NCBI RefSeq assembly: GCF_001571405.1
Contig: NZ_BCNX01000007.1
Coordinates: 62,001 to 126,000, forward strand
Origin: Methanoculleus thermophilus
GTDB lineage: Archaea; Halobacteriota; Methanomicrobia; Methanomicrobiales; Methanoculleaceae
Length of the DNA stretch: 64,000 bases
Direction: 5' to 3'
A program made the translations under genes and the position numbers. Each line of letters starts with the position of its first letter. Within the stretch, counting starts at the first letter, position 1. Positions 1-64,000 of this stretch are shown one piece after another. A model generated the notes under the pieces. That model had not been told where the DNA came from and made no database searches. It saw nothing but the letters and a program-made list of their open reading frames with translations.

Positions 1-471
1 ACCGGCATATACTGCCGCGCCCATGCAATTTTCAGGTCTCCTGACTCCATAAAACCACCAGACCGGTCTTTGCGCCCGGATATTCTTTGGTTTGCCTGTA
101 AGGGTATCTTCTGTGAGTACTTAAACCTGAGGTAAGCGGAAGGTCATGGAGGCTCACAGCCCAAAACAGGGTTGTCGAACCCAAACCCATGCTCACGCGC
201 AACGGGGATGCCGAAACAATCTGAGGTCTGAAACTATAGATCTGGAAGTCATCCCGAATACAGTGGACTGTGGGGGCAGCGCATCAAAAAACGGCGATCT
301 CTCCCGAAGAGCCGTCTGCCGGGCTGGTGACCGAAAAATTGAGACGTGCAACCGCAACCATCAGATGACACCTCACCCTGCGGTCGGCCGCAGGTGCATG
401 CCTGCCCCTCACAAAAAGAGAAGAACTCTCGAACCAAACCCTCATCACCTCCCGCTTCAAAACCACTACGC
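1..471. other. Leader region before hisF, no gene recognised
   Basis: No reading frame here resembles a known protein. Open frames exist on both strands, but they are arginine/serine-rich and look like chance translations. There is no convincing tRNA: a short stem near 173-186 has a 4-base loop, not the 7-base T-loop. A weak AT-rich patch near 116-125 could serve as a promoter for hisF, but that is a guess. Confidence 0.5.
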
Positions 472-1278
472 ATGGTTTTGACCAAGCGGATCATCCCCTG
501 CCTGGACCTCAAAGACGGGCGGGTAGTCAAGGGCACGCACTTCGTCGGCCTGCGCGACGCGGGCGATCCTGTGGAACTCGCCCAGCGCTACAATGAGCAG
601 GGTGCGGACGAGGTGGTCTTCCTTGATATCACCGCCACCAGGGAAGACCGGAGCACAATCATCGACGTCGTGCAGCGAGCGGCCGATGAACTCTTCCTCC
701 CGCTCACCGTCGGCGGCGGCATCCGGACAATCGACGACATGAAGCAGATCCTCCGTGCGGGTGCGGACAAGGTGAGCATCAACTCAAGCGCCGTCGCCGA
801 CCCGGACCTGATCACGCGTGGGGCGGAGCGGTTCGGCACCCAGTGCATCGTCGTCGCAGTGGACGTCCGGCGAAACTACAGAATGGAGCCGGGAAAGACC
901 CCCGTTGCCCTCGCCGACGGCCGGGAGTGCTGGTATGAGGTCGTGACCCATGGCGGGAGCCGGGCCACGGGGATCGATGCCGTTGTATGGGCAGCGGAGG
1001 CCGAGGAGCGAGGGGCCGGCGAGATCCTGCTCACCAGTATGGAGACCGACGGGACAAAAGAGGGGTTCGATATCCCGATCACGAGAGCGATCTCGGAGGA
1101 GGTCGGGATCCCTGTAATCGCAAGCGGCGGCGTGGGGACGCTTGAGCACTTCTACACAGGATTCACGGAGGGAAAGGCTGACGCATGCCTTGCGGCAAGC
1201 GTCTTCCACTACGGGGAACTCACCGTCCGCCAGGTCAAGGAGTACCTGGCGGAGCGGGGTATCCCGGTACGGCTTTAA
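472..1278 (+). CDS. hisF: Imidazole glycerol phosphate synthase cyclase subunit HisF
   Basis: Cyclase half of imidazole glycerol phosphate synthase in histidine biosynthesis. With HisH, which supplies ammonia, it turns PRFAR into imidazole glycerol phosphate and AICAR. The protein is 268 residues, the usual size. It opens with the family signature [16 protein letters not shown] (first catalytic Asp at about residue 12), carries the second acid in VVAVDV, and ends with the phosphate-binding loop around IASGGVGT. I chose the ATG at 472 because the open frame upstream is low-complexity and the conserved barrel begins right after it. The gene stands alone, with no other his gene nearby. Its last 44 bases overlap the convergent pheT. 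Confidence 0.96.
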
Positions 1279-2875
1279 GATCAAGTGCGAACGCCGCGAC
1301 CGAATGCTCAAGATCGAAGGCGGCGAGAACCGCCGGGTGAATCTCCCCAAAGACCCCGACTATTTTTCCATCGACGACGATATCCCCGCGGCGGCCATCG
1401 ATAAACGCGGGATCGGTCGATTCCACGACCGTGTAGGGAAGCGAGAGTTCGCGGCAGAGGACGTCCACCGCTGCATACGCTTCAGAGAAGTCTGCGCCCG
1501 GGTGGATGCTGACCCCCGCGGCCTTCTGGAAGGTGACGCAGTCCTCGACCACGTCCCCCACCGCAAAGAGCCTCTGCGGGAGCTCGCGGTGCTTGTTCGC
1601 CTGGAGCGTCTCCATCAGCAGGGGAAGGAGGTCGGTTCTGACCACCGTCTGCTCCTCACTGATCGGGTGAAGAACCCGCAGGGTTCCGGGAGCGGGCTCG
1701 CGCTGCATCATTGAATACAGCACCCGCTCGTTTGAGAGGGTGAACGGGATCACCTCAAGATATCCTAGACCAATCATCACCGACCGAACCGCCCTCTCGA
1801 TCGCAGTGATCGGGTGCTCCTTTGCGACCGTGGTGGTCGCCGGGAGGGCAGCATCGAAGTTCTCGATACCATAGGCGATCGCCACGTCCTCGAAGATGTC
1901 CCAATCGTGGAGGATGTCTGCGCGGTAGCAGGGGATGAGCACCCGAACATGCGAGTCGCCGTCGGGTTCGGCCTCAAAGCGCATCCGGCGGAGGAGCCGC
2001 GCCATCTCATCCGGCGTGAGGGGGATGCCGAGGAGGCGGGAGCACTCCGCGACCGAGACCACCCGCTCTGTCGGCGCAAGAGTGGGCATCTCCTCTCCCG
2101 CGACGGTGACGGTCTCGATCGTCGCCCCGGCCTCGGCAAGCGCCGTGCAGATGATATTAACCGCCGTCATCACCGCCTTTCTGTCGGTGCCGGTGCAGTC
2201 GAGCAGGATATTCTTCGTCGCCGTCGTGACCCTCGTCAGCTCGCCGTTGATGATCGGCGGGAAGGAGAGCACCCGATCGTTAGCATCGACGATCAGCGGG
2301 AACTTATCGAACTTCTCCACCAGGTGGGCGTAGTCCCGGCCCTTCGGGTGGTCGGAGAGGATCTCCTCCATCGTCATCTCCTGTTCGAAGTCGAGCGGGA
2401 CGAAGGACCGGCTCCGGGGCGAGGCGATGTAGTGGAAAGGCGGCGTGACCTTATCCAGATCGTGAACACCAATCGCCACCTTGCTCCGCCCGCGTCCCAC
2501 CGCCCAGTGAAGCGCCTCCTGGAGACCCATCAGGCTCTCGATAGCCTCCTCGTCAAGACTGACGTTCCGGATCACGGCCGAGTCCAGATACGGTCGGATA
2601 TCGGCAAGACCCGGATCGACCGAGAAGGTGATGCCGGAGGGGCGGGTGGTGTAGACCGGAAGCCCCTCCTCGATTCCTAGGAAGCCGCGCATCGCCCGCG
2701 CGACACCTTCGGGAGAGTAGAGGTCCGGCCGGTTCGGGAAGAACTCAACGTCCACATGGTCTTCTTCTATTCGTTCAATATCGGCCCCGATCATAGGGAT
2801 GCGGTCGATAAGCGTCTCTCGGTCGGTACCGGCCAGCCGCTCCAGGTACCGGTAGGGTAGTGTGATTATTGCCAT
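1235..2875 (-). CDS. pheT: Phenylalanyl-tRNA synthetase beta subunit
   Basis: Beta chain of the heterotetrameric cytoplasmic PheRS. It carries the B3/B4 editing-like and B5 domains and shapes the tRNA-binding face, while catalysis sits in PheS. The 546-residue length fits the shorter archaeal/eukaryotic form (bacterial PheT is about 800). The start region with [16 protein letters not shown] is typical. The ATG at 2875 follows the pheS stop by one base, so the two are surely co-transcribed. The 3' end runs 44 bases into hisF on the opposite strand, so the last residues (proline-rich) are probably dispensable. Confidence 0.95.
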
Positions 2876-2876
2876 A

Positions 2877-4328
2877 TTACCGCCTCCCGCCGTAGGTTGG
2901 CGTCTCCCGGATCCACTCGACGTCGCTCCGGTAGAGCTGCCTCAGATCGCGCAGCCCAAGTTTTAGCATCGCCACACGGCTGATCCCGAGACCCCACGCG
3001 AGCACCGGGTGCTCGATCCCGAAGGGCGCGGTCACCTCCTCCCGGAAGATGCCCGCACCACCGAGTTCAACCCAGCCAAGCCCGTCGACGTAGACCTCCG
3101 GCTCCACGGAGGGCTCGGTGTAGGGGAAGTAGCCGGGGCGGAACCGGACCTTCTCAAAGCCCATCTTGGCGTAGAACTCCTTCAAGAACCCGAGGAGGTG
3201 ACGGAAGTTGACACCTTCGTCCATGACGATCCCCTCGAGCTGCTCGAACTCCGCTAGATGAGTGGGGTCGATCGCCTCCCGCCGGTAGACCCGGCCTATG
3301 CAGAACGCCCTGACCGGGGGATTCGGGTGTGCTGCCAGGTGCTGGATCGAGAGGCTCGTCGTGTGGGTCCGGAGCACACACTGCTTTGCTTTCTCGGCAC
3401 TCCAGGTGCCGCCCCAACCGGTGGAAGAGGTCTCGCCGCCGTGTTCGTGCATATCGCGGACACGCTCGTATCCCGCCGGGAGCGGCCAGCGCTCCCCAAG
3501 GAAGAAGGTATCCTGCATCTCCCGTGCGGGGTGGTCCTGCGGCTGGAAGAGGGCATCGAAGTTCCAGAAGGAGCTCTGCACAATCCCACCCGCCATCTCC
3601 TCAAAGCCCATATCGAAGAGGACGCGGCGCATCTCATCGAGGAGACGCTGGTATGGGTGCGTCTTGCCCGGGTAGGCGCGTTTTGGAAGCTTCGTGACGT
3701 CATAGCGCCGGAGCGGTAGGTTCTTCCATTCGCCGGAGAGGATCTGCTCACGGGTGAGCGTGCCCACCTCTTCGCGCAGATCAAGCCCTCCCGCAAGGAG
3801 TTCACGGCCACGGGGCGTGATCGAGACGGTGTAGGCGACGGTCTCAACCTCTTCGACGAGCCCGCGTCTTGCGAGGTCGGCGACCCCTTCACCGTCCTCG
3901 ACCGCACCGGTCTCGCTCACCCTGGCGAATGCGGTTTCGTCAGGTCCCAGGGCGGCGTTGCCGGTCTTCTGCACGACCCCGTCCCGGATGGTGACCCATC
4001 CTTTTTTACGCATCCAGCCGATAGCGATCTTCGCAAGCGGGTGGGCCTGGAGGTCCCGCATCGGGATGGTCTCTTCAAAACTCTCAAGCACCTGCCGCTC
4101 GGGGAGGCCTCGTCCGGCATAGGCCCGCCCTTCTTCGGTCAGGACATATTGACGGGAGACATGCTTCTCCACGTCCACAAGCCCCCGCTCACTCGCGAGG
4201 TTCGCATACTGCACCACCGCCTCCCGGCGGGTCTCCATCCTCTCCGCAAGGGTGGCCGCGTCGGCCGACCCTGCCGGACCCAGCGCAACCAGGAGTTTCT
4301 TCTCGTTTAACGTCAGTTCCACAGTCAC
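2877..4328 (-). CDS. pheS: Phenylalanyl-tRNA synthetase alpha subunit
   Basis: Catalytic alpha chain of PheRS, charging tRNA-Phe. The N-terminal about 90 residues look like winged-helix DNA/RNA-binding repeats ([19 protein letters not shown]), as in archaeal and eukaryotic PheS. The class II catalytic core follows, with [14 protein letters not shown] and the motif 3 segment [13 protein letters not shown] near the end. I chose the GTG at 4328 (483 residues): it overlaps the trpS stop as GTGA and has an AGAGGA ribosome site. A longer frame to 4418 would lie inside trpS and is less likely. Part of the trpS-pheS-pheT run. Confidence 0.94.
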
Positions 4329-5581
4329 ACTTCCTCTGCAAGATGCTCGACGGAATCCATCTTGTCCCGCAGTTCCGCAAGGAACGCCTGCACACGCTCC
4401 AGTGTCTCCTTTTTGCACTGCCCGCAGGTGAGTTCGCCGCTCTCACACCGGCGACGGAGATCGGCGAGTTCAATATCGTCCTCGAGCATGTGGAAGAGGT
4501 TTAAGAGGTAGACCGAACATGCGTCGGGCTCCCCCCCAAGACGCTTCTGCTCCTCAAGCGTCATCCGTCCGCCGGTCAGTGCCGCCATGACCTTCTTCTT
4601 GAGCGACTTGTCTGACTCATAATAACCAATCAAACTCTCGGGCACGCTGCTTGACATCTTTCCGCCCTGGAGCCCGGGCATGAAGATGTGGTAAGTCGAC
4701 GAGGGGAGGTAGAACCCAAACCCTCCGTGAGCGATCTCGATCTTACGGACGGCATCCTCCACCTGGCTCATCGGAAGACCCACAAGATCGACATGGCCAC
4801 CGTATTTTTTCGAGCCGGGGAAAGCCCGATGAACGGCCTCAAGAGCCTCATCTGGCGCGTTCTTCGACCGGACACTGATGTGATCGCCCCGGTCCTCGAC
4901 CGTGAACATCCTGAGCTTATAGGCCACATCCCGGGTGAGCCGGATATGCGGGTCCTGGTCGAGGCCGACCGGGACGATGGTGGGCGCAGGGCCAGCATCG
5001 AGTTGTGGATAGAGGATATCGGCGACCTGGGTGACGACGCTCATGGCATGGGAGAGCGAGGTCTCGGGTCCGAACCCGTAGATCGCCGCCATCTCGGAGA
5101 AGTTCACCTTTGTGGACGCCTCGAATGCAAGGTCTTTTAAGCGCTCGTTCTTGCTCTGGTAGTAGGTCGTGCCCTTAAATCCAAGGGCATAGAGAGCCTT
5201 GAGGTACTCCTTTCCGTACTCGCGGCACTTCTCCCACGAGATGCCGCGGACCGCGTGCGCCTCCCGGTCGGCGATGGCAACATAGCCGTTCCCGCCCTGC
5301 TGGACGTGCCAGACCACCTCCTTCATGACCATCAGGTGCCCGAGGTGTGGGAGGCCTGACGGCATGAACCCGGTCAGCACGTGAAACGGGGTACGGTTCC
5401 GGATGGCGTCGGCTATCAGGTGGTAGTCCCGGTGCCCGACGACGATACCTCTGCGCATAAACGACGGTACCTCGGGAAGTCTCTGCGTGACCTCTCCGAT
5501 CGGTTCGATGCCAAACTCGGCAAAGAGTCGATCTACATCGATGGTCTGACTGCTCGACCACGGATTCATCTCTGACGGCAT
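4325..5581 (-). CDS. trpS: Tryptophanyl-tRNA synthetase
   Basis: Class I synthetase charging tRNA-Trp. The HIGH motif appears as PHLGHLM within the N-terminal Rossmann fold and the KMSKS loop as KMSSS, preceded by FMPGLQGG. The length of 418 residues fits archaeal/eukaryotic TrpRS, which is longer than the bacterial form. The frame stays open to 5611, but the ATG at 5581 avoids overlap with endA; a further ATG at 5569 is also possible. No strong ribosome site separates these choices. It overlaps pheS by four bases. Confidence 0.93.
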   Translation of the reverse strand: MPSEMNPWSSSQTIDVDRLFAEFGIEPIGEVTQRLPEVPSFMRRGIVVGHRDYHLIADAIRNRTPFHVLTGFMPSGLPHLGHLMVMKEVVWHVQQGGNGYVAIADREAHAVRGISWEKCREYGKEYLKALYALGFKGTTYYQSKNERLKDLAFEASTKVNFSEMAAIYGFGPETSLSHAMSVVTQVADILYPQLDAGPAPTIVPVGLDQDPHIRLTRDVAYKLRMFTVEDRGDHISVRSKNAPDEALEAVHRAFPGSKKYGGHVDLVGLPMSQVEDAVRKIEIAHGGFGFYLPSSTYHIFMPGLQGGKMSSSVPESLIGYYESDKSLKKKVMAALTGGRMTLEEQKRLGGEPDACSVYLLNLFHMLEDDIELADLRRRCESGELTCGQCKKETLERVQAFLAELRDKMDSVEHLAEEV

Positions 5582-5591
5582 GGATTGACGC

Positions 5592-6602
5592 TCACAGTTT
5601 AATTCGGGCAAATTCTATGTATCTGATATCGGTATTGTATACGCAGGCAAACAACATTTTCTTTTTGACGCTGTGAGCAAGCCTGACCGAGCGGGATACG
5701 GCGCTCATCGGCAAGGATGTCCCGGACGGAACGGCGTGGACAAGCATCTCGGAATGGCTCTTCTTCCCGGAGTAGACACGGAAGTGATGCCCGAACTTGT
5801 AGCCGGTCCTGGGAATGTAGCCCTTCTCCCGTAAATCCGAAAAGACCCGCTCTTTCTCCCTGATCTCGACGTCCGCCTCCGCCACAAGGTCAAGGAGCTG
5901 CTCTGCAGTCATCTCTTCGTTGTTGTGCGCAAGAGTGAGGCATTGCCGGCGCATGAGGTAGATCGATTCGACAGGGCGGAGAAGGAGACGCTCGGGATCA
6001 AGCCTTTTCCCGTACCAATCATCCTCGATCGAGGTTCCCGGCGGCAGATGGGCCAGCGCATAGGTTCCAAAGAGTGAGGCCATCACCGGAGTCGTGCATC
6101 CGGCCGGCTCCCCGACACCGGGGAGGTCCTGCACCCGCACCTCGTAGTACGTCAATTCGTCCTCATCGTCCACGACTGCGAGGAGGTACTGTTTGCGCAT
6201 ATTGACCGCAGCGAGGACGTCCTGGCTCAGCTGGTCGAAGTCGATGAGGTCACGCTCAGAGAGGACCCGAATCAAATATCGGGACTTTCCGGCTCCGGGT
6301 TTGTGACCGCGGCGGAAGACCCGGAAGTCGTGCGGACCGGGCTGGATCACGTATCCACGCTCGCGGATGTCATGGTAGACGAGATACCTGCGGATAAAGT
6401 TAGGCTGACCGGCGAAGAGACCAAGCAGGGTATCAAAGTCAAAGTCCATCACGGTGATCTTACCGCGCCCCATGAGGTAGAGCGCTTCTTCCGGGGATAG
6501 CCGAAGACCGGTCCCTTCCAGCCTTCCATAGCCGCCCTGCTCATAGAGTACGCGCCCTTCGCTCTTCAGGCGCACCCAGGTTCCGTCGAATGTTGCCAAC
6601 AC
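5592..6602 (-). CDS. endA: tRNA-splicing endonuclease EndA, tandem-domain type
   Basis: Cuts the bulge-helix-bulge at intron borders of pre-tRNA. At 336 residues it is about twice the size of the single-domain enzyme, and two similar halves can be seen (GLRLSPEEALYLM early, DPERLLLRPVESIYLM later), as in the homodimeric tandem type. The second half keeps the active-site pattern: GYKFGHHFRVY, SHSEMLVH and RLAHSVKKKM supply the Tyr, His and Lys. The first half has HDFRVFRRGHKPG and lacks the full triad, so it is presumably structural. It starts with GTG. It lies just upstream of trpS on the same strand. Confidence 0.92.
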   Translation of the reverse strand: MLATFDGTWVRLKSEGRVLYEQGGYGRLEGTGLRLSPEEALYLMGRGKITVMDFDFDTLLGLFAGQPNFIRRYLVYHDIRERGYVIQPGPHDFRVFRRGHKPGAGKSRYLIRVLSERDLIDFDQLSQDVLAAVNMRKQYLLAVVDDEDELTYYEVRVQDLPGVGEPAGCTTPVMASLFGTYALAHLPPGTSIEDDWYGKRLDPERLLLRPVESIYLMRRQCLTLAHNNEEMTAEQLLDLVAEADVEIREKERVFSDLREKGYIPRTGYKFGHHFRVYSGKKSHSEMLVHAVPSGTSLPMSAVSRSVRLAHSVKKKMLFACVYNTDIRYIEFARIKL

Positions 6603-6705
6603 GCACTAAAACTATAGGGAGTTCACGTTCATTAAGGGATTGTCGGCGCACCGGTAAGAAACCAGTATGTTTTTTGCACGTTGCACCGCATCAGTGATCG
6701 ATTCC

Positions 6706-7932
6706 ATGACAGGAAGAGTTCGAGAGATCTGGCAACCGAAAACGGTCATGGCAGTACTGCTCATCGCAGTGCTGCTCTCGATGGGGATGGCCTCTGCAGC
6801 CACGACAACCCCAACCATTGCCTGGAATGCGTCATTTTCACCGGAGAGTTACAGCAAATTCGATGCTGTTGCACCGATCACAGACGGCGGTTATATCGCT
6901 CTCGGCTTCGCTGTTACAGATCTCTACGGCGGTAGTGAGTACACGGTGCTCATAAAGACCGATGGTCAGGGAAACGAGGTGTGGTCGAAGAGATTCCCTG
7001 ATATGGCACCGGCCTCGGTCGCAGAAACCGCCGATGGAGGCTATATCATCGGCGCTTATAACACCAGCAGAACCGTGGTGGACCAGCGGTTCGTCTACCA
7101 GGGCAGCTCGTTCCTGATCCGAACCGACGCCGCCGGGACGGAAGAGTGGCGGCAGGTCTTCCCGGACATGAAGGTCTCAGCAGTCCAGCCGACCGCCGAC
7201 GGAGGCTACGCTGTCATCGGCTGGCTCTGGAACCCACTCGGATCGGAGAGCGACACGACGGCGACCATCATAAAGACCGACGGCAACGGCCAACCCACCT
7301 GGAACCGGACCATACCCGGAAAAGCTGCATACGCAGGGATCGTTACTGCCGATGGCGGGTACATCATCGGAGGGACAACATCGCCCTTCAACAACGATCT
7401 CGGGGATGCCTTCCTCCTCCGCCTGGATGCCGAGGGGCAGACGCTCTGGGAGAGGAACTACCAGGCCCCGGTCGTCTACGATATCACGGAGACCGATGAC
7501 GGGAGGTTCTTCTACACAAGCAATTACTGGTACGGACTCGTTGAAGAGGATGGCACCGAGGTCTGGCTCAAGAATATAGAGGGCTTAAGCGGGCATGCCG
7601 CCGCTCTGCAGCCCGGAGGCTACGTGGTTGCAGGCACGAACGCGAGGACCAGTGAGGGGTTCATCTTCGGGACCGATGAGGACGGGACGATTCTGTGGAA
7701 CAGAACGTTCCCTGATGCTGGAATCAATGCAGCAAGCGGCGCACCCAACGGTACCTACACCCTTGCTGGCATTCGATACCCATCAGATGGCTCCAGCACC
7801 GCCTGGCTGATCAACCTCGAAGGGGTGACGGCAGCCCCTACCGGGACTCCTACACAGGCAGCACCGGGATTCGGTGCGATCGGTGCCGGGGCTGCTCTCC
7901 TCGTGCTTGCAGGAAGGAAGTGGAGAGGGTAA
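6706..7932 (+). CDS. Exported repeat protein with PGF-CTERM-like tail
   Basis: Probable surface protein of unknown function. A signal sequence (hydrophobic core MAVLLIAVLLSMGMASA) is followed by repeated units of the type ADGGYIIGA alternating with LIRTDAAGTEEW, suggesting a beta-propeller of PQQ/WD-like blades. A Thr/Pro linker (TAAPTGTPTQA) leads to a C-terminal APGFGAIGAGAALLVLAGRK tail: a PGF motif, a hydrophobic helix and basic residues. That architecture is typical of proteins processed by an archaeosortase and lipid-anchored to the cell surface. The start is uncertain: ATG 6706 places the signal peptide sensibly, and ATG 6667 in the same frame would add 13 residues. Ligand unknown. Confidence 0.75.
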   Translation: MTGRVREIWQPKTVMAVLLIAVLLSMGMASAATTTPTIAWNASFSPESYSKFDAVAPITDGGYIALGFAVTDLYGGSEYTVLIKTDGQGNEVWSKRFPDMAPASVAETADGGYIIGAYNTSRTVVDQRFVYQGSSFLIRTDAAGTEEWRQVFPDMKVSAVQPTADGGYAVIGWLWNPLGSESDTTATIIKTDGNGQPTWNRTIPGKAAYAGIVTADGGYIIGGTTSPFNNDLGDAFLLRLDAEGQTLWERNYQAPVVYDITETDDGRFFYTSNYWYGLVEEDGTEVWLKNIEGLSGHAAALQPGGYVVAGTNARTSEGFIFGTDEDGTILWNRTFPDAGINAASGAPNGTYTLAGIRYPSDGSSTAWLINLEGVTAAPTGTPTQAAPGFGAIGAGAALLVLAGRKWRG

Positions 7933-7948
7933 CTCCCCGTCACACCGC

Positions 7949-7954
7949 TTTTTT
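7949..7954 (+). terminator. T-run terminator after the PGF-tail protein
   Basis: Six T residues 17 bases past the stop codon, in the 25-base space between two convergent genes. T-runs are the usual archaeal intrinsic terminator. No strong hairpin precedes it. Confidence 0.5.
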
Positions 7955-7957
7955 CGC

Positions 7958-10591
7958 CTAAAGGCCATCTTTTCGGAAGTACAGGTACGTTCCCCCACAG
8001 AGGATGATGAGGGCGAGCAGGGCGAAGATGAGGTTTGTATATTCCCCGGTCCAGAATTGCGGATCGAGTCCGTCCATGGCCATCTCTGCTATGCCCTCCT
8101 CAGAAACCTCGGCACAGAGCGCATACAGACCGGAACTGGAGATCTCAGCTGAGATGCTCCAACTCCCGGGATGGACGGTAGTGATAGCCTCCTCCCATGC
8201 ATCTGCTGACCGGTTGTAGCGCTGCACAACGAGTCTCTTCCTATCGTCATCGTAGAGTGCCTCCCACTGATCCTGTGAGAAGTTGAATACGAGGGTCGCC
8301 GGTTGTGAGAGAGCAGCCCCATCAGGCCCAATGAGGCAGGCAAACCCGGTAAACACGTATCTACCCTCCCCTGAGATGGGAGGCACGCTATCGACGTCGA
8401 GAGACTCGAGGGTCACCGTCGTAACCGGCGCACCGGAGGTCTTGACTGCGCTGATCCCTCCTGCAATCGTGAGAGAGACCAGACCGTCGGGCGAGACGAA
8501 CTGGAGAGCTGAGACCGCGGGGTCGGCCCCTGAGGGGGAAGTAGCGGTTGGTCTCGGCGTCGGTCCCGCAGTCGAGGCCGGCGTACGCCAGCCAGGGTCT
8601 GTCCAGGCAAGGCTGCCGCCACCACCGCCTCCCCCTCCGCCTCTACCTCCGCCACCGCCGCCTGACGACCCGCTGCCTGGCGACGTCTGCGTTGGAGTCG
8701 GGGTTACATTCACCGTCGGTGTCGGGGTTGCGCTCGCCGTTGGGGTGACTGTGGGGGTGACGTTCACCGTTGGTGTCGGGGTTACGGGAACTGTTGGAGA
8801 TTCAGTGGGCGTTACCGGCACTGTTGGAGATGGAGTAGGAGTTATGGGCAGTGTTGGAGATACGGTGGGGGTCGGCGCAGGAACTACCTGGATATACCCG
8901 TGCTTTACCGCAGTCTCGTTCTGGAAAGCACTCCCCACCATCAGGCTGACGGTATAGGTCCCGGGGTTTAGGTATGTGTGCTCCGGGTTCTGCTCCGACG
9001 AGGTCACGCCGTCCCCGAAATCCCAGAGCCAGGACTCCGGTCCGCCGGTCGAGGTGTCCGTGAACCTGACGGAGAGGGGTGCGGTTCCGTTCACGGGGTC
9101 GGCCAGGAAGGAGGGCTCAAGGCGCTCATAGACGGTTATGAACCCGTACTCCGTGTGCGTCAGATTGATCCCCCCGTACGTGCAGGTCAGAGTTACATTG
9201 TAAACCCCGGGACGGCGGTAGGTGTGCATCGGGTCCCGGTGAGACGACGTACCGCCGTCCCCGAAGTCCCAATACCAGGATCTCGCGTAGTTCGGTTCAT
9301 CGCCTAAAAACAGGACTTTGAGGGGCACAGGCCCCGCCAGTGGTCTAGCCTGGAACTGGATCTCACGTATTTCCAGGGGACCCACATGAATGAGTTCGCT
9401 CTTTGTGACGGTGTCGGACCCAAACTCGTTGCTCACCGTGAGCGAGACCGTGTAGTTGCCCGGGAACTCGTATAAGTGCCATGGATTTCGCTCCGTAGAG
9501 GTATATCCGTCACCCAAATCCCAGAACCAGGTCTCCGGGCCGCCGGTCGAGCGATCGGTGAACCTGACGAAGAGCACCGCGTTCCCTTCGGTCGGGTTTG
9601 CCGAGAACTCCGCCACCGGGATTGCTCCGCGGAAGTAGGTGAAGGCGTAGATATCCGACCTCTCGCCGCGGCCGTTCTGCCAGACGATCCGATCATTGCT
9701 GACGGCCGGGTAAAGCTGTTCGGTCGAGGAAGGAGCGACCGGCATCTGCTTATCCGTCCCGAGAGCAAGGTCGCAGATGTAAATGTTCCAGGTCCCGTCC
9801 CGCTTGTCCTCCCAGGCGATGAGGTCGCCATCGATCGCCGGGGAGACCTGTTCGGCCGGGTCATCGGTGATCCTCTGCTCCCCGGCGGCAGGGTCCTCGA
9901 GGTCGAAGAGATAGATATCCGGAGCTCCGTTCCGGTAGTCCTCCCAGACGATCCGGCTCCCCGATATCGACGGGTAGGTCTGGCGTGCACTGTTTTCGGT
10001 GATCTGACGCCGCTCCCCGGTCAGGATATCGTAGAGCCAGATGTCTCCGTTTCCGGAGCCCTCTTCCCAGACGAGATACCTCTCCGAGAGCGCGGGCCTC
10101 CACTCGGTCACCGGCGAGCAGGAGATGAAGGTCTCGTTGCCTGTCCCGATATCGTAGAGGCAGATATCCGTGCTCCCGCTCCGTGCATCGTACCAGGCCA
10201 CACGTTCCCCATAAATGACGGGCATCCACTGGTCGGTCGGGTCGTCGGTGAGCACCCTCGTCACGCCACCCGATAGATCAAAGAGACAGATATCCAGGCT
10301 CATGTTCAGGATCTCCTCCCAGACAATGTAATCCCCTGACACGGACGGGGATCCCCCCTCGCCCGCAACGCTCCACGCCCTGACGCCGGGACCGCTCGAA
10401 TAGTAGATCGACTTTCTGCCGTCGACCCAGACGATCATATCTCCGTCAATGTCGGGGTACTCCTGTGGTCCCGCCTCGATAGAGACCGGGACTACATTCC
10501 CTGGAGCCATCTCCCCGGCCATGGAAGGCGATGCCAGTAATCCAAGGGCAACGACGGTACATACGAGAATCAGAATATTACATCCAGTCAT
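7958..10591 (-). CDS. Surface-anchored beta-propeller / PKD-domain protein
   Basis: Probable cell-surface protein of 877 residues. Order of parts: signal peptide (residues 1-25); a TolB-like beta-propeller to about residue 330 with repeated WEDYRNGAPDIYLFDL-type blades; three PKD domains (WDLGDG, WDFGDG, WDFGDG) to about 590; a Thr/Pro linker with repeated TPTPTV; a Gly run broken by Arg; a further beta-rich domain; and a C-terminal helix LIFALLALIILCGG followed by FRK, a membrane anchor. PKD domains are common in methanogen surface layers and mediate protein-protein or carbohydrate contact. The gene converges on the PGF-tail protein. No enzymatic motif is visible. Confidence 0.8.
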   Translation of the reverse strand: MTGCNILILVCTVVALGLLASPSMAGEMAPGNVVPVSIEAGPQEYPDIDGDMIVWVDGRKSIYYSSGPGVRAWSVAGEGGSPSVSGDYIVWEEILNMSLDICLFDLSGGVTRVLTDDPTDQWMPVIYGERVAWYDARSGSTDICLYDIGTGNETFISCSPVTEWRPALSERYLVWEEGSGNGDIWLYDILTGERRQITENSARQTYPSISGSRIVWEDYRNGAPDIYLFDLEDPAAGEQRITDDPAEQVSPAIDGDLIAWEDKRDGTWNIYICDLALGTDKQMPVAPSSTEQLYPAVSNDRIVWQNGRGERSDIYAFTYFRGAIPVAEFSANPTEGNAVLFVRFTDRSTGGPETWFWDLGDGYTSTERNPWHLYEFPGNYTVSLTVSNEFGSDTVTKSELIHVGPLEIREIQFQARPLAGPVPLKVLFLGDEPNYARSWYWDFGDGGTSSHRDPMHTYRRPGVYNVTLTCTYGGINLTHTEYGFITVYERLEPSFLADPVNGTAPLSVRFTDTSTGGPESWLWDFGDGVTSSEQNPEHTYLNPGTYTVSLMVGSAFQNETAVKHGYIQVVPAPTPTVSPTLPITPTPSPTVPVTPTESPTVPVTPTPTVNVTPTVTPTASATPTPTVNVTPTPTQTSPGSGSSGGGGGGRGGGGGGGGGSLAWTDPGWRTPASTAGPTPRPTATSPSGADPAVSALQFVSPDGLVSLTIAGGISAVKTSGAPVTTVTLESLDVDSVPPISGEGRYVFTGFACLIGPDGAALSQPATLVFNFSQDQWEALYDDDRKRLVVQRYNRSADAWEEAITTVHPGSWSISAEISSSGLYALCAEVSEEGIAEMAMDGLDPQFWTGEYTNLIFALLALIILCGGTYLYFRKDGL

Positions 10592-10900
10592 GTATTACCA
10601 CCATGATGAGAACGCCCCCCTTCGTCCCATACGATGGTACCTGTGCGCACACCGGGAGAGCAGAATACTCTCCCGGGCGCACAAATGGAATCCTATGAAA
10701 TCCAGGAGACAACCGGATTTCTCAGGGTAGAGGGTTTGCGCGTTGAAGGATAGAATAGTCTATATAAAAATATTTCTATAATCTAGAGGTGTCGAGGAGA
10801 ATTTTTATATTAATATAAAAATTTCAAGATGCAATATACCCCGGGTGCCAACGGAACACAACCTTCGGCACGATCTCACCAGAGGAGCGTCCAGGGGAGC
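10592..10900. other. Intergenic region with AT-rich promoter-like segment
   Basis: About 310 bases between the start of the PKD protein and the end of nfo. It contains a strongly AT-rich stretch (about 10745-10825) in an otherwise GC-rich window, with TATA-like sequence near 10757-10767 on the minus strand that may drive the PKD protein gene. That would leave a leader of about 140 bases. A perfect palindrome is annotated separately. No gene recognised. Confidence 0.45.
10800..10823. repeat. 24-bp perfect AT palindrome
   Basis: The sequence from 10800 to 10823 reads the same on both strands (centre between 10811 and 10812; half-site AATTTTTATATT). It lies in the only very AT-rich block near here, upstream of the PKD protein gene and just past the end of the coenzyme B/nfo operon. 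It could be an operator, a bidirectional terminator or chance in AT-rich DNA. Confidence 0.6.
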
Positions 10901-11749
10901 TTACGCCCCCGCAAGCTCACGGACCTTTGCGATATTTCCGGCATCGTTTCGCCTCCCGTCGACCGGCGTCTCGCAGATGAGGGGAAGACCGCGAACGCCC
11001 GGGTGACGGAAGACGTGCCTGAATCCCGCCTCCCCGATGGACCCAAGCCCAATATGCTCGTGCCGGTCAAGCCCGCTCCCGAGCTCGCCCTTGCAGTCGT
11101 TGACGTGGACGACGCGGAGACGGGATAGACCGATCAGGTCATCGAGTTCTCCAAACGCAGCCCCGACCCCTTCCGCCGTCCGGAGATCGTAGCCGGCAGC
11201 AAAAGCATGACAGGTATCAAAACAGACCCCAACTCTCCCGTCGGCATCGATCCCATCAAGGATCCGGGCAAGGTCGGCGATGGTCGACCCGACGCTGTTC
11301 TTCTCCCCGGCGGTATTCTCAAGGAGGAGCATCACGCCGCTCTCCCCCGCATCGGCGAGCGCCCGGTTGACGGCAGCAATCACCCGCTCCCTCCCTTCAT
11401 CGGCCCCGGAGCCCCGGTGATGCCCGAGGTGGGTCACGAGGTAGGGTATCCCGAGGAGACTGCACCGCCGGAGTTCACCGGTAAGCGCCTCAACCGACTT
11501 TTCATAGATCGCATCGTCAGGCGAAGCCAGGTTTGGGAGGTAGGGCATATGGTCGACGACGGGACCAATCCCCGATGCGCTCAGCGCCGCCCTGAACGCA
11601 TCGATTGAGGCGGGGTCGAGATCCTTTGCCTTCCAGCCCCGGGGGTTACGGGAGAAGATCTGAAATGTATCACAGCCCGCATCGATGGCCCGCTGGATCG
11701 CAAGATCGATCGAGCCGGCGATGGAGACGTGGCATCCCACCAGAACCAT
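10901..11749 (-). CDS. nfo: Endonuclease IV (AP endonuclease)
   Basis: Zinc-dependent base-excision repair enzyme cutting 5' of abasic sites. The 282 residues match the family. The trinuclear zinc ligands can all be found: HMPYLPN, THLGHH, LLLENTAGEK, CFDTCHAFAAGYD, HVNDCKGELGSGLDRHEHIG and ICETPV. It opens with VGCHVSIAGS, the usual start. It begins 26 bases after the aksF stop on the same strand, so it probably rides on the long upstream operon, although its job (DNA repair) is unrelated. Confidence 0.95.
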   Translation of the reverse strand: MVLVGCHVSIAGSIDLAIQRAIDAGCDTFQIFSRNPRGWKAKDLDPASIDAFRAALSASGIGPVVDHMPYLPNLASPDDAIYEKSVEALTGELRRCSLLGIPYLVTHLGHHRGSGADEGRERVIAAVNRALADAGESGVMLLLENTAGEKNSVGSTIADLARILDGIDADGRVGVCFDTCHAFAAGYDLRTAEGVGAAFGELDDLIGLSRLRVVHVNDCKGELGSGLDRHEHIGLGSIGEAGFRHVFRHPGVRGLPLICETPVDGRRNDAGNIAKVRELAGA

Positions 11750-11775
11750 ACTCTAACTCTCGGCGCCGGGAGTCT

Positions 11776-12744
11776 TTAGGCCTTCCCCCGCCCGACCTCG
11801 CGGAGCACCGCCGCCCCGAACTCCCGGGTGCCGGCGTCGCCTCCGAGATCGGGCGTCCGGATGCCTGCAGAAAGCACCCGTCCGACGGCCGCTTCCATGG
11901 CCGCTGCTGACGCGGGGTCCCCGAGGTGGGCGAGGAGCATCGCGGCGCTCCTGATGGCAGCAACGGGGTTTGCAATGTTTCTCCCCGCAATATCCGGAGC
12001 GCTCCCGTGGACCGGCTCAAAGAGAGCGTGCCGGTCTCCGATATTCGCACTCGGCAGCATCCCGAGTCCTCCCACCAGGTAGGCGGCGGCATCGGAGAGG
12101 ATATCCCCAAACATATTGGTCGTCACGATCACATCGTAGCGGTCCGGGTGCATCAAAAGATCGAGGCAGAGCGCATCGATGTAACTCGTCCTGCAGGGAA
12201 CCCCCGCCCGGACGGCCTCCGCAGTGCAGATATCGACGAAGAGGCAGTCGGACTTCAAGACGTTTGCCTTGTTCCCGACAGTGAGGTGGCGGCGGGACTT
12301 TGCAAGGGTGCAGGCATAGCGGGCGATCCGCTCGCTCCCCTGCCGTGAGACGACCCGGAGAGTGCAGGCCCGAACAGGCTCCGTCCACTCGATGCCGGAG
12401 TAGAGCCCCTCGGTGTTCTCCCGCACGATGACGACATCGACCCCCTCGCCCCGGATGGGACGGACGTTCGCGTAGAGGTCGAGAGCCTTGCGGATCTGGA
12501 CAAGGACGCTCCGGTACTCCGGGTCCGGCGGCGTCGTTATGGCACCAAAGAGGATGGCGTCCGCCGACCGGAGATCGGCGATCGTCTCCTCATCGCAGGC
12601 GCTCCCGGTCCGCTCCCACCGGCCGTAGCCCACCTCGACATCGAAGAACTCGAGGTCCGGACGCACCGCCTCAAGGAGGTCCCGGGCGACCGGGATGACC
12701 TCGTGCCCGATGCCGTCGCCCTCAACGACCGCGACCTTCACCAT
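11776..12744 (-). CDS. aksF: Homoisocitrate / isopropylmalate dehydrogenase family (likely AksF)
   Basis: NAD(P)-dependent beta-decarboxylating dehydrogenase of 322 residues. The conserved ENTEGLYSG segment, TLAKSRRHLTVGNKANVLKSD and the C-terminal GSAPDIAGRNIANP are all present. In this setting, with a homocitrate-type synthase and a homoaconitase, it is most likely the enzyme that oxidises and decarboxylates homoisocitrate and its longer homologues during 2-oxosuberate synthesis for coenzyme B. The sequence alone cannot exclude LeuB (isopropylmalate). I chose the ATG at 12744, with a GGAGGGAG ribosome site. The gene overlaps the preceding gene by 23 bases. Confidence 0.88.
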   Translation of the reverse strand: MVKVAVVEGDGIGHEVIPVARDLLEAVRPDLEFFDVEVGYGRWERTGSACDEETIADLRSADAILFGAITTPPDPEYRSVLVQIRKALDLYANVRPIRGEGVDVVIVRENTEGLYSGIEWTEPVRACTLRVVSRQGSERIARYACTLAKSRRHLTVGNKANVLKSDCLFVDICTAEAVRAGVPCRTSYIDALCLDLLMHPDRYDVIVTTNMFGDILSDAAAYLVGGLGMLPSANIGDRHALFEPVHGSAPDIAGRNIANPVAAIRSAAMLLAHLGDPASAAAMEAAVGRVLSAGIRTPDLGGDAGTREFGAAVLREVGRGKA

Positions 12745-13543
12745 GCTGCTCCCTCCATGCGGCCACGACCCGCCGAACCGCGTCGGCAATATCCCATGGC
12801 GACGCTCCCCAGTGGACCACGGCGCCGAACCGGCCGTTCCAGTGCCCGATCCCGGCCCGTTCGCTCCGGCAGCATCGCGCGATGAAGGGCTCGGCCGCGA
12901 CCGCCTCGAGCGGGCAGATGTTCTCAACCACAACACCGTCCCCACAGCACTCCCGCACCAGGTCTCTTCCCGTCTGGCAGCCTGCAACCCGGTCGCCCGG
13001 CCAGACCGGGTCGGCATCGAGGGTGCGGGAGAACCCAGCAGCACGGCAGGGGTAGACGTCGGCCCCGAACTCGCGGATATCCCGGACGTGGTGCTCGAAG
13101 ATGACCTCGAGGTCGCCAAAGATCCCGGTCTTCTCGAGGTCGCCGATCGTGGCCGAGAGGTGCGGGCGGGGCGGGGTGATATCATAAACGTGGATGTGGA
13201 GGAACCCTGAGAGGTCCGGGTCGAGCACGAATGTGGTCTGCTCGCCATGCCCGGTGAATACGGTGCACCGGCGGCCGGACCGCAAGGCTTCCTGTACTAA
13301 GAATGTTCGATCATGAATGTTCACGCGATCCGGGTAGCAGTAGACATCGTCACCGGAGGCAAGTACCCGACGTGCTATCACCTTTCGCATCAGCCCGGTC
13401 CCGTTCGGGTCGGTCTCCACCTCAAGCACCTCGGTGCCGCTAGGTCCCTCATGGATAAGATAGCGCGAGAGGAAGTAGGCCCGCTCGCCGTACGGCATGG
13501 TGGTCGCGGACCCGACAAACTTACAGTGGGTGGGAAAGATCAT
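12722..13543 (-). CDS. Conserved cysteine-rich protein in coenzyme B operon, function unknown
   Basis: I do not recognise a characterised family in this 273-residue soluble protein. It begins MIFPTHCKFVGSATTMPYGE and has several cysteines in the second half (DVYPCRAAG, VAGCQTGRDLVRECCGDG, ENICPLE, ARCCRSE), which may bind metal or carry sulfur. The ATG at 13543 overlaps the hacB stop as ATGA, and the 3' end overlaps aksF, so it is translationally coupled on both sides to coenzyme B pathway genes. The frame is open further upstream, but that part is arginine-rich and lies inside hacB. A role in coenzyme B synthesis is an inference from position only. Confidence 0.75.
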   Translation of the reverse strand: MIFPTHCKFVGSATTMPYGERAYFLSRYLIHEGPSGTEVLEVETDPNGTGLMRKVIARRVLASGDDVYCYPDRVNIHDRTFLVQEALRSGRRCTVFTGHGEQTTFVLDPDLSGFLHIHVYDITPPRPHLSATIGDLEKTGIFGDLEVIFEHHVRDIREFGADVYPCRAAGFSRTLDADPVWPGDRVAGCQTGRDLVRECCGDGVVVENICPLEAVAAEPFIARCCRSERAGIGHWNGRFGAVVHWGASPWDIADAVRRVVAAWREQHGEGRGR

Positions 13544-14010
13544 CGGCGCGACCTCCAGTATGGAACCAGCCCGCCGGCCCGGAGGATGGCGACCATCCTC
13601 TCCGAGAGCGGGCGGGCGGGATACCGCTTCCCGTCCACCTCCACCCACCCCGCATCGAGGTCGAAGGCGACATGGGCGCCGTCGGTGCAGGGGACGGTGG
13701 CCTCGATAACCGGGAGACCGACGTTGATGGCGTTCCGGAAGAATATCCGGGCGAACGACTCGGCGACGATCCCGACAACCCCGGCCTCCCGGAGGGCGAT
13801 GACCGCCTGCTCCCGGGACGACCCGCACCCCATGTTCCTTCCGGCGACGATGACCGCACCCGAAAGGCGGCCGGCAAGTGCCGGGTCCAGGTCCTCGAAG
13901 GCATGCTCCGCCCAGACCGAGCGGTCTTTCGTCCTGAGGTAGCGGCCCGCGATGATGAGGTCGGTATCGATGTCGCTCCCGATACAGACTGCCGGTCCGG
14001 CTCCCTGCAC
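13540..14010 (-). CDS. hacB: Homoaconitase small subunit HacB (AksE)
   Basis: Small swivel subunit of the aconitase-family hydro-lyase, 156 residues. The MGCGSSREQA loop is the family signature. The specificity loop at residues 24-27 reads YLRT, with Arg at residue 26. From published work on the Methanocaldococcus enzymes, YLRT with Arg26 marks homoaconitase, whereas isopropylmalate isomerases carry YLV(Y/M). This is the best evidence that the operon serves coenzyme B rather than leucine. It starts with GTG directly after the hacA stop. Confidence 0.92.
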   Translation of the reverse strand: MQGAGPAVCIGSDIDTDLIIAGRYLRTKDRSVWAEHAFEDLDPALAGRLSGAVIVAGRNMGCGSSREQAVIALREAGVVGIVAESFARIFFRNAINVGLPVIEATVPCTDGAHVAFDLDAGWVEVDGKRYPARPLSERMVAILRAGGLVPYWRSRR

Positions 14011-15222
14011 TTATACCACCTCCGGGACGGTTATCTCACCGGCAATAGCGCTCGCGGCGGCGGTGGCGACTGACGAGAGGTAGATCTCGCCCCCGACGCC
14101 CATCCGGTTCTTGAAGTTCCGGTTGGCGGTGGAGAGACAGACCTCACCCTCGCCGAGCACGCCGGCGTGCGCACCAAGACACGGCCCGCAGCCGGGAGTC
14201 ATCACCATGCACCCCGCCTCCACAATATCCGCGAGGACGCCGGTGGCGATTGCCCGGGCGAGCACCGCCCGCGAGGCTGGGATGACCAGGGTGCGAACCG
14301 CAACCTTCTTCCCCCGGACGATCCGGGCGAACCGGGCAAGGTCCTCGTAGCGGCCGTTCGTGCAGGTCCCGACGAAGACCTGGTCGAGATGCGTCCCTGC
14401 GACCTCTTCAACCTCCCGTACGGTATCCACCCGGTGCGGGACCGCGACGAGGGGCACGATATCGGCGAGATCGATATCCAGGGTTCGCTCATAACGGCAC
14501 TCCTCCAGTGTCTGGGGCGATGCTGCAATTCCGTACTCCGAGAGATAACGGATAGTTGTCGTGTCGGCATAAAAGATCCCTGCCTTTGCTCCGGTCTCAA
14601 CCGCCATGTTCGCGAGCGTCAGCCGCCCGTCCATGGAGATCGTCGCCGCTCCATCGCCCACGAACTCCAGCGCCCGGTAGGTCGCCCCCTCCATCCCGAG
14701 TTTTGCAACATAGGTTAGAGCGAGATCCTTTGGTTCCGCCGCACCGGAGAGCGTGCCCGAAAGATTGATCGCGATCGTCTCCGGGACGCGGAACCACGTG
14801 GCTCCCGAGGCCCAGATCGCCGCCATATCTGTTGCCCCCACCCCGGTGGCAAACGCACCGAAGGCACCGAGGGTGCAGGAGTGGGAGTCGGCCCCGACGA
14901 CGACCATGCCGGGCCGGACGATGCCTTCGCTCATCACCTGGTGACAGATCCCGGTGCCGGCGTCGGAGAGTTCCACCCCCGATGCCCGGGCGTACTCCCG
15001 GAGCTCTGCCTGGAGGGTCGCAGTTGTACCGGTGTTTGCCGGGACGATGTGGTCGAATATGAGATGCAGGCGCTCTGGGTGTGGGAGCCGCTCCACCCCC
15101 ATCTCCCGGAGCGCTTCCCGGGTGAGGACGCCGGTTCCGTCGTGGGCAAACGCGAGATCGACCTCACGGTCGACGTAGGTCCCCGCCGGTCCGCCGAGGA
15201 TTCTCTCAGAGAGCGTGCTCAC
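14011..15222 (-). CDS. hacA: Homoaconitase large subunit HacA (AksD)
   Basis: Large catalytic subunit of the [4Fe-4S] hydro-lyase that isomerises homocitrate-type tricarboxylates through the aconitate intermediate. The length is 403 residues. Cluster ligands are visible in VGTCTNGRYEDL and GCGPCLGAHAG, and the substrate-binding GADSHSCTLGAFG segment is intact. I chose the GTG at 15222 because it overlaps the aksA stop as GTGA and follows a GGAGGTCC ribosome site; a longer frame to 15285 would lie within aksA. Pairs with HacB immediately downstream. The large subunit alone does not separate homoaconitase from isopropylmalate isomerase; the HacB loop does. Confidence 0.9.
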   Translation of the reverse strand: MSTLSERILGGPAGTYVDREVDLAFAHDGTGVLTREALREMGVERLPHPERLHLIFDHIVPANTGTTATLQAELREYARASGVELSDAGTGICHQVMSEGIVRPGMVVVGADSHSCTLGAFGAFATGVGATDMAAIWASGATWFRVPETIAINLSGTLSGAAEPKDLALTYVAKLGMEGATYRALEFVGDGAATISMDGRLTLANMAVETGAKAGIFYADTTTIRYLSEYGIAASPQTLEECRYERTLDIDLADIVPLVAVPHRVDTVREVEEVAGTHLDQVFVGTCTNGRYEDLARFARIVRGKKVAVRTLVIPASRAVLARAIATGVLADIVEAGCMVMTPGCGPCLGAHAGVLGEGEVCLSTANRNFKNRMGVGGEIYLSSVATAAASAIAGEITVPEVV

Positions 15223-16349
15223 GGGAGGACCTCCTCTTTTGCCTGCCGGAGAAGCCCGCAGAGCACCTCCGGGGTGACGCTGCACTTCCCCTCACTCTTC
15301 TGCTTCACCTGCTCGAGCACCCACCGCACCTCCGCATCGGAGAGGTCGAACCCATGGGCTTTTGCGATATGCTCAAGCGCCCGCCTCCCGGTATGCTTCC
15401 CGAGGACAAACCGGCGTTCGCCGCCCACCAGGTCCGGGGGGATGTATTCGTAGGTTGAGGGGTCTTCAAGGATGGCGGCGATGTGGATTCCGCTCTCGTG
15501 GGCAAAGGCGTTTTCGCCGACGATCGGCCGGGTGCGTTCCGGGGCCACGCCCGAGCACCCGGCAACCAGCCGCGAGATCTCCAGCAGGCGGCCAAGATCG
15601 TAGCGGTCGACTCCGCCTTTCATCCGGAGGGCGACGAGCACCTGCTCAAGCGCCGCATTGCCCGCACGCTCCCCGATCCCGTTGACGGTGGTGTGGAGCT
15701 GGAACGCCCCGGCGGCCGCGGCTGCAATGGTGTTTGCGGACGCAAACCCGAGATCGTTGTGGCAGTGAATACAGAGCGGGAGAGGGGCCGCATCGAGGAT
15801 CTCCGAGACGATCGCATGAATCTCAAGCGGTGTAAGGCACCCGACGGTATCCGCGAAACTGACAAGGTCGGCCCCGTACTCGGCACCACGGGTATACATC
15901 TCAATAAGGAACGCCGGGTCGGTCCGCGAGGCGTCCTCAGCCGCAAAACGCACCTGAACACCGTGATCGGAGGCGAACTCAACCATATTGAGAGCGTCTT
16001 CGAGCACCTCCTTGCGGGGTTTGCGGTACTTGTGCCGGATATGGAGGTCCGAGGTCGCAATGAAGATGCTGACCATGTCAACGTCGCAATCGAGCGCCGC
16101 CTCAATATCGGGCTTGAGCGCTCGCGCGAGGCAGCAGACCCGTGCATCAAGACCGCTCCGGGCGATGGCGGCGACACACTCCTTCTCGGCCGTCGAGACC
16201 ACGGGGAAACCGGCTTCAATCACCTCCACGCCGATCTCGTCAAGCAGTTGTGCAATAGCCATCTTCTCGTCACGGGTAAACGAGACGCCGGGGGTCTGCT
16301 CCCCGTCTCGCAGCGTTACATCACAGATCTCGATATGCCACGGTTTCAT
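15219..16349 (-). CDS. aksA: Homocitrate synthase family protein (likely AksA)
   Basis: Condenses acetyl-CoA with a 2-oxo acid: probably 2-oxoglutarate, then 2-oxoadipate and 2-oxopimelate, on the way to 2-oxosuberate. The TIM barrel opens DVTLRDGEQTPGV, has the metal-binding HCHNDLGFA and the downstream GENAFAHESGIH segment. At 376 residues it lacks the C-terminal allosteric domain of LeuA (about 500 residues), which favours AksA over isopropylmalate synthase. The ATG at 16349 has a GGTGG site upstream; another in-frame ATG at 16361 lacks one. It overlaps the preceding gene by 29 bases. Confidence 0.88.
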   Translation of the reverse strand: MKPWHIEICDVTLRDGEQTPGVSFTRDEKMAIAQLLDEIGVEVIEAGFPVVSTAEKECVAAIARSGLDARVCCLARALKPDIEAALDCDVDMVSIFIATSDLHIRHKYRKPRKEVLEDALNMVEFASDHGVQVRFAAEDASRTDPAFLIEMYTRGAEYGADLVSFADTVGCLTPLEIHAIVSEILDAAPLPLCIHCHNDLGFASANTIAAAAAGAFQLHTTVNGIGERAGNAALEQVLVALRMKGGVDRYDLGRLLEISRLVAGCSGVAPERTRPIVGENAFAHESGIHIAAILEDPSTYEYIPPDLVGGERRFVLGKHTGRRALEHIAKAHGFDLSDAEVRWVLEQVKQKSEGKCSVTPEVLCGLLRQAKEEVLP

Positions 16350-17577
16350 GTCGTCCACCATTGGGGCAGGCGCCTTCGACCACCACCGTCCTGGGCCCTC
16401 CCTTTGGGGGAATAAGGAGCCGGCGAAGCGTTGCCGTGTCATCCGCGGCACAGACCACCGGATCGGCCCAGGCGATGTAGCGAAGGATCTCGGGGACGGG
16501 GTGACCTCCGGTCATCCCCATCCGGTTGTTCGCGAGGACTATACAGAGGAGGGGAAGTTTGCGCTCGTAGACATCGATGAGAGCATTGATCCCGGAGTGC
16601 AGGAGCGCGTAGTCGCCGGTGAGCGCAACGCCCGGTCCGGTCGCCGCTACAGCGACCGACGAGCCGAGCCCATAGGTTGCGATACCGACACGGTAGGGTG
16701 GGTTCATCGCGAGGATGGCGCATCCGGCGTCGCAGACCGCCCACATCTTTCGCTCGCGGAGTATGCCAAAGACCGGATGGAACGGGCAGTCCCGGCAGAA
16801 TGTCCGCGAGTAACCTCGCAAAGCGTGCCGCTCCGGCTCTCCGGCAATGTCGGGAGGAGCGAGCAAGCGGTGCTCCCGGAGGAAGGGACGGCCGACCTCG
16901 TGAACCTCAACGGGTGCGTCCGGGCCTATGGGGGGCGGGTAGACGGTGACAATGCGGTCTTTGCCGCCGGAGAGCCGGTTTAGCGGCGATGATCGCGACC
17001 AGGCAAACATCGCTGCGGTCCGCCGGTCCGCGGCCTCTGCCCGGCCGGCCATCGTGAGGTCCGGGTCTGCAAGGCAACCCTTTCGGTCGCTCCGGGGAAC
17101 GGGGATGTCCGGCAGATCGGCGTCAAGGAGGTCGGGCGTGACCCGAAGGATCGCGACCCTTGAGAAGGTCTCGGAGGCCTCGAACGCCGCCTCGACCGCC
17201 GGACCGAGCGTCTCACCGTCCGGTTCCAGCACCGGGACCTGCGCCACCTCGCCGTAGTAGCGGGAGTCCTGGACGATGTCTGAAGCCGCCGCACGCACGT
17301 CGTCGCCGACGACCACCACAACACCCGCCCGGAGGCCCTGGACGGTGGCGTGCACGAGCGGGTCGGCACAGGCGTTGAGGCCGACGTGCTTGACGATCAC
17401 AGCGGCCCTCCGCCCGGAGAGAGAGTCGCCGAGGGCATACTCGAGCGCAGTCTTTTCGTTTACGGTGATCGCAGCACCCGCCGAGGCGGCGAGGTCCGAT
17501 ATCGGGTAGCCGGAAACAGTATAACATCGATCGGCCGACCGGAGGAGAGCGAGAGCAAGCGCCTCTGATCCCTTCAT
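16321..17577 (-). CDS. IorA-like thiamine diphosphate enzyme lacking ferredoxin domain
   Basis: Resembles the alpha subunit of indolepyruvate ferredoxin oxidoreductase. The N-terminal PYR-type half has the activating Glu in ITVNEKTALEYALG, then VIVKHVGLNACADPL and QDSRYYGEVAQVPVLEP. The C-terminal half has CRDCPFHP, CDAGC and the diphosphate motif GDY...ANN with about 27 residues between. IorA normally runs to about 600 residues and ends in two [4Fe-4S] motifs. This protein stops at 418, has no such tail, and no IorB lies nearby. That suggests non-oxidative 2-oxo acid decarboxylation. Its place directly before aksA (ATGA overlap with the radical SAM gene, 29-base overlap with aksA) makes 2-oxosuberate a candidate substrate. 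GGGAGG ribosome site before ATG 17577. Confidence 0.8.
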   Translation of the reverse strand: MKGSEALALALLRSADRCYTVSGYPISDLAASAGAAITVNEKTALEYALGDSLSGRRAAVIVKHVGLNACADPLVHATVQGLRAGVVVVVGDDVRAAASDIVQDSRYYGEVAQVPVLEPDGETLGPAVEAAFEASETFSRVAILRVTPDLLDADLPDIPVPRSDRKGCLADPDLTMAGRAEAADRRTAAMFAWSRSSPLNRLSGGKDRIVTVYPPPIGPDAPVEVHEVGRPFLREHRLLAPPDIAGEPERHALRGYSRTFCRDCPFHPVFGILRERKMWAVCDAGCAILAMNPPYRVGIATYGLGSSVAVAATGPGVALTGDYALLHSGINALIDVYERKLPLLCIVLANNRMGMTGGHPVPEILRYIAWADPVVCAADDTATLRRLLIPPKGGPRTVVVEGACPNGGRHETVAYRDL

Positions 17578-18545
17578 GCGTCCCTCCCGGGCGCAAGGTC
17601 GCACCCAGTGCATGCCGCGCACATCGTCAGCGTCCTACGCGGATCAAGCCCGGCCTCCCGGAGAACCCTCTCATGGACCCTATGGAGCCGGAGCAGCCGT
17701 TCGGCGGAGGGGCGGGGCCGGTCGGCGAGGGCCGCCGCCGGGGTGAGCGGCCGGAGGACCGGGATGACACCGATCGCGGCGAGGTCTTCCATCACCCGCT
17801 CCAGGTCATCGTCGGTCTCCCCGAGGCCGACGATGATGTTCGAGTGGACTCGATCCTTGCCGAAGAGTACGACGGAGGAGGCGAGCGCCTCCCAGATCCC
17901 GTCCCAGGAGAGACCGGGGCACATCTCGCGAAAGATGCCCTCCGTCGCCGCCTCGATGTTGAACTTCACTTCCGCAACACCGAGCGCATGGAGCCTGACC
18001 GGGGTTTCTGGCCCCGGATAGATCGAGACGCCGATGGGAAGATCAAAGTGGCGGAGCGCCGCAACGACCTCAAGGACATAAGCCTCCTCCTCTTCGATCG
18101 AGGAGGCGACACCGCTTGTGATTGCAATGGCATCGATACGGTCGGCGACATCCTCGACCATGCGGACGATCTCGGCAACCTCTTTCCGGCGGCCAGGGAG
18201 ATCGGGTACCGGGCAGTAACGGCAGTGAAAGATACACGTTCCGCTGACGGTGATATAGGCCTGGCGGGGACAGTGGTGGGCGGCAGGCTCGAGGACGCCG
18301 CGGAGCGCGCTGCCGTCGATGAAGAGGTCGGCCTCGCCTCTCCCCCGGTGGACGATCTCGATGGAACTTGCCTCGTTGATGCCGAGGCGGACCCTTCGAC
18401 CGCCGCCATCGGAAAAGAAAAGTGAACCGGGCGACCCGGCAGAGGGGCCGGCGGTCGAATGGGAGATGTAAGGCTCCGCAGGCTCTCCGGAGAGGCGGAC
18501 GGAGCCCACCTCAAGCAGCCGGGCTTTCAGCCGGATCCAGTCCAT
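17574..18545 (-). CDS. Radical SAM protein of the coenzyme B operon
   Basis: A 323-residue radical SAM enzyme; substrate unknown. The cluster motif is CIFHCRYC (CX3CX2C) near residue 107, followed by the usual (beta/alpha) core with VKFNIEAATEG and IIVGLGETDDDLE. A second cysteine group, MCAACTGCDLAPG, sits at the C-terminus and could hold an auxiliary cluster or metal. An N-terminal region of about 90 residues precedes the core and is not recognisable. It overlaps the marker-11-type gene by 19 bases and the TPP enzyme by four, so it belongs to the same transcript. It is not the methanogenesis-marker-10 methylase type, whose motif region differs. Confidence 0.82.
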   Translation of the reverse strand: MDWIRLKARLLEVGSVRLSGEPAEPYISHSTAGPSAGSPGSLFFSDGGGRRVRLGINEASSIEIVHRGRGEADLFIDGSALRGVLEPAAHHCPRQAYITVSGTCIFHCRYCPVPDLPGRRKEVAEIVRMVEDVADRIDAIAITSGVASSIEEEEAYVLEVVAALRHFDLPIGVSIYPGPETPVRLHALGVAEVKFNIEAATEGIFREMCPGLSWDGIWEALASSVVLFGKDRVHSNIIVGLGETDDDLERVMEDLAAIGVIPVLRPLTPAAALADRPRPSAERLLRLHRVHERVLREAGLDPRRTLTMCAACTGCDLAPGRDA

Positions 18546-19420
18546 AGCGCCAGTGCCTCCTCATACCGCGTGGCAAAGGGGATCGCCGCCACCGCCCCGA
18601 TCATACCTCTGCCGTCCATGACGATGGAGAGGCGTTCGTCGTCGAGTGCAGCAAGGTCGTCATGAGTGACCTCGCCCTGCTTTACGCGTCTTCCAAACGC
18701 TTCGAGCGGCGCGGGATCGAACCCACGCCAGACCGCCATCCCGGTATCATCCGAGAGGGTGTACTCCTCCAGATACTCATGGAAGCGCCGGACCAGCCCG
18801 GAGGGGTCGGTGGTGGCAAACTCGCAGGCGATGGCGACACAGTTCTTGGTCCGGTAGGGGACGGGGTAGAGCTGGACGATGGTGTGGGAGAGGTAGCGGG
18901 AACGGTCGTCCTCGACGGCTCTCGCGATGTTGTGGGCCAGCGTCCAGGTGGCTCCTTCCTCCGGAGTATCGGTGTCGTCGATCCCGATGATCACCCGCTC
19001 ACGCCGGGGAAGCCAGATGGTTGAGCCCGCAAGCCGCCCACCGCCGGCAGGATCGCTCTTTTCGCGGATGACGCCTTTCGCGGTGGCACGGCAGATGGAT
19101 GCGCCTACGCCGCCGCCGCCAAGACCACGGTAGGTGACGGCGATCTCGTCGTCATCAACGGCGACAGCGGCGATCCCCGCCGGGAAGAAGGAGCCCTGGA
19201 GCGCGAGGTCGACGTTGCCGGTCGAGAGCAAGTAGCGGTTGGTTGGACCAACGGTGCGGATAGAGCGGACGAGAGGGCTCTTTGCATAGTGGTGCTTCAC
19301 CCACATCGCCCCGCCGATGCAGTCGAAGAACTCGATGAGTTCTACCTGCCTACCGTTCTCATCGGCCACCGCGACGATCTGCGGATACCGAATTATGTAT
19401 GGATCAGAGAGTCTCTCCAT
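18527..19420 (-). CDS. Methanogenesis marker protein 11 family (IGIDDTDT motif)
   Basis: A 297-residue protein that matches my memory of methanogenesis marker protein 11: it opens MERLSDPYIIRYPQIVAV and has GGAMWVKHHYAKSPL. About residue 145 it carries IGIDDTDTPEEGATW, the same DDTD signature found in the kinase-like domain of the tRNA-Ile2 agmatidine synthase TiaS. This implies ATP-dependent phosphoryl transfer, but the substrate is unknown. I chose the ATG at 19420; the frame continues to 19477, inside the preceding gene. It overlaps its paralogue upstream by 17 bases and the radical SAM gene downstream by 19. Confidence 0.82.
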   Translation of the reverse strand: MERLSDPYIIRYPQIVAVADENGRQVELIEFFDCIGGAMWVKHHYAKSPLVRSIRTVGPTNRYLLSTGNVDLALQGSFFPAGIAAVAVDDDEIAVTYRGLGGGGVGASICRATAKGVIREKSDPAGGGRLAGSTIWLPRRERVIIGIDDTDTPEEGATWTLAHNIARAVEDDRSRYLSHTIVQLYPVPYRTKNCVAIACEFATTDPSGLVRRFHEYLEEYTLSDDTGMAVWRGFDPAPLEAFGRRVKQGEVTHDDLAALDDERLSIVMDGRGMIGAVAAIPFATRYEEALALWTGSG

Positions 19421-20360
19421 AAAGTCCAGCCGCCTCAGCGCCCCGGTTCCCCCAGAGAACGGCACCGAGCGCTCCAATCCGACCTTTTCGTCCGTTCGAG
19501 TCGATGAATTGGACGCCCATCCGGGCGGCCTCGGCTTCCGCCTCCTCGACCGTCAGGAGCTCGGTCTTGACCCGCTTTAAGTAGGGAGATTCTTCCGCGA
19601 ACGTGATCCCTCGGTAGACCGCGATACCGGTGTCGTTGCTGACCGCACCCGACTCGACAAAGTCACGGACGTACTCGAGGAGCTCATCTACCTTTCCGGG
19701 TCGGACGGCAAAGTTCAGGGCGGAACTGACACAGTTTGTGGTCTTCTTCGGGACCGCCGGGTTTAACTGCACAAGGCGCATGTCCAGGTACTCCACCCCG
19801 GGGATCTTGCAGCCCTCGGCGCACTTAAGCGCGAGGACCCACGTGGCGCCCTCCTCGCGGGTGTCGGTATCGTCGATCCCGATCGTCACCTTCTCGTAGA
19901 GCGGGGATGTGATCCTCACCCGGCAGATCCGGGCTCCTCCGATCCGGAGGTCTTCTTCGGATGGATACTCTGCCCGGGTCACCCCTGGCGCCTGGGTCAG
20001 ACAGGCGGCGATGCCGACACCGGCACCCGCAATCCCCGACCAGGTCGTCACCACCTCGTCCCCGACAACCTCGACCCCCTCAAGCGCCTGGCCGCCGATC
20101 TCCTTGCTTGCAGCCCCGAACTTCGCCGGCGAAACCCCCAGTCGAGCGAGCATCGTCATCGTCGTGCCCTCGACGTGACAGGACTCCACCGCACCCCTCG
20201 CCCGTACCCGGTTCGCCGCGTCCCACTCGATGGTCCCTCGGGCCCGGCACTGCTCGCGAATCTCCGCAAGACCGGCCTTCTGATCGACCATAACGAGGTA
20301 CTTCATCGAGAACATCGGCCCGAACCGGGCCCTGACTTCATCAGGCGTGAGTGTAATCAT
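19404..20360 (-). CDS. Second marker-11/TiaS-like protein (paralogue)
   Basis: A 318-residue paralogue of the next gene. Both share the layout: a unique N-terminal domain of about 150 residues, then IGIDDTDTREEGATWVLA, then a KKTTNCVSSALNF region matching RTKNCVAIACEF in the neighbour, and the late NDTGIAVYRG matching DDTGMAVWRG. The DDTD motif suggests an ATP-using kinase-like domain related to TiaS. The two paralogues may form a heterodimer. ATG 20360 has a GGTGAC ribosome site and lies about 45 bases after a TATA-like box, so this is the first gene of the operon. Confidence 0.78.
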   Translation of the reverse strand: MITLTPDEVRARFGPMFSMKYLVMVDQKAGLAEIREQCRARGTIEWDAANRVRARGAVESCHVEGTTMTMLARLGVSPAKFGAASKEIGGQALEGVEVVGDEVVTTWSGIAGAGVGIAACLTQAPGVTRAEYPSEEDLRIGGARICRVRITSPLYEKVTIGIDDTDTREEGATWVLALKCAEGCKIPGVEYLDMRLVQLNPAVPKKTTNCVSSALNFAVRPGKVDELLEYVRDFVESGAVSNDTGIAVYRGITFAEESPYLKRVKTELLTVEEAEAEAARMGVQFIDSNGRKGRIGALGAVLWGNRGAEAAGLYGETL

Positions 20361-20404
20361 GATGTCACCGAAATTATCGTTAACAAGAATGTCGTTGATA
20401 ACGG

Positions 20405-20412
20405 TATTTAAG
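20405..20412 (-). promoter_or_regulatory. TATA box of the coenzyme B operon
   Basis: On the minus strand this reads CTTAAATA, a good archaeal TATA element. Transcription would begin about 25 bases on, near 20383, leaving a leader of roughly 20 bases that includes the GGTGAC ribosome site of the first gene. No other promoter-like gap occurs until after nfo, because the genes overlap or nearly touch. Confidence 0.6.
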
Positions 20413-20637
20413 GGGATCGATCGGGTGGGGGCAGATGGCGGAGATTCGGCTCCCTGGAGGGTGAGGAGGGGGAACGGGCGGTTGTTTCACGCGGTTGAGG
20501 GAGATGGGGTGGTGGGTATGTGGTATGCAGGGACTAGTTTTCCTATAACGAAAGAACAAGCGAATAGCGATGGAAAGCCCATACTCTGGACCGTGGGGGC
20601 TATCGCACTTGGGGGGAGGGGCTGACGGGGAGTGCGA

Positions 20638-20737
20638 CGGTCCGAAGGACCGGAGCTCGAGCACCGATAGGTGCGAGGGGGGATACTCCCCCCTCCCCTG
20701 TCCCCACCCCCCTGCGAGGCGATTCCCCCCAGGAATC
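20638..20737. repeat. Cluster of four intergenic hairpins
   Basis: Four perfect inverted repeats lie almost end to end: 20638-20652 (6-bp arms CGGTCC/GGACCG), 20661-20674 (GCACC/GGTGC), 20675-20695 (8-bp arms GAGGGGGG/CCCCCCTC) and 20721-20737 (GATTCC/GGAATC). They lie outside any gene, between a terminator and a promoter. Such a compact stem array could be a REP-like genomic repeat or a structured RNA. Copy number elsewhere cannot be judged here. Confidence 0.6.
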
Positions 20738-20961
20738 CGTGCTGTTGCTTGAGACGGAAGTTTAATCCAGTTTCTTCACAGAAGTCGCTCAGGAACCTAT
20801 GTTAGAGGTTTACGGCTGACCGACAACACGATTCTGCAGCCCATCAGAGCATCAACTTGGGTAACTCCAGCAAATATTAGATTTCGTAACGGTGTTTCAA
20901 TATAGGTGTCCCAGCACCTTCAGCGCACCATGAAGCCTTCACCGGCCCCAATGGCCACCAC

Positions 20962-20968
20962 AAAAAAA
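20962..20968 (-). terminator. T-run terminator of ftr
   Basis: Seven A residues on the plus strand give a seven-T run on the minus strand, six bases after the ftr stop codon. This is a typical archaeal termination signal. Confidence 0.65.
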
Positions 20969-20973
20969 GAGAT

Positions 20974-21882
20974 TTAGAGATAGTCCGCCAGAACGTCCTT
21001 CAGCTCGAACTTGAACGGTCCGAGGTTGCCGCCGAAGTTCCCGGCGCTGATGCGCACTACGCCCGGCACCTTGGACGCCGCCCGGATACCCTCAGCCATC
21101 GCGGTCTTGACCGAGTCCTCGTCGACACCGTCGATGACGATCTCGTAAATTGCCTTGACGCCCTCGGGGACCTTGCTGTCCTCGACCTTCTCGCGGAGGG
21201 TCGGGCAGTAGGCCTCGTTCGTGCTTGCGCCCATGAACTTGTACTTCTTGCTCCCGACCTTCGAGCCGCTTGCAACGATGCCGCCGGGGAATGGCGTGAT
21301 GACACCGCAGACGCCGCTAATGGCGTCGATCGCCGCCTGGGCAGCGGTGAGAGCAGCCATCTGATTCTCGCCCATGATGAAGAAGTTGCCGCCCGCAACA
21401 CCCTTGACGATGCCGAACTCCTCCTCGCCGATGTACTCGCCCTCCATGATCGGGATGGCCCATACCGTCCTGCCGCCGACCTCACGCTTCTCCTCGTAGC
21501 CGTCGCCGAAGAAGTGGAGCTTGACCGGGATCTTCTCCGGGACCTCGGCGACGACGTCGGCGAGACCGTCAAAGACCGCCGTCGTCGGTGCCGTGAGGAC
21601 GCACTCAGCGAGGCGCTCCACGACCTGCTCTTTGAGTTTCTTCTTGCTCGCGCAGATCAGGATCGCATAGCCGGGCCGTCCGTCGGGGGTCTCGTCGGCG
21701 GGAACAAAGCAGTCGATGCCTGCCTCCGCCGGACATCCGATGGTCGAGGTGGCAAACCCAACAGCCTCAACTGCTGCCTTGTATGCCCATTCCTCAGTGA
21801 CGGCGGTAATAATGGGCCGTGCCACCCAGGTCGGAAAAGCTTCTGCGTAGGTGTCATCGATAGTTACGCCATTCAGTTCCAT
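20974..21882 (-). CDS. ftr: Formylmethanofuran:tetrahydromethanopterin formyltransferase
   Basis: Second enzyme of CO2 reduction to methane. In the cytoplasm it moves the formyl group from formylmethanofuran to tetrahydromethanopterin. The length is 302 residues. It begins [16 protein letters not shown] and contains [49 protein letters not shown] and [11 protein letters not shown], all matching the family along its whole length. The ATG at 21882 is preceded by GAGGTG. It is transcribed alone, leftward, away from the fwd-hdr cluster. Confidence 0.97.
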
Positions 21883-22202
21883 GAATAAACTACACCTCGT
21901 TTGCTACAATGTTACAATCCGGACAGAATAAGGTTTCTTTTTTTTCTCGAAAAAGGGCGAGCAGGCCATTTATGCTGCCGGCGATCAGAGCGGCATGGTT
22001 GCCCAACACCTTCGGTCGCTCATCGAAGACCCACTGCTCCAGGCAGGAAAACAGTATAGGGATCGACGAACGAGATCTGCAGCCATCCGGAACCACGAGC
22101 TCCTGTGGGAGGAATCATGTCACGGGGTAGAGGTTGCGGGAGAGGGGTATGACCAGAGGCGAAGTGAAAACTCCAGCACCCGGCATGAAGGGAGGAGAGA
22201 CG

Positions 22203-22355
22203 ATGGATGCGAAATTCGTTGCTTCTCCAACCGCGCAAGAGATACCGGACATCAGAAAAGAGCGGAACAACAATGATCTTGTGGCTTCTGGGAGATCTTA
22301 CCTGGTCTCAACGCTACTGACCGGGACTGGCCACCGATTTTCAGCAAAAGGGTAA
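22203..22355 (+). CDS. Possible small protein, 50 residues
   Basis: A 50-codon frame starting ATG at 22203, preceded by GGGAGGAGAG, which is a strong ribosome site at about seven bases. It encodes a soluble, charged peptide (contains IRKERNNND) without a recognised motif, signal or membrane segment. It lies in the long gap between ftr and fwdG, oriented toward fwdG. The ribosome site is the only real support; it could be chance or a remnant. Confidence 0.25.
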   Translation: MDAKFVASPTAQEIPDIRKERNNNDLVASGRSYLVSTLLTGTGHRFSAKG

Positions 22356-22535
22356 ATCCACAATATAACCATTTCGTTTTCTTCATCCACTAAAAAAAGG
22401 GATATATGCCCACGTTTTGAGTATCGGACCAACATAGTAACTTCCTTAATTTATAAAATCTAAGAGATAATCAGTATTCTGGAATATAAGGCTGTCGAAT
22501 TTCAGAAAGTTTATGTATATTCTTTGACAACTCTT

Positions 22536-22557
22536 TTTATATCGATTTTAAATCGAT
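22536..22557 (+). promoter_or_regulatory. Promoter and palindromic site before fwdG
   Basis: A TATA-like TTTATATC (22536-22543) runs into a perfect inverted repeat, ATCGATTT-T-AAATCGAT (22541-22557, 8-bp arms). The fwdG ATG lies at 22578, so if this TATA is used the transcript starts close to the start codon and the palindrome overlaps the core promoter, the place for a repressor or activator site. Another TATA-like stretch lies at about 22510-22519. Confidence 0.5.
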
Positions 22558-22577
22558 CAGATCTGGTGCGTGATACC

Positions 22578-22850
22578 ATGGCATTTGCATTGCACATCAA
22601 TATGGAACGATGTACAGGCTGCAATAATTGCGTGGTGGCATGCCCTGTGGATGCTCTTGAGCTCCATACCGAAGATCCGGTAACCAAGGAGAAGATCTAC
22701 AAGGTCAAAGACGGCAAGGCTGTCATCCTTGATTTCAACTCCGAGCTCTGCGCCGGTTGCGGCGTCTGCGTCCAGGCCTGCCCCTATGAGGTTATTAAGC
22801 TTGTAGGACCGTGGGAGACCCAGTCTAAGGCCCGAAAAGTAGTAGTATAG
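22578..22850 (+). CDS. fwdG: Formylmethanofuran dehydrogenase subunit G (ferredoxin)
   Basis: A 90-residue two-cluster ferredoxin, motifs CTGCNNCVVACP and CAGCGVCVQACP. In the Fwd complex FwdG links the polyferredoxin FwdF to the tungsten/molybdenum site, supplying low-potential electrons for CO2 reduction. I base the assignment on size, cluster number and position directly before the eight-cluster polyferredoxin; by sequence alone it could be another 2[4Fe-4S] ferredoxin. The ATG at 22578 begins the conserved part; the frame upstream runs through the promoter. First gene of a ten-gene unit. Confidence 0.85.
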   Translation: MAFALHINMERCTGCNNCVVACPVDALELHTEDPVTKEKIYKVKDGKAVILDFNSELCAGCGVCVQACPYEVIKLVGPWETQSKARKVVV

Positions 22851-22864
22851 GAGTGATCTAGAGT

Positions 22865-24034
22865 ATGGCACTGTTTCCAAAGTATTCCAAGACTCAGGAA
22901 GGTCAGAATGTCATCATGGAGCAGAGACTCCTGAAGGCAGTCAACAACCTGATCCTGAACGCAGAGACCTGCACAGGCTGCGGTATCTGTGTCGATGCCT
23001 GCCCAGAAGAGGCAATCGCGCTCGGCCCTGTCGGTGCGGCACGCCGTGGGGCAGTTAACAATGCAGCACCCGTCGATGTCAACCCTGAGAAATGTTCGTA
23101 TTGTGGTGTCTGTGTCATCATGTGCCCCTTCAATGCTATGACCCTCAAGATCGATGGGGAAGAGAGGCTCCCGATCCTTGAGCGGGAAGGATTCCCCACA
23201 TACGACATGGTCACCGTGATCGACGAGGAGAAATGCAGCCGGTGCACTACCTGTGATGAGGTCTGCCCAAGAGACGCCATCGCACGTGACGTACCCGCAT
23301 TTGAGGGCGGCGACGAGGCAGGCAGGCCGCGCCAGACCGCATTGCAGACCAAGACCACATTTACCGTAGACACCGAGAAGTGCGATGTCTGTGGCATCTG
23401 CGGCGAACTCTGCCCAAGCATCACTGTTGCCCGCAAACCTGCAAACCCCGAGACCGGCAAGATCGAAGGGGACGTCCTGTGGGAAGAGAGCACCTGCGAT
23501 GCATGCAAGATCTGTGTGGAGGCCTGCCCGCAGGAGGCAATCACCGTCGAGCGGGAAGTCATCAGCGACAAGCTGCCCGGCAAGGTTGAGATCGAGCAGG
23601 AGAACTGCTGCACCTGCACCTGGTGTGTTCACACCTGCCCACAGGAAGCAATCACCGTTGAGAAGCTCTTCGAGGGAGAGATCGAGATCAACCCCGAGAA
23701 GTGCCCCGGCGGCTGCTCGACCTGTGTTGAGGTCTGCCCCTGCAATGCACTCTACCTGCCCGCCCCCGTCCCTGCAAAGGAGATGAAGGGAGAGATTGAG
23801 CCTAACATCGCCATCAACAAGGACTTCTGCATCCTCTGCGGCGCCTGTGTCAACGCCTGCCCGAGCGAGGACGCAATCATCCTGCGGCGGACGGCCATCC
23901 GGATGAAGGACAAGGAGACGGACCTCTTCAAGAGGATCAAGGAGAAACTGCTCACCCCAAGGACATCGAAGGTGAAAGAGGCCACCCCCGGAGAGGTCGA
24001 AGTCAAAGTTTTGGAAACAGCAGAAGAGGCGTGA
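22865..24034 (+). CDS. fwdF: Formylmethanofuran dehydrogenase subunit F (polyferredoxin)
   Basis: A 389-residue polyferredoxin. Eight CXXCXXCXXXC-type motifs can be counted: CTGCGICVDAC, CSYCGVCVIMC, CSRCTTCDEVC, CDVCGICGELC, CDACKICVEAC, CCTCTWCVHTC, a variant CPGGCSTCVEVC, and CILCGACVNAC. This matches FwdF, which wires the Fwd complex to heterodisulfide reductase. The seventh motif has one extra residue (CPGGC), still plausible for a cluster. The start has no strong ribosome site, but the hydrophilic N-terminus is short. Followed eleven bases later by hdrC. Confidence 0.92.
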   Translation: MALFPKYSKTQEGQNVIMEQRLLKAVNNLILNAETCTGCGICVDACPEEAIALGPVGAARRGAVNNAAPVDVNPEKCSYCGVCVIMCPFNAMTLKIDGEERLPILEREGFPTYDMVTVIDEEKCSRCTTCDEVCPRDAIARDVPAFEGGDEAGRPRQTALQTKTTFTVDTEKCDVCGICGELCPSITVARKPANPETGKIEGDVLWEESTCDACKICVEACPQEAITVEREVISDKLPGKVEIEQENCCTCTWCVHTCPQEAITVEKLFEGEIEINPEKCPGGCSTCVEVCPCNALYLPAPVPAKEMKGEIEPNIAINKDFCILCGACVNACPSEDAIILRRTAIRMKDKETDLFKRIKEKLLTPRTSKVKEATPGEVEVKVLETAEEA

Positions 24035-24044
24035 GGGATAGCCA

Positions 24045-24626
24045 ATGGCAGTAAAGAAAGAATACATTGACCAAAAACTCGCTGAGAGACTCCGGGACAG
24101 GAAGTTCTACGCTTCTGACAGCAACCCCGAGTTCCTCAAGGAAGTTGAGAAGATCGGGCAGACGGCCGCCCACATGTGCTACCAGTGCGGTACCTGCACA
24201 GGATCGTGCCCCTCGGCACCCCGGAGCTCATACCGCATCCGGTTGTTCATGCGCAAAGCGGTCCTCGGACTCGAGGAAGAAGTCCTCACCGACCCGGACC
24301 TCTGGCTCTGCACGACCTGTTACAGCTGCACCGACCGGTGCCCCCGTGACCTCGCGCCGACCGACGCGATCATGGCGATGAGGAACCTTGCGTTCAAGCG
24401 CGACATTGTCCCGCGCAACTTCCTCCAGACCGTCCAGTTGATCTACAAGACCGGTCACGGCGTCCCGAACAACGACGCAAACCGGGCTGCACGCAAGAGA
24501 CTCGGCCTTGATGAGGAGCCCGAGACGACGCACAAGTACCCGGAGTACCTGCCCGGAATTCGGAAGATCCTCGACCACTACAAACTGAAAGAGAATGCGG
24601 ACAGAATTCTCTCGGAGGGAGAGTGA
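24045..24626 (+). CDS. hdrC: Heterodisulfide reductase subunit C
   Basis: A 193-residue iron-sulfur subunit with two [4Fe-4S] motifs, CYQCGTCTGSCP and CTTCYSCTDRCP. It passes electrons from HdrA to the catalytic HdrB in the soluble HdrABC complex, which reduces CoM-S-S-CoB. No membrane helix or heme subunit is present, so this is the cytoplasmic bifurcating type. It overlaps the hdrB leader, whose ribosome site GGAGGGA lies in its last codons. Confidence 0.95.
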   Translation: MAVKKEYIDQKLAERLRDRKFYASDSNPEFLKEVEKIGQTAAHMCYQCGTCTGSCPSAPRSSYRIRLFMRKAVLGLEEEVLTDPDLWLCTTCYSCTDRCPRDLAPTDAIMAMRNLAFKRDIVPRNFLQTVQLIYKTGHGVPNNDANRAARKRLGLDEEPETTHKYPEYLPGIRKILDHYKLKENADRILSEGE

Positions 24627-24631
24627 AAACC

Positions 24632-25534
24632 ATGAGCAACAACAGACACCAATACGCATTCTTCCTCGGGTGCATCGCCCCGAACCGCTACCCCGGCATC
24701 GAAGCGGCAGCCATCGAGACCAGCAAGAATGTCGGCATCGACCTCCTGCCCCTGAAGGGCGCAAGCTGCTGCCCGGCACCGGGTGCCTTCGGTTCGATTG
24801 ACTTAAACGTCTGGTACGCAATGGCGGCCAGGAACCTGGTACTCGCCGAGCAGATGGGCATGGACATCGCCCTGATCTGCAACGGCTGTTACAAGTCCAT
24901 CTGGGAAGTCAACCACAAACTGAAGCACAACGACGAGCTCCGCGATGGAGTCAACGAAGTGCTCAAAGAGATCGATATGGAGTTCAAGGGGACCATCGAC
25001 GTCTGGCACCTCGCCGAGCTCTACTACGACCCGGAGATCGTGGGCGTCAAGAAGCTCGCCGATAGTGTCAAGCGCCCCCTGACCGGTGCGAGAGTCGCCG
25101 TCCACTACGGCTGCCACATGATGAAGCCGCGCAAAGAGCGGCACTTCGGGAACACCGAGAACCCGATGTGGATGGAAGAACTCGTCGCCGCACTCGGAGC
25201 CGAACCGGTCCAGTACCGCAACAAGATGCAGTGCTGTGGAGCCGGTGGCGGTGTCCGTGGATACGATATAGCGCACGCGCTCGATATCACAAATGAGAAG
25301 CTGATTAACATGGAAGAAGCGGGTGTCGATGCAGTCACCGATGTCTGTCCATTCTGTCAGCTCCAGTTCGACCGCGGCCAGCTTGAGATCAAGGAGAAGT
25401 TCGGTGTTGCTCACAGCATCCCCGTCCTGCACTACAACGAACTCCTGGGACTGGCACAGGGCATGAGCCCGGAAGAGCTTGCACTCGACCTGCATGCCAT
25501 CAATGTTGAGCCATTCCTGAAGAAGATCCTGTGA
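24632..25534 (+). CDS. hdrB: Heterodisulfide reductase subunit B
   Basis: Catalytic subunit reducing the heterodisulfide CoM-S-S-CoB. The 300-residue protein has two cysteine-rich CCG domains: the first with FFLGCIAP, GASCCPAPGAF and CNGCY; the second with HYGCHMM, MQCCGAGGG and CPFCQ. These bind the two noncubane [4Fe-4S] clusters. I chose ATG 24632 (GGAGGGAG about ten bases upstream) over the in-frame GTG at 24623, which overlaps the hdrC stop and is too close to the ribosome site. Unit order hdrCBA. Confidence 0.95.
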   Translation: MSNNRHQYAFFLGCIAPNRYPGIEAAAIETSKNVGIDLLPLKGASCCPAPGAFGSIDLNVWYAMAARNLVLAEQMGMDIALICNGCYKSIWEVNHKLKHNDELRDGVNEVLKEIDMEFKGTIDVWHLAELYYDPEIVGVKKLADSVKRPLTGARVAVHYGCHMMKPRKERHFGNTENPMWMEELVAALGAEPVQYRNKMQCCGAGGGVRGYDIAHALDITNEKLINMEEAGVDAVTDVCPFCQLQFDRGQLEIKEKFGVAHSIPVLHYNELLGLAQGMSPEELALDLHAINVEPFLKKIL

Positions 25535-25545
25535 GGTGCAAACAC

Positions 25546-27564
25546 ATGGCAGAAGTCAAGAATAAAGAGGCAAGAATTGGCGTTTTTGTGTGCCACTGTG
25601 GTACCAACATCGCAGGTACCATTGACGTTGAGGCGGTAAAGGAATACGCCAAGACGCTCCCGAACGTCGTCGTCGCTGATAATTACGCGTATATGTGCTC
25701 CACACCCGGCCAGAACATGATCGTAGAGGCCATCAAGGAGCAGAAACTGACCGGAGTCGTCGTCGCGGCCTGCACCCCCCGCCTGCACGAACCCACGTTC
25801 CGCAACGCAACCGCAGCAGGTGGCTTAAACCCCTTCCGGTTCGAGATGGCAAACATCCGCGACCAGAACTCCTGGGTACACATGCACCAGCCCGTAGAGG
25901 CTACCGAGAAGGCAAAGGATGCAGTCAGGATCGCCGTGGCAAAGGCAGCCCTGCTTGAGGACCTCGTCCCGAAGAGTGTTCCTGTCGAGAAGGCAGCCAT
26001 GGTCGTCGGCGGTGGTGTCGGCGGTATGCAGGCAGCTCTCGACCTTGCAAACGCAGGGATCAAGACCTACCTCATTGAGAAGAGCCCGACCATCGGCGGC
26101 AGGATGTCCCAGCTCGATAAGACCTTCCCGACGCTGGACTGTTCGCAGTGTATCCTGACACCAAAGATGGTGGATGTCTACCGCAACGAGAACATCGAGC
26201 TCCTCACCTACACCGAGGTTGAGGCGGTCGAGGGATACATCGGCAACTTCGATGTGACCCTCCGAAAGAAGGCACGCGGTGTCCTCACCCCGAAAGAAGC
26301 AGAAGCCCGCGGCATCGTCGGCGGCGGCTGTACCGGCTGCGGTGACTGCGCAAACGTCTGCCCGGTCATCAAGCCGAACCCGTTCGAGCTCGGCATGGCC
26401 CCGAGGAAGGCGATCTACATCTACCACCCACAGGTCTCTCCGCTGATCTACACCGTCGACTTCGACGCCTGTGTCAAGTGCGGTCTCTGCGTCGAGGCAT
26501 GCGGTGCGAAGAAGGCAATCGACCTCGAGGCAAAGGATGAGTTCATGACCGTCAAGGTTGGAACTGTCATCCTCGCAACAGGATACGAAATCTTCCCGAT
26601 CGAGAAGAAATTCGAGTGGGGTTACAAGAACTACGACAACGTCATCACATCGCTTGAGTTCGAGCGTCTGATCTGTGCATCCGGCCCGACCGGCGGTCAC
26701 CTTGTCCGCCCGAGCGACGGTGAGACCCCGAAGAGGGTCGCGTTTGTCCTCTGTGCAGGCTCTCGTGACACGACCGGTGTCGGCAAGCCGTACTGCTCGC
26801 GGTTCTGCTGTATGTACTCGCTCAAGCACGCCCACCAGATCATCGAGAAGATCCCCGGAGCGGTGCCCTACATCTTCTACATGGACATCAGGTCCTTCGG
26901 TAAGATGTACGAGGAGTTCTACTACCGCATCCAGAACGAGGGTGCGAAGTTCATCCGCGGCAGGGTTGCAAACATCACCGAAGACCCGGTGACCAAGAAC
27001 CTCCACGTGCATGCAGAAGACACGCTCCTCGGTCGGCCTGTCGATATGGAAGTCGATATGGTCGTGCTCGCGGCAGCCATCCAGCCCACCGCAGAGACCG
27101 AGAAGACCCGCAGGCTCTTCGGTGTCTCCTGTTCGCAGGACGGCTGGCTCCTCGAGGCACACCCGAAGCTGAACCCGTGCGGTACCACCACTGCCGGTGT
27201 CTACCTCGCCGGTACCTGCCAGGGGCCGAAGGATATCCCCGACACGGTCGCCCAGGCAGAGGGAGCAGCATCCGCAGCGTCCATCCCGATCCACAAGGGA
27301 GAGGTGGAGCTCGAGCCTTACTTCGCCCAGTGTATCGAGGAGAAGTGTGCAGGATGCGGAATGTGCGTCTACCAGTGCCCCTACCAGGCCCTCTCGCTCG
27401 TCGAGAAGAATGGTCGCAAGGTCATGCAGGTTACCGAGGCCAAGTGTAAAGGCTGCGGCACCTGCGGAGGGTTCTGCCCCGGCGGAGCCATCTGGATGCA
27501 GCACTTCGCAACCCCACAGATCATCGCACAGATTGACGCGTTCCTCCTTGGAGGTGAACAGTAA
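25546..27564 (+). CDS. hdrA: Heterodisulfide reductase subunit A (flavoprotein)
   Basis: A 672-residue electron-bifurcating flavoprotein. It begins IGVFVCHCGTNIAGT, followed by a Rossmann FAD site AMVVGGGVGGMQAALDLA (about residues 151-167). Four cluster motifs are visible: CTGCGDCANVCP, CVKCGLCVEAC, CAGCGMCVYQCP and CKGCGTCGGFCP, plus further cysteines. It splits electron pairs so that one goes to the heterodisulfide via HdrCB and the other to ferredoxin, which feeds CO2 reduction. ATG 25546 follows GAGGTG. It is the short HdrA form, without a fused MvhD or selenocysteine. Confidence 0.95.
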   Translation: MAEVKNKEARIGVFVCHCGTNIAGTIDVEAVKEYAKTLPNVVVADNYAYMCSTPGQNMIVEAIKEQKLTGVVVAACTPRLHEPTFRNATAAGGLNPFRFEMANIRDQNSWVHMHQPVEATEKAKDAVRIAVAKAALLEDLVPKSVPVEKAAMVVGGGVGGMQAALDLANAGIKTYLIEKSPTIGGRMSQLDKTFPTLDCSQCILTPKMVDVYRNENIELLTYTEVEAVEGYIGNFDVTLRKKARGVLTPKEAEARGIVGGGCTGCGDCANVCPVIKPNPFELGMAPRKAIYIYHPQVSPLIYTVDFDACVKCGLCVEACGAKKAIDLEAKDEFMTVKVGTVILATGYEIFPIEKKFEWGYKNYDNVITSLEFERLICASGPTGGHLVRPSDGETPKRVAFVLCAGSRDTTGVGKPYCSRFCCMYSLKHAHQIIEKIPGAVPYIFYMDIRSFGKMYEEFYYRIQNEGAKFIRGRVANITEDPVTKNLHVHAEDTLLGRPVDMEVDMVVLAAAIQPTAETEKTRRLFGVSCSQDGWLLEAHPKLNPCGTTTAGVYLAGTCQGPKDIPDTVAQAEGAASAASIPIHKGEVELEPYFAQCIEEKCAGCGMCVYQCPYQALSLVEKNGRKVMQVTEAKCKGCGTCGGFCPGGAIWMQHFATPQIIAQIDAFLLGGEQ

Positions 27565-27990
27565 ATGGCAGACGAAAACTGGAAGCCCAAGATCATCGCC
27601 ATCATCTGCAACTGGTGCTCGTACGCAGGTGCGGACCTTGCAGGTGGCGCCCGCATACAGTACCCACCCGACGTCCGTTCCGTCCGTGTGATGTGCACGG
27701 GCAGGGTGGATCCGCTCTTCATCCTGAAGGCATTCCAGGATGGGGCGGACGGCGTGCTCGTCTCCGGCTGCCACTTCGGCGATTGCCACTATCTTGAGGG
27801 CAACTACAAGGCAGCAAAGAGGATGTTCCTCTTAAAGAGTGTCCTCAAGAACATTGGTCTTGACGACAAGCGTCTCAGAATGACCTTCGTCTCCGCATCC
27901 GAGGGTGCGAAGTGGGGTATGGTCATGGAAGACGTCGTCAAGACCATCAAAGAGCTCGGCCCAAGCCCGCTCAAAGAACTTGCCAGATAA
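27565..27990 (+). CDS. mvhD: MvhD-type iron-sulfur subunit linking Hdr to its electron donor
   Basis: A 141-residue protein of the MvhD/VhuD family, with a [2Fe-2S] cluster held by cysteines in CNWCSYAGADLAG, VMCTGRVD and SGCHFGDCHY. It joins HdrA to a hydrogenase (MvhAG) or formate dehydrogenase. No mvhA or mvhG follows it, so the partner is encoded elsewhere; in Methanomicrobiales formate dehydrogenase or F420-reducing hydrogenase subunits have been suggested. The start ATG lies directly after the hdrA stop, with GGAGGTGA before it. Cys, not selenocysteine, is encoded at the known variable site. Confidence 0.92.
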   Translation: MADENWKPKIIAIICNWCSYAGADLAGGARIQYPPDVRSVRVMCTGRVDPLFILKAFQDGADGVLVSGCHFGDCHYLEGNYKAAKRMFLLKSVLKNIGLDDKRLRMTFVSASEGAKWGMVMEDVVKTIKELGPSPLKELAR

Positions 27991-28021
27991 ATATACAATA
28001 CCAGACAGGGGATGAATAAAA

Positions 28022-28423
28022 ATGGCAATCAGAGTGAACTTGATCACGGGTCGCAGCATCCAGCAGGGGGTGTCGATGGAGGCGGGGAAGGAAAAACCCG
28101 CCTACACCGCCGCCTGTGGGATTATCGAACTCGACCCAGTAGATTTTAAAAAATTGGGAGCGTTCCGTAATACGAACGTCCGCGTCACCAGCGACTATGG
28201 CAGTGTCGTCGTCAAGGCTGTTGAGGCAACCCAGGGTCCCCACCCCGGTGTAGCATACATACCCATGGGTCCATGGGCGAACATGGTGGTCAACCCGGAC
28301 ACCTACTCAACGGGGATGCCAACCTTTAAAGGTACACCTGTCACGGTGGATATCGCCAAGAACGAACCTGTCCTCAGCTCACTGGAACTGGTGCGCAAGG
28401 CATGCAAGGGTGAACAGGCATGA
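28022..28423 (+). CDS. fwdD: Formylmethanofuran dehydrogenase subunit D
   Basis: A 133-residue subunit that completes the molybdopterin-guanine dinucleotide binding site with FwdB. It looks like the C-terminal cofactor-binding domain of molybdopterin oxidoreductases (LITGRSIQQGVSMEAG; GVAYIPMGPWANMVV). It overlaps fwdB as ATGA. Placed in fwdDBAC after mvhD, a 31-base gap that holds GGGGATGA as ribosome site. Confidence 0.93.
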   Translation: MAIRVNLITGRSIQQGVSMEAGKEKPAYTAACGIIELDPVDFKKLGAFRNTNVRVTSDYGSVVVKAVEATQGPHPGVAYIPMGPWANMVVNPDTYSTGMPTFKGTPVTVDIAKNEPVLSSLELVRKACKGEQA

Positions 28424-29733
28424 CCAAGACTATAACTGATGTTATCTGTCCGTTCTGCGGAACGCTCTGCGACGACCTCGAGGTCGTCGTCAGTGATGAT
28501 GGAAAGCAGCTGCTCGAAGTATATAATGCATGCGCCATCGGAGCTGAAAAATTCCTCCACTCCCAGGCAAAGGACCGTATTACCCGCCCCCGCATGCGGC
28601 AGGAAGATGGATCCTGGAAAGAGATCACCTACGACGAGGCAATCGAGTATACCGCACAGATGCTCGCCAATGCAAAGAAGCCCCTGATGTACGGCTGGAG
28701 CTCAACGAATTGTGAAGCCCAGGCTCTCGGGTCTGAGCTTGGTGAGATTGTCGGAGCGGTCATGGACAACACGGCAACCGTCTGCCACGGAACATCCCTC
28801 ATCGCGGTTCAGGACATTGGTATCCCAACCTGTACGCTAGGTGAGGTCAAGAACCGTGCCGACCGGATCGTCTTCTGGGGCTGCAACCCGGCGCACGCCC
28901 ACCCGCGGCACATGTCCCGCTACTCGATCTTCCCCCGTGGATTCTTCACCGGCAAGGGCCACAAAGGCCGCAAGGTGATCGTCGTCGACCCGCGCCCCAC
29001 CGACACCGCAAACGTTGCGGATGTCCACCTCCAGGTTGAGCAGGGACGCGACTACGAGCTCCTCAACGCATTCCGCGTGGCGTTCAAGGGCGAGAAGCTC
29101 CCCGACGTCGTCGCAGGGATCCCGAAAGAGAAGATCTACGAGGCTGCCGAGACGCTCAAGAGCGGTCGATTCGTGATCATCTTCTTCGGTATGGGCGTGA
29201 CCCAGTCGCTCGGGAAGAACCACAACATCGACGAAGCCATCGCAGTCACCCGTGACTTAAACGAGTACACGAAAGCAGCCATCATGCCGATGCGCGGGCA
29301 CTACAACGTCACCGGCTCCGGCCAGGTCTGGGGCTGGCTGTTTGGGTTCCCCTTTGCTGTGGACCTCTCCCGTGGATACGCCCGCTATAACCCCGGTGAG
29401 ACGACGGCAAACGATCTGCTCCGCAGGGACGAAGTAGATGCTGTCTTCGTGCTCGGTAGCGACCCCGGTGCACACTTCCCGTTCAGTTCGGTCAAGAAGA
29501 TCTACGACCGCCCGTCTGTCGCGATCGACCCGCACGAGACCCCGACCACCGAGGTCTGCAAAGTCCATGTCCCGGTCGCCTTTGTGGGCGTCGAGGTCGG
29601 CGGATGTGCATACCGGATGGACAACGTGCCGATTGAAACGAGAAAGGTTGTCGAGCCCCCGGAGGGCATGATGACGGACGAAGAATTCCTCAGCCGCGTT
29701 CTTGCACGCGTCAAGGAGATCAAGGGGGTATAA
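28420..29733 (+). CDS. fwdB: Formylmethanofuran dehydrogenase subunit B
   Basis: A 437-residue catalytic molybdopterin/tungstopterin subunit that reduces CO2 to formate inside the complex. The N-terminal [4Fe-4S] motif CPFCGTLCDD is present, and the metal ligand is the cysteine in TATVCHGTSL; Sec is not used. Several pterin-contact segments are recognisable (FWGCNPAHAHPRHMSRYS, VDPRPTDTANVAD). Whether the metal is W or Mo cannot be told from the sequence. It is followed two bases later by fwdA. Confidence 0.95.
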   Translation: MTKTITDVICPFCGTLCDDLEVVVSDDGKQLLEVYNACAIGAEKFLHSQAKDRITRPRMRQEDGSWKEITYDEAIEYTAQMLANAKKPLMYGWSSTNCEAQALGSELGEIVGAVMDNTATVCHGTSLIAVQDIGIPTCTLGEVKNRADRIVFWGCNPAHAHPRHMSRYSIFPRGFFTGKGHKGRKVIVVDPRPTDTANVADVHLQVEQGRDYELLNAFRVAFKGEKLPDVVAGIPKEKIYEAAETLKSGRFVIIFFGMGVTQSLGKNHNIDEAIAVTRDLNEYTKAAIMPMRGHYNVTGSGQVWGWLFGFPFAVDLSRGYARYNPGETTANDLLRRDEVDAVFVLGSDPGAHFPFSSVKKIYDRPSVAIDPHETPTTEVCKVHVPVAFVGVEVGGCAYRMDNVPIETRKVVEPPEGMMTDEEFLSRVLARVKEIKGV

Positions 29734-29735
29734 GC

Positions 29736-31442
29736 GTGGCAGAATATCTTATCAAGAATGGATTTGTCTTCGACCCGGTCCTGGGGATTAGAGGAGATAA
29801 GGCAGATGTTGCCATCAAGGACGGCAAGATCGTCGAGACCAGCGCGGTCAAGAACCCGAAGGTCATCGACGCCACCGGTAAGACCGTCATGGCCGGCGGT
29901 GTCGACATCCACTCGCACGTTGCCGGTCCTAAGGTCAACGTAGGCCGGAACTTCCGCCCCGAAGACAAACTCTTCACATACAAGCCGAGAAATGGCATCG
30001 AGCGGATGCAGGGCGGATTTTCAGTCCCGACAACGATCCGAACCGGCTACAACTACGCCCGCATGGGCTACACGACCGTGATGGAAGCGGCCATGCCGCC
30101 GCTCTACGCCCGGCACACTCACGAGGAGATACGGGACACGCCTATCCTCGACCAGGGAGCCTACCCGGTCTTCGGGAACAACTGGTTCGTGCTCGAGTAT
30201 CTCAAGAACCACGAGATCGAGAACACTGCCGCCTACATCGCCTGGCTGCTCCGCGCCACAAAAGGCTACGCAGTCAAGGTCGTCAACCCCGGCGGCACCG
30301 AAGCCTGGGCCTGGGGTCTGAACTGTGAGAACATTCACGACCCGGTTCCCTACTTCGACATCACGCCGGCCCAGATCGTGAAGGGACTCATCGAGGCAAA
30401 CGAGTACCTCGGTCTCCCGCACTCGATGCACGTTCACACAAACAACCTCGGGAACCCCGGCAACTACACAACAACGCTTGATACATTCAAACTCTCGGAG
30501 GGCATCAAGCCGAAGAGCAAGTTCGGCCGCGACCAGGTGATGCACCACACCCACGTCCAGTTCCACTCCTACGGAGGCGACTCCTGGGCAAACGTGGAGT
30601 CGAAGGCGAAGGAGATCATGGACTACGTGAACTCTCATGACAACATCACCATCGATCTGGGTCAGGTGACGCTCGATGAGACCACGACCATGACCGCCGA
30701 CGGGCCGTTCGAGCACCACCTCACTGAATTGAACCACTTAAAGTGGGCGAACGCCGATGTCGAGCTCGAGACCGGGTCCGGCGTCGTGCCCTACGTCTAC
30801 AGCCCGGACATCAAGGTCTGCGCCATCCAGTGGTGTATCGGTCTTGAACTCGCGCTGCTCGCAAAGGATCCCATGCGGGTCTTCATGACCACCGACCACC
30901 CGAACGCCGGGCCGTTCATCCGCTACCCGAGGATCATGAAGTGGCTCATGAGCGAGGAGTCGAGGAAGCAGCAGTTCGACGCCTTCAAGTACAAGGACAA
31001 GGTCATCGATGCGACCAACCTTGCCGGCATCGACCGCGAACTCGACCTCTACGAGATCGCGCAGATGACCCGTGCAGGACCGGCAAAGGCGCTCGGTCTC
31101 GCACACATGTACGGCGGACTTGCGCCAGGCCTCGAAGGAGATGTCGCAGTCTTCGACTTCAACCCGAACGAGCCCTACGCGCCCGACGATATCGAGAAGG
31201 CGTTCTCGAACGCAGAGCACCTCTTCAAGTCCGGTGTCCAGATTATCAACAACCACGAGATCGTCTCGAACGGCAATAAGCGGACGCTCTGGGTGAATAC
31301 CAAGGTCAACGAGAACCCGCAGGTGATGCGTGACGTCAAGGAGAAGTTCCTCCGCTACTACACCGTCACGTTAAACAACTACGAGGTCAGCGGACACTAT
31401 CTCCCGAACCCGTACGTGATTGAGGTTGATGCTACACAGTGA
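29736..31442 (+). CDS. fwdA: Formylmethanofuran dehydrogenase subunit A
   Basis: A 568-residue amidohydrolase subunit that condenses formate, delivered by a tunnel from FwdB, with methanofuran. The dinuclear metal site ligands are visible: GGVDIHSHVAG near residue 60, SMHVHTNNLG, HHTHVQFHSYGG, and TDHPNAGPF. The start is GTG. The sequence is typical along its whole length, ending near the start of fwdC. Part of fwdDBAC. Confidence 0.96.
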   Translation: MAEYLIKNGFVFDPVLGIRGDKADVAIKDGKIVETSAVKNPKVIDATGKTVMAGGVDIHSHVAGPKVNVGRNFRPEDKLFTYKPRNGIERMQGGFSVPTTIRTGYNYARMGYTTVMEAAMPPLYARHTHEEIRDTPILDQGAYPVFGNNWFVLEYLKNHEIENTAAYIAWLLRATKGYAVKVVNPGGTEAWAWGLNCENIHDPVPYFDITPAQIVKGLIEANEYLGLPHSMHVHTNNLGNPGNYTTTLDTFKLSEGIKPKSKFGRDQVMHHTHVQFHSYGGDSWANVESKAKEIMDYVNSHDNITIDLGQVTLDETTTMTADGPFEHHLTELNHLKWANADVELETGSGVVPYVYSPDIKVCAIQWCIGLELALLAKDPMRVFMTTDHPNAGPFIRYPRIMKWLMSEESRKQQFDAFKYKDKVIDATNLAGIDRELDLYEIAQMTRAGPAKALGLAHMYGGLAPGLEGDVAVFDFNPNEPYAPDDIEKAFSNAEHLFKSGVQIINNHEIVSNGNKRTLWVNTKVNENPQVMRDVKEKFLRYYTVTLNNYEVSGHYLPNPYVIEVDATQ

Positions 31443-31451
31443 GGTGCAAGG

Positions 31452-32258
31452 ATGGAGACTGTTACACTCACCATAAAGAACCAGCCCGAACTGTACCTCG
31501 AAGCCGAGACCATCTCCCCTGACGCGCTTGCCGGGAAAAAGGTAGAGGAGATCCTCGGTCTCCCGGTCTATGTAGGCCGCGAGCAGCACCGGCTCGGGGA
31601 CTACTTTGATGTATCCGGCAAACCCGGAGCAACACCTGCTGAGACAAAGATCGTCCTCAACGGTGATCTCTCCCGGGTCAAGTACATCGGCACAAAGATG
31701 ACCGACGGCGAAATTGTCGTCAACGGCGATGCCGACATGTATGTCGGCGCCTGGATGCAGGGCGGCAAGATCACAGTAAACGGGAACGTCAATGCCTTTG
31801 CCGGAACCGGCATGAAGGGCGGAGAGCTCATCATCAAAGGCAACGCCGGAAACTACCTCGGCGCCGCCTACCGTGGAGACTGGCGTGGCATGCAGGGTGG
31901 TAAGATCACCGTCACAGGTAACGCCGGAAGCGATGTCGGCACCTTCATGAACGGCGGTGAGATTGTCATCGGTGGAGACGTCGATGTCCATGTTGGCACC
32001 CACGCCGAAGGCGGGAAGATCGTTATCAAGGGCAACGCGAAGAGCCGCCTTGGCGGCCAGATGGTAGAAGGCGAGATTTACGTCTTTGGCAAGATCGATG
32101 TCATGCTGCCCGGGTTCGTATACCGCGAAGATGTCGATATCGAGGTGGACGGCGTCAAAGGGCGGTTCGCTCTCTACGAGGGGGACATCGGAGAGCGCCA
32201 CCGAAAGAGAAAAGGCCAGACGATCTATGGTAAGTTATACCAGCGGATCGAAGCCTGA
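31452..32258 (+). CDS. fwdC: Formylmethanofuran dehydrogenase subunit C
   Basis: A 268-residue subunit formed of repeated GXXXGXXXG units (GGKITVNGNVNAFAGTGMKG and similar) that fold as a right-handed beta-helix like the C-terminal domain of glutamate synthase. In the complex it holds FwdA and FwdB/D together. GAGGTG precedes the ATG. It is the last gene of the unit; a T-run follows the stop directly. Confidence 0.94.
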   Translation: METVTLTIKNQPELYLEAETISPDALAGKKVEEILGLPVYVGREQHRLGDYFDVSGKPGATPAETKIVLNGDLSRVKYIGTKMTDGEIVVNGDADMYVGAWMQGGKITVNGNVNAFAGTGMKGGELIIKGNAGNYLGAAYRGDWRGMQGGKITVTGNAGSDVGTFMNGGEIVIGGDVDVHVGTHAEGGKIVIKGNAKSRLGGQMVEGEIYVFGKIDVMLPGFVYREDVDIEVDGVKGRFALYEGDIGERHRKRKGQTIYGKLYQRIEA

Positions 32259-32263
32259 ACATC

Positions 32264-32271
32264 TTTTTTTT
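32264..32271 (+). terminator. T-run terminator of the fwd-hdr unit
   Basis: Eight T residues begin six bases after the fwdC stop. This marks the end of the ten-gene fwd-hdr transcript. Confidence 0.65.
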
Positions 32272-32616
32272 GTTACATATTGGAATGTGCCAGCTGCCGG
32301 AGAAATAATATAACCGGCAGATAAAGTGTAGCATAAAGTAACACATTTTAAGTATATCATCCATCTTCAGGAAGGTACAATACAACTTGTTATTTCTCTG
32401 CGATCTTCCGAATAATGCCAAATAATTAATATTGCACTTTATGTATATATCAGAACATAGACATAAATAGCAATGCTTATATCATCGGAGAGGATTACTA
32501 TCTCTTTGTCCCACGAGGACGTGCAGTAGTCACCAGCAGACACAGGCAGCGATACTTTTAGCGTTCATTTCACAGTTCTGGATTGTATGCATTTAAGAGG
32601 GTAATGGAGGAAGATT
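32272..32616 (+). promoter_or_regulatory. mcr promoter and leader
   Basis: About 345 bases, strongly AT-rich to about 32490, without a gene. Two TATA-like stretches stand out: TTTATGTATATAT (32438-32450) and CTTATATC (near 32476-32483). Either would leave a leader of more than 100 bases before mcrB, long for this genome. The mcrB ribosome site GGAGG is at 32606-32610. Confidence 0.5.
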
Positions 32617-33921
32617 ATGGCAAAATACAAAGAGACTATTGACCTGTACGATGATGCAGGCAAGCTGTTGAAGAGTGGCGTGCCGCTTGAAAAGATCAGC
32701 CCGGTTAGCAACCCGGCGATCAGAAAGATCATCGACCTCACCAAGAGGACGGTTGCGGTCAACCTCGGTGGCATTCAAGAGGGCCTGAAGTCCGGAAAAG
32801 TAGCAAAGGGTTACGTTCTCGGCCGTGAGATGAACCTTGATATCGTCGGCAACAAGGACGCAATCATCGGAAAGATCAAGGAGATGGTCCAGGTCGAGGA
32901 TGGTGACGACACCAACATTCGCGAGTTCAGCGGTGGCAAGCTCATCCTCGTCGAGGTTCCCAGCGCACGCCTGCAGGCTGCATCCACCTACGATGCCGCG
33001 ATCACGGCAGTCGCAGCCGCGACCACGTTCTCGATCGTCGAGCAGTTCGATATTGGAGCGTTCGACGCACCGATGGTCAAGACGGCAGTCTGGGGCTCGT
33101 ACCCGCACACGATGGACCTCACTGGTGCCAACGTTACGTCCATTCTGTCGATCCCCCAGAACAACGAAGGTCTCGGCTACGCGCTCCGGAACATCCCGGT
33201 CAACCACATCGTCATGATGACCGGCAGGAACGCAATGCAGGGTGCCGCACTCTCGTCCACCTTCGAACAGGCAGGAATGTTTGAGATGGGTAACGCCATC
33301 GGACCGTTCGAGCGTGCCCAGCTGCTCGCCTACGCCTACCAGGGCCTGAACGCAAACAACCTGGTCTATGACCTCGTCAAGGCCAACGGTGCGACTGGAA
33401 CCATCGGTACGGTCGTCCAGAGCCTGGTCGAGCGGGCCATCGAGGACAAGGTCATCACTCCGGGCAAGAAGGGCGGATACTTCCAGTTCTACGACACGAA
33501 GGACCCGATGCTCTGGAACGCCTACGCTGCTGCGGGAACTATGGCGGCCACCATGGTCAACTGTGGTGCCGGACGGTTCGCCCAGGCAGTCTCTTCGACG
33601 CTCCTGTACTTCAACGACCTGCTTGAGCACGAGACCGGTCTCCCCGGCTGTGACTATGGCCGTGTGATGGGTACCGCCGTCGGATTCTCGTTCTTCAGCC
33701 ACTCGATCTACGGTGGTGGCGGCCCCGGTATCTTCAACGGTAACCACGTCGTGACCAGGCACGCAGCCGGTGTGGCCATCCCATGTGTGGTCGCCGCGGC
33801 AGCGCTCGACGCTGGAACCCAGATGTTCTCGCCGGAGAGCACCTCGAAGATCTATGCCGACACCTACGGCAAGGTCGACGTCTTCAACAAACCGCTCCAG
33901 CAGATTGCACAGGGTGTGTAA
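32617..33921 (+). CDS. mcrB: Methyl-coenzyme M reductase beta subunit
   Basis: A 434-residue beta chain of the hexameric McrA2B2G2 enzyme that makes methane from methyl-CoM and CoB. The conserved FFSHSIYGGGGPGIFNGNHV region lines the coenzyme channel and is intact. Start MAKYKETIDLYDDAGKLL, with GGAGG before the ATG. First gene of mcrBDCGA. Confidence 0.97.
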   Translation: MAKYKETIDLYDDAGKLLKSGVPLEKISPVSNPAIRKIIDLTKRTVAVNLGGIQEGLKSGKVAKGYVLGREMNLDIVGNKDAIIGKIKEMVQVEDGDDTNIREFSGGKLILVEVPSARLQAASTYDAAITAVAAATTFSIVEQFDIGAFDAPMVKTAVWGSYPHTMDLTGANVTSILSIPQNNEGLGYALRNIPVNHIVMMTGRNAMQGAALSSTFEQAGMFEMGNAIGPFERAQLLAYAYQGLNANNLVYDLVKANGATGTIGTVVQSLVERAIEDKVITPGKKGGYFQFYDTKDPMLWNAYAAAGTMAATMVNCGAGRFAQAVSSTLLYFNDLLEHETGLPGCDYGRVMGTAVGFSFFSHSIYGGGGPGIFNGNHVVTRHAAGVAIPCVVAAAALDAGTQMFSPESTSKIYADTYGKVDVFNKPLQQIAQGV

Positions 33922-33938
33922 ATAACACAAGGATACTG

Positions 33939-34415
33939 ATGACCGAAGCCATATACCCTCAGGTTCGAATCGTATCTGCGCGATTCCTCAGACCCGATAC
34001 GGTGGAACACCTCCTGAACAGACTGATTCAGGTCGGCGGGATTCGCCGGATGTCCATTAACGGACCAAGCATTCCGGCCACCATTCCTTATGGTCCGGCA
34101 CGGGGAAAACCCAACCCCCATCCGGACCGTAAGGTCATCCGTGTCGGAGACCAGGATGTCCAGCTCCGGGTTCAGGTTGGAACAATCATCCTGGAACTCG
34201 AGGACGAGTCGTACATTCCGGCAATCGGGGAGGCTGTCGATGAAGTCTTCGCCGATAAGGACTTCTCCTGTACCGTCCAGCAGGGACGGTTCATGAAGTC
34301 TCAGCCGACGGTGTCCGACTACGCGAAGTACGGACCTGACGCCGACAGAGAGATACTCGGGCTTGTCGATCCGAGAAGGAAAGACGGTCCAATAATAATT
34401 CAGGGAAACAAGTGA
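33939..34415 (+). CDS. mcrD: Methyl-coenzyme M reductase operon protein D
   Basis: A 158-residue protein of the McrD family, conserved in mcr operons. It is thought to assist assembly or activation of the reductase. The start MTEAIYPQVRIVSARFLRPD is conserved; I chose ATG 33939, since the upstream frame lies within mcrB. The ribosome site AAGGAT is modest. One base separates it from mcrC. Confidence 0.92.
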   Translation: MTEAIYPQVRIVSARFLRPDTVEHLLNRLIQVGGIRRMSINGPSIPATIPYGPARGKPNPHPDRKVIRVGDQDVQLRVQVGTIILELEDESYIPAIGEAVDEVFADKDFSCTVQQGRFMKSQPTVSDYAKYGPDADREILGLVDPRRKDGPIIIQGNK

Positions 34416-34416
34416 C

Positions 34417-35040
34417 ATGCCTATCGGAAGAGTTACACAGGTTGTTGATTGCCGCGAGAGCATGGGGATGGGGAAAGGAGGCGGTCTTGCCCAGCGTGGG
34501 ACCATCTCTGAGGCCAAGTCCCCGGATGTGATCGTGATTGGAATGTCCCCCGGCCGCAGACACGTTACAAAACCGGTCTGCGATATCACCTCCGGCCTTC
34601 GGAGGGAGGGGGCGGAGTTCTCCGTGACGACGCTTGTTCTGAACGCAGGCAGCGGAGTCCCGGCGGATTCCCCGGTCGCAGGTCACGTTCTCGGAGCCTA
34701 TTTCGGGTTGACGGAGAAGGAGATAGCCCAGATCGAGCAGCACAAGGTCGCTATCCTTCACCATGGGAACGTCCGCTCCCATGTAGTGCATAAGGTCCGG
34801 TTTATCCTTGAGCACGCGAACATCAAGGCAATCGTCGTCTCCCAGGTCCCGATCGACTTCGAGGATCTCGCAAAAGAGGGGATCAAGACAGCGGTGGTTA
34901 TGCCGCCGCCAAACCAGGTCAGAACAAAAGGCATAGTGGTGGATATCGTCAGCGGCGTGACACGGGGTCAGACACCTGGTAGGGAAAAATTGGCAGAGGT
35001 CGTTCGTGCCGTTATGAAAGTGCTAAAAAGCCCAACATGA
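34417..35040 (+). CDS. mcrC: Methyl-coenzyme M reductase operon protein C
   Basis: A 207-residue McrC protein. In other methanogens McrC is a part of the ATP-dependent complex (A3a) that reduces the nickel of F430 to the active Ni(I) state. Conserved segments include CRESMGMGKGGGLAQRGT, AILHHGNVRSHVVHKV and VMPPPNQVRTKG. Located between mcrD and mcrG as usual. Confidence 0.93.
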   Translation: MPIGRVTQVVDCRESMGMGKGGGLAQRGTISEAKSPDVIVIGMSPGRRHVTKPVCDITSGLRREGAEFSVTTLVLNAGSGVPADSPVAGHVLGAYFGLTEKEIAQIEQHKVAILHHGNVRSHVVHKVRFILEHANIKAIVVSQVPIDFEDLAKEGIKTAVVMPPPNQVRTKGIVVDIVSGVTRGQTPGREKLAEVVRAVMKVLKSPT

Positions 35041-35053
35041 GGTGAATGTAAAC

Positions 35054-35815
35054 ATGGCATACAAGCCCCAATATGGACCGGGAACATCCATCGTCGCCGA
35101 GAACCGGCGCAAGCAGATGGACCCCAACCACAAGCTTGAAAAGATGCGTGATGTGACCGATGAGGACATCGTGCTGATCCTCGGCCACCGCGCCCCCGGA
35201 TCGGCGTACCCGAGCGCCCACCCGCCGCTCGCCGAGCAGCAGGAGCCCGACTGTCCCATCAGAAAGATTGTAACCCCGACTGACGGTGCGAAGGCAGGCG
35301 ACCGGATTCGCTACATCCAGTTCGCGGACTCGATGTTCTTTGCTCCCTCGCAGCCGTACCAGCGGACCTACACTGAGTGTTACCGCTTCCGCGGCATCGA
35401 CCCCGGTACGCTCTCCGGCCGTCAGATCGTCGAGTGCCGTGAGCGTGACCTCGAGAAGTACGCAAAGGAACTCATCGAGACCGAACTCCTCGACCCGGCC
35501 CGCACCGGCATCCGTGGTGCGACCGTGCACGGTCACTCGCTCCGTCTTGCCGAGAACGGCATGATGTTCGATATGCTCCAGAGGAGTGTCCTTGGCGAGG
35601 ACGGAGTCGTCCGCTACGTCAAGAACCAGATCGGCGAGCCTCTCGACCGTGCGGTTGCCGTCGGCAAGCCCATGGACGAGAAGTGGCTCAAGGCCCACAC
35701 GACGATCTTCCACTCGCTCGGGGGCACTCCATTCCGTGACGACGCCGAATACATCGAGTACGTCCAGCGCATCCACACGCTGCGGACGAAATACGGGTTC
35801 CTTCCCAAGGAGTGA
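35054..35815 (+). CDS. mcrG: Methyl-coenzyme M reductase gamma subunit
   Basis: A 253-residue gamma chain of methyl-CoM reductase. It begins MAYKPQYGPGTSIVAENRRK and contains LILGHRAPGSAYPSAHPPLA and FRGIDPGTLSGRQIVECRER, all highly conserved. I chose ATG 35054, preceded by GAGGTG, over the in-frame GTG at 35042 that overlaps the mcrC end. Followed by mcrA with seven bases between. Confidence 0.97.
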   Translation: MAYKPQYGPGTSIVAENRRKQMDPNHKLEKMRDVTDEDIVLILGHRAPGSAYPSAHPPLAEQQEPDCPIRKIVTPTDGAKAGDRIRYIQFADSMFFAPSQPYQRTYTECYRFRGIDPGTLSGRQIVECRERDLEKYAKELIETELLDPARTGIRGATVHGHSLRLAENGMMFDMLQRSVLGEDGVVRYVKNQIGEPLDRAVAVGKPMDEKWLKAHTTIFHSLGGTPFRDDAEYIEYVQRIHTLRTKYGFLPKE

Positions 35816-35821
35816 TTGAAT

Positions 35822-37528
35822 ATGGCAAAGATTGAGAGAACCCAGAAGCTGTTCCTGAAGGCACTCAAGGAGAAGTTCCAGGGGCAGGACGTTGAGTCCG
35901 AGACCGCCGAGTTCTACAAGTTCAACGGTGTCCGGCAGTCTCCCCGTAAGATGGAGTTCATGAAGGCAAGCCGTGCGATCGAGATGGACCGCGGCATCTC
36001 CATGTACGACCCCGAACGCTGCCACCTCGGCGGTATCCCGATGGGCCAGCGCCAGCTGATGACCTACGAGGTCTCCGGCACCGGTGTCTTCGTGGAGGGT
36101 GACGACCTGCACTTCGTCAACAACGCTGCGATGCAGCAGATGTGGGACGACATCAGGAGGACTGTCATCGTCAACATGGACCTAGCCCACCAGACCCTGC
36201 AGAAGCGTCTGGGCAAGGAAGTTACTCCTGAGACGATCAACGAGTACCTCCACATCTTAAACCACGCGATGCCCGGTGCGGCCGTCGTTCAGGAGCACAT
36301 GGTCGAGACCCACCCCGGCCTCGTCGACGACTGTTACGTCAAGGTCTTCACCGGCGACCAGGAACTCGCCGATGACCTCGAGCCCCAGTTCGTCATCGAT
36401 GTCGAGAAACTCTTCCCCGCAAAGCAGGCCGAAGCGCTCTCCGCAGCCGTTGGGAAGTCCCTCTGGCAGGCGATCCACATCCCGACCACGGTCGTCCGGA
36501 CTTGTGATGGTGGAACGACCTCCCGGTGGTCTGCAATGCAGATCGGTATGTCCTTCATCGCCGCCTACCGCATGTGCGCCGGTGAAGCGGCCGTCGCCGA
36601 CCTCTCCTACGCCGCAAAGCACGCAGGCGTCATCCAGATGGCCTCCCACCTGCCCGCCCGGCGTGCCCGTGGCCCGAACGAGCCCGGTGGTCTTGCATTC
36701 GGTCTCTTCAGCGACATCATCCAGACGAACCGGAAGTATCCGAACGACCCCGCGAAGGCTGCCCTTGAGGTTGTCGGCGCCGGAACCATGCTCTACGACC
36801 AGATCTGGCTCGGCTCCTACATGTCCGGTGGTGTCGGATTCACCCAGTACGCAACCGCGGCCTACACCGACAACATCCTCGACGAGTTCACCTACTACGG
36901 TATGGACTACATCAAGGACAAGTACAAGGTCGACTGGAAGAACCCGAGCCCGAGCGACAAGGTCAAGCCGACCTACGATGTCGTCAACGACATGGCAACC
37001 GAGGTCACCCTCAACGCCATGGAGCAGTACGAGCAGTTCCCGACGATGATGGAGGACCACTTCGGCGGATCCCAGCGTGCCGGTGTCATCGCCGCCGCAT
37101 CCGGTCTGACGGCCGCGATCGCAACCGGAAACTCCAACGCCGGTCTGAACGGATGGTACCTCTCCATGCTCCTGCACAAGGACGGATGGTCGCGTCTCGG
37201 CTTCTTCGGCTACGACCTCCAGGACCAGTGCGGTTCCGCAAACTCACTCTCCATCCGTGGGGACGAGGGTGCGATCGGCGAGGTCCGTGGTCCGAACTAC
37301 CCGAACTATGCAATGAACGTCGGTCACCAGGGAGAATACGCCGCTATTGTCGGCAGTTCCCACTACGGCCGCGGCGACGCGTGGTGCTTCGACCCGCGGG
37401 TGAAGATCTGCTTCGCCGACCCGGCGCTGAAGTTCGACTTCTCCGAACCCCGCCGCGAGTTCGCGAAGGGTGCCATCCGCGAGTTCATGCCTGCCGGCGA
37501 GCGTTCGCTCATCATTCCGGCCAGGTAA
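35822..37528 (+). CDS. mcrA: Methyl-coenzyme M reductase alpha subunit
   Basis: A 568-residue catalytic alpha chain, the marker gene of methanogens. The sites that are post-translationally modified in related enzymes are conserved: the methyl-His/methyl-Arg segment [19 protein letters not shown], and the region [17 protein letters not shown] containing the thioglycine and nearby cysteine. The F430 and coenzyme pocket residues look intact. ATG 35822 follows AAGGAG; a TTG six bases before is unlikely. Ends the mcr operon, followed by a T-run. Confidence 0.98.
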
Positions 37529-37540
37529 ACCCAAATCAAC

Positions 37541-37548
37541 TTTTTTTT
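37541..37548 (+). terminator. T-run terminator of the mcr operon
   Basis: Eight T residues 13 bases past the mcrA stop, followed by more T-rich sequence. Separates the mcr and mtr operons. Confidence 0.65.
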
Positions 37549-37682
37549 CTTTAGAGTAACCCAAGATGTATAATACGGTCATATCAAGCGATTTTTTACA
37601 TTTCATTGCGATATCGGCGCAACTTTTCGAAACCTTTAATTAAGTCATAAACAACTGTTAAATGAACCAAAAAGGTTTTGAA

Positions 37683-37722
37683 CTTATACTCCGGTGCCCT
37701 GCGCACCGGAGGAGGATGCTGA
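37683..37722 (+). promoter_or_regulatory. mtr promoter with hairpin at the ribosome site
   Basis: A TATA-like CTTATACT (37683-37690) is followed at once by a perfect inverted repeat, TCCGGTGC-CCTGC-GCACCGGA (37690-37710, 8-bp arms), and then GGAGGAT just before the mtrE ATG at 37723. If transcription starts after the repeat, the repeat is an operator. If an upstream AT-rich stretch (about 37635-37645) is the promoter, the repeat forms an RNA hairpin touching the ribosome site. Confidence 0.5.
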
Positions 37723-38619
37723 ATGGAAGAGATCGTGTTTGGCATCGGCATTACCGCATTGGCAGGTGCACTTGCAACCGTTGCCGGCGCTGCGGAGGAC
37801 GTTGAGTCTGATATCGGATCACAGGGTGATCCGAACTCGCAGGTTCAACTGGCCCCGCAGATGGGGTATATTCACCGTATCTTCAACAAGGCAGTTTCCG
37901 GTGAACCCCCCGCGTACGGCCTCTGGGTTGCCCTGGGTGCAGGCCTTGCCTGGGCATTCATGACGATGCAGATAAACCCGATACTTGCAATAGTGCTCGG
38001 GAGCGCTCTCGCGGTCTTCGTGCAGGGCGTATATGCGACAACCGCATATCTCGGTCGTACTGCAAGTCTCGCCAAGTTCGGACAGCCGGTTTACATCGAC
38101 ATCCTAAAGTCGATGACGACCGTGACCATGGCACACGCGTTTGTGGCAATCTTTACCACGGTCGCGATGTGTTACCTGATGATTGTCGCACTCGGCCACC
38201 CCTTCCCGCTCCCGTTGCTGGGTATTGTATGGGGTATTGCGCTTGGTGCGGCCGGATCTGCAACAGGTAACCCGTTCTACGGAAAGGAGCGGCAGTACCA
38301 GGAGCAGAAGTTCGGAGCCGGTGTTCCGATCTCCGCATCCGGAAACATCGTCCGCTATGCCGAAGCAGGCCAGCGGAACTCACTTGACAACGGTTTCTTC
38401 AGCGCCAAACTCGGCGGTCCCGCATCCGGGATCTGTTTTGGCCTGATCGTCTTCTTCGAACTCTGGCGTACCGTGGTCTTCGAAGAGCTCAACGCCTGGG
38501 GACCGGTCATCGTCGGTGTTGTCGTGATCCTGATCTTTGCCATCATCGACCGTTACATCGAGGTCTGGGCAAGGAAGACCTTCGGACCATACACGACTTC
38601 TGAGGAGGCATCGTCATGA
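37723..38619 (+). CDS. mtrE: Methyl-H4MPT:CoM methyltransferase subunit E
   Basis: A 298-residue integral membrane subunit of the sodium-pumping Mtr complex, which transfers the methyl group from tetrahydromethanopterin to CoM. It begins MEEIVFGIGITALAGALATVAG, has conserved polar segment IGSQGDPNSQVQLAPQMGYIHR, and several membrane spans. MtrC, D and E form the membrane sodium-translocating part. It overlaps mtrD as ATGA. Confidence 0.95.
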   Translation: MEEIVFGIGITALAGALATVAGAAEDVESDIGSQGDPNSQVQLAPQMGYIHRIFNKAVSGEPPAYGLWVALGAGLAWAFMTMQINPILAIVLGSALAVFVQGVYATTAYLGRTASLAKFGQPVYIDILKSMTTVTMAHAFVAIFTTVAMCYLMIVALGHPFPLPLLGIVWGIALGAAGSATGNPFYGKERQYQEQKFGAGVPISASGNIVRYAEAGQRNSLDNGFFSAKLGGPASGICFGLIVFFELWRTVVFEELNAWGPVIVGVVVILIFAIIDRYIEVWARKTFGPYTTSEEASS

Positions 38620-39467
38620 CCGCACTCGGAGGACCTAAACAGACTGCAGGAGTCCAGCCCCCAACTGGGATGGGTCTCGCTATCAGCATTATTCTTATCA
38701 TCGTAGCGCTTGCGCTCGCCTACTTCCTCGTGCAGATGGCAGGGGTGATCGCTCTCGTCGGCATCATCATCGGCGGCGTCCTGATCGCGTTCGGTGTTCA
38801 CTTCGTCCCGGTTGGTGGTGCTCCCGCTGCAATGGGACAATCACCAGGCATCGCGACCGGTGTCGCCATGCTCGCTGCGGGTGCCGGTCTTGCCGGCCTC
38901 TTCGGTGGCGCATGGGCCGCTCCGTTCGGATTCGGTGTCGCCCTCGCGGGCGGTGCGATCGGTGGTGGCCTCTTGATGGCAATCACCTGTACGATGGTCA
39001 ACGTCATCTACATCTTCGGCATGGGTATCCCGGCCGCCTCGGGTAAGGTCGAGAAAGACCCGATCACGGGCGACACCTTCCCTGAGTACAAGAGCCAGGG
39101 TACCGAGGGACACGGCCTTCCGTTCATCTCCTGGGTCGGCGGTGTCGTCGGCGGTGTGCTCGGAGGTCTTGGCGGAACGCTCATCTACCTTGAGCTCGTC
39201 GAGGTTTACCAGACGCAGCTTTCTGCAATCCTGGGCGCAACGGTCGACCAGATCGCGTCCGTCGCCATCTCGCTTGCCGGTATCTTTGCAATCGGCATCT
39301 TCCTGATGAACGCCGTACTTGCCGCATACAACATCACCGGTACTATCGAAGGGCCGCATGACCCCAAGTTCAAGCGGTTCCCAAGAGCAGTCATCGCAGC
39401 CGCCGTGGCATCCGCTGTTGCGGGTATCTTCGCGATCGGGCTGCTCGAACTGGTGGGGGTATTCTAA
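38616..39467 (+). CDS. mtrD: Methyl-H4MPT:CoM methyltransferase subunit D
   Basis: A 283-residue membrane subunit with multiple Gly/Ala-rich helices; the cytosolic segment KVEKDPITGDTFPEYKSQGTEGHGLPF is typical of MtrD. Part of the sodium-translocating core with MtrC and MtrE. It overlaps mtrE by four bases and is followed directly by mtrC. Confidence 0.95.
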   Translation: MTALGGPKQTAGVQPPTGMGLAISIILIIVALALAYFLVQMAGVIALVGIIIGGVLIAFGVHFVPVGGAPAAMGQSPGIATGVAMLAAGAGLAGLFGGAWAAPFGFGVALAGGAIGGGLLMAITCTMVNVIYIFGMGIPAASGKVEKDPITGDTFPEYKSQGTEGHGLPFISWVGGVVGGVLGGLGGTLIYLELVEVYQTQLSAILGATVDQIASVAISLAGIFAIGIFLMNAVLAAYNITGTIEGPHDPKFKRFPRAVIAAAVASAVAGIFAIGLLELVGVF

Positions 39468-40319
39468 ATGTCAGTGAAAGTTGAAGTCGGAGCAGGCGGC
39501 ATCCCGCACAACCGGATCCTGATCTACGGTCTTGTGGGATCGCTTATCCTCATCTACCTGACATACCTGAACACGATCACCGGTACTCAGTACTTCTCAT
39601 TCTTCGGTGGACTTGCCGCCGTCGCGGCACTCCTCTGGGGTACTGATACGATCAAGCACCTCTGCAGTTACGGTCTCGGTACCGGTGTCCCGTCAGCAGG
39701 TATGATCGCGCTCGGATCCGGCGTCATCGCCGCGCTCGTCGGAGCTACGACCGGTATCTTCGCACCCATCGTGACGATCATTGTCGCCGCGATCATCGGC
39801 GGGGTTGCCGGGATAATGGCAAACCACATCGTCCGGATGGACATCCCCGTCATGATCGCCTCATTGACCGAACTTGCGATCGTCGGCGCTATGACGGTGC
39901 TCGGCCTTGCAGCCATGACCGCCGGGACGTTCCAGTTCCTTGGCCTGATCTCGGGAACAATCGTCATCCTCGGATTCGTCGTAGAGACTTACGAGGCATC
40001 TGTCATCGGCGGTAGCATCATTGCCGTCATCTTCATGCTCGGCGCAATTGCCATCCAGCACTCCTTCAACGCCTGTCTCGGACCAGGGGAGAAGCAGGAC
40101 CGGACACTCATGCTCGCTGCAGAGTGTGGATTCCTCTCCATGATCCCCATCGCGATCATCTCATTCGCGTTCATCGCGTTCCTTCCGGCTCTCATCTCAC
40201 TGCTGGTCTCGGTCATCGGATGGTTCTACACCTACATGCGGTATATCGAGCTTGCGAAGCGTGACGCTTATGCGTGGCTTGACGCGCAGCCGATCCTCGA
40301 ACCAGAGGGAGGTGCCTAA
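39468..40319 (+). CDS. mtrC: Methyl-H4MPT:CoM methyltransferase subunit C
   Basis: A 283-residue membrane subunit with about eight hydrophobic spans (for example FFGGLAAVAALLWG, AIIGGVAGIMANHIVRMDIP, TVLGLAAMTAGTFQFLGL). Forms the sodium path with MtrD and MtrE. The start codon follows the mtrD stop with no gap, and mtrB follows in the same way. Confidence 0.95.
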   Translation: MSVKVEVGAGGIPHNRILIYGLVGSLILIYLTYLNTITGTQYFSFFGGLAAVAALLWGTDTIKHLCSYGLGTGVPSAGMIALGSGVIAALVGATTGIFAPIVTIIVAAIIGGVAGIMANHIVRMDIPVMIASLTELAIVGAMTVLGLAAMTAGTFQFLGLISGTIVILGFVVETYEASVIGGSIIAVIFMLGAIAIQHSFNACLGPGEKQDRTLMLAAECGFLSMIPIAIISFAFIAFLPALISLLVSVIGWFYTYMRYIELAKRDAYAWLDAQPILEPEGGA

Positions 40320-40604
40320 ATGGCGTACGTTCAGGTGCTGCCCGAGTTCGGACTTGTCGCCGACCCAATGGTCGGTATCGTCACCACCGCCGGTGTCTCG
40401 TACACCCCCGTACTTGAGCAGGTGGCGGAACTTGAGAAGATCACCGACGACCTGGTGGGCATGCTCTCCGGAGAGGGCAACTTCCTGGCATCGTTCCCGA
40501 ACAGGGACGGTGTGCTCAACATCGCCGGAGGCGTGACCGCATTCTGGTACGGCATGGCAGTCGGCCTCCTGGTTGCCGGTGTCGTCGTATTTGGACTGCT
40601 GTGA
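40320..40604 (+). CDS. mtrB: Methyl-H4MPT:CoM methyltransferase subunit B
   Basis: A 94-residue small subunit with one C-terminal membrane helix ([20 protein letters not shown]). Begins [19 protein letters not shown], typical of MtrB. Ten bases before mtrA; its stop region GTGAGGTGAA provides the mtrA ribosome site. Confidence 0.94.
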
Positions 40605-40614
40605 GGTGAAGAAC

Positions 40615-41129
40615 ATGGTTGAGAAGAAATCACCGGCCAGCGGATGGCCGATCATTCAGGGCGACTTCCACACGGGAGATCCGCAGAGTTGTGTCGCCGT
40701 CGTCACCATGGGATCCCACCTCGACGAACAGGCCATCTGTGATGCCGGAGCGGCAATCGCCGGGTCCTGCAAGACAGAGAACCTCGGTCTTGAGAAGATC
40801 ATCGCGAACGTCATCTCCAACCCCAACATCAGGTTCATCCTCTGCTGTGGTACGGAGGTCAAGGGACACCTCTCCGGCCAGAGTTTCATGGCTCTGCACG
40901 ATAACGGTGTCTCCGGCGGTAAGATCGTCGGCGCTCAGGGTGCCATCCCGTTCATCGAGAACCTCTCCGACGAGGCGATCAAGCGCTTCCAGGAACAGGT
41001 CGAGATGGTCAACATCATGGAAAGCGAGGACATGGGCACCATCAAGGCCAAGATCAACGAACTCAAGGCCAGAGACCCCGGTGCGTTCGGCGCGGAACCC
41101 ATGGTCGTCGAGGTCAAGGAAGCCGGTGG
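40615..41129 (+). repeat. Direct repeat copy 1 (mtrA soluble domain)
   Basis: This 515-base segment recurs at 41557-42071, offset 942 bases. The copies differ at only two positions (40641 C/T and 40650 G/A), both silent third-codon changes, and then share 479 perfectly identical bases (40651-41129). The upstream flanks are unrelated, so the repeat starts at the ATG. It ends where the two proteins begin to differ. Confidence 0.95.
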
Positions 41130-41340
41130 TGAAGGCGCAGAAGAAGTTACCGGCGAAGTACAGCCGCTCTCTGGCGAGCTGGCATTGATACACGCACGGA
41201 TGAAGATCATCGAGCAGATGGTCACCGACATCGGGTACCGCAACAGGTTTGCCGCCGGTGTCTACTCAGGCAAGATTGAGGGTCTCATGATCGGTCTGAT
41301 CGTCTCGTTCGTGATCCTGGGGTTCATCTTGCTGGGGTGA
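40615..41340 (+). CDS. mtrA: Methyl-H4MPT:CoM methyltransferase subunit A (corrinoid)
   Basis: A 241-residue corrinoid subunit that carries the methyl group on cobalt and changes shape during sodium pumping. The soluble domain (residues 1-172) includes [20 protein letters not shown] and [10 protein letters not shown], whose histidine (residue 85) matches the proposed corrinoid ligand of the family. A C-terminal membrane helix [19 protein letters not shown] anchors it. The first 515 bases are repeated almost exactly in the mtrA/mtrG fusion downstream. I chose ATG 40615 (GAGGTG before it). Confidence 0.96.
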
Positions 41341-41345
41341 GATAG

Positions 41346-41555
41346 ATGGCAGAAGAAAACACACAGGCAGGTCCCATCCGGATGGCAGCAATCAACGAGA
41401 TGATGGGCTCCATCCGTTACAAGGCGCAGATCCTTGCCCGGACAACCAAACTCGAATCGGGAATCATGGGAATGGGGCTCATCGGATTCTCTATCGGATT
41501 CCTTGTAGCCCTACTCATGATTGTGATTCCGGCACTGCTGCTGGGGGCGATCTAA
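41346..41555 (+). CDS. mtrF: Methyl-H4MPT:CoM methyltransferase subunit F
   Basis: A 69-residue subunit with one C-terminal membrane helix ([21 protein letters not shown]). The N-terminal part ([32 protein letters not shown]) is weakly like the C-terminal stalk of MtrA, as known for the family. It sits between the two mtrA-type copies. Confidence 0.93.
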
Positions 41556-41556
41556 C

Positions 41557-42071
41557 ATGGTTGAGAAGAAATCACCGGCCAGTGGATGGCCAATCATTCA
41601 GGGCGACTTCCACACGGGAGATCCGCAGAGTTGTGTCGCCGTCGTCACCATGGGATCCCACCTCGACGAACAGGCCATCTGTGATGCCGGAGCGGCAATC
41701 GCCGGGTCCTGCAAGACAGAGAACCTCGGTCTTGAGAAGATCATCGCGAACGTCATCTCCAACCCCAACATCAGGTTCATCCTCTGCTGTGGTACGGAGG
41801 TCAAGGGACACCTCTCCGGCCAGAGTTTCATGGCTCTGCACGATAACGGTGTCTCCGGCGGTAAGATCGTCGGCGCTCAGGGTGCCATCCCGTTCATCGA
41901 GAACCTCTCCGACGAGGCGATCAAGCGCTTCCAGGAACAGGTCGAGATGGTCAACATCATGGAAAGCGAGGACATGGGCACCATCAAGGCCAAGATCAAC
42001 GAACTCAAGGCCAGAGACCCCGGTGCGTTCGGCGCGGAACCCATGGTCGTCGAGGTCAAGGAAGCCGGTGG
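41557..42071 (+). repeat. Direct repeat copy 2 (mtrA domain within fusion)
   Basis: Second copy of the 515-base mtrA segment, in the same orientation. Only 427 bases of other sequence (rest of mtrA and mtrF) lie between the copies. Such near-identity in third codon positions points to very recent duplication or continuing gene conversion. Confidence 0.95.
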
Positions 42072-42297
42072 CGCCGGCGCAGAAGTTGTCGTTGCAGGCG
42101 CAAACCCACAGTTCCTTGAGATCGAAGAGAGGCTCAATGCCATCGAGAAGAGGATCGAGTTCGTCGATGCCGAGATTGCCCAGCGCGTCGGAAGGAAGAT
42201 CGGGCGCGATATCGGCATCCTGTACGGACTGGTCGCAGGTTTGATTGTATTCATGATGTTGTTGGTATTACTGCCCAAATTGATAGGGTACGTATAA
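41557..42297 (+). CDS. mtrG: Fusion of a second MtrA corrinoid domain with MtrG
   Basis: A 246-residue protein found where mtrG is expected. Residues 1-172 are identical in sequence to MtrA, including the corrinoid-site histidine. After [17 protein letters not shown] it turns into a complete Mtr[36 protein letters not shown] and a final membrane helix. The stalk and anchor of MtrA are missing. No separate mtrG exists in the operon, so MtrG is made only as this fusion, presumably adding a second corrinoid domain to each Mtr protomer. The two reading frames are intact, so it is not a pseudogene. Confidence 0.92.
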
Positions 42298-42313
42298 AGG
42301 AGGATTGACGAAT

Positions 42314-43336
42314 ATGTTCAAATTCGAAAAAGAACAGGCGGTACACGATTTCAACGGTATCAAGATCGGTGGACAGCCCGGCGAGTACCCGCGGGTTCTC
42401 GGTGCATCGATCTTCTACAACAAGCACGAGACCGTGCTTGATGACCACACTGGCAAGATTGACAAAGCAAAGGCAGAGGCGCTCTGGAACCGCTGCCAGG
42501 AACTCTCCGACATCACCGGAGTCCCCCACTTCATCCAGATCATCGCGGAATACGGTGAGGCGTTCGAGAGTTACATCGACTGGTTCTGCAGCATCGATGA
42601 CAAGACTGCGTTCCTGATGGACTCGTCGGCACCGCCCGCACTTGCACACGCCTGCAAGTACGTTACGGAAGTCGGTGTTGCCGACCGTGCGATCTACAAC
42701 TCGATCAACGGTTCGATCACGCCGGAGAACATCCAGGCGCTAAAGGAGAGCGACGTCAACGCCGCTATCGTCCTCGCGTTCAACCCCGGTGACCCGACCG
42801 TCCGTGGCCGTGAGCAGGTGCTCACCAAGGGAGGCGTTGCCGGACAGGAAAAGAGCATGCTGGCCATCGCTGAGGAATGCGGTATTACCCGCCCGATCCT
42901 CGACACCGCAGCAACCCCGCTCGGTCTCGGCTCCGGTGGCTCGTTCCGTGAGATCCTCGCCTGCAAGGCCATCCACGGTCTCCCCACCGGTGGTGCTTAC
43001 CACAACATGACGGTCTCCTGGACGTGGCTCAAGCGCTGGAGGAAGAACGTCCTCGCCGAGCAGTACAAGGGCAAGGACGTCCTTCTGGAGCAGATGGCTC
43101 ACCACCACTTCGGTGGCTTTGAGGGCATCCGCCAGGCCGCATGGTCGAGCCCCGACATCGGGTGCAACATCATGGCCGCCACCCTCGGTGCCGACCTGAT
43201 CATGTACGGGCCCATCGAGAACTGTGAGGGTGCCGCCACTGCTATCGCCTTTGCCGATATCGTGCTCGCAGAGGCAGCCAAGGAGTTCGGTATCGAGCCC
43301 AAGACTCCGAACCACCCGCTCTTTAAACTCGTCTAA
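42314..43336 (+). CDS. mtrH: Methyl-H4MPT:CoM methyltransferase subunit H
   Basis: A 340-residue peripheral TIM-barrel subunit that transfers the methyl group from methyl-tetrahydromethanopterin to the cob(I)amide of MtrA. It begins MFKFEKEQAVHDFNGIKIGG and has conserved VLGASIFYNKHE, MDSSAPPALAHACKY and HHHFGGFEGIRQAAW. ATG 42314 lies behind AAAGGAGGA; the in-frame TTG at 42305 is less likely. Last gene of the mtr operon; a T-run follows. Confidence 0.96.
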   Translation: MFKFEKEQAVHDFNGIKIGGQPGEYPRVLGASIFYNKHETVLDDHTGKIDKAKAEALWNRCQELSDITGVPHFIQIIAEYGEAFESYIDWFCSIDDKTAFLMDSSAPPALAHACKYVTEVGVADRAIYNSINGSITPENIQALKESDVNAAIVLAFNPGDPTVRGREQVLTKGGVAGQEKSMLAIAEECGITRPILDTAATPLGLGSGGSFREILACKAIHGLPTGGAYHNMTVSWTWLKRWRKNVLAEQYKGKDVLLEQMAHHHFGGFEGIRQAAWSSPDIGCNIMAATLGADLIMYGPIENCEGAATAIAFADIVLAEAAKEFGIEPKTPNHPLFKLV

Positions 43337-43339
43337 CCC

Positions 43340-43346
43340 TTTTTTT
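43340..43346 (+). terminator. T-run terminator of the mtr operon
   Basis: Seven T residues four bases past the mtrH stop codon. Confidence 0.65.
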
Positions 43347-43548
43347 CAGGACCGTTCGCACCGGGACTGATCAATTCCACACGAGTTCTTCAGCCAGGCA
43401 ATCGCCCGATGGCCGGCTATGAACGGTCGATGGCGCCTTCAGCGATCTTTACACCCCTGCAATCTATCCGCTCCTTCCGGTGGACAGACGCTATAGACCG
43501 GATACGCGACTACACAAAATTTGCTGTTTCCTTGAGATATCACTGGTT

Positions 43549-43554
43549 AAAAAA
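43549..43554 (-). terminator. T-run terminator of the SelB-like gene
   Basis: Six A residues on the plus strand (T on the minus strand), about 30 bases downstream of the stop at 43586. The remaining 43347-43585 stretch holds no recognisable gene. Confidence 0.5.
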
Positions 43555-43585
43555 GAAGGATGCCCGGAGTCAGAATCGCTGCTGC

Positions 43586-44551
43586 TCAGGCCAACTCGAT
43601 ATGCCCGGCGATCCGGAGTTTCCCGCCCTCGAGGTAGTGGAGCACCGCCGTGTCGCCCGGGAGGTAGACGAGATCCTTTTCGAGCGCAAGCGTGAGCGTC
43701 GGCTGCCGCCAGTCCCCATCATCCCGCACCGCCTCAACCCGCGCCGGGATGAACTGCATCCAGTGACCGAGGTGGAGAACAGTTCCTACGGCAAGCGGTG
43801 CCGGCCAGTACCTGACCAGGGTGGCTCGTGCCTCGATATGAGCCCCGGTCCGGATGTTGGGGTCGCTCGAGAGGACAAAACCTCGATCGAGTTCGTCGGA
43901 GTCGATGTTCTTGAGCGCGATCCCCACGCGGTCGCCTTCAGCGGCCCAGTCAAAGTCGTCGTCGTGCTTCTGGATGGACCGGACCGAGATCGCCTTCTCC
44001 CCTGGGTAGACCTTCAGGGTATCGTGCTTGTGGATACCCCCCCGCGCCACGACGCCGAGGATGACCGTCCCGATGCCGCGGACGTTGAAGTGGTGGTCGA
44101 TGGGGATGGTTCCAGAAGCATCGGCACCGGGCTGGGAGGAGGGGCGGGCATGCGCCGCGCCAAGCATGAGATCGCGCAGCGCGATCGGATCAGCGTCTAC
44201 GAACTCGTAGTGCTCAAGCACTGTCCCGCGGAAGAGCGGGGCGACCTCTTGTTGGGTCAGGTAATTCTGGAGGATGACGTAACCCCGCTCCACCCGCGCC
44301 TCATCGAGCATCAGTACCCATTCCCCGAGCGTCGGGGTGATCTCGCCGACAACGACAAGAGCCACATCAGCGAGCGATACGGCATAAAAGAGCGGAGCCA
44401 ACCGCTCGGGATACCGTGTCGGTTCGATGAAGGTGACGGTATCCTCACCTTTCTTGAGGTTGTAGAATGTGATATCGGAGGTCGTGCCTTTCTTCCCGAG
44501 GTCCTTCGCGTACCCTGCGGGTCCCAGCACGGCAACATTCAGATTGCCCAT
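43586..44551 (-). CDS. EF-Tu/SelB-like protein with a degenerate GTPase domain
   Basis: A 321-residue protein. The N-terminal half resembles a translational GTPase fold but lacks the standard P-loop: the region reads VLGPAGYAKDLGKKGTTSDI. The DXXG and NKXD motifs are not evident. The C-terminal half contains EF-Tu domain 2/3-type segments (HHFNVRGIGTVILGVVARGGIHKHDTLKV, SDPNIRTGAHIEARATLVRYWPAPL). This fits the archaeal SelB-like (aSelBL) group described as a SelB paralogue that has lost GTPase motifs. Its role is unknown. No selenoprotein genes are apparent in the window. Sits alone between the mtr and btu units, transcribed opposite to both. Confidence 0.7.
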   Translation of the reverse strand: MGNLNVAVLGPAGYAKDLGKKGTTSDITFYNLKKGEDTVTFIEPTRYPERLAPLFYAVSLADVALVVVGEITPTLGEWVLMLDEARVERGYVILQNYLTQQEVAPLFRGTVLEHYEFVDADPIALRDLMLGAAHARPSSQPGADASGTIPIDHHFNVRGIGTVILGVVARGGIHKHDTLKVYPGEKAISVRSIQKHDDDFDWAAEGDRVGIALKNIDSDELDRGFVLSSDPNIRTGAHIEARATLVRYWPAPLAVGTVLHLGHWMQFIPARVEAVRDDGDWRQPTLTLALEKDLVYLPGDTAVLHYLEGGKLRIAGHIELA

Positions 44552-44699
44552 ATGCCAGATCGTTTGGTTATGCAGGGGTATGAGGTTTGCTCCATGCAGT
44601 TAGAGGGGAGAGATTCGCACATCGACGGGATCATTTGCATATACACCCGATCCAGGGTGAGAACCCCCACAGATAATCCAGATAGGTTTTAACAAAGTA

Positions 44700-44722
44700 A
44701 AATTAATTTTTATAACACACCT
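44700..44722 (+). promoter_or_regulatory. AT-rich promoter of btuC
   Basis: A TATA-like TTTTTATAAC at about 44705-44714 and an upstream AAAATTAA lie directly before the btuC ATG at 44723, which has no ribosome site. A leaderless or near-leaderless transcript seems likely, but the exact start is unclear. Confidence 0.4.
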
Positions 44723-45673
44723 ATGCGGAGAACGGCACCGATCATCATCGTAACACTCACCGGCGTGCTTCTCATCAGCATGGCCTCCGCGGTCGCTCTC
44801 GGACCAAGCGGGATCTCCCCTGGCTCGCTGTTTTCCTCGGATAGCGCCTGGATGATCCTCTGGGAGATCCGGTTGCCGAGGGTGATCGCCGCAGCGCTGG
44901 TCGGGTGCGCACTTGCCGTAGCAGGCACGGCCATGCAGGGGTTGTTCCGCAACCCCATGGCCGACCCATACATCATCGGTACCTCATCGGGCGGGGCGCT
45001 CGGGGCCACGATCGCGATCGTCCTCTTTGCCGGCACGGGACGCCCGGTACTCGCGTTCATCGGGGCAATGGTCGCAACATTCACCGTCTACTTCGTCGCC
45101 CGCAAAGGCGGCAAGATCCCGATCGAAACGCTCCTGCTCTCCGGTGTCGCCCTCTCAACGCTTCTGTCGGCACTCCTCTCCTTCCTCATGTATACCGCAG
45201 GGCAGAGCCTGCACCAGATTATGTTCTGGCTGATGGGAGGGTTCTGGAACATATCGTGGAACGACGTCTTCGCCGCCCTCCCTATCCTGATCGGGGTTGC
45301 AGGGATCTATCTCTTCGCACGCGACCTCAATATCCTCGCCTTAAACGAAGAGGACGCGACCCATCTTGGGGTGAACGTCGAGCGTGTGAAACGGATCCTC
45401 CTCGCACTGAGCGCGTTCCTGGCGGGCATTGCCGTCTCGATCGCCGGATCGATCGGGTTTGTCGGCCTCATTACCCCGCACGTTATGCGGCTGATCGTCG
45501 GGCCCGACCACCGCGTTCTCTTCCCTGCAGCCGCGCTCGCAGGAGCCATCCTCCTCGTATGGGCAGATACGCTCACAAGAACCTTCACGAGCGACATGCC
45601 TGTTGGCATTATAACCGCCTGCTTCGGCGCACCGTTCTTCATATACCTCCTCCGGAGCCGGATGAAAGCATGA
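44723..45673 (+). CDS. btuC: BtuC/FecCD-family ABC transporter permease
   Basis: A 316-residue permease of the type II importer family (vitamin B12, heme or iron-siderophore). About nine to ten membrane spans; conserved GCALAVAGTAMQGLFRNPMADPYIIG near residue 60 and GFVGLITPHVMRLIVGPDHR late in the protein are diagnostic. Overlaps the ATPase gene as ATGA. The substrate is inferred as cobamide because the ATPase has the archaeal BtuD layout, and methanogens need corrinoids for Mtr; siderophore uptake is not excluded. Confidence 0.88.
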   Translation: MRRTAPIIIVTLTGVLLISMASAVALGPSGISPGSLFSSDSAWMILWEIRLPRVIAAALVGCALAVAGTAMQGLFRNPMADPYIIGTSSGGALGATIAIVLFAGTGRPVLAFIGAMVATFTVYFVARKGGKIPIETLLLSGVALSTLLSALLSFLMYTAGQSLHQIMFWLMGGFWNISWNDVFAALPILIGVAGIYLFARDLNILALNEEDATHLGVNVERVKRILLALSAFLAGIAVSIAGSIGFVGLITPHVMRLIVGPDHRVLFPAAALAGAILLVWADTLTRTFTSDMPVGIITACFGAPFFIYLLRSRMKA

Positions 45674-46935
45674 AACCGATTGAGATCATCGATATCGACG
45701 TCTCCTACGGCGCCAAAAAGATCCTCGAAGCGATCACGTTCAACGCAGACGCAAGTGAGATCCTCGGTATCGTCGGGCCGAACGGATCGGGGAAGACGAC
45801 GCTCCTGAAAGCGATGAGCCGGGTTGTCGCCCGGGATAACGGAGATATCCGGCTTGAGGGACGGGATCTTGACTCATTCGAGCATCGTGAACTTGCGCGC
45901 AGGGTTGCGGTCGTTCCGCAGGATATCTCAATCGGCTTCGATTATTCTGTGCGCGACGTCGTCATGATGGGCAGGCACCCCTACATCGGAAGGTTCGCCT
46001 CCGAGACGGCCCAGGATATGGAGATCTGCGATCGCGCCATGCGCCTTGCGAACGTCGCACATCTCGCCGGGACCTCGGTGCGTGACATCAGCGGCGGGGA
46101 GCGCCAGCGCGTGCTCATAGCACGGGCGCTCGCACAGGAGCCGAAGATCCTGCTCCTCGACGAAGCAACCTCGAACCTCGACGTCAGCCACCAGGTCGAG
46201 ATCCTCAACATCATCCGGGATCTTGCGGAGGAGATCACGGTCGTAAGCGTCTTTCACGACTTAAACCTTGCCGCACACTACTGCGATCGGCTCCTGCTCC
46301 TCAAAGATCGGAGGGTCTACGCCCTGGGAACGCCCTCCGAAGTCCTGACCCGTGAGAAGATCCGCGAGGTCTTCGGGATGGAGGTGCTCGTCAAATCGCA
46401 CCCGCTGACGGGGAGACCATACGTCCTGCCGGTGTATATGCACCAGTCGGGTTCGGGGGGGAACCGACGGGTGCACGTAGTCTGCGGCGGGGGGACGGGC
46501 TCCGATATCCTCCACCTCCTCCATACTGCGGGTTTCGCGGTCACCTGCGGTATCTTAAACGTCCTCGACACGGACTACGGGACGGCCATGCACCTCGGTA
46601 TACCCTGCGTCGCAGAACCCCCGTTTCACAATATCACCCCGAAATCACTCGCGGGCCTCCGGGAGTGCCTTGACGGCGCAGATACCGTCATCGTTACGGC
46701 AATGCCGATCGGCAAGGGGAACCTCGACAACCTCCAGGTGCTGCTCGACTATCCCAAAAAGCCCATAATCTTCTACGCAAGAGACCACACCGCCCGGATG
46801 GAAGACTTCACCGGAGGCGAAGCCTGGGCGGTGCTGACAAACCTTGAGGCGCGCGGGGCGCACCGAATCGAAGGGGCGGCGGAACTTCTTGCCTATCTCT
46901 CGCGGGACGGGTCCGGGTGCGATCGCACCCCCTAA
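45670..46935 (+). CDS. btuD: BtuD-type ABC ATPase with C-terminal extension
   Basis: A 421-residue ATPase. Walker A GPNGSGKTTLL (residues about 36-46), signature ISGGERQRV and Walker B ILLLDEATSNLD are intact, then a switch His in VFHDLNLAAHYCD. From about residue 265 there is an extra domain of about 155 residues, including HVVCGGGTGSDILHLLHTAG, VAEPPFHNIT and VTAMPIGKGNLDN, resembling extensions I recall in some archaeal BtuD proteins; its function is unknown to me. The ATG at 45670 overlaps the btuC stop. Confidence 0.88.
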   Translation: MKPIEIIDIDVSYGAKKILEAITFNADASEILGIVGPNGSGKTTLLKAMSRVVARDNGDIRLEGRDLDSFEHRELARRVAVVPQDISIGFDYSVRDVVMMGRHPYIGRFASETAQDMEICDRAMRLANVAHLAGTSVRDISGGERQRVLIARALAQEPKILLLDEATSNLDVSHQVEILNIIRDLAEEITVVSVFHDLNLAAHYCDRLLLLKDRRVYALGTPSEVLTREKIREVFGMEVLVKSHPLTGRPYVLPVYMHQSGSGGNRRVHVVCGGGTGSDILHLLHTAGFAVTCGILNVLDTDYGTAMHLGIPCVAEPPFHNITPKSLAGLRECLDGADTVIVTAMPIGKGNLDNLQVLLDYPKKPIIFYARDHTARMEDFTGGEAWAVLTNLEARGAHRIEGAAELLAYLSRDGSGCDRTP

Positions 46936-47027
46936 CGCCAAGCACGGTGAAATGCACAGGATCGTTTGGGAAGGGGAATGAGAGGCCTATGACAAGTAAG
47001 CGCCTTTATGCCGCACCGTGAATCCGA

Positions 47028-47065
47028 TTTGTAAATAATGACTTCAACGCAACTATACTATAGTT
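47028..47065 (+). promoter_or_regulatory. btuF promoter with palindrome at the start codon
   Basis: A TATA-like TTTGTAAATA (about 47028-47037) would place the transcription start near the ATG at 47066. A perfect inverted repeat, AACTATA-C-TATAGTT (47051-47065), ends at the base before the ATG, so no Shine-Dalgarno sequence is possible. The mRNA is probably leaderless, and the repeat may be an operator. Confidence 0.5.
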
Positions 47066-48103
47066 ATGCAAACCAAGCGCCTGTTACTCATCGTTACATC
47101 GCTCATCGTGCTGCTCCTGCTTGCCGGGACGGTCGGTGCGACACCCACAGACGACGGCGAACGATCCATAACGGTGATCGACGACTCCGGGAAGACCGTC
47201 CTCATCCAGGGAGAACCGCAGAGAATCGTCTCGCTCGCGCCTTCCAACACCGAGATCCTGTATGCCCTCGGGCTTGAAGACCGCATCGTCGCCGTCACCG
47301 AACGCTGCGACTATCCCCCGGCAACAGCAGATAAACCGAAGGTAGGCGGTTTCAGCACCGTCAATATCGAGAAGGTGATCGCTATGGAGCCCGACCTGAT
47401 CTTCGCCGCGCCCGCCAACACCGACGAAGTCATTGACCGCCTGCGATCGCTCGGGATGACCGTCGTCACCCTCGACCCGCAGACGATCGACGGCGTCCTG
47501 CACGACATCGAACTTGCCGGACGGGCGACCGGGCAGGAAGAGCAGGCATCCGTGCTCATCAGGGAACTTCAGCAGCGTATAAGGGCTGTCACCGAGAACC
47601 CGGCCGAGAGCCCGGCCGACCATCCGTCCGTCGCCCACGTCATCTGGTACGACCCACTCTGGGTCAGCGGCCGGGGGACGTTCCAGAACGAGGTGATTAC
47701 GCTGGCCGGAGGAATCAATGCGTTCGGTTCCATCGAGGAGTGGGGAATCGTCAGTCTTGAAGAGTTCATCGTTACGGATCCGGATTATATCCTCGTCAGT
47801 TCCGGCACCGGCATGAGCAAGGAGGGGTACGACGTAATCTACGACTACTTCATGAACGAACCCCGGATGCAGAATCTGAAAGCGGTCAAGAACGGTCATG
47901 TCTACGTTGTCGACGCCGACACCGTCAGCCGGGGGGGACCACGGATCGTGGATGCGCTTGAAGAGGTGGCAAGAGACCTCCGCCCGGATCTCTTTGATGA
48001 GCCCGCTCCGAAAGCGATCCCTGCAACCCAGGCGCCTGGATTCGGTCTGATTCCACTCGTCTGTGCGCTTTTCATCGTCCTCCGGCTCAGAGCAAAGAGA
48101 TAG
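47066..48103 (+). CDS. btuF: BtuF-type substrate-binding protein with PGF-like anchor
   Basis: A 345-residue periplasmic-binding-type protein of the helical-backbone class (B12, heme, siderophore). A signal peptide (LLLIVTSLIVLLLLAGTVGA) precedes SITVIDDSGKTV and RIVSLAPSNTEILYALGLEDR, classic for the family. The C-terminus ends APGFGLIPLVCALFIVLRLRAKR: PGF, helix, basic tail, suggesting surface anchoring by an archaeosortase rather than an N-terminal lipid. It belongs with btuC and btuD upstream, but has its own promoter-like region and a 130-base gap. Confidence 0.88.
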   Translation: MQTKRLLLIVTSLIVLLLLAGTVGATPTDDGERSITVIDDSGKTVLIQGEPQRIVSLAPSNTEILYALGLEDRIVAVTERCDYPPATADKPKVGGFSTVNIEKVIAMEPDLIFAAPANTDEVIDRLRSLGMTVVTLDPQTIDGVLHDIELAGRATGQEEQASVLIRELQQRIRAVTENPAESPADHPSVAHVIWYDPLWVSGRGTFQNEVITLAGGINAFGSIEEWGIVSLEEFIVTDPDYILVSSGTGMSKEGYDVIYDYFMNEPRMQNLKAVKNGHVYVVDADTVSRGGPRIVDALEEVARDLRPDLFDEPAPKAIPATQAPGFGLIPLVCALFIVLRLRAKR

Positions 48104-48151
48104 GGCCAGGAAGGTATACACACCAGATGCCGTATCCAGGGGTAATAACTC

Positions 48152-48994
48152 TTGAGTGACTGGAACTCGGGCTTCATGCCGCCGCGAGAGATAATTGGCT
48201 GCTCGACCTGCTGCCTGATGGACCGGCCACTCGAGGAGGCGCTCGGCCTCATTGCCGGCCGTACGGGCCTTGCGGAGATCCTCTCCGATGGTCCCCATAA
48301 CCTCTTTCGGTCTGAAGTGGTCTGTCATTCGTTCGATCTCCGCTACACCGTCCATGCACCGGTAGCCGATATCAACATCGCGTCGGAGAACGAACACCTT
48401 CGAAGAGCGGCCATCAGAGTGATTGCAGACCTCACTGGAATATGCGATAGGATCGGCGCCGAACGGCTGGTCGTTCACCCGGGACACATCTGGGGAGAAG
48501 AGATGCGCGGGTCCGCGCAGGCTGCTCTCGACCGATCGCTTGAAGACCTCGCCGCAGTTCAGCAAGAGGTGAACGTCCGGTTCGCCGTCGAGAATATGGG
48601 AGCGTGGGAGGTCTGTTTCTTCCGGGAGCCGGGGTTCCTCGACCGCCTTGCGGACCTCGGTCTTGGGTTCGCCCTCGACGTGGGGCATGCCCACACAAAC
48701 GGCAACCTGGAAGAGTTTCTGGAGCGAGGAGGAGCAATTCATGTCCACCTGCATGATAACTGCGGCAATCGGGACGACCACCTGGCATGCGGGGAGGGGA
48801 AGATCGATTTTTGGCGTGTAATCGCGGCCCTCCCCCGCAACGTCACGATGATCGTCGAGCCGACCCGGTTTAACCAGTTTGAGAAGAGTCTCGAACACCT
48901 AAAGCATTACAGTTCCTTCCCGATCAGCCGTTCCACCGCCGCGCGGAACCCGCGAAACGCTCCCGAGACCTCAGGGCCTTCTGAGCCCGGATAG
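48152..48994 (+). CDS. Sugar phosphate isomerase/epimerase-like TIM-barrel protein
   Basis: A 280-residue protein of the xylose isomerase-like superfamily (endonuclease IV relatives). Metal-site style segments are RYTVHAPVADIN, LVVHPGHIWGEE, RFAVENMG, FALDVGHAHTNG, IHVHLHDNCGNRDDH and MIVEPTRF. Substrate unknown. The start is uncertain: TTG 48152 has AGGGG nine bases upstream; ATG 48176 in the same frame begins near the conserved part but lacks a ribosome site. The last about 30 codons overlap a convergent gene and look non-conserved. Confidence 0.8.
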   Translation: MSDWNSGFMPPREIIGCSTCCLMDRPLEEALGLIAGRTGLAEILSDGPHNLFRSEVVCHSFDLRYTVHAPVADINIASENEHLRRAAIRVIADLTGICDRIGAERLVVHPGHIWGEEMRGSAQAALDRSLEDLAAVQQEVNVRFAVENMGAWEVCFFREPGFLDRLADLGLGFALDVGHAHTNGNLEEFLERGGAIHVHLHDNCGNRDDHLACGEGKIDFWRVIAALPRNVTMIVEPTRFNQFEKSLEHLKHYSSFPISRSTAARNPRNAPETSGPSEPG

Positions 48995-49305
48995 GCGTTT
49001 GCGCCAGAAACGACGATCGCCCGTCCGTCCATATCCAGCCTCAGGTGCCAGTACGTGACGTCGCAGCAGGAGTGAGCGGAGAGATACTCCGGCTCCCATT
49101 CCCAGACGCCGAGCCGGTCGACGGTTTCCCGGAACTGCGCCCACTCCTCCGGAGCCGGCGATGCCTCCATCACCTCCCCGGAGTAGCCGCCGGCACTTGC
49201 CCGCTCGTAGAAGAGCCGGCCTTCTGCGAGCCTGACATAGAGGGACGGCCCGACACTCCCGCCGATGTAGAACTCGAACGCCTTCGGAGGTGCACCGTTG
49301 CGCAT
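48907..49305 (-). CDS. Conserved hypothetical protein, 132 residues
   Basis: A small soluble protein I do not recognise. It has a beta-rich look with EFYIGGSVGPSLYVRLAEGRLFYE, a middle WAQFRETVDRLGVWEWEPEY and SCCDVTYWHLRLDMDGRAIVVSG. No membrane segment or signal. It follows ecfT by seven bases on the same strand, so it may be the last gene of the ECF transporter operon. It overlaps the convergent TIM-barrel gene by 88 bases. The frame has no frameshift and reads like a real protein. Confidence 0.7.
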   Translation of the reverse strand: MRNGAPPKAFEFYIGGSVGPSLYVRLAEGRLFYERASAGGYSGEVMEASPAPEEWAQFRETVDRLGVWEWEPEYLSAHSCCDVTYWHLRLDMDGRAIVVSGANAYPGSEGPEVSGAFRGFRAAVERLIGKEL

Positions 49306-49312
49306 ACCGGGT

Positions 49313-50098
49313 TTATACGAGCAGCACGGCCAAATATCCTGCGGTTGCCAGGGCCATGCAACAGATACAGGCGACGTCGGCGCGGCCCGGCGAGAGGTTG
49401 CGCATCGGCGTCCGCCTGCCGGAGCGGTAGCCCCTGAGATCGATGGTCAGCCCGAGGACCGTGGCTTTCCCGAGAGAGTTTGAGACCAGCGGGATGATGA
49501 TGGGAAAGAGCCCTCGTATCTTCCCGGCAAGGCCCTTTCCGGGGTTGTAGGCGCGGGCGAGCTGCGCTTCATGGATCCGTTTCCCTTCAAGTTGCAGGCT
49601 CGGGATGAACCTGAGGGCTATCAGGAGCATGAGCGTGTAGTCGACGGGCATGCGAAGGCGGTCCATGAGATGGACGAGATCGCGCGGCTGCGTCGATATG
49701 ACCAGGAGCTGGAAGGCAAAGAGCATCGCCGCAAACCGAAGCGACATCGCAACGGCAAGGTCAACCGCGCCCGCCGTGATCGGAAAGGCCCCCCCGATCA
49801 CCGGGACTGTGGGTGGGACCAGGTAGCCAAGGATAGCACCGCTTCGGATGGTGAGGACCGTGAGGAGGAGCAGGCTTGCCGCGAGAGAGAGGAGCAGAGG
49901 CACCTGGCGAAGAAGGTCGCGGGCGAGTCCGCTTGCTATCGCCACCACCACGACCGCCCCGGCAAGGAGCGCGAGCATCACGAGATCGCTCGTCAGCACC
50001 GCAAGGGCCACGACGAGGGCCGCAAAGATCAGTTTGGTGAGTGGGTGGAGGCGGTGAAAGGCGCTCTCCCTGGCGACGTACTGCATAATCTCAGACAT
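49313..50098 (-). CDS. ecfT: ECF transporter transmembrane subunit EcfT
   Basis: A 261-residue membrane scaffold of an energy-coupling-factor vitamin/amino acid importer. The N-terminus FHRLHPLTKLIFAALVVAL is typical of the CbiQ/EcfT family. The two coupling motifs that dock onto the ATPases are visible as AQLARAYNPG and DLRGYRSG. ATG 50098 has GGAGGA before it, within the ecfA coding end; the genes overlap by 70 bases. Confidence 0.9.
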   Translation of the reverse strand: MSEIMQYVARESAFHRLHPLTKLIFAALVVALAVLTSDLVMLALLAGAVVVVAIASGLARDLLRQVPLLLSLAASLLLLTVLTIRSGAILGYLVPPTVPVIGGAFPITAGAVDLAVAMSLRFAAMLFAFQLLVISTQPRDLVHLMDRLRMPVDYTLMLLIALRFIPSLQLEGKRIHEAQLARAYNPGKGLAGKIRGLFPIIIPLVSNSLGKATVLGLTIDLRGYRSGRRTPMRNLSPGRADVACICCMALATAGYLAVLLV

Positions 50099-51564
50099 GG
50101 TTCCTCCATACTGGCACTTTCGCTACCGATGATCCTTCCCTGTTCCATCCGTATGATCCGGTCGGCATACCTCTCTCCAAGACGCAGATCATGCGTCACC
50201 ATGATGATCGCGCGCCCCTCCTGCCGTAAGCGTTCGAGAATCTCCATGATGCGCGCTGCCTCGCGGGCATCAAGCCCGGTCGTAGGCTCATCGAGCACGA
50301 TGACCTTCGGCTGCATGGCGATGACGCACGCTATCGCGAGGCGCTGCCGTTCACCCCGTGAGAGCGACCGGGGGTAGTCCGTCCTTCGATGGAGGAGACC
50401 GACCTCCCGCAACGCAGCCTCAACCGGCTCATTGTTGCAGTGAGGATCGATATTCCGGACCCCGAAGGCCACTTCGTCCTCAACAGTCTCCGCAAAGAGC
50501 ATGGTATCGGGGTTCTGAAAGACAAGGCCCACACGCCGCGCGAGATCCGCTATCGGGACGGTTGCCGCATCCAGTCCGTCGACAGAGACGCTGCCTTCGG
50601 TTGGGCGAAGCAGCCCGTTGAGATGCTTGATGAGCGTTGTCTTTCCTGAGCCGTTCTCCCCAACCACGGCCACGATCTCACCGGGAGCAACATCGAGATC
50701 GATACCTTTGAGGGCTGCAACCCCGTCATAGCGGTGGACGAGATTCCGAATGGATACGATCGCAGGTGCACCATTTTCAGGTGCTGTTACCGACTGGCGG
50801 CAAAAGGGGAGCCCATCGTCAGTTAGGTGGTGCAGAAGGGCATCTTGCATCATCTCTGCCAAAGACCCCACTCTTCTGATCGAACCGTCCTCGATGAGGA
50901 TTATCCGATCCGCAATTTCAGTCAGTTCGTCGAGTTTCTGCTCGACGATGAGCACGGTCGTGCCCTCGTCCGCGAGCCGCCGGAGGAGGGAGGCAACCGC
51001 ACGGGTCGCTCCAGTATCCAGTTCAGCGGTCGGCTCGTCAAGGATCAGGATCTCCGTCCCGAGAGCAAGGGTTGCTGCGAGGACAACACGCTGCTTTTGC
51101 CCACCGGAGAGGGTGTGCGGCGCCCGGTCCGCGAGATCGACGATCCCGGTCGCCTCCATCACGTAGCGGAGCCTCTGCTGCATCTCCTCCCGGGGGATTC
51201 CGAGATTCTCTAGACCTGAGGCCACCTCCTCTTCGACGGTCGTAAAGATGAGCTGAGCATCGGCATCGTCAAAGACCACGCCGACGCTCCTCCCGATCTC
51301 GCCCATGTTCCGGTAGTCCTGGACGTCTTTACCGAGGATGGTGACTGTCCCCTCGATGATGCCACCGTACTCGTGATGGAGGATGCCGGATGCTGCAAGA
51401 CAGAGGGTCGTCTTCCCCGCCCCGGTAGGCCCGGTGACGAAGACGATCTCGCCCCGCCGGATATCAAGGTCGATTCCCTTGAGGGCCGGTGTTACGGAGC
51501 CCGGGTAGGTATAGGAGACCCCCTGAAGGCCAAGGACTGTCTCCCGCTCGATCTCAGGGCTCAT
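50029..51564 (-). CDS. ecfA: ECF transporter fused double ATPase
   Basis: A 511-residue protein with two complete ABC ATPase domains. Domain 1: GPTGAGKTTLC, LSGGQKQRVV, ILILDEPTAELD. Domain 2 (from about residue 270): GENGSGKTTLIKH, LSRGERQRLA, VIVLDEPTTGLD. The second signature has LSRGE in place of LSGGE. It replaces the separate EcfA and EcfA' subunits. Overlaps the S-component gene by 11 bases and ecfT by 70; the C-terminal tail after IIRMEQGRIIG is probably non-essential. Confidence 0.93.
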   Translation of the reverse strand: MSPEIERETVLGLQGVSYTYPGSVTPALKGIDLDIRRGEIVFVTGPTGAGKTTLCLAASGILHHEYGGIIEGTVTILGKDVQDYRNMGEIGRSVGVVFDDADAQLIFTTVEEEVASGLENLGIPREEMQQRLRYVMEATGIVDLADRAPHTLSGGQKQRVVLAATLALGTEILILDEPTAELDTGATRAVASLLRRLADEGTTVLIVEQKLDELTEIADRIILIEDGSIRRVGSLAEMMQDALLHHLTDDGLPFCRQSVTAPENGAPAIVSIRNLVHRYDGVAALKGIDLDVAPGEIVAVVGENGSGKTTLIKHLNGLLRPTEGSVSVDGLDAATVPIADLARRVGLVFQNPDTMLFAETVEDEVAFGVRNIDPHCNNEPVEAALREVGLLHRRTDYPRSLSRGERQRLAIACVIAMQPKVIVLDEPTTGLDAREAARIMEILERLRQEGRAIIMVTHDLRLGERYADRIIRMEQGRIIGSESASMEEPCLRLCSTSPGRAPFTASTHSPN

Positions 51565-52120
51565 CGACCTGATTCACACTCCGTGTCGGGACCGTCTGCC
51601 TGGTCGAACGCATCAATGCCCGCGATGCCGGCACCTCGAGCACCTGGCTAACGACAGCGTTCACCGCTGCAGTGATGAGGACGATCGGAACGGTGACTGC
51701 AAGGAACGCACTGACGGTCCCGAACGTCCCAAGCACCGTTGGGGCCACCGCGAGGAGTGCGACAAGGATGAAGGTGAACCCGCTTGCGAGGGTGGCTAGA
51801 AGCGTCGTTACGGCCGGAGCGAAGACGATCCGGTCTTTCAGTGCCAGGTAGGCCCCAAGGCAGACGACCGCTCCGATTGGCTCACTGATGAGATTTGCCG
51901 GCGGGAAGATCGAGTGGCTGAGAAGGGCACAGATGATACCCGCGACAATGCCGATCCCGAGTGCCTCGCGGAGCGTTGGCAGAGCAAGAATGATAGCAAG
52001 GCTATAGAAGGCGATCACAAGGTTCGATACGATGGGACCGGGGATCAGGAGGGACATATACCTGATGATGGCCCCTACGGCAAGGAGTATGCCGACAACT
52101 GCAATATATCTCGACTTCAT
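51554..52120 (-). CDS. ECF transporter S component, TrpP-like
   Basis: A 188-residue membrane protein with about six helices, first gene of the S-A-A'-T operon, so it should be the substrate-specific component. It resembles the TrpP tryptophan transporter family: REALGIGIVAGIICALLSHSIFP and PANLISEPIGAVVCLG correspond in pattern to the TrpP core with its IGIVTGI and P..IDKP segments. That is pattern-based recall, not an alignment. ATG 52120 begins the conserved part; there is no clear ribosome site. The same frame extends to 52288 but the extra part is not conserved-looking. Confidence 0.65.
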   Translation of the reverse strand: MKSRYIAVVGILLAVGAIIRYMSLLIPGPIVSNLVIAFYSLAIILALPTLREALGIGIVAGIICALLSHSIFPPANLISEPIGAVVCLGAYLALKDRIVFAPAVTTLLATLASGFTFILVALLAVAPTVLGTFGTVSAFLAVTVPIVLITAAVNAVVSQVLEVPASRALMRSTRQTVPTRSVNQVDEP

Positions 52121-52462
52121 GGTATCAATATACAATATGGCGTTCGACAGCGGTCCGGTTTGAGTGATGAAACGAGTTACGCACGCCAACGTGGCTGAGG
52201 GAGCGGCCAGAAGAGCTCCTGCGGGGTGGTCGCAGGGAAGGCAGAGGGGATGGATCTCCCCGACACCATCGGATACATCACAGTACATAGATGTACATTT
52301 ATGTATATATAATCGACGATCTGTTAAGAGTCACTTCGAACCACCGCCGTGCCGGGCACAACACCTCCATCGCCGCATCATCGATGTCCTGGAAGTCTCA
52401 AATCTCCGGAGACGAAGCCAGCGGCTTAAGGGTGACGGTCTCATCCGGTGGCTCCTCTCCAA
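52121..52462. other. Leader and promoter region of the ECF operon
   Basis: About 340 bases without a recognised gene. The minus strand has TATA-like sequence near 52306-52314, giving a leader of about 160 bases before the S-component gene. The leader contains possible stems, for example CCTGCG/CGCAGG about 52214-52232 and GGGGAGATCCATCCCC about 52246-52261. On the other side it reaches the end of the deacetylase-like gene. Confidence 0.45.
52284..52305 (-). promoter_or_regulatory. 22-bp near-palindrome with TGTACA core (possible TRP box)
   Basis: Positions 52284-52305 form an inverted repeat with 10 of 11 base pairs matching, outer arms TACATA/TATGTA and a central TGTACA (52292-52297). It lies at or just downstream of the TATA-like stretch that would drive the ECF operon. 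TGTACA is the TRP-box sequence bound by the tryptophan regulator TrpY in Methanothermobacter, which would fit a tryptophan transporter. Confidence 0.5.
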
Positions 52463-53443
52463 TTATGCGGGGAGAGTGCGCTCAATGCCACCAAGCGCAT
52501 CGGCAAGCCGCCGGGTGCTTGCCTTCGGCTCGCCGCCCGTAGGGGTGAAGCGTCCTCCGTCAAGGGCGGCGCAGATCGCCCCGATGGCCTCTGGATGCGA
52601 CCGCCCGTAACCTCCCTCGAGCACGAGGGCAAGGGGCGTGGGACTTTGGTCCACAAGCATCCCCACCAGAACTCCAAAGTCCTCGGGGCGAAGTCGCATT
52701 GAGCCAAGCGGGTCATCAAAGAGGGCATCCTGGCCTGCCGATACCACGACCAGATCCGGTTCAAATCGCTCAAGCGCCGGAATGAAGACTTTACGAAAGA
52801 CTAAAGCGTAATCGGCACCGGTCGAACCCGGTTCAAGCGGGGCATTGATGATATGACCGGCACCCTGCTCATCCGGCCATCCGGTCCCGGGGAAGATTCC
52901 CGCCTGATGAACCGAACAGTAGAGCACCTGGCCGGAGGTGTAAAACACCGCCTGTGTCCCGTTCCCGTGATGCACGTCCCAGTCGAGAATTGCCACCCGA
53001 TCGATCTCACGGAGCGCCCTCTCTACCGCCACGGCGACGTTATTGAAGAGGCAGAACCCCATCGCCCGGTTGGGCTCGGCGTGGTGTCCAGGCGGGCGGA
53101 CCAGGGCAAACGAGTGTTCACCATCAAGCGCCCGGTTCACTGTAAGGATTGCACCTCCTGCTGCATACAGGGCCGAATCGAACGAACCCTGTGTGACATA
53201 GGTGTCGGGGTCGATGTAGCAGGCCCGACGAGGGGGGCACTCCCTGCAGAACGACCGGACGGCTTCGATATGCCGGTGCGTATGCACCAGCGCCAGATCT
53301 GCGAGCGTCGCCTGTTTTGGGGTTATGCGGCGAGCGTCCGCCGGTACGCCCAAAAGAGCTGCATCGAGACGTCCCTGCGACTCGGGATGGCCGGGATCGT
53401 CATGGGCACGGAAGAGATCGCCCGTTACGATCGAGTATGGCAT
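52463..53443 (-). CDS. Histone deacetylase / acetylpolyamine amidohydrolase family protein
   Basis: A 326-residue zinc hydrolase of the arginase/deacetylase fold. The active-site pattern is clear: ALVRPPGHHAEP, MGFCLFNNVAVA, LDWDVHHGNGTQ (the Asp and His zinc ligands), SAGQDALFDDPLG and LEGGYG. It may deacetylate a polyamine, a protein lysine or another small acetylated molecule. ATG 53443 begins the conserved part; ATG 53470 in frame is equally possible with a near-leaderless transcript. It is divergent from atpC, sharing the AT-rich stretch at 53497-53506. Confidence 0.88.
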   Translation of the reverse strand: MPYSIVTGDLFRAHDDPGHPESQGRLDAALLGVPADARRITPKQATLADLALVHTHRHIEAVRSFCRECPPRRACYIDPDTYVTQGSFDSALYAAGGAILTVNRALDGEHSFALVRPPGHHAEPNRAMGFCLFNNVAVAVERALREIDRVAILDWDVHHGNGTQAVFYTSGQVLYCSVHQAGIFPGTGWPDEQGAGHIINAPLEPGSTGADYALVFRKVFIPALERFEPDLVVVSAGQDALFDDPLGSMRLRPEDFGVLVGMLVDQSPTPLALVLEGGYGRSHPEAIGAICAALDGGRFTPTGGEPKASTRRLADALGGIERTLPA

Positions 53444-53496
53444 GACCCGGAGATTGGAGGCACCGATCATGAATCTTGCCCATGGACCCGGGTGTG

Positions 53497-53506
53497 CATT
53501 TATATG
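53497..53506. promoter_or_regulatory. Shared divergent TATA region for atpC and the deacetylase gene
   Basis: ATTTATAT on the plus strand reads ATATAAAT on the minus strand, so one AT-rich patch can act as a TATA box both ways. On the plus strand, transcription would begin close to the ATG at 53530 (leaderless). On the minus strand it would start near 53475, five bases before ATG 53470 or about 30 before ATG 53443. Confidence 0.5.
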
Positions 53507-53529
53507 GGGAAGCAGTCATGGAAGTCTGC

Positions 53530-54657
53530 ATGGTCCCGTCCAGTATGATCTCCCCGTCTTACATCTATGCCTGCACGCGATTCCGGGTACGGAAGACCAC
53601 ACTCCTTCCTCGTGAAGAATACCTGAGGATCATGCAGATGAGCATACCGGAGATCATCACCCACCTTGGCCGACAGGAGGATTACAGGCAGGATATCGTG
53701 AGTCTTGCGCATGAGTTTACCGGTGCGCAACTCATCGAAGAGGCAGTAAACCAGAACCTCTCGCGGTCCTTCCATCACGCCACGGCGATCGCTCCCGGTG
53801 ACCTGCAGACTCTGACGAGAGAGTATCTTGCCCGGTGGGATATTGCAAACGTCATGGCAATCCTGCGGGGCACGGTCCACAACGTGGATCGACAACAGAT
53901 CCGCGACCTCCTCATCCCGGCGGGGGAGATCGACGACGCGCACCTCAATCACCTTCTCTCTCTTGCATCCTGTAGCGAGGTTATTGATGGGCTTAGAGGC
54001 TGGCGGTTCTACCCGGTCCTTGCAGAGCAATACCGGGCCTGCGGAGAGAAAGGTGTCTTTGCCCAGTTTGAGAATGAACTCTACCGCGAATACTATACCA
54101 AACTGCTCAATCTCGGCACATCCGGGTGCAGTGGGTGCCAGGAAATGATTGCTTACCTCCGGTTCGAGATTGATATCACCAACATGAGAAACCTCCTCCG
54201 GCTCCATTGTGCAGAAGAAGCATGCGACATCACCACCATCGAACGGACTATGATCCCGGGCGGCCGGATCCCCCTAAGCCTCTTGCAGCGACTTTACGGC
54301 ATTGAGACGGAAGGAGAGTTTCTCAACGTCTTCCTCAAGACCGATATCGCTCCGGTTCTGGCCCAGGCGGTGCGCGAACTCCGGCAGGACCCGGACTTCT
54401 CCAGCACTGATGCCGCAGAACTGGTCTGGCAGCGGTGGCACGAGCGCCAGCGGCCGGTTCACGAGATCGAGATGGCCATCACCCGGATCAGACTTCACCA
54501 GATGGAGGCCCTCTCCCGGCGTCACCCATTCTCAGTTCTCCCGGTACTTGCCTACCTGGAGCGCAAGAGGTATGAGATTGCAAATCTGAGGGCAATCGCA
54601 CGAGGCAAGGCATTCGGGCTGCCGGCAGAGCGAATATGGCAGTACATCGTCGTATAG
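53530..54657 (+). CDS. atpC: A-type ATP synthase subunit C
   Basis: A 375-residue C subunit (V-ATPase d type), the funnel that joins the rotating central stalk to the membrane ring. YIYACTRFRVRKTTLLPREEY at the start and repeated Y/L-rich helical units are typical of the family. I chose ATG 53530 because a TATA box fits a leaderless transcript there; ATG 53545 is an alternative. Only atpD follows; the usual neighbours (H, I, K, E, F, A, B) are absent, which is unusual. Its ATG lacks a ribosome site, in line with leaderless initiation. Confidence 0.85.
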   Translation: MVPSSMISPSYIYACTRFRVRKTTLLPREEYLRIMQMSIPEIITHLGRQEDYRQDIVSLAHEFTGAQLIEEAVNQNLSRSFHHATAIAPGDLQTLTREYLARWDIANVMAILRGTVHNVDRQQIRDLLIPAGEIDDAHLNHLLSLASCSEVIDGLRGWRFYPVLAEQYRACGEKGVFAQFENELYREYYTKLLNLGTSGCSGCQEMIAYLRFEIDITNMRNLLRLHCAEEACDITTIERTMIPGGRIPLSLLQRLYGIETEGEFLNVFLKTDIAPVLAQAVRELRQDPDFSSTDAAELVWQRWHERQRPVHEIEMAITRIRLHQMEALSRRHPFSVLPVLAYLERKRYEIANLRAIARGKAFGLPAERIWQYIVV

Positions 54658-54667
54658 GAGCTCAACC

Positions 54668-55309
54668 ATGCCACCGGACAAGATCCAACCCACCCGGTCC
54701 GGCCTTCTGATCGTCAGGCGGCAGTTGGCACTCGCGAAGCGGATACACCGGCTCTTATCGATGAAACTCGACGGTATGATGCTGGAATTAACCAAACTCG
54801 CCGAACAGGCTGCCCTGCATCGGAGAGTTCTCGAGAAAAGGTACACCGGGGCCCGTGAGATGGCGGCGGTCGCCACCATGATGGAGGGGGGAACCGGAGT
54901 GCTCCTTGCAGCTCTCTCGGTTGAGACCGCCCCGACCTACAAGGCCGGGCGCAAGAATGTCTTTGGAGTGCACCTCCCTGACTTCGAGCCGGTTATGATA
55001 AAAAAGACGCTTGAGCAACGGGGCTATGGTCTCCTCGGAACCTCGTCAGTCATCGATGATGCCGCTGATGCCTACGAAGATCTCCTCGAAGCAATCATCA
55101 CAAGCGCCGAACTCGAAGGCGGGGTCAAACACCTGCTCGACGAGATCGAACGGACCCGGCGGCGGGTGAACGCGCTGGAGTTCAAAGTCATCCCGGAACT
55201 TGAAGAGATTCGTCGGCTTATCGAGGACCAGCGCGACGAGATGGAGCGCCAGGAGTGGACGCGGCTCCGCCGTATTAAAAAGATAAAAGCAAAGAGAACA
55301 ATACCCTAG
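54668..55309 (+). CDS. atpD: A-type ATP synthase subunit D
   Basis: A 213-residue central-stalk subunit that rotates within the A3B3 head. IQPTRSGLLIVRRQLALAKR at the N-terminus and the late RRVNALEFKVIPELEE are diagnostic for V/A-type subunit D; long helices at both ends should form the coiled coil. AGGAGCT precedes the ATG. It follows atpC by ten bases. The 3' end overlaps convergent cmk by four bases. Confidence 0.93.
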   Translation: MPPDKIQPTRSGLLIVRRQLALAKRIHRLLSMKLDGMMLELTKLAEQAALHRRVLEKRYTGAREMAAVATMMEGGTGVLLAALSVETAPTYKAGRKNVFGVHLPDFEPVMIKKTLEQRGYGLLGTSSVIDDAADAYEDLLEAIITSAELEGGVKHLLDEIERTRRRVNALEFKVIPELEEIRRLIEDQRDEMERQEWTRLRRIKKIKAKRTIP

Positions 55310-55851
55310 GAGGTCTCGGTCTCTCGCTTCTTTAGGCACTTGATTGTGGTATCCACAATCGCGCCGAGAGCGTCCACGCCGAAGGTCTCAGACGAGAGGA
55401 CGATATCGTATACCGAGAGGTCGGCGATATCGATGTTATAGTAGTTCTGGTAGCGAGTTGCTTCCGAACGCTGCCGGTTCTCGGTATAGATCCGAGCCTC
55501 TTCTTCGTCCATTCCGTCACGGCCTGCTATCCGCTTTGCCCGGCAGGAGAGGGGTGCAGAAAGCCAGATCCGGAGATCGGCGTTCTCAACCATCCATCCT
55601 GAGAGTCGACCCTCGATGATGATATCATCAGTCTCCTCACCAATCTCCTTCTGTCGGGCATCGATCATCTTGTCAATCGAGGGATCGTTCTCCGCAAGCC
55701 TGCCGAACTCAGCGAGATCCATGCCGTGCTCCCGGGCGAGCTGGCGAAAGACCTCCCCCGCGGAGATGATCTTAAATCCATATTTTCCGGCCAGGTAACG
55801 GGCAAGCGATGTAGTGCCGCTTCCCGGCGGGCCGCTGATAGTGATTCGCAT
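55306..55851 (-). CDS. cmk: Cytidylate kinase (archaeal type)
   Basis: A 181-residue nucleoside monophosphate kinase phosphorylating CMP/dCMP. The P-loop ISGPPGSGTTSLARYLA uses the GSGTT variant typical of archaeal Cmk, followed by DDIIIEGRLSGWM and RIAGRDGMDEEEA. It overlaps the preceding YidC-like gene by one base, continuing the spc-secY-adkA run, a common archaeal arrangement. Confidence 0.94.
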   Translation of the reverse strand: MRITISGPPGSGTTSLARYLAGKYGFKIISAGEVFRQLAREHGMDLAEFGRLAENDPSIDKMIDARQKEIGEETDDIIIEGRLSGWMVENADLRIWLSAPLSCRAKRIAGRDGMDEEEARIYTENRQRSEATRYQNYYNIDIADLSVYDIVLSSETFGVDALGAIVDTTIKCLKKRETETS

Positions 55852-56471
55852 CAGAGCCCTCCGATGTTAAGTGACTTCCTTATCACCTGGCTGATGGTCA
55901 GCGAACAGATCATATACCAGAGGATCCAGGCAGGGATAATCCAGAACGCGAAGTCCGAGAGGCCAACCGTTCCAAGGAAGGGCAGAACGATGCCGTTCGT
56001 GATGCTGATCTCCGCCCCTCCAGGAGGGAGACGGAAGAGAAGCCAGAAGAAGATCGGAACCGTCAGGATGAGGATGATCGCCATCGGGGTAAACTGCTGT
56101 CGGGATAGTTCAAGCTGCTCCTGCATCATCCGCTCCTGCTTCGTCTGAAGTTTCTTGATCTTCTTCTCGTCCCCGGAGAGCTGGGCTTCCCGGAACTCCT
56201 TCTGAAATGCTCGCATCTTTGCCTGCGACTCCTGCATCTTCTCGTAATCGATGGTGTACTTCTGGACGAGCGATGAATAGAGACCTGTGATACTGGAGAG
56301 GACCAGAATCATGACAAAGAATGGTACGCCGAGGGTATCTATGAAGGGGCCCAGCAGTGCATCCATTATCGCACCGATCGTCACTCGCACCCACTCGATG
56401 CTGTACGAGAGGAAGACCAGCATGGTGAAGAGGAGGGCGATCGTCGGGCCGTGCTTCTTCAGGTCTACCAT
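55851..56471 (-). CDS. YidC/EMC3-like membrane protein (DUF106)
   Basis: A 206-residue membrane protein of the archaeal DUF106 family, related to YidC, EMC3 and TMCO1 insertases. There are three to four hydrophobic spans with a charged coiled-coil cytosolic segment in the middle (EKMQESQAKMRAFQKEF to KKLQTKQERMMQEQLE), which matches the family plan. It is probably a membrane-protein insertase working with SecYEG, in keeping with its position behind secY and adkA. Confidence 0.88.
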   Translation of the reverse strand: MVDLKKHGPTIALLFTMLVFLSYSIEWVRVTIGAIMDALLGPFIDTLGVPFFVMILVLSSITGLYSSLVQKYTIDYEKMQESQAKMRAFQKEFREAQLSGDEKKIKKLQTKQERMMQEQLELSRQQFTPMAIILILTVPIFFWLLFRLPPGGAEISITNGIVLPFLGTVGLSDFAFWIIPAWILWYMICSLTISQVIRKSLNIGGL

Positions 56472-56477
56472 GTCAGG

Positions 56478-57053
56478 TTACCTCAGCGCACTCACCAGGT
56501 CGTCAATGCCCTTCTCAAGCAGGAAGTTCTCGTTTCTGACTATCTTGATGGTGCAGCCGGTGTACATCGCATATGCCGCGCTGATGGCACGGTTAAACTC
56601 CTGGTGCTCTGCAATCTCGCGGAACCCCTCCATATCGCGGATCCTCGAGGCATCGCCAAGCCGGCGCGTCAGGATCTGGTCCGGGTCGGTCTCAACAAGC
56701 ACGATCATATCGGGCATCAGTTCCCGGAGCACCCACTCAGGCAGCCCTGCAAGAAAACCGCCCGGGGTCTTGACGCTGCTGTGGGTGTCGATAATAATGT
56801 TCGAATCCCCGCTCATCGCGGCGATCTCGGATGCAGCAGCCTGCTGGAGGCGCTTCTGAACATCTTTTCCAAGCTTGCGCATCTCATCGCGATTCGAGAC
56901 CAGGTTCTCTTTCATGGCCACTTCGAACATACACGTGCCGAAGTTGACAGCCTTATAGGGGATACCCTCAGCCGCCAGTCTCTCCATCGCACCGTTGATG
57001 ACGGTGGTCTTCCCAACGCCGGGAACCCCCGTCACGACAACTTTCTTCCCCAA
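56478..57053 (-). CDS. adkA: Adenylate kinase, archaeal type
   Basis: A 191-residue adenylate kinase (AMP + ATP to 2 ADP) of the archaeal AdkA type. P-loop VVVTGVPGVGKTTVIN at the N-terminus, then FGTCMFEVA and IIIDTHSSVKTPGGF, as in the family. I chose TTG 57053 because the GGAGTGAT ribosome site lies right before it and the product then starts like known AdkA proteins; longer frames reach 57128 with GTG at 57062 as an intermediate option. In the usual secY-adkA-DUF106-cmk order. Confidence 0.9.
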   Translation of the reverse strand: MGKKVVVTGVPGVGKTTVINGAMERLAAEGIPYKAVNFGTCMFEVAMKENLVSNRDEMRKLGKDVQKRLQQAAASEIAAMSGDSNIIIDTHSSVKTPGGFLAGLPEWVLRELMPDMIVLVETDPDQILTRRLGDASRIRDMEGFREIAEHQEFNRAISAAYAMYTGCTIKIVRNENFLLEKGIDDLVSALR

Positions 57054-57286
57054 ATCTATCACTCCATTAGCATTGGGTTTGCGTGTAAAATAAATCCGCG
57101 CCTGAAGAATAATTCCTTTCGGAATCATGTCGGGCGATCGCGGAAGGAATCGCGTGATGACCGGATGACCTGTCCAGGGTTAACCCGTGCTTGAAAAGAG
57201 CAATAATTTCAGGAAAACGAACCGGCCCCCAGAGGGGCTTCAAACGATCTTAAAATATCGGGAAAGGTGCGGATGCACCTTTGAAC

Positions 57287-58720
57287 TTACTCTTTCCCGA
57301 AGAACCCGCGCATGAACGGGTACATCTCCATGATCTGCTGACTTGCGATCTCCTCGTAGAGGCGGTAGGTGATACTCACCGCAAGCAGCAGTCCAGTTCC
57401 TCCGACGGCCCCGATGACACCGAAGAGGTTCGCCACGACCGAGAGGATACCGATGAACGCACCACCGATGATGGTGATCCGCGGGATGTAACGGTCGAGA
57501 TACTTCTCGAGCACCTGGGCGTTTCGGCGGTATCCGGGGATCTGCATTCCGCTCCTCTGGATCTGCCGGGCGACGTCCTTTGAATCGAGGCCGGCGGTCT
57601 TAACCCAGAAGAGCGCGAAGATCGCGCCTCCAACCACCATGACGGTGATATCGATGCCCATACGCAGGAGTATCTCCCAGGGAGCGTGCCCAAGATCGCT
57701 GAGCCACCACATCCAGTCTTGAGGGGAGTTGATGGGTGCGATGTACCACATCAGGCCGTTGATCGGCACCTGCCCCTGGAACTCACCAAAGATCGTGATC
57801 CCGGCGTTCGAGAGGAACATCCCGATCATCTGGATGTTCGCCTGCAGCACCCGGACAAGGATCATGGGTAGAACGCTCGCATAGATGAGCTTCACCGGGA
57901 ACCGTGCACGGGCACCGCGGACAGCGCTGTGCGCAAGCGGGATCTCGATGCGGGTCGACTCCACGTAGACGATGACCATGAAGATCACGATCGTCGTGAT
58001 AAGGGCCAGGATATCCGTGCCGAAGTACTCAAGGAAACTCGCACCCGACGTCCCTATGGCAATCAGTCGCGGGAAGAACCCGATCGGGAAGGGATCGGTG
58101 CCCGTCTGCCAGTTCAGGAAACCGTTCACGAGACCTTGCGAGACACCAGCGACGATGAAGAGCCCCACGCCGGAACCAATTCCCCACTTGGTGACGACCT
58201 CGTCCATCAGCACCACAAGCAGACCGCCGATGCAGAGCTGGAGGAAGATCAGGAACGAGACCAGAAGCATGTTCCCGCCGAAGATCTGCATTGCCACCGA
58301 CGGGTCGGGCATCATCATCCCGCTCGCAACCATGGGGAACGCTTCGACGACGATCATCACGAAGATGAGCAACTTCTGCAGGCCCATATACATGACCTGC
58401 CCACGTGCTTCACTGGTATCGATCTGTAGGAGTCCAGCACCCTTGAGCAGCTGCAACACAATCGATGCGGTGACGATCGGCCCGATACCAAGATGCAGGA
58501 GCGAACCGCTCGCACCGGCAAGCAGGGCGCGGTACAGACCAAAGATATCCTGAGACTGCGGGGAGAGTCCAAAGATGTCAATGTTGGTCAATGCGAAGTA
58601 GAGGAGCAAGATTGCAAGCGTCCACATCAGTTTGTTCTTGAAGTGGACATGCCCCTCCGGACCTTTGACTGCAGGCATTGCTGCAAGGATGGGTTCGAAT
58701 CTATCCAGCAGTTCTCCCAT
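57287..58720 (-). CDS. secY: Preprotein translocase subunit SecY
   Basis: A 477-residue translocon pore with ten membrane spans. It begins MGELLDRFEPILAAMPAVKGPEGHVHFKNKLMWT; the helix 2 plug and the loop MQIPGYRRNAQVLEKYLDRYIPRIT are recognisable. It is archaeal in type. 233 bases separate its end from adkA, longer than other gaps in this run. Confidence 0.97.
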   Translation of the reverse strand: MGELLDRFEPILAAMPAVKGPEGHVHFKNKLMWTLAILLLYFALTNIDIFGLSPQSQDIFGLYRALLAGASGSLLHLGIGPIVTASIVLQLLKGAGLLQIDTSEARGQVMYMGLQKLLIFVMIVVEAFPMVASGMMMPDPSVAMQIFGGNMLLVSFLIFLQLCIGGLLVVLMDEVVTKWGIGSGVGLFIVAGVSQGLVNGFLNWQTGTDPFPIGFFPRLIAIGTSGASFLEYFGTDILALITTIVIFMVIVYVESTRIEIPLAHSAVRGARARFPVKLIYASVLPMILVRVLQANIQMIGMFLSNAGITIFGEFQGQVPINGLMWYIAPINSPQDWMWWLSDLGHAPWEILLRMGIDITVMVVGGAIFALFWVKTAGLDSKDVARQIQRSGMQIPGYRRNAQVLEKYLDRYIPRITIIGGAFIGILSVVANLFGVIGAVGGTGLLLAVSITYRLYEEIASQQIMEMYPFMRGFFGKE

Positions 58721-58740
58721 GGTATTTCACCTAAAAAGGA

Positions 58741-59166
58741 TCAGACGGTCACTGCCTGACCGCCCATCTCCTCAATTTTTGCCCGGGCTCGTTCGGAGAA
58801 CTCCCGTGCAGAGATACTCATCTTGTGAGTGACTTTTCCGCCACCGAGTACCTTATCGATACCGAGTTCGGTGACATCGAGGGCGATGAGATCGCCCTCC
58901 TGAGTGGCCAGCCCCTCACGGAGCAGCGCCTCGGCCATCTGATCGATCTCCCCGATGTCAAGAGCGGAGACCGGCACGCTGGTCTTGTTGACAAAACCAT
59001 GCTTGCCGTTGGATATCTCACCCTTCAGGTAGAAGTGGGAGAAACGGTGGTCACGCTGCCCGGCTCTACCCCGTCCACCCCTGTTGCCGGCGCCACGCCG
59101 GTTTTTGTGCGTGCCGCCGCCGCAGGTTCGTGAACCCCTATATTTGGATCTCTTATTTACGGGCAT
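58741..59166 (-). CDS. rpl15: Ribosomal protein L15
   Basis: A 141-residue large-subunit protein with the basic N-terminal RSKYRGSRTCGGGTHKNRRGAGNRGGRGRAG tract in archaeal form (only its beginning is conserved in bacteria). ATG 59166; a GTG-like upstream frame start is not needed. Lies between L30 and secY as in other archaeal spc operons. Confidence 0.96.
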   Translation of the reverse strand: MPVNKRSKYRGSRTCGGGTHKNRRGAGNRGGRGRAGQRDHRFSHFYLKGEISNGKHGFVNKTSVPVSALDIGEIDQMAEALLREGLATQEGDLIALDVTELGIDKVLGGGKVTHKMSISAREFSERARAKIEEMGGQAVTV

Positions 59167-59171
59167 GTATC

Positions 59172-59633
59172 TCACCTCATCTTATAGAGGAGATCGTTGA
59201 TCTTGGGGCCGTAGTAACCGAGAGCCCCACCTTGCTGAAAGGTTCGCTTGATTGTTTTATAGCCCTTTCGCGGTGGGTGCAGTCTCAGCACCGGCTTGAT
59301 CTCCGCAAGATCGCGCAAGTTTATCTCACCCTTGCAGAGGGCTGCCGCAAACTCGTCGATGTTGGCATATGAGGTATGCGCACGGATGTAGTCGTCGGTC
59401 AGCCGCTCGTCCCCGGTTAATCGACCCCGGGTGCGCAGGAGGGTGGCCAGAGTCTCCGGCTCCACCTCGCCGTACGCCACGAAGTCCTTCACCTTGCGAA
59501 TCATGCCAAGATACGCCGGGGTATCAGGCACGAGGACACAGTGGTTGACGTGGTGCAGACGGAGCATCTTTAAGGTGTCCTTGATCTCGCGGTTGGTGTT
59601 GACCACACCGCGTACCTGCACTATCGCGTACAT
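59172..59633 (-). CDS. rpl30: Ribosomal protein L30
   Basis: A 153-residue archaeal/eukaryotic-length L30. It begins [17 protein letters not shown] and contains the ferredoxin-like fold typical of L30. ATG 59633 overlaps the rps5 stop as TGATG. The codon before it is GTG and is not used in this call. Confidence 0.96.
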   Translation of the reverse strand: MYAIVQVRGVVNTNREIKDTLKMLRLHHVNHCVLVPDTPAYLGMIRKVKDFVAYGEVEPETLATLLRTRGRLTGDERLTDDYIRAHTSYANIDEFAAALCKGEINLRDLAEIKPVLRLHPPRKGYKTIKRTFQQGGALGYYGPKINDLLYKMR

Positions 59634-60250
59634 CACTCTTTCCCTCCAATCCTGACGATATTCGTCTGTCGGAGTGCCTCAAACGTCGCCTTGGCGTAGT
59701 TGATCGTCGTCCGGGTCTGCCCCCGGTTAAAGGCCCAGACATCCTTGATGCCTGCAAGCTGCAGGACCTTCTTCGGGATATCCCCGGTCACAAGACCGAT
59801 CCCCTGCGGGGCGGGCTTCAGCGTCACACGAACGCTGCCTGCCTTACCGGTCACTTCGATGGGAATCGAGTGGGCAGTCTCGCAACCACATTCCCAGCTC
59901 CCGCATCCACGGGAGACCTTGATGAGATTCAATTTCGCGTTTGTTATTGCTTTCTGGATTGCGTTGCCAACCTGGGCATCCTTGCCCTGGCCGAACCCGA
60001 CATAGCCGTTCCGGTTGCCAACGACCACAACGGTCCGGAACTTCACGCGGCGACCCGAGTCGGTCATCCTCTGGACCATGTTGATGTCCAGCACCTCGTC
60101 CTCGAGGTCGGGCACGAGGAGGTCGACGATCTGCGGCTCCTTGATCGGTCTGCCGCTTGCGAGCACCTCGTCAATACTGGTGATCTCGCCTGCGGCGACC
60201 TTGCGCCCGAGACCGGTGAGCGGAACCCATTCTTCCTGTACGTATGCCAT
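59633..60250 (-). CDS. rps5: Ribosomal protein S5
   Basis: A 205-residue small-subunit protein with the double-stranded RNA-binding domain ([24 protein letters not shown]) and the S5 C-terminal domain ([28 protein letters not shown]). Archaeal length. Overlaps L30. Confidence 0.97.
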
Positions 60251-60251
60251 G

Positions 60252-60779
60252 TCACACCAGCTCCTTCTTGATGGCCTGAGCCACAGCCTCTACATTCTCC
60301 ACCAGGTCACCCGCACGCTCGGGGGCATACCCGGCAATGTGGGCACCTTTGAGACGATCCTCATCGGGGAGAACCGATTCACCGTGGGGAACGTCGAGAC
60401 CTGCATCCACTGCTCCCTTAAGGGCAGCAAAGACACGTGCACCCGGTTTCGCCCGGGCAAGCCCGATATCAAGGATTGCCTCATCGTACCCCGCATTCAA
60501 CGCCTTGACTGCAAACAGCATCCCGGTCAGATAGGCAGCCGGGGTGCACGAAGTCGATCCCTTGTAGCCATACTTGACAAGTTCAGTCGAGTATGCGGCT
60601 ACCAGGGTGCGGTCTCCCTCAATCTCGGGGACGATCAACTGCACGATGATCTGCCGGTTTGTCTTCCGGACAACCATCCGTGGTGTTCCCGATGACAGGA
60701 GCGCCATCCGCTTGTAATAATCTGTCTTGCCCTCATGCCTTCTCCGGAAGGGCACGAAGTATCTTGGGCCAGTTGCCAT
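60252..60779 (-). CDS. rpl18: Ribosomal protein L18
   Basis: A 175-residue 5S-rRNA-binding protein: [19 protein letters not shown] at the start and [22 protein letters not shown] at the end are typical of archaeal L18. Start overlaps the rpl19e stop as TAATG. Confidence 0.96.
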
Positions 60780-61231
60780 TATCTCATCCTCCCTGCCATC
60801 GCCTCAATCTGAGCCTCAAGGTACGACACACTCCGGAACTGTCCTCCGGAAGCCCGCCGATACATCACGCGATAGAGACTCCGTTCGATTCTGCCTTCGT
60901 CGCGCATCTGGCGCAGAACACGGCGCTGTGCACGGATCTTGCGCATCCATGCCTGTTTCTTGGGATTTCGAGCGCCAGCGGCACCCTTTCTCCGTCCGGG
61001 TCCTTTCTGGTGACCGTAGGAACGCTTTGCCATCCGTGCACGGGTCCTGCCCCGGCTGTTTCCCTTCACGGGGTGTGCCCGGATCGCACCCTCCGCAATG
61101 AGCTCGCGAAGGTCGTTTCGGGAGATAGCAGCCTCAATATCGGCCTGGCGCTCAGGATCGAACCAGACACGATTGACACCGCACTTTAGGATGGCTGCCG
61201 CTATGCGCTTCTGGCTTGCGAGATCACTCAT
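60779..61231 (-). CDS. rpl19e: Ribosomal protein L19e
   Basis: A 150-residue archaeal/eukaryotic protein absent from bacteria. [26 protein letters not shown] and the basic [23 protein letters not shown] segment are diagnostic. Overlaps rpl32e by eight bases. Confidence 0.96.
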
Positions 61232-61655
61232 TCTCGCTCACCTCTTCTTCGGTCTTAGCGGGTTCTTCGACAGCACGGGTGAGGTCCTTTGCGTTCAGAA
61301 CTTTGAGCCCCAGTTCCATGGCCCGCTTCTGAATCTCTCCACGCTTCCTGTTACCCACAGATCCGCCGATCCGGACAGCCTGAGTCTCCGGATTCAGCCC
61401 GGCAAGTTCTGCAGGCGTAAAAACCCGCACTTCTTCATAGCCGCTCGGGTGCATGCCGCGGACCGCAGCGGGGCTGCCATACCCAGGTCTCGGCAGAGCG
61501 CCCTTTGCCTTGATCTGGCGTCTCTGCTTGCTGTGCAGACCACGCGGGCGCCGCCAGACATCTTCCAGTTTTGCTTTTTGCCAAAGCCCCTGCCTCTTAA
61601 AGGAGGGCTTGTTGTGCCGGGTACGGACGCGGATCAATCTTCTTGTCTCATCCAT
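61224..61655 (-). CDS. rpl32e: Ribosomal protein L32e
   Basis: A 143-residue archaeal/eukaryotic large-subunit protein: FKRQGLWQKAKLEDVWRRPRG, KGALPRPGYGSPAAVRGMHPSG. I chose ATG 61655 with GAGGG upstream; the GTG at 61664, in frame and overlapping the L6 stop, is too close to the site. Confidence 0.95.
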   Translation of the reverse strand: MDETRRLIRVRTRHNKPSFKRQGLWQKAKLEDVWRRPRGLHSKQRRQIKAKGALPRPGYGSPAAVRGMHPSGYEEVRVFTPAELAGLNPETQAVRIGGSVGNRKRGEIQKRAMELGLKVLNAKDLTRAVEEPAKTEEEVSENE

Positions 61656-61660
61656 CTTCT

Positions 61661-62185
61661 TCACGCCCTCTCGGTGATGTAAATGCCGTCCTGGAACACC
61701 CTGGGGTCCCGCTTGGTGATCTTGGTCGCGTGTTCGATGTTTGCGGCCGTGTTGCCCACCTTCTCTTTATCGATACCGGTGAGAATCACCTCGTCGCTCC
61801 CAAGCCGGACAGTAACGCCTTCAACGATCTTTGCTATCCGGGGCTGCTTCTCGCCAAGGAAGTTGTTGATCTCAAGACGATCGCCCTGCAGTTTCAGCTG
61901 GATCGGGAAGTGGCTGTAGACCACTTTCATACGATACTCGTAGCCTTCAGTGACCCCCCGGATCATGCTCTTTATCAGGGCCTCAAACGTGCCGCACATT
62001 GCAAGGAACCGCTTCTTGTCAGACGTCGTGGAGACGACAACCTCTCTGTCGTCAACCGTGACATCGATCTGCGGGAAACGCATGTTCCGTGCCAACGTGC
62101 CCTTCGGTCCCGATACCTTGAGCATGGTGCCTTCGAGTGCAACATCCACACCAGGAGGGATCTCAACCCGTCGTGTAACTCCCAT
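61661..62185 (-). CDS. rpl6: Ribosomal protein L6
   Basis: A 174-residue large-subunit protein with two L6 folds. Archaeal pattern GVTRRVEIPPGVDVALEG at the start, RFPQIDVTVDDREVVVST, then VRLGSDEVILTGIDKEKVGNTAANIEH. Two ATGs lie six bases apart (62191 and 62185); the second has the better spacing from GGGAGGAG. Confidence 0.95.
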   Translation of the reverse strand: MGVTRRVEIPPGVDVALEGTMLKVSGPKGTLARNMRFPQIDVTVDDREVVVSTTSDKKRFLAMCGTFEALIKSMIRGVTEGYEYRMKVVYSHFPIQLKLQGDRLEINNFLGEKQPRIAKIVEGVTVRLGSDEVILTGIDKEKVGNTAANIEHATKITKRDPRVFQDGIYITERA

Positions 62186-62200
62186 ATGCATCTCCTCCCT

Positions 62201-62593
62201 TCAGTAGACGAATCCCAGCAACTGCCCGCCGATACCCTGGCCGCGAGCCTCCGCATGGGAGATGACTCCTTTTGAGGTTGAGACAATCAGGATACCGAAG
62301 TTCTTTGCAGGGAGATACTGCGACTCCCAGTATTCCATATCAGCCATCGCCACCGCGAACCGGGGGGAGATGGCGCCACACTTATTGATCATTCCGGTAA
62401 GCTGGACCCGGAACTGGCCGCCGCGGCCGTCGTCAATGAACTCGAAGCCGCCGATAAAGCCGTTTTCCTGCATAACGCGGAGCATTGAGCCGAGGAGTTT
62501 GCTGGCGGGTTCGACAATTACCTCACTCTTCCCAGCATCGCTGGCATTCTTGATTGCGCTCATCGCGTCAGCGATTGGATTCAGTCGTGCCAT
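62201..62593 (-). CDS. rps8: Ribosomal protein S8
   Basis: A 130-residue S8 protein binding the centre of 16S r[25 protein letters not shown] at the N-terminus and the C-terminal [28 protein letters not shown] are diagnostic. Lies fourteen bases after rps14. Confidence 0.97.
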
Positions 62594-62607
62594 ATTCTCG
62601 AAACCCC

Positions 62608-62787
62608 CTAGTTCATCTTCTTAAAGCCCATCTTGCTCGCCCACTCGCGGAAGCACTGGCGGCAGAAGTAGATGCCGTACTTACGTACAAGCCCCTGTTT
62701 CCGACCGCAGATGCGGCATTCGTTTGCCCCACGGCCGAACTTCCTCTTATTCTCGCTTACCGAAGGGGCCCCTGATTCTTCTGCCAT
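62608..62787 (-). CDS. rps14: Ribosomal protein S14, zinc-binding type
   Basis: A 59-residue protein translated directly from the minus strand between rpl5 and rps8. It contains the zinc ligands CRICGRKQG and [10 protein letters not shown] and ends GFKKMN. The ATG at 62787 has GGAGGTG nine bases upstream. Short length and position (L5-S14-S8) fit the archaeal spc operon. Confidence 0.95.
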
Positions 62788-62790
62788 TCC

Positions 62791-63294
62791 TTACACCTCC
62801 ACCTGATAGTGCTCACGCATGAACGCGATGGCTTCCTCTTTATTCACTTTCTGCCTCACCGGCAGTTTCCTGCGCCCGACGCTCCGACGCGCAACTCGCA
62901 CGCCCTTATACTCGAGCACAATGTTGATGTCCATGCCGTAGATGCCGACCATCGGATCGTACACCATTCCCGGGAAATCGGTGTGCTCCTCGATACCGAA
63001 GGAGACGTTGCCGGTCTGGTCAAACTGCGAGGGCGCGAGCCGCCGATCGATGATCTCAAGCGCGGTCTGGATGAACTTCTCGGCATTCTCCCGGCGCAGG
63101 GTGACCTTGCACCCGATGGGTGCGCCCTTCCGGATGCCGAACGCCGGCTGAGTCCGCTTTGCGATGGTTCGAACTGGCTTCTGGCCGGTGATCTGCTTCA
63201 TAATATCCTCGGCCTTGACCAGACGCTCACCGCTCTCACCAACGCCCATGTGCACAACGACTTTGTCAATGTAGATATCCTTCATTGCACTCAT
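62791..63294 (-). CDS. rpl5: Ribosomal protein L5
   Basis: A 167-residue 5S-rRNA-associated protein: DIYIDKVVVHMGVGESGERLVKAEDIMKQITGQKPVRTIAK and FGIRKGAPIGCKVTLR are typical of archaeal L5. The ATG at 63294 overlaps the S4e stop as ATGA. Confidence 0.96.
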   Translation of the reverse strand: MSAMKDIYIDKVVVHMGVGESGERLVKAEDIMKQITGQKPVRTIAKRTQPAFGIRKGAPIGCKVTLRRENAEKFIQTALEIIDRRLAPSQFDQTGNVSFGIEEHTDFPGMVYDPMVGIYGMDINIVLEYKGVRVARRSVGRRKLPVRQKVNKEEAIAFMREHYQVEV

Positions 63295-64000
63295 GCCGAG
63301 GCCTCCAGTTCGGGCGCTATTGCGGAGCGACCGACCATGAAGATATAATCCTCAATGGTCTCAAACCGCTCCCCTGACGAGTCGTCCACGAGGACGACAC
63401 GGTTCGGGACGGAACTTGCAGTCTTGATGATCTCAACGATCCTGCCAACCTTTCCGGAGTGCTTCCCACCCACAATCATGGCCACATTGCCCTCCGCGAA
63501 GGGGAAGTGATCGACGATCCGGAACCGCTCTTCGCCGTCAACCCCGAGGGTCACCACGATAGAGTCTTTTGTCTTGTAGGTGTTGTCGGCGAGTATGTTT
63601 GCGCCGTATGCAAGGTTCAACTGGACTTTGCCGCCCTTAATGACGGTCTTATTCCGGATCTTGCAGAGCCGGGTCTTTGCGGACTCTGCCGGGATCTCAA
63701 CTCCAACCAGGTTGCCCTGCTTGTCGAGCTGTATCCGGTAGTGCTTGTTGAGTCTCGGGATCGAGACGATATCAAAGACACCAAGGCCTATCTGCGGGTC
63801 CTTGCAGATTCGCCCATTGACGACGATATCGCGCTGGTGCAGGATCTTCCTGACCTCGCTTGCATTCTGCGCAAGACCAACGTGCTCACGGAGCCAGACC
63901 CCAACCGGCAGGGCACCGGCGTTGTGGGGGCCCGGAGCGGTCTTCATGACGAATTTCTGTACTTTCTTCGGGATGTGCCAGGACTCCGGCGCCACCAGTC
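63291..64000 (-). CDS. rps4e: Ribosomal protein S4e (5' end beyond window)
   Basis: Archaeal/eukaryotic small-subunit protein with an S4-like RNA-binding domain (EVRKILHQRDIVVNGRICKD) and a KOW-like segment (VAMIVGGKHSGKVGRIVEI). The window ends inside the gene: the frame is open to base 64000, and the codons before the first possible GTG (63995) give Leu, then Arg. This agrees with the family pattern RLVAPESWHIPKK, in which this Val is internal. The true start lies about five residues or more beyond the window edge. Confidence 0.94.
   Translation of the reverse strand, partial: LVAPESWHIPKKVQKFVMKTAPGPHNAGALPVGVWLREHVGLAQNASEVRKILHQRDIVVNGRICKDPQIGLGVFDIVSIPRLNKHYRIQLDKQGNLVGVEIPAESAKTRLCKIRNKTVIKGGKVQLNLAYGANILADNTYKTKDSIVVTLGVDGEERFRIVDHFPFAEGNVAMIVGGKHSGKVGRIVEIIKTASSVPNRVVLVDDSSGERFETIEDYIFMVGRSAIAPELEASA

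Follow-up and report, generated by a model that had tools for sequence, protein, structure and literature searches.

A second MtrA corrinoid domain fused to MtrG in the mtr operon of a Methanoculleus species and throughout the Methanomicrobiales

The mtr operon described here encodes two copies of the MtrA corrinoid domain, one in an ordinary MtrA (mtrA-1) and the other joined in a single open reading frame to MtrG. In methanogenesis from H2 and CO2, Mtr carries out the methyl transfer at which energy is conserved. The fusion is confirmed as real, as order-wide in Methanomicrobiales, and as previously published: it is the already known mtrA-2b of this order, reported in 2015. Judging from gene content and residue conservation, two corrinoid domains per Mtr protomer are likely. 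We consider it highly probable that mtrA-2b is an ancient corrinoid-domain duplicate that replaced the N-terminal residues of MtrG, has stayed almost the same as mtrA-1 through gene conversion, and provides each protomer with a second carrier. A whole order of methanogens would then double its B12 carrier, with the second one anchored on MtrG, which makes carrier stoichiometry and partner use directly testable.

The mtr operon and the fusion gene

In the window (the whole stretch of 64,000 nucleotides that was analyzed), open reading frames (ORFs) on the forward strand at positions 37723-43336 make up an mtr operon with the order mtrE-D-C-B-A-F-(A/G)-H (Table 1). The final gene of the mcr cluster, mcrA (35816-37528), is located directly 5' of mtrE (37723 onward), an adjacency that sets the genes for the last two methanogenesis steps side by side. 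Just 3' of mtrH, on the opposite strand, an ORF at 43586-44551 resembles, by eye, a translation-factor-like GTPase; a longer forward-strand ORF that overlaps it (43409-44692) is probably spurious.

Table 1. Genes of the mtr operon and the two copies of the repeat, in window coordinates.
Feature	Position	Strand	Basis
mtrE	37723..38619	+	ORF, place in conserved mtr order
mtrD	38616..39467	+	ORF, place in conserved mtr order
mtrC	39468..40319	+	ORF, place in conserved mtr order
mtrB	40320..40604	+	Match to MtrB chains in solved structures of Mtr (9qtp, 8q3v)
Repeat copy 1	40612..41130	+	516/519 nt the same as copy 2
mtrA-1	40615..41340	+	241 aa; Pfam MtrA, E 1e-86; NCBIfam TIGR01111 mtrA, 349 bits
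mtrF	41346..41555	+	69 aa; Pfam MtrF, E 1.6e-20
Repeat copy 2	41554..42072	+	516/519 nt the same as copy 1
mtrA-2b	41557..42297	+	246 aa; corrinoid domain (1-172) and MtrG in one ORF (Pfam, translation)
MtrG part of mtrA-2b	42097..42294	+	phmmer vs 9qtq_S (E 9e-16) and 8q3v_G (E 3e-13)
mtrH	42314..43336	+	ATG 3' of AGGAGG; ORF spans 42305-43336

The product of mtrA-1 is an ordinary MtrA, in which the corrinoid domain (residues 1-172) is followed by its own stalk/membrane helix, and the mtrB product retains the N-terminal region that corresponds to the MtrH-docking part in the M. mazei structure. In the fusion protein, a Pfam MtrA domain at residues 4-172 (E 1.5e-86) and an MtrG domain at residues 183-237 (E 1.1e-22) are connected by a linker rich in Gly, Ala, and Glu. 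The stalk helix and membrane segment of MtrG are present, and solved MtrG chains were matched from residues 14 and 18 onward. Since the alignment to the solved chains begins there, the extreme N-terminus of free MtrG (the first dozen or so residues) has been replaced by the corrinoid domain.

Over codons 1-172, mtrA-1 and the fusion gene share 513 of 516 nucleotides at a 942-nt offset, and all three differences are synonymous; 479 consecutive nucleotides (40651-41129) are the same in both copies. The similarity is sharply bounded by the start codon on one side and by the 3' limit of the domain on the other. At the protein level, the two domains of 172 residues are 100% identical, as seen both in the translations and by tblastn. 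A near-identical repeat of 516 nt in two genes far exceeds what chance would produce.

The genome contains exactly two MtrA-domain genes. A profile search detected no free MtrG in it, the fused MtrG being the only match over the cut-off. Weaker matches in this genome were considered as a possible hidden free mtrG and rejected: they peak at 14.8 bits, compared to a cut-off of 27, and a search for free MtrG that lax also returns matches in 12 of the 14 genomes used as controls, E. coli among them. The best named matches over the fusion were to proteins of Methanoculleus species, with 88-94% identity. The host is thus one more species of that group, and these relatives, together with the order-level genome sample, place it within Methanomicrobiales.

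An earlier, sequence-only reading of this DNA had put forward the gene coordinates and the MtrA-MtrG fusion, the gene order of the operon, the protein identity over residues 1-172, and the lack of a separate mtrG. The coordinates turned out to be exact, with Pfam MtrA and MtrG falling in one frame; the order agreed with both ORFs and domain profiles; and the remaining two points were borne out by the comparisons given above.

Concerted evolution of the two MtrA domains and its lapse

The fused copy shows concerted evolution with mtrA-1. In 64 distinct within-genome mtrA-1/mtrA-2b pairs, the nucleotide identity of paralogous MtrA domains was 94.6% on average (79.4-100%), compared to about 75% for orthologues from different genomes, and members of 47 pairs were exclusive sisters in the domain tree. 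In the genome studied here, the two copies are 99.6% identical at the nucleotide level over 168 codons, and the sequence nearest to the fused MtrA domain is that of its own paralogue.

Most non-sister pairs came from a few lineages, where copy 1 grouped with copy 1 and copy 2 with copy 2. The second copies of six Methanospirillum-type loci formed a clade of their own with a support of 1.0, those of five Methanocorpusculum loci formed another with a support of 0.999, and the two Methanomicrobium loci were likewise grouped copy-wise. Homogenization was escaped in Methanospirillum, Methanomicrobium, and part of Methanocorpusculum, where the copies are 79-95% identical in nucleotide sequence. At loci L077, L082, L085, L087-L090, L094, and L102, which belong to Methanospirillum, Methanomicrobium, and one Methanospirillaceae MAG, the identity is 79-83%, and from this divergence of mtrA-1 and mtrA-2b we conclude that gene conversion has lapsed there. 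Between A1 and A2, 20 fixed residue differences are common to both Methanomicrobium loci.

Gene conversion alone could make the two copies identical, so their identity in the present genome is uninformative about the function of each copy. The diverged lineages allow this question to be addressed. The most diverged A1-A2 pairs gave dS values of 0.7-1.6 and dN/dS ratios of 0.04-0.12 (calculated by the simple Nei-Gojobori method with Jukes-Cantor correction, with some dS values approaching saturation), while the A2-A2 dN/dS ratio in Methanospirillum was 0.05, as low as that of copy 1. In the solved MtrA protein, cobalt is held by the His84/Glu54 pair, and His84, Glu54, and GAIPF constitute the motif (PMC4915002). 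The corresponding residues here, His85 and Glu55, are kept by both copies in all 64 pairs, as are Ile111, Phe113, Glu115, and Asn116. Both copies here, and those of 64/64 pairs, likewise contain the GAIPF meander motif, when either P or A is allowed at position 112. Conversion provides no explanation in the diverged lineages, and the second domain is nevertheless constrained there in the manner of a working corrinoid protein.

These data bear on whether the second domain could be a passenger with a structural or regulatory role, identical to the first only as a by-product of conversion, while catalysis is carried out by mtrA-1. Conversion alone would indeed keep the copies alike in most genomes, and one MtrA is enough for methanogens outside the two or three fusion-bearing lineages. 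However, where conversion lapsed, the second domain was under strong purifying selection and kept every listed corrinoid-contact residue; in addition, an equivalent fusion with MtrF arose independently in Methanococcales, according to the 2015 paper. A passenger role is thus unlikely. Two working corrinoid carriers per protomer are the likely arrangement: the sequence-only reading had claimed two corrinoid domains in each protomer, and conservation in the diverged lineages supports this claim, while the count of corrins itself is a reasonable inference. In the literature searched, with most subscription journals outside its reach, neither a structure nor a proteome nor a cobalt count was found for Mtr from Methanomicrobiales.

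Predicted arrangement of the two carriers in the Mtr complex

In the M. marburgensis Mtr, the stalk has the N-termini of MtrA, MtrB, MtrF, and MtrG at its cytoplasmic end (PMC10998594). The B12 domain of MtrA is mobile on a disordered Gly/Glu-rich linker that extends from the stalk, and has been suggested to move back and forth from MtrH to the MtrCDE cavity (PMC10998594). Cryo-EM revealed MtrG as a stalk helix that forms a membrane-embedded three-helix bundle on the threefold axis, with a proposed role as a hydrophobic seal (PMC10998594); the remark of the sequence-only reading that details of MtrG function are lacking is therefore out of date. The MtrA and MtrG of the M. marburgensis (8q3v) and M. 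mazei (9qtq) complexes are homologous by sequence to those described here, but in both complexes each protomer contains a single MtrA and a single free MtrG, without any fusion.

Because the fusion is the sole source of MtrG, the mtrA-1 and mtrA-2b polypeptides should both enter the same Mtr complex, unless the protein is cut. Each would hang a mobile B12 domain off the cytoplasmic stalk via a short flexible linker, with the MtrG-tethered domain positioned beside the MtrA-1 domain on a similar linker, so that a protomer would have two carriers and a trimer six. The surface of the second domain is the same as that of the first, and it could therefore make the same contacts. Both domains would then accept the methyl group of methyl-H4MPT at MtrH and pass it on, at MtrCDE, to coenzyme M, a reaction that drives Na+ export; gene conversion or selection would keep both compatible with the same partners.

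Speculatively, the second carrier may raise turnover or may engage whichever active site of the MtrH dimer the first carrier leaves unused. The M. mazei Mtr contains three MtrH dimers (six MtrH) and three MtrA; within an MtrH dimer the two active sites face opposite ways, and only the membrane-proximal one likely meets MtrA (PMC12774963). This ratio of two MtrH per MtrA leads us to the testable speculation that the extra carrier might work at the other MtrH site, so that two carriers in a protomer would correspond to two MtrH sites. The N-termini of small stalk subunits join a sheet at the MtrH docking region. Both types of fusion, that with MtrG and that with MtrF, load the extra domain on small stalk subunits, which would fit the same speculation. 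A joint reading, which also includes two shuttles that have started to specialize in Methanospirillum and Methanomicrobium, where homogenization ceased, appears rather doubtful to us when taken as a whole.

The arrangement with both domains in one complex would not hold if post-translational cleavage of the fusion, or internal initiation of MtrG, yielded a free MtrG of the usual kind alongside an additional soluble MtrA domain. The flexible soluble domain of MtrA and its linker in known structures (PMC10998594) make cleavage conceivable, and cytoplasmic MtrA homologues exist (PMC4915002). Yet the linker and the fusion are conserved throughout the order, and no in-frame ATG, GTG, or TTG is present within the 30 junction codons in 54 of 64 genomes, the present one among them; both observations speak against this rival. 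We regard separation of the two parts as very improbable.

Relation to published fusions

The sequence-only reading was uncertain whether the fusion had been described. The matter is settled by Wang, Chen, Cao and Lou (2015; PMC4632066), who described a second mtrA joined to mtrG (mtrA-2b) in Methanomicrobiales, located between mtrF and mtrH. They also described a second mtrA joined to mtrF (mtrA-2a) in Methanococcales and in Methanocella arvoryzae; in their judgement, mtrA-2a and mtrA-2b arose independently. Within-species homogenization of MtrA domains by gene conversion was shown there by phylogeny and GENECONV analysis, and the data set included Methanoculleus bourgensis and M. marisnigri (PMC4632066). 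In a 2018 genome-wide survey, the mtrA fusion was picked up again (PMC6053082).

The gene described here is the same gene as the mtrA-2b of PMC4632066, in the same order, with the same place in the operon, the same fusion partner, and the same homogenization with mtrA-1. There is no essential difference; the present gene comes from another species of the group. The mtrA-2a gene shares with it a second MtrA domain on a small stalk subunit and concerted evolution with mtrA-1, but differs in that its partner is MtrF and that it sits between mtrA-1 and mtrG; its origin is independent according to the authors. The constraint on the second domain in diverged lineages is a modest extension beyond the 2015 and 2018 papers, and the argument does not occur in the available passages of PMC4632066 and PMC6053082. 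These lineages constitute a natural experiment, since their two copies can be distinguished by peptide and by mutation.

Distribution of the fusion in and beyond the order

A search of Methanomicrobiales genomes for the mtrA-mtrG fusion, as suggested by the sequence-only reading, was carried out on a sample of 199 genomes of the order, and the fusion was found to be order-wide. An MtrG match was obtained in 163/199 genomes, and among the matches listed the Methanomicrobiales MtrG frames were 201-319 aa long, unless interrupted by a contig end or a frame break. On the basis of these frames, essentially every MtrG found in the 199 genomes appears to be fused. In the phylum sample, all 47 MtrG-bearing genomes outside the order had a free MtrG, in frames of 67-125 aa. 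The match to the MtrG profile started at positions 1-6 outside the order and at about positions 5-11 inside it. As judged from the genomes sampled, the fusion marks the order cleanly within its phylum.

A recent duplication or an assembly artefact confined to this genome, which might be suspected from the 99.4% identity of the copies and from the breakage or collapse of assemblies at the repeat in several draft genomes, has a negligible probability and is ruled out by the order-wide presence of the fusion, by the location of both copies inside a 348-kb contig, and by the same layout in single-contig genomes of the genus, of the order, and of several families, where the copies are up to ~20% apart in nucleotide sequence.

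Short MtrG frames in draft genomes were inspected as possible unfused cases, and all 12 were rejected. Ten of them reach a contig end, and contigs that end inside the repeat are expected of short-read assembly of a 500-nt repeat. The other two (L121 and L125) contain a frame break or an N run within a recognizable MtrA domain. Three MAGs labelled Methanoregula and Methanolinea (L062, L065, and L067) have one MtrA domain, with mtrB running straight into (A/G)-H, and throughout their genomes neither an mtrA-1 tail nor mtrF was found. Collapse of the repeat in short-read assembly is the most likely cause, with a real deletion as the alternative, and, given that collapse is likely, claims of mtrA-1 or mtrF loss in such MAGs should be distrusted. 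N runs are present in mtrA-1 of L041 and L045, and the apparent frameshifts in several operon genes of L071 point to probable sequencing errors. A record titled 'Bacilli bacterium' (L099) carries the full Methanomicrobiales mtrA pair, probably on a contaminating contig in the bin.
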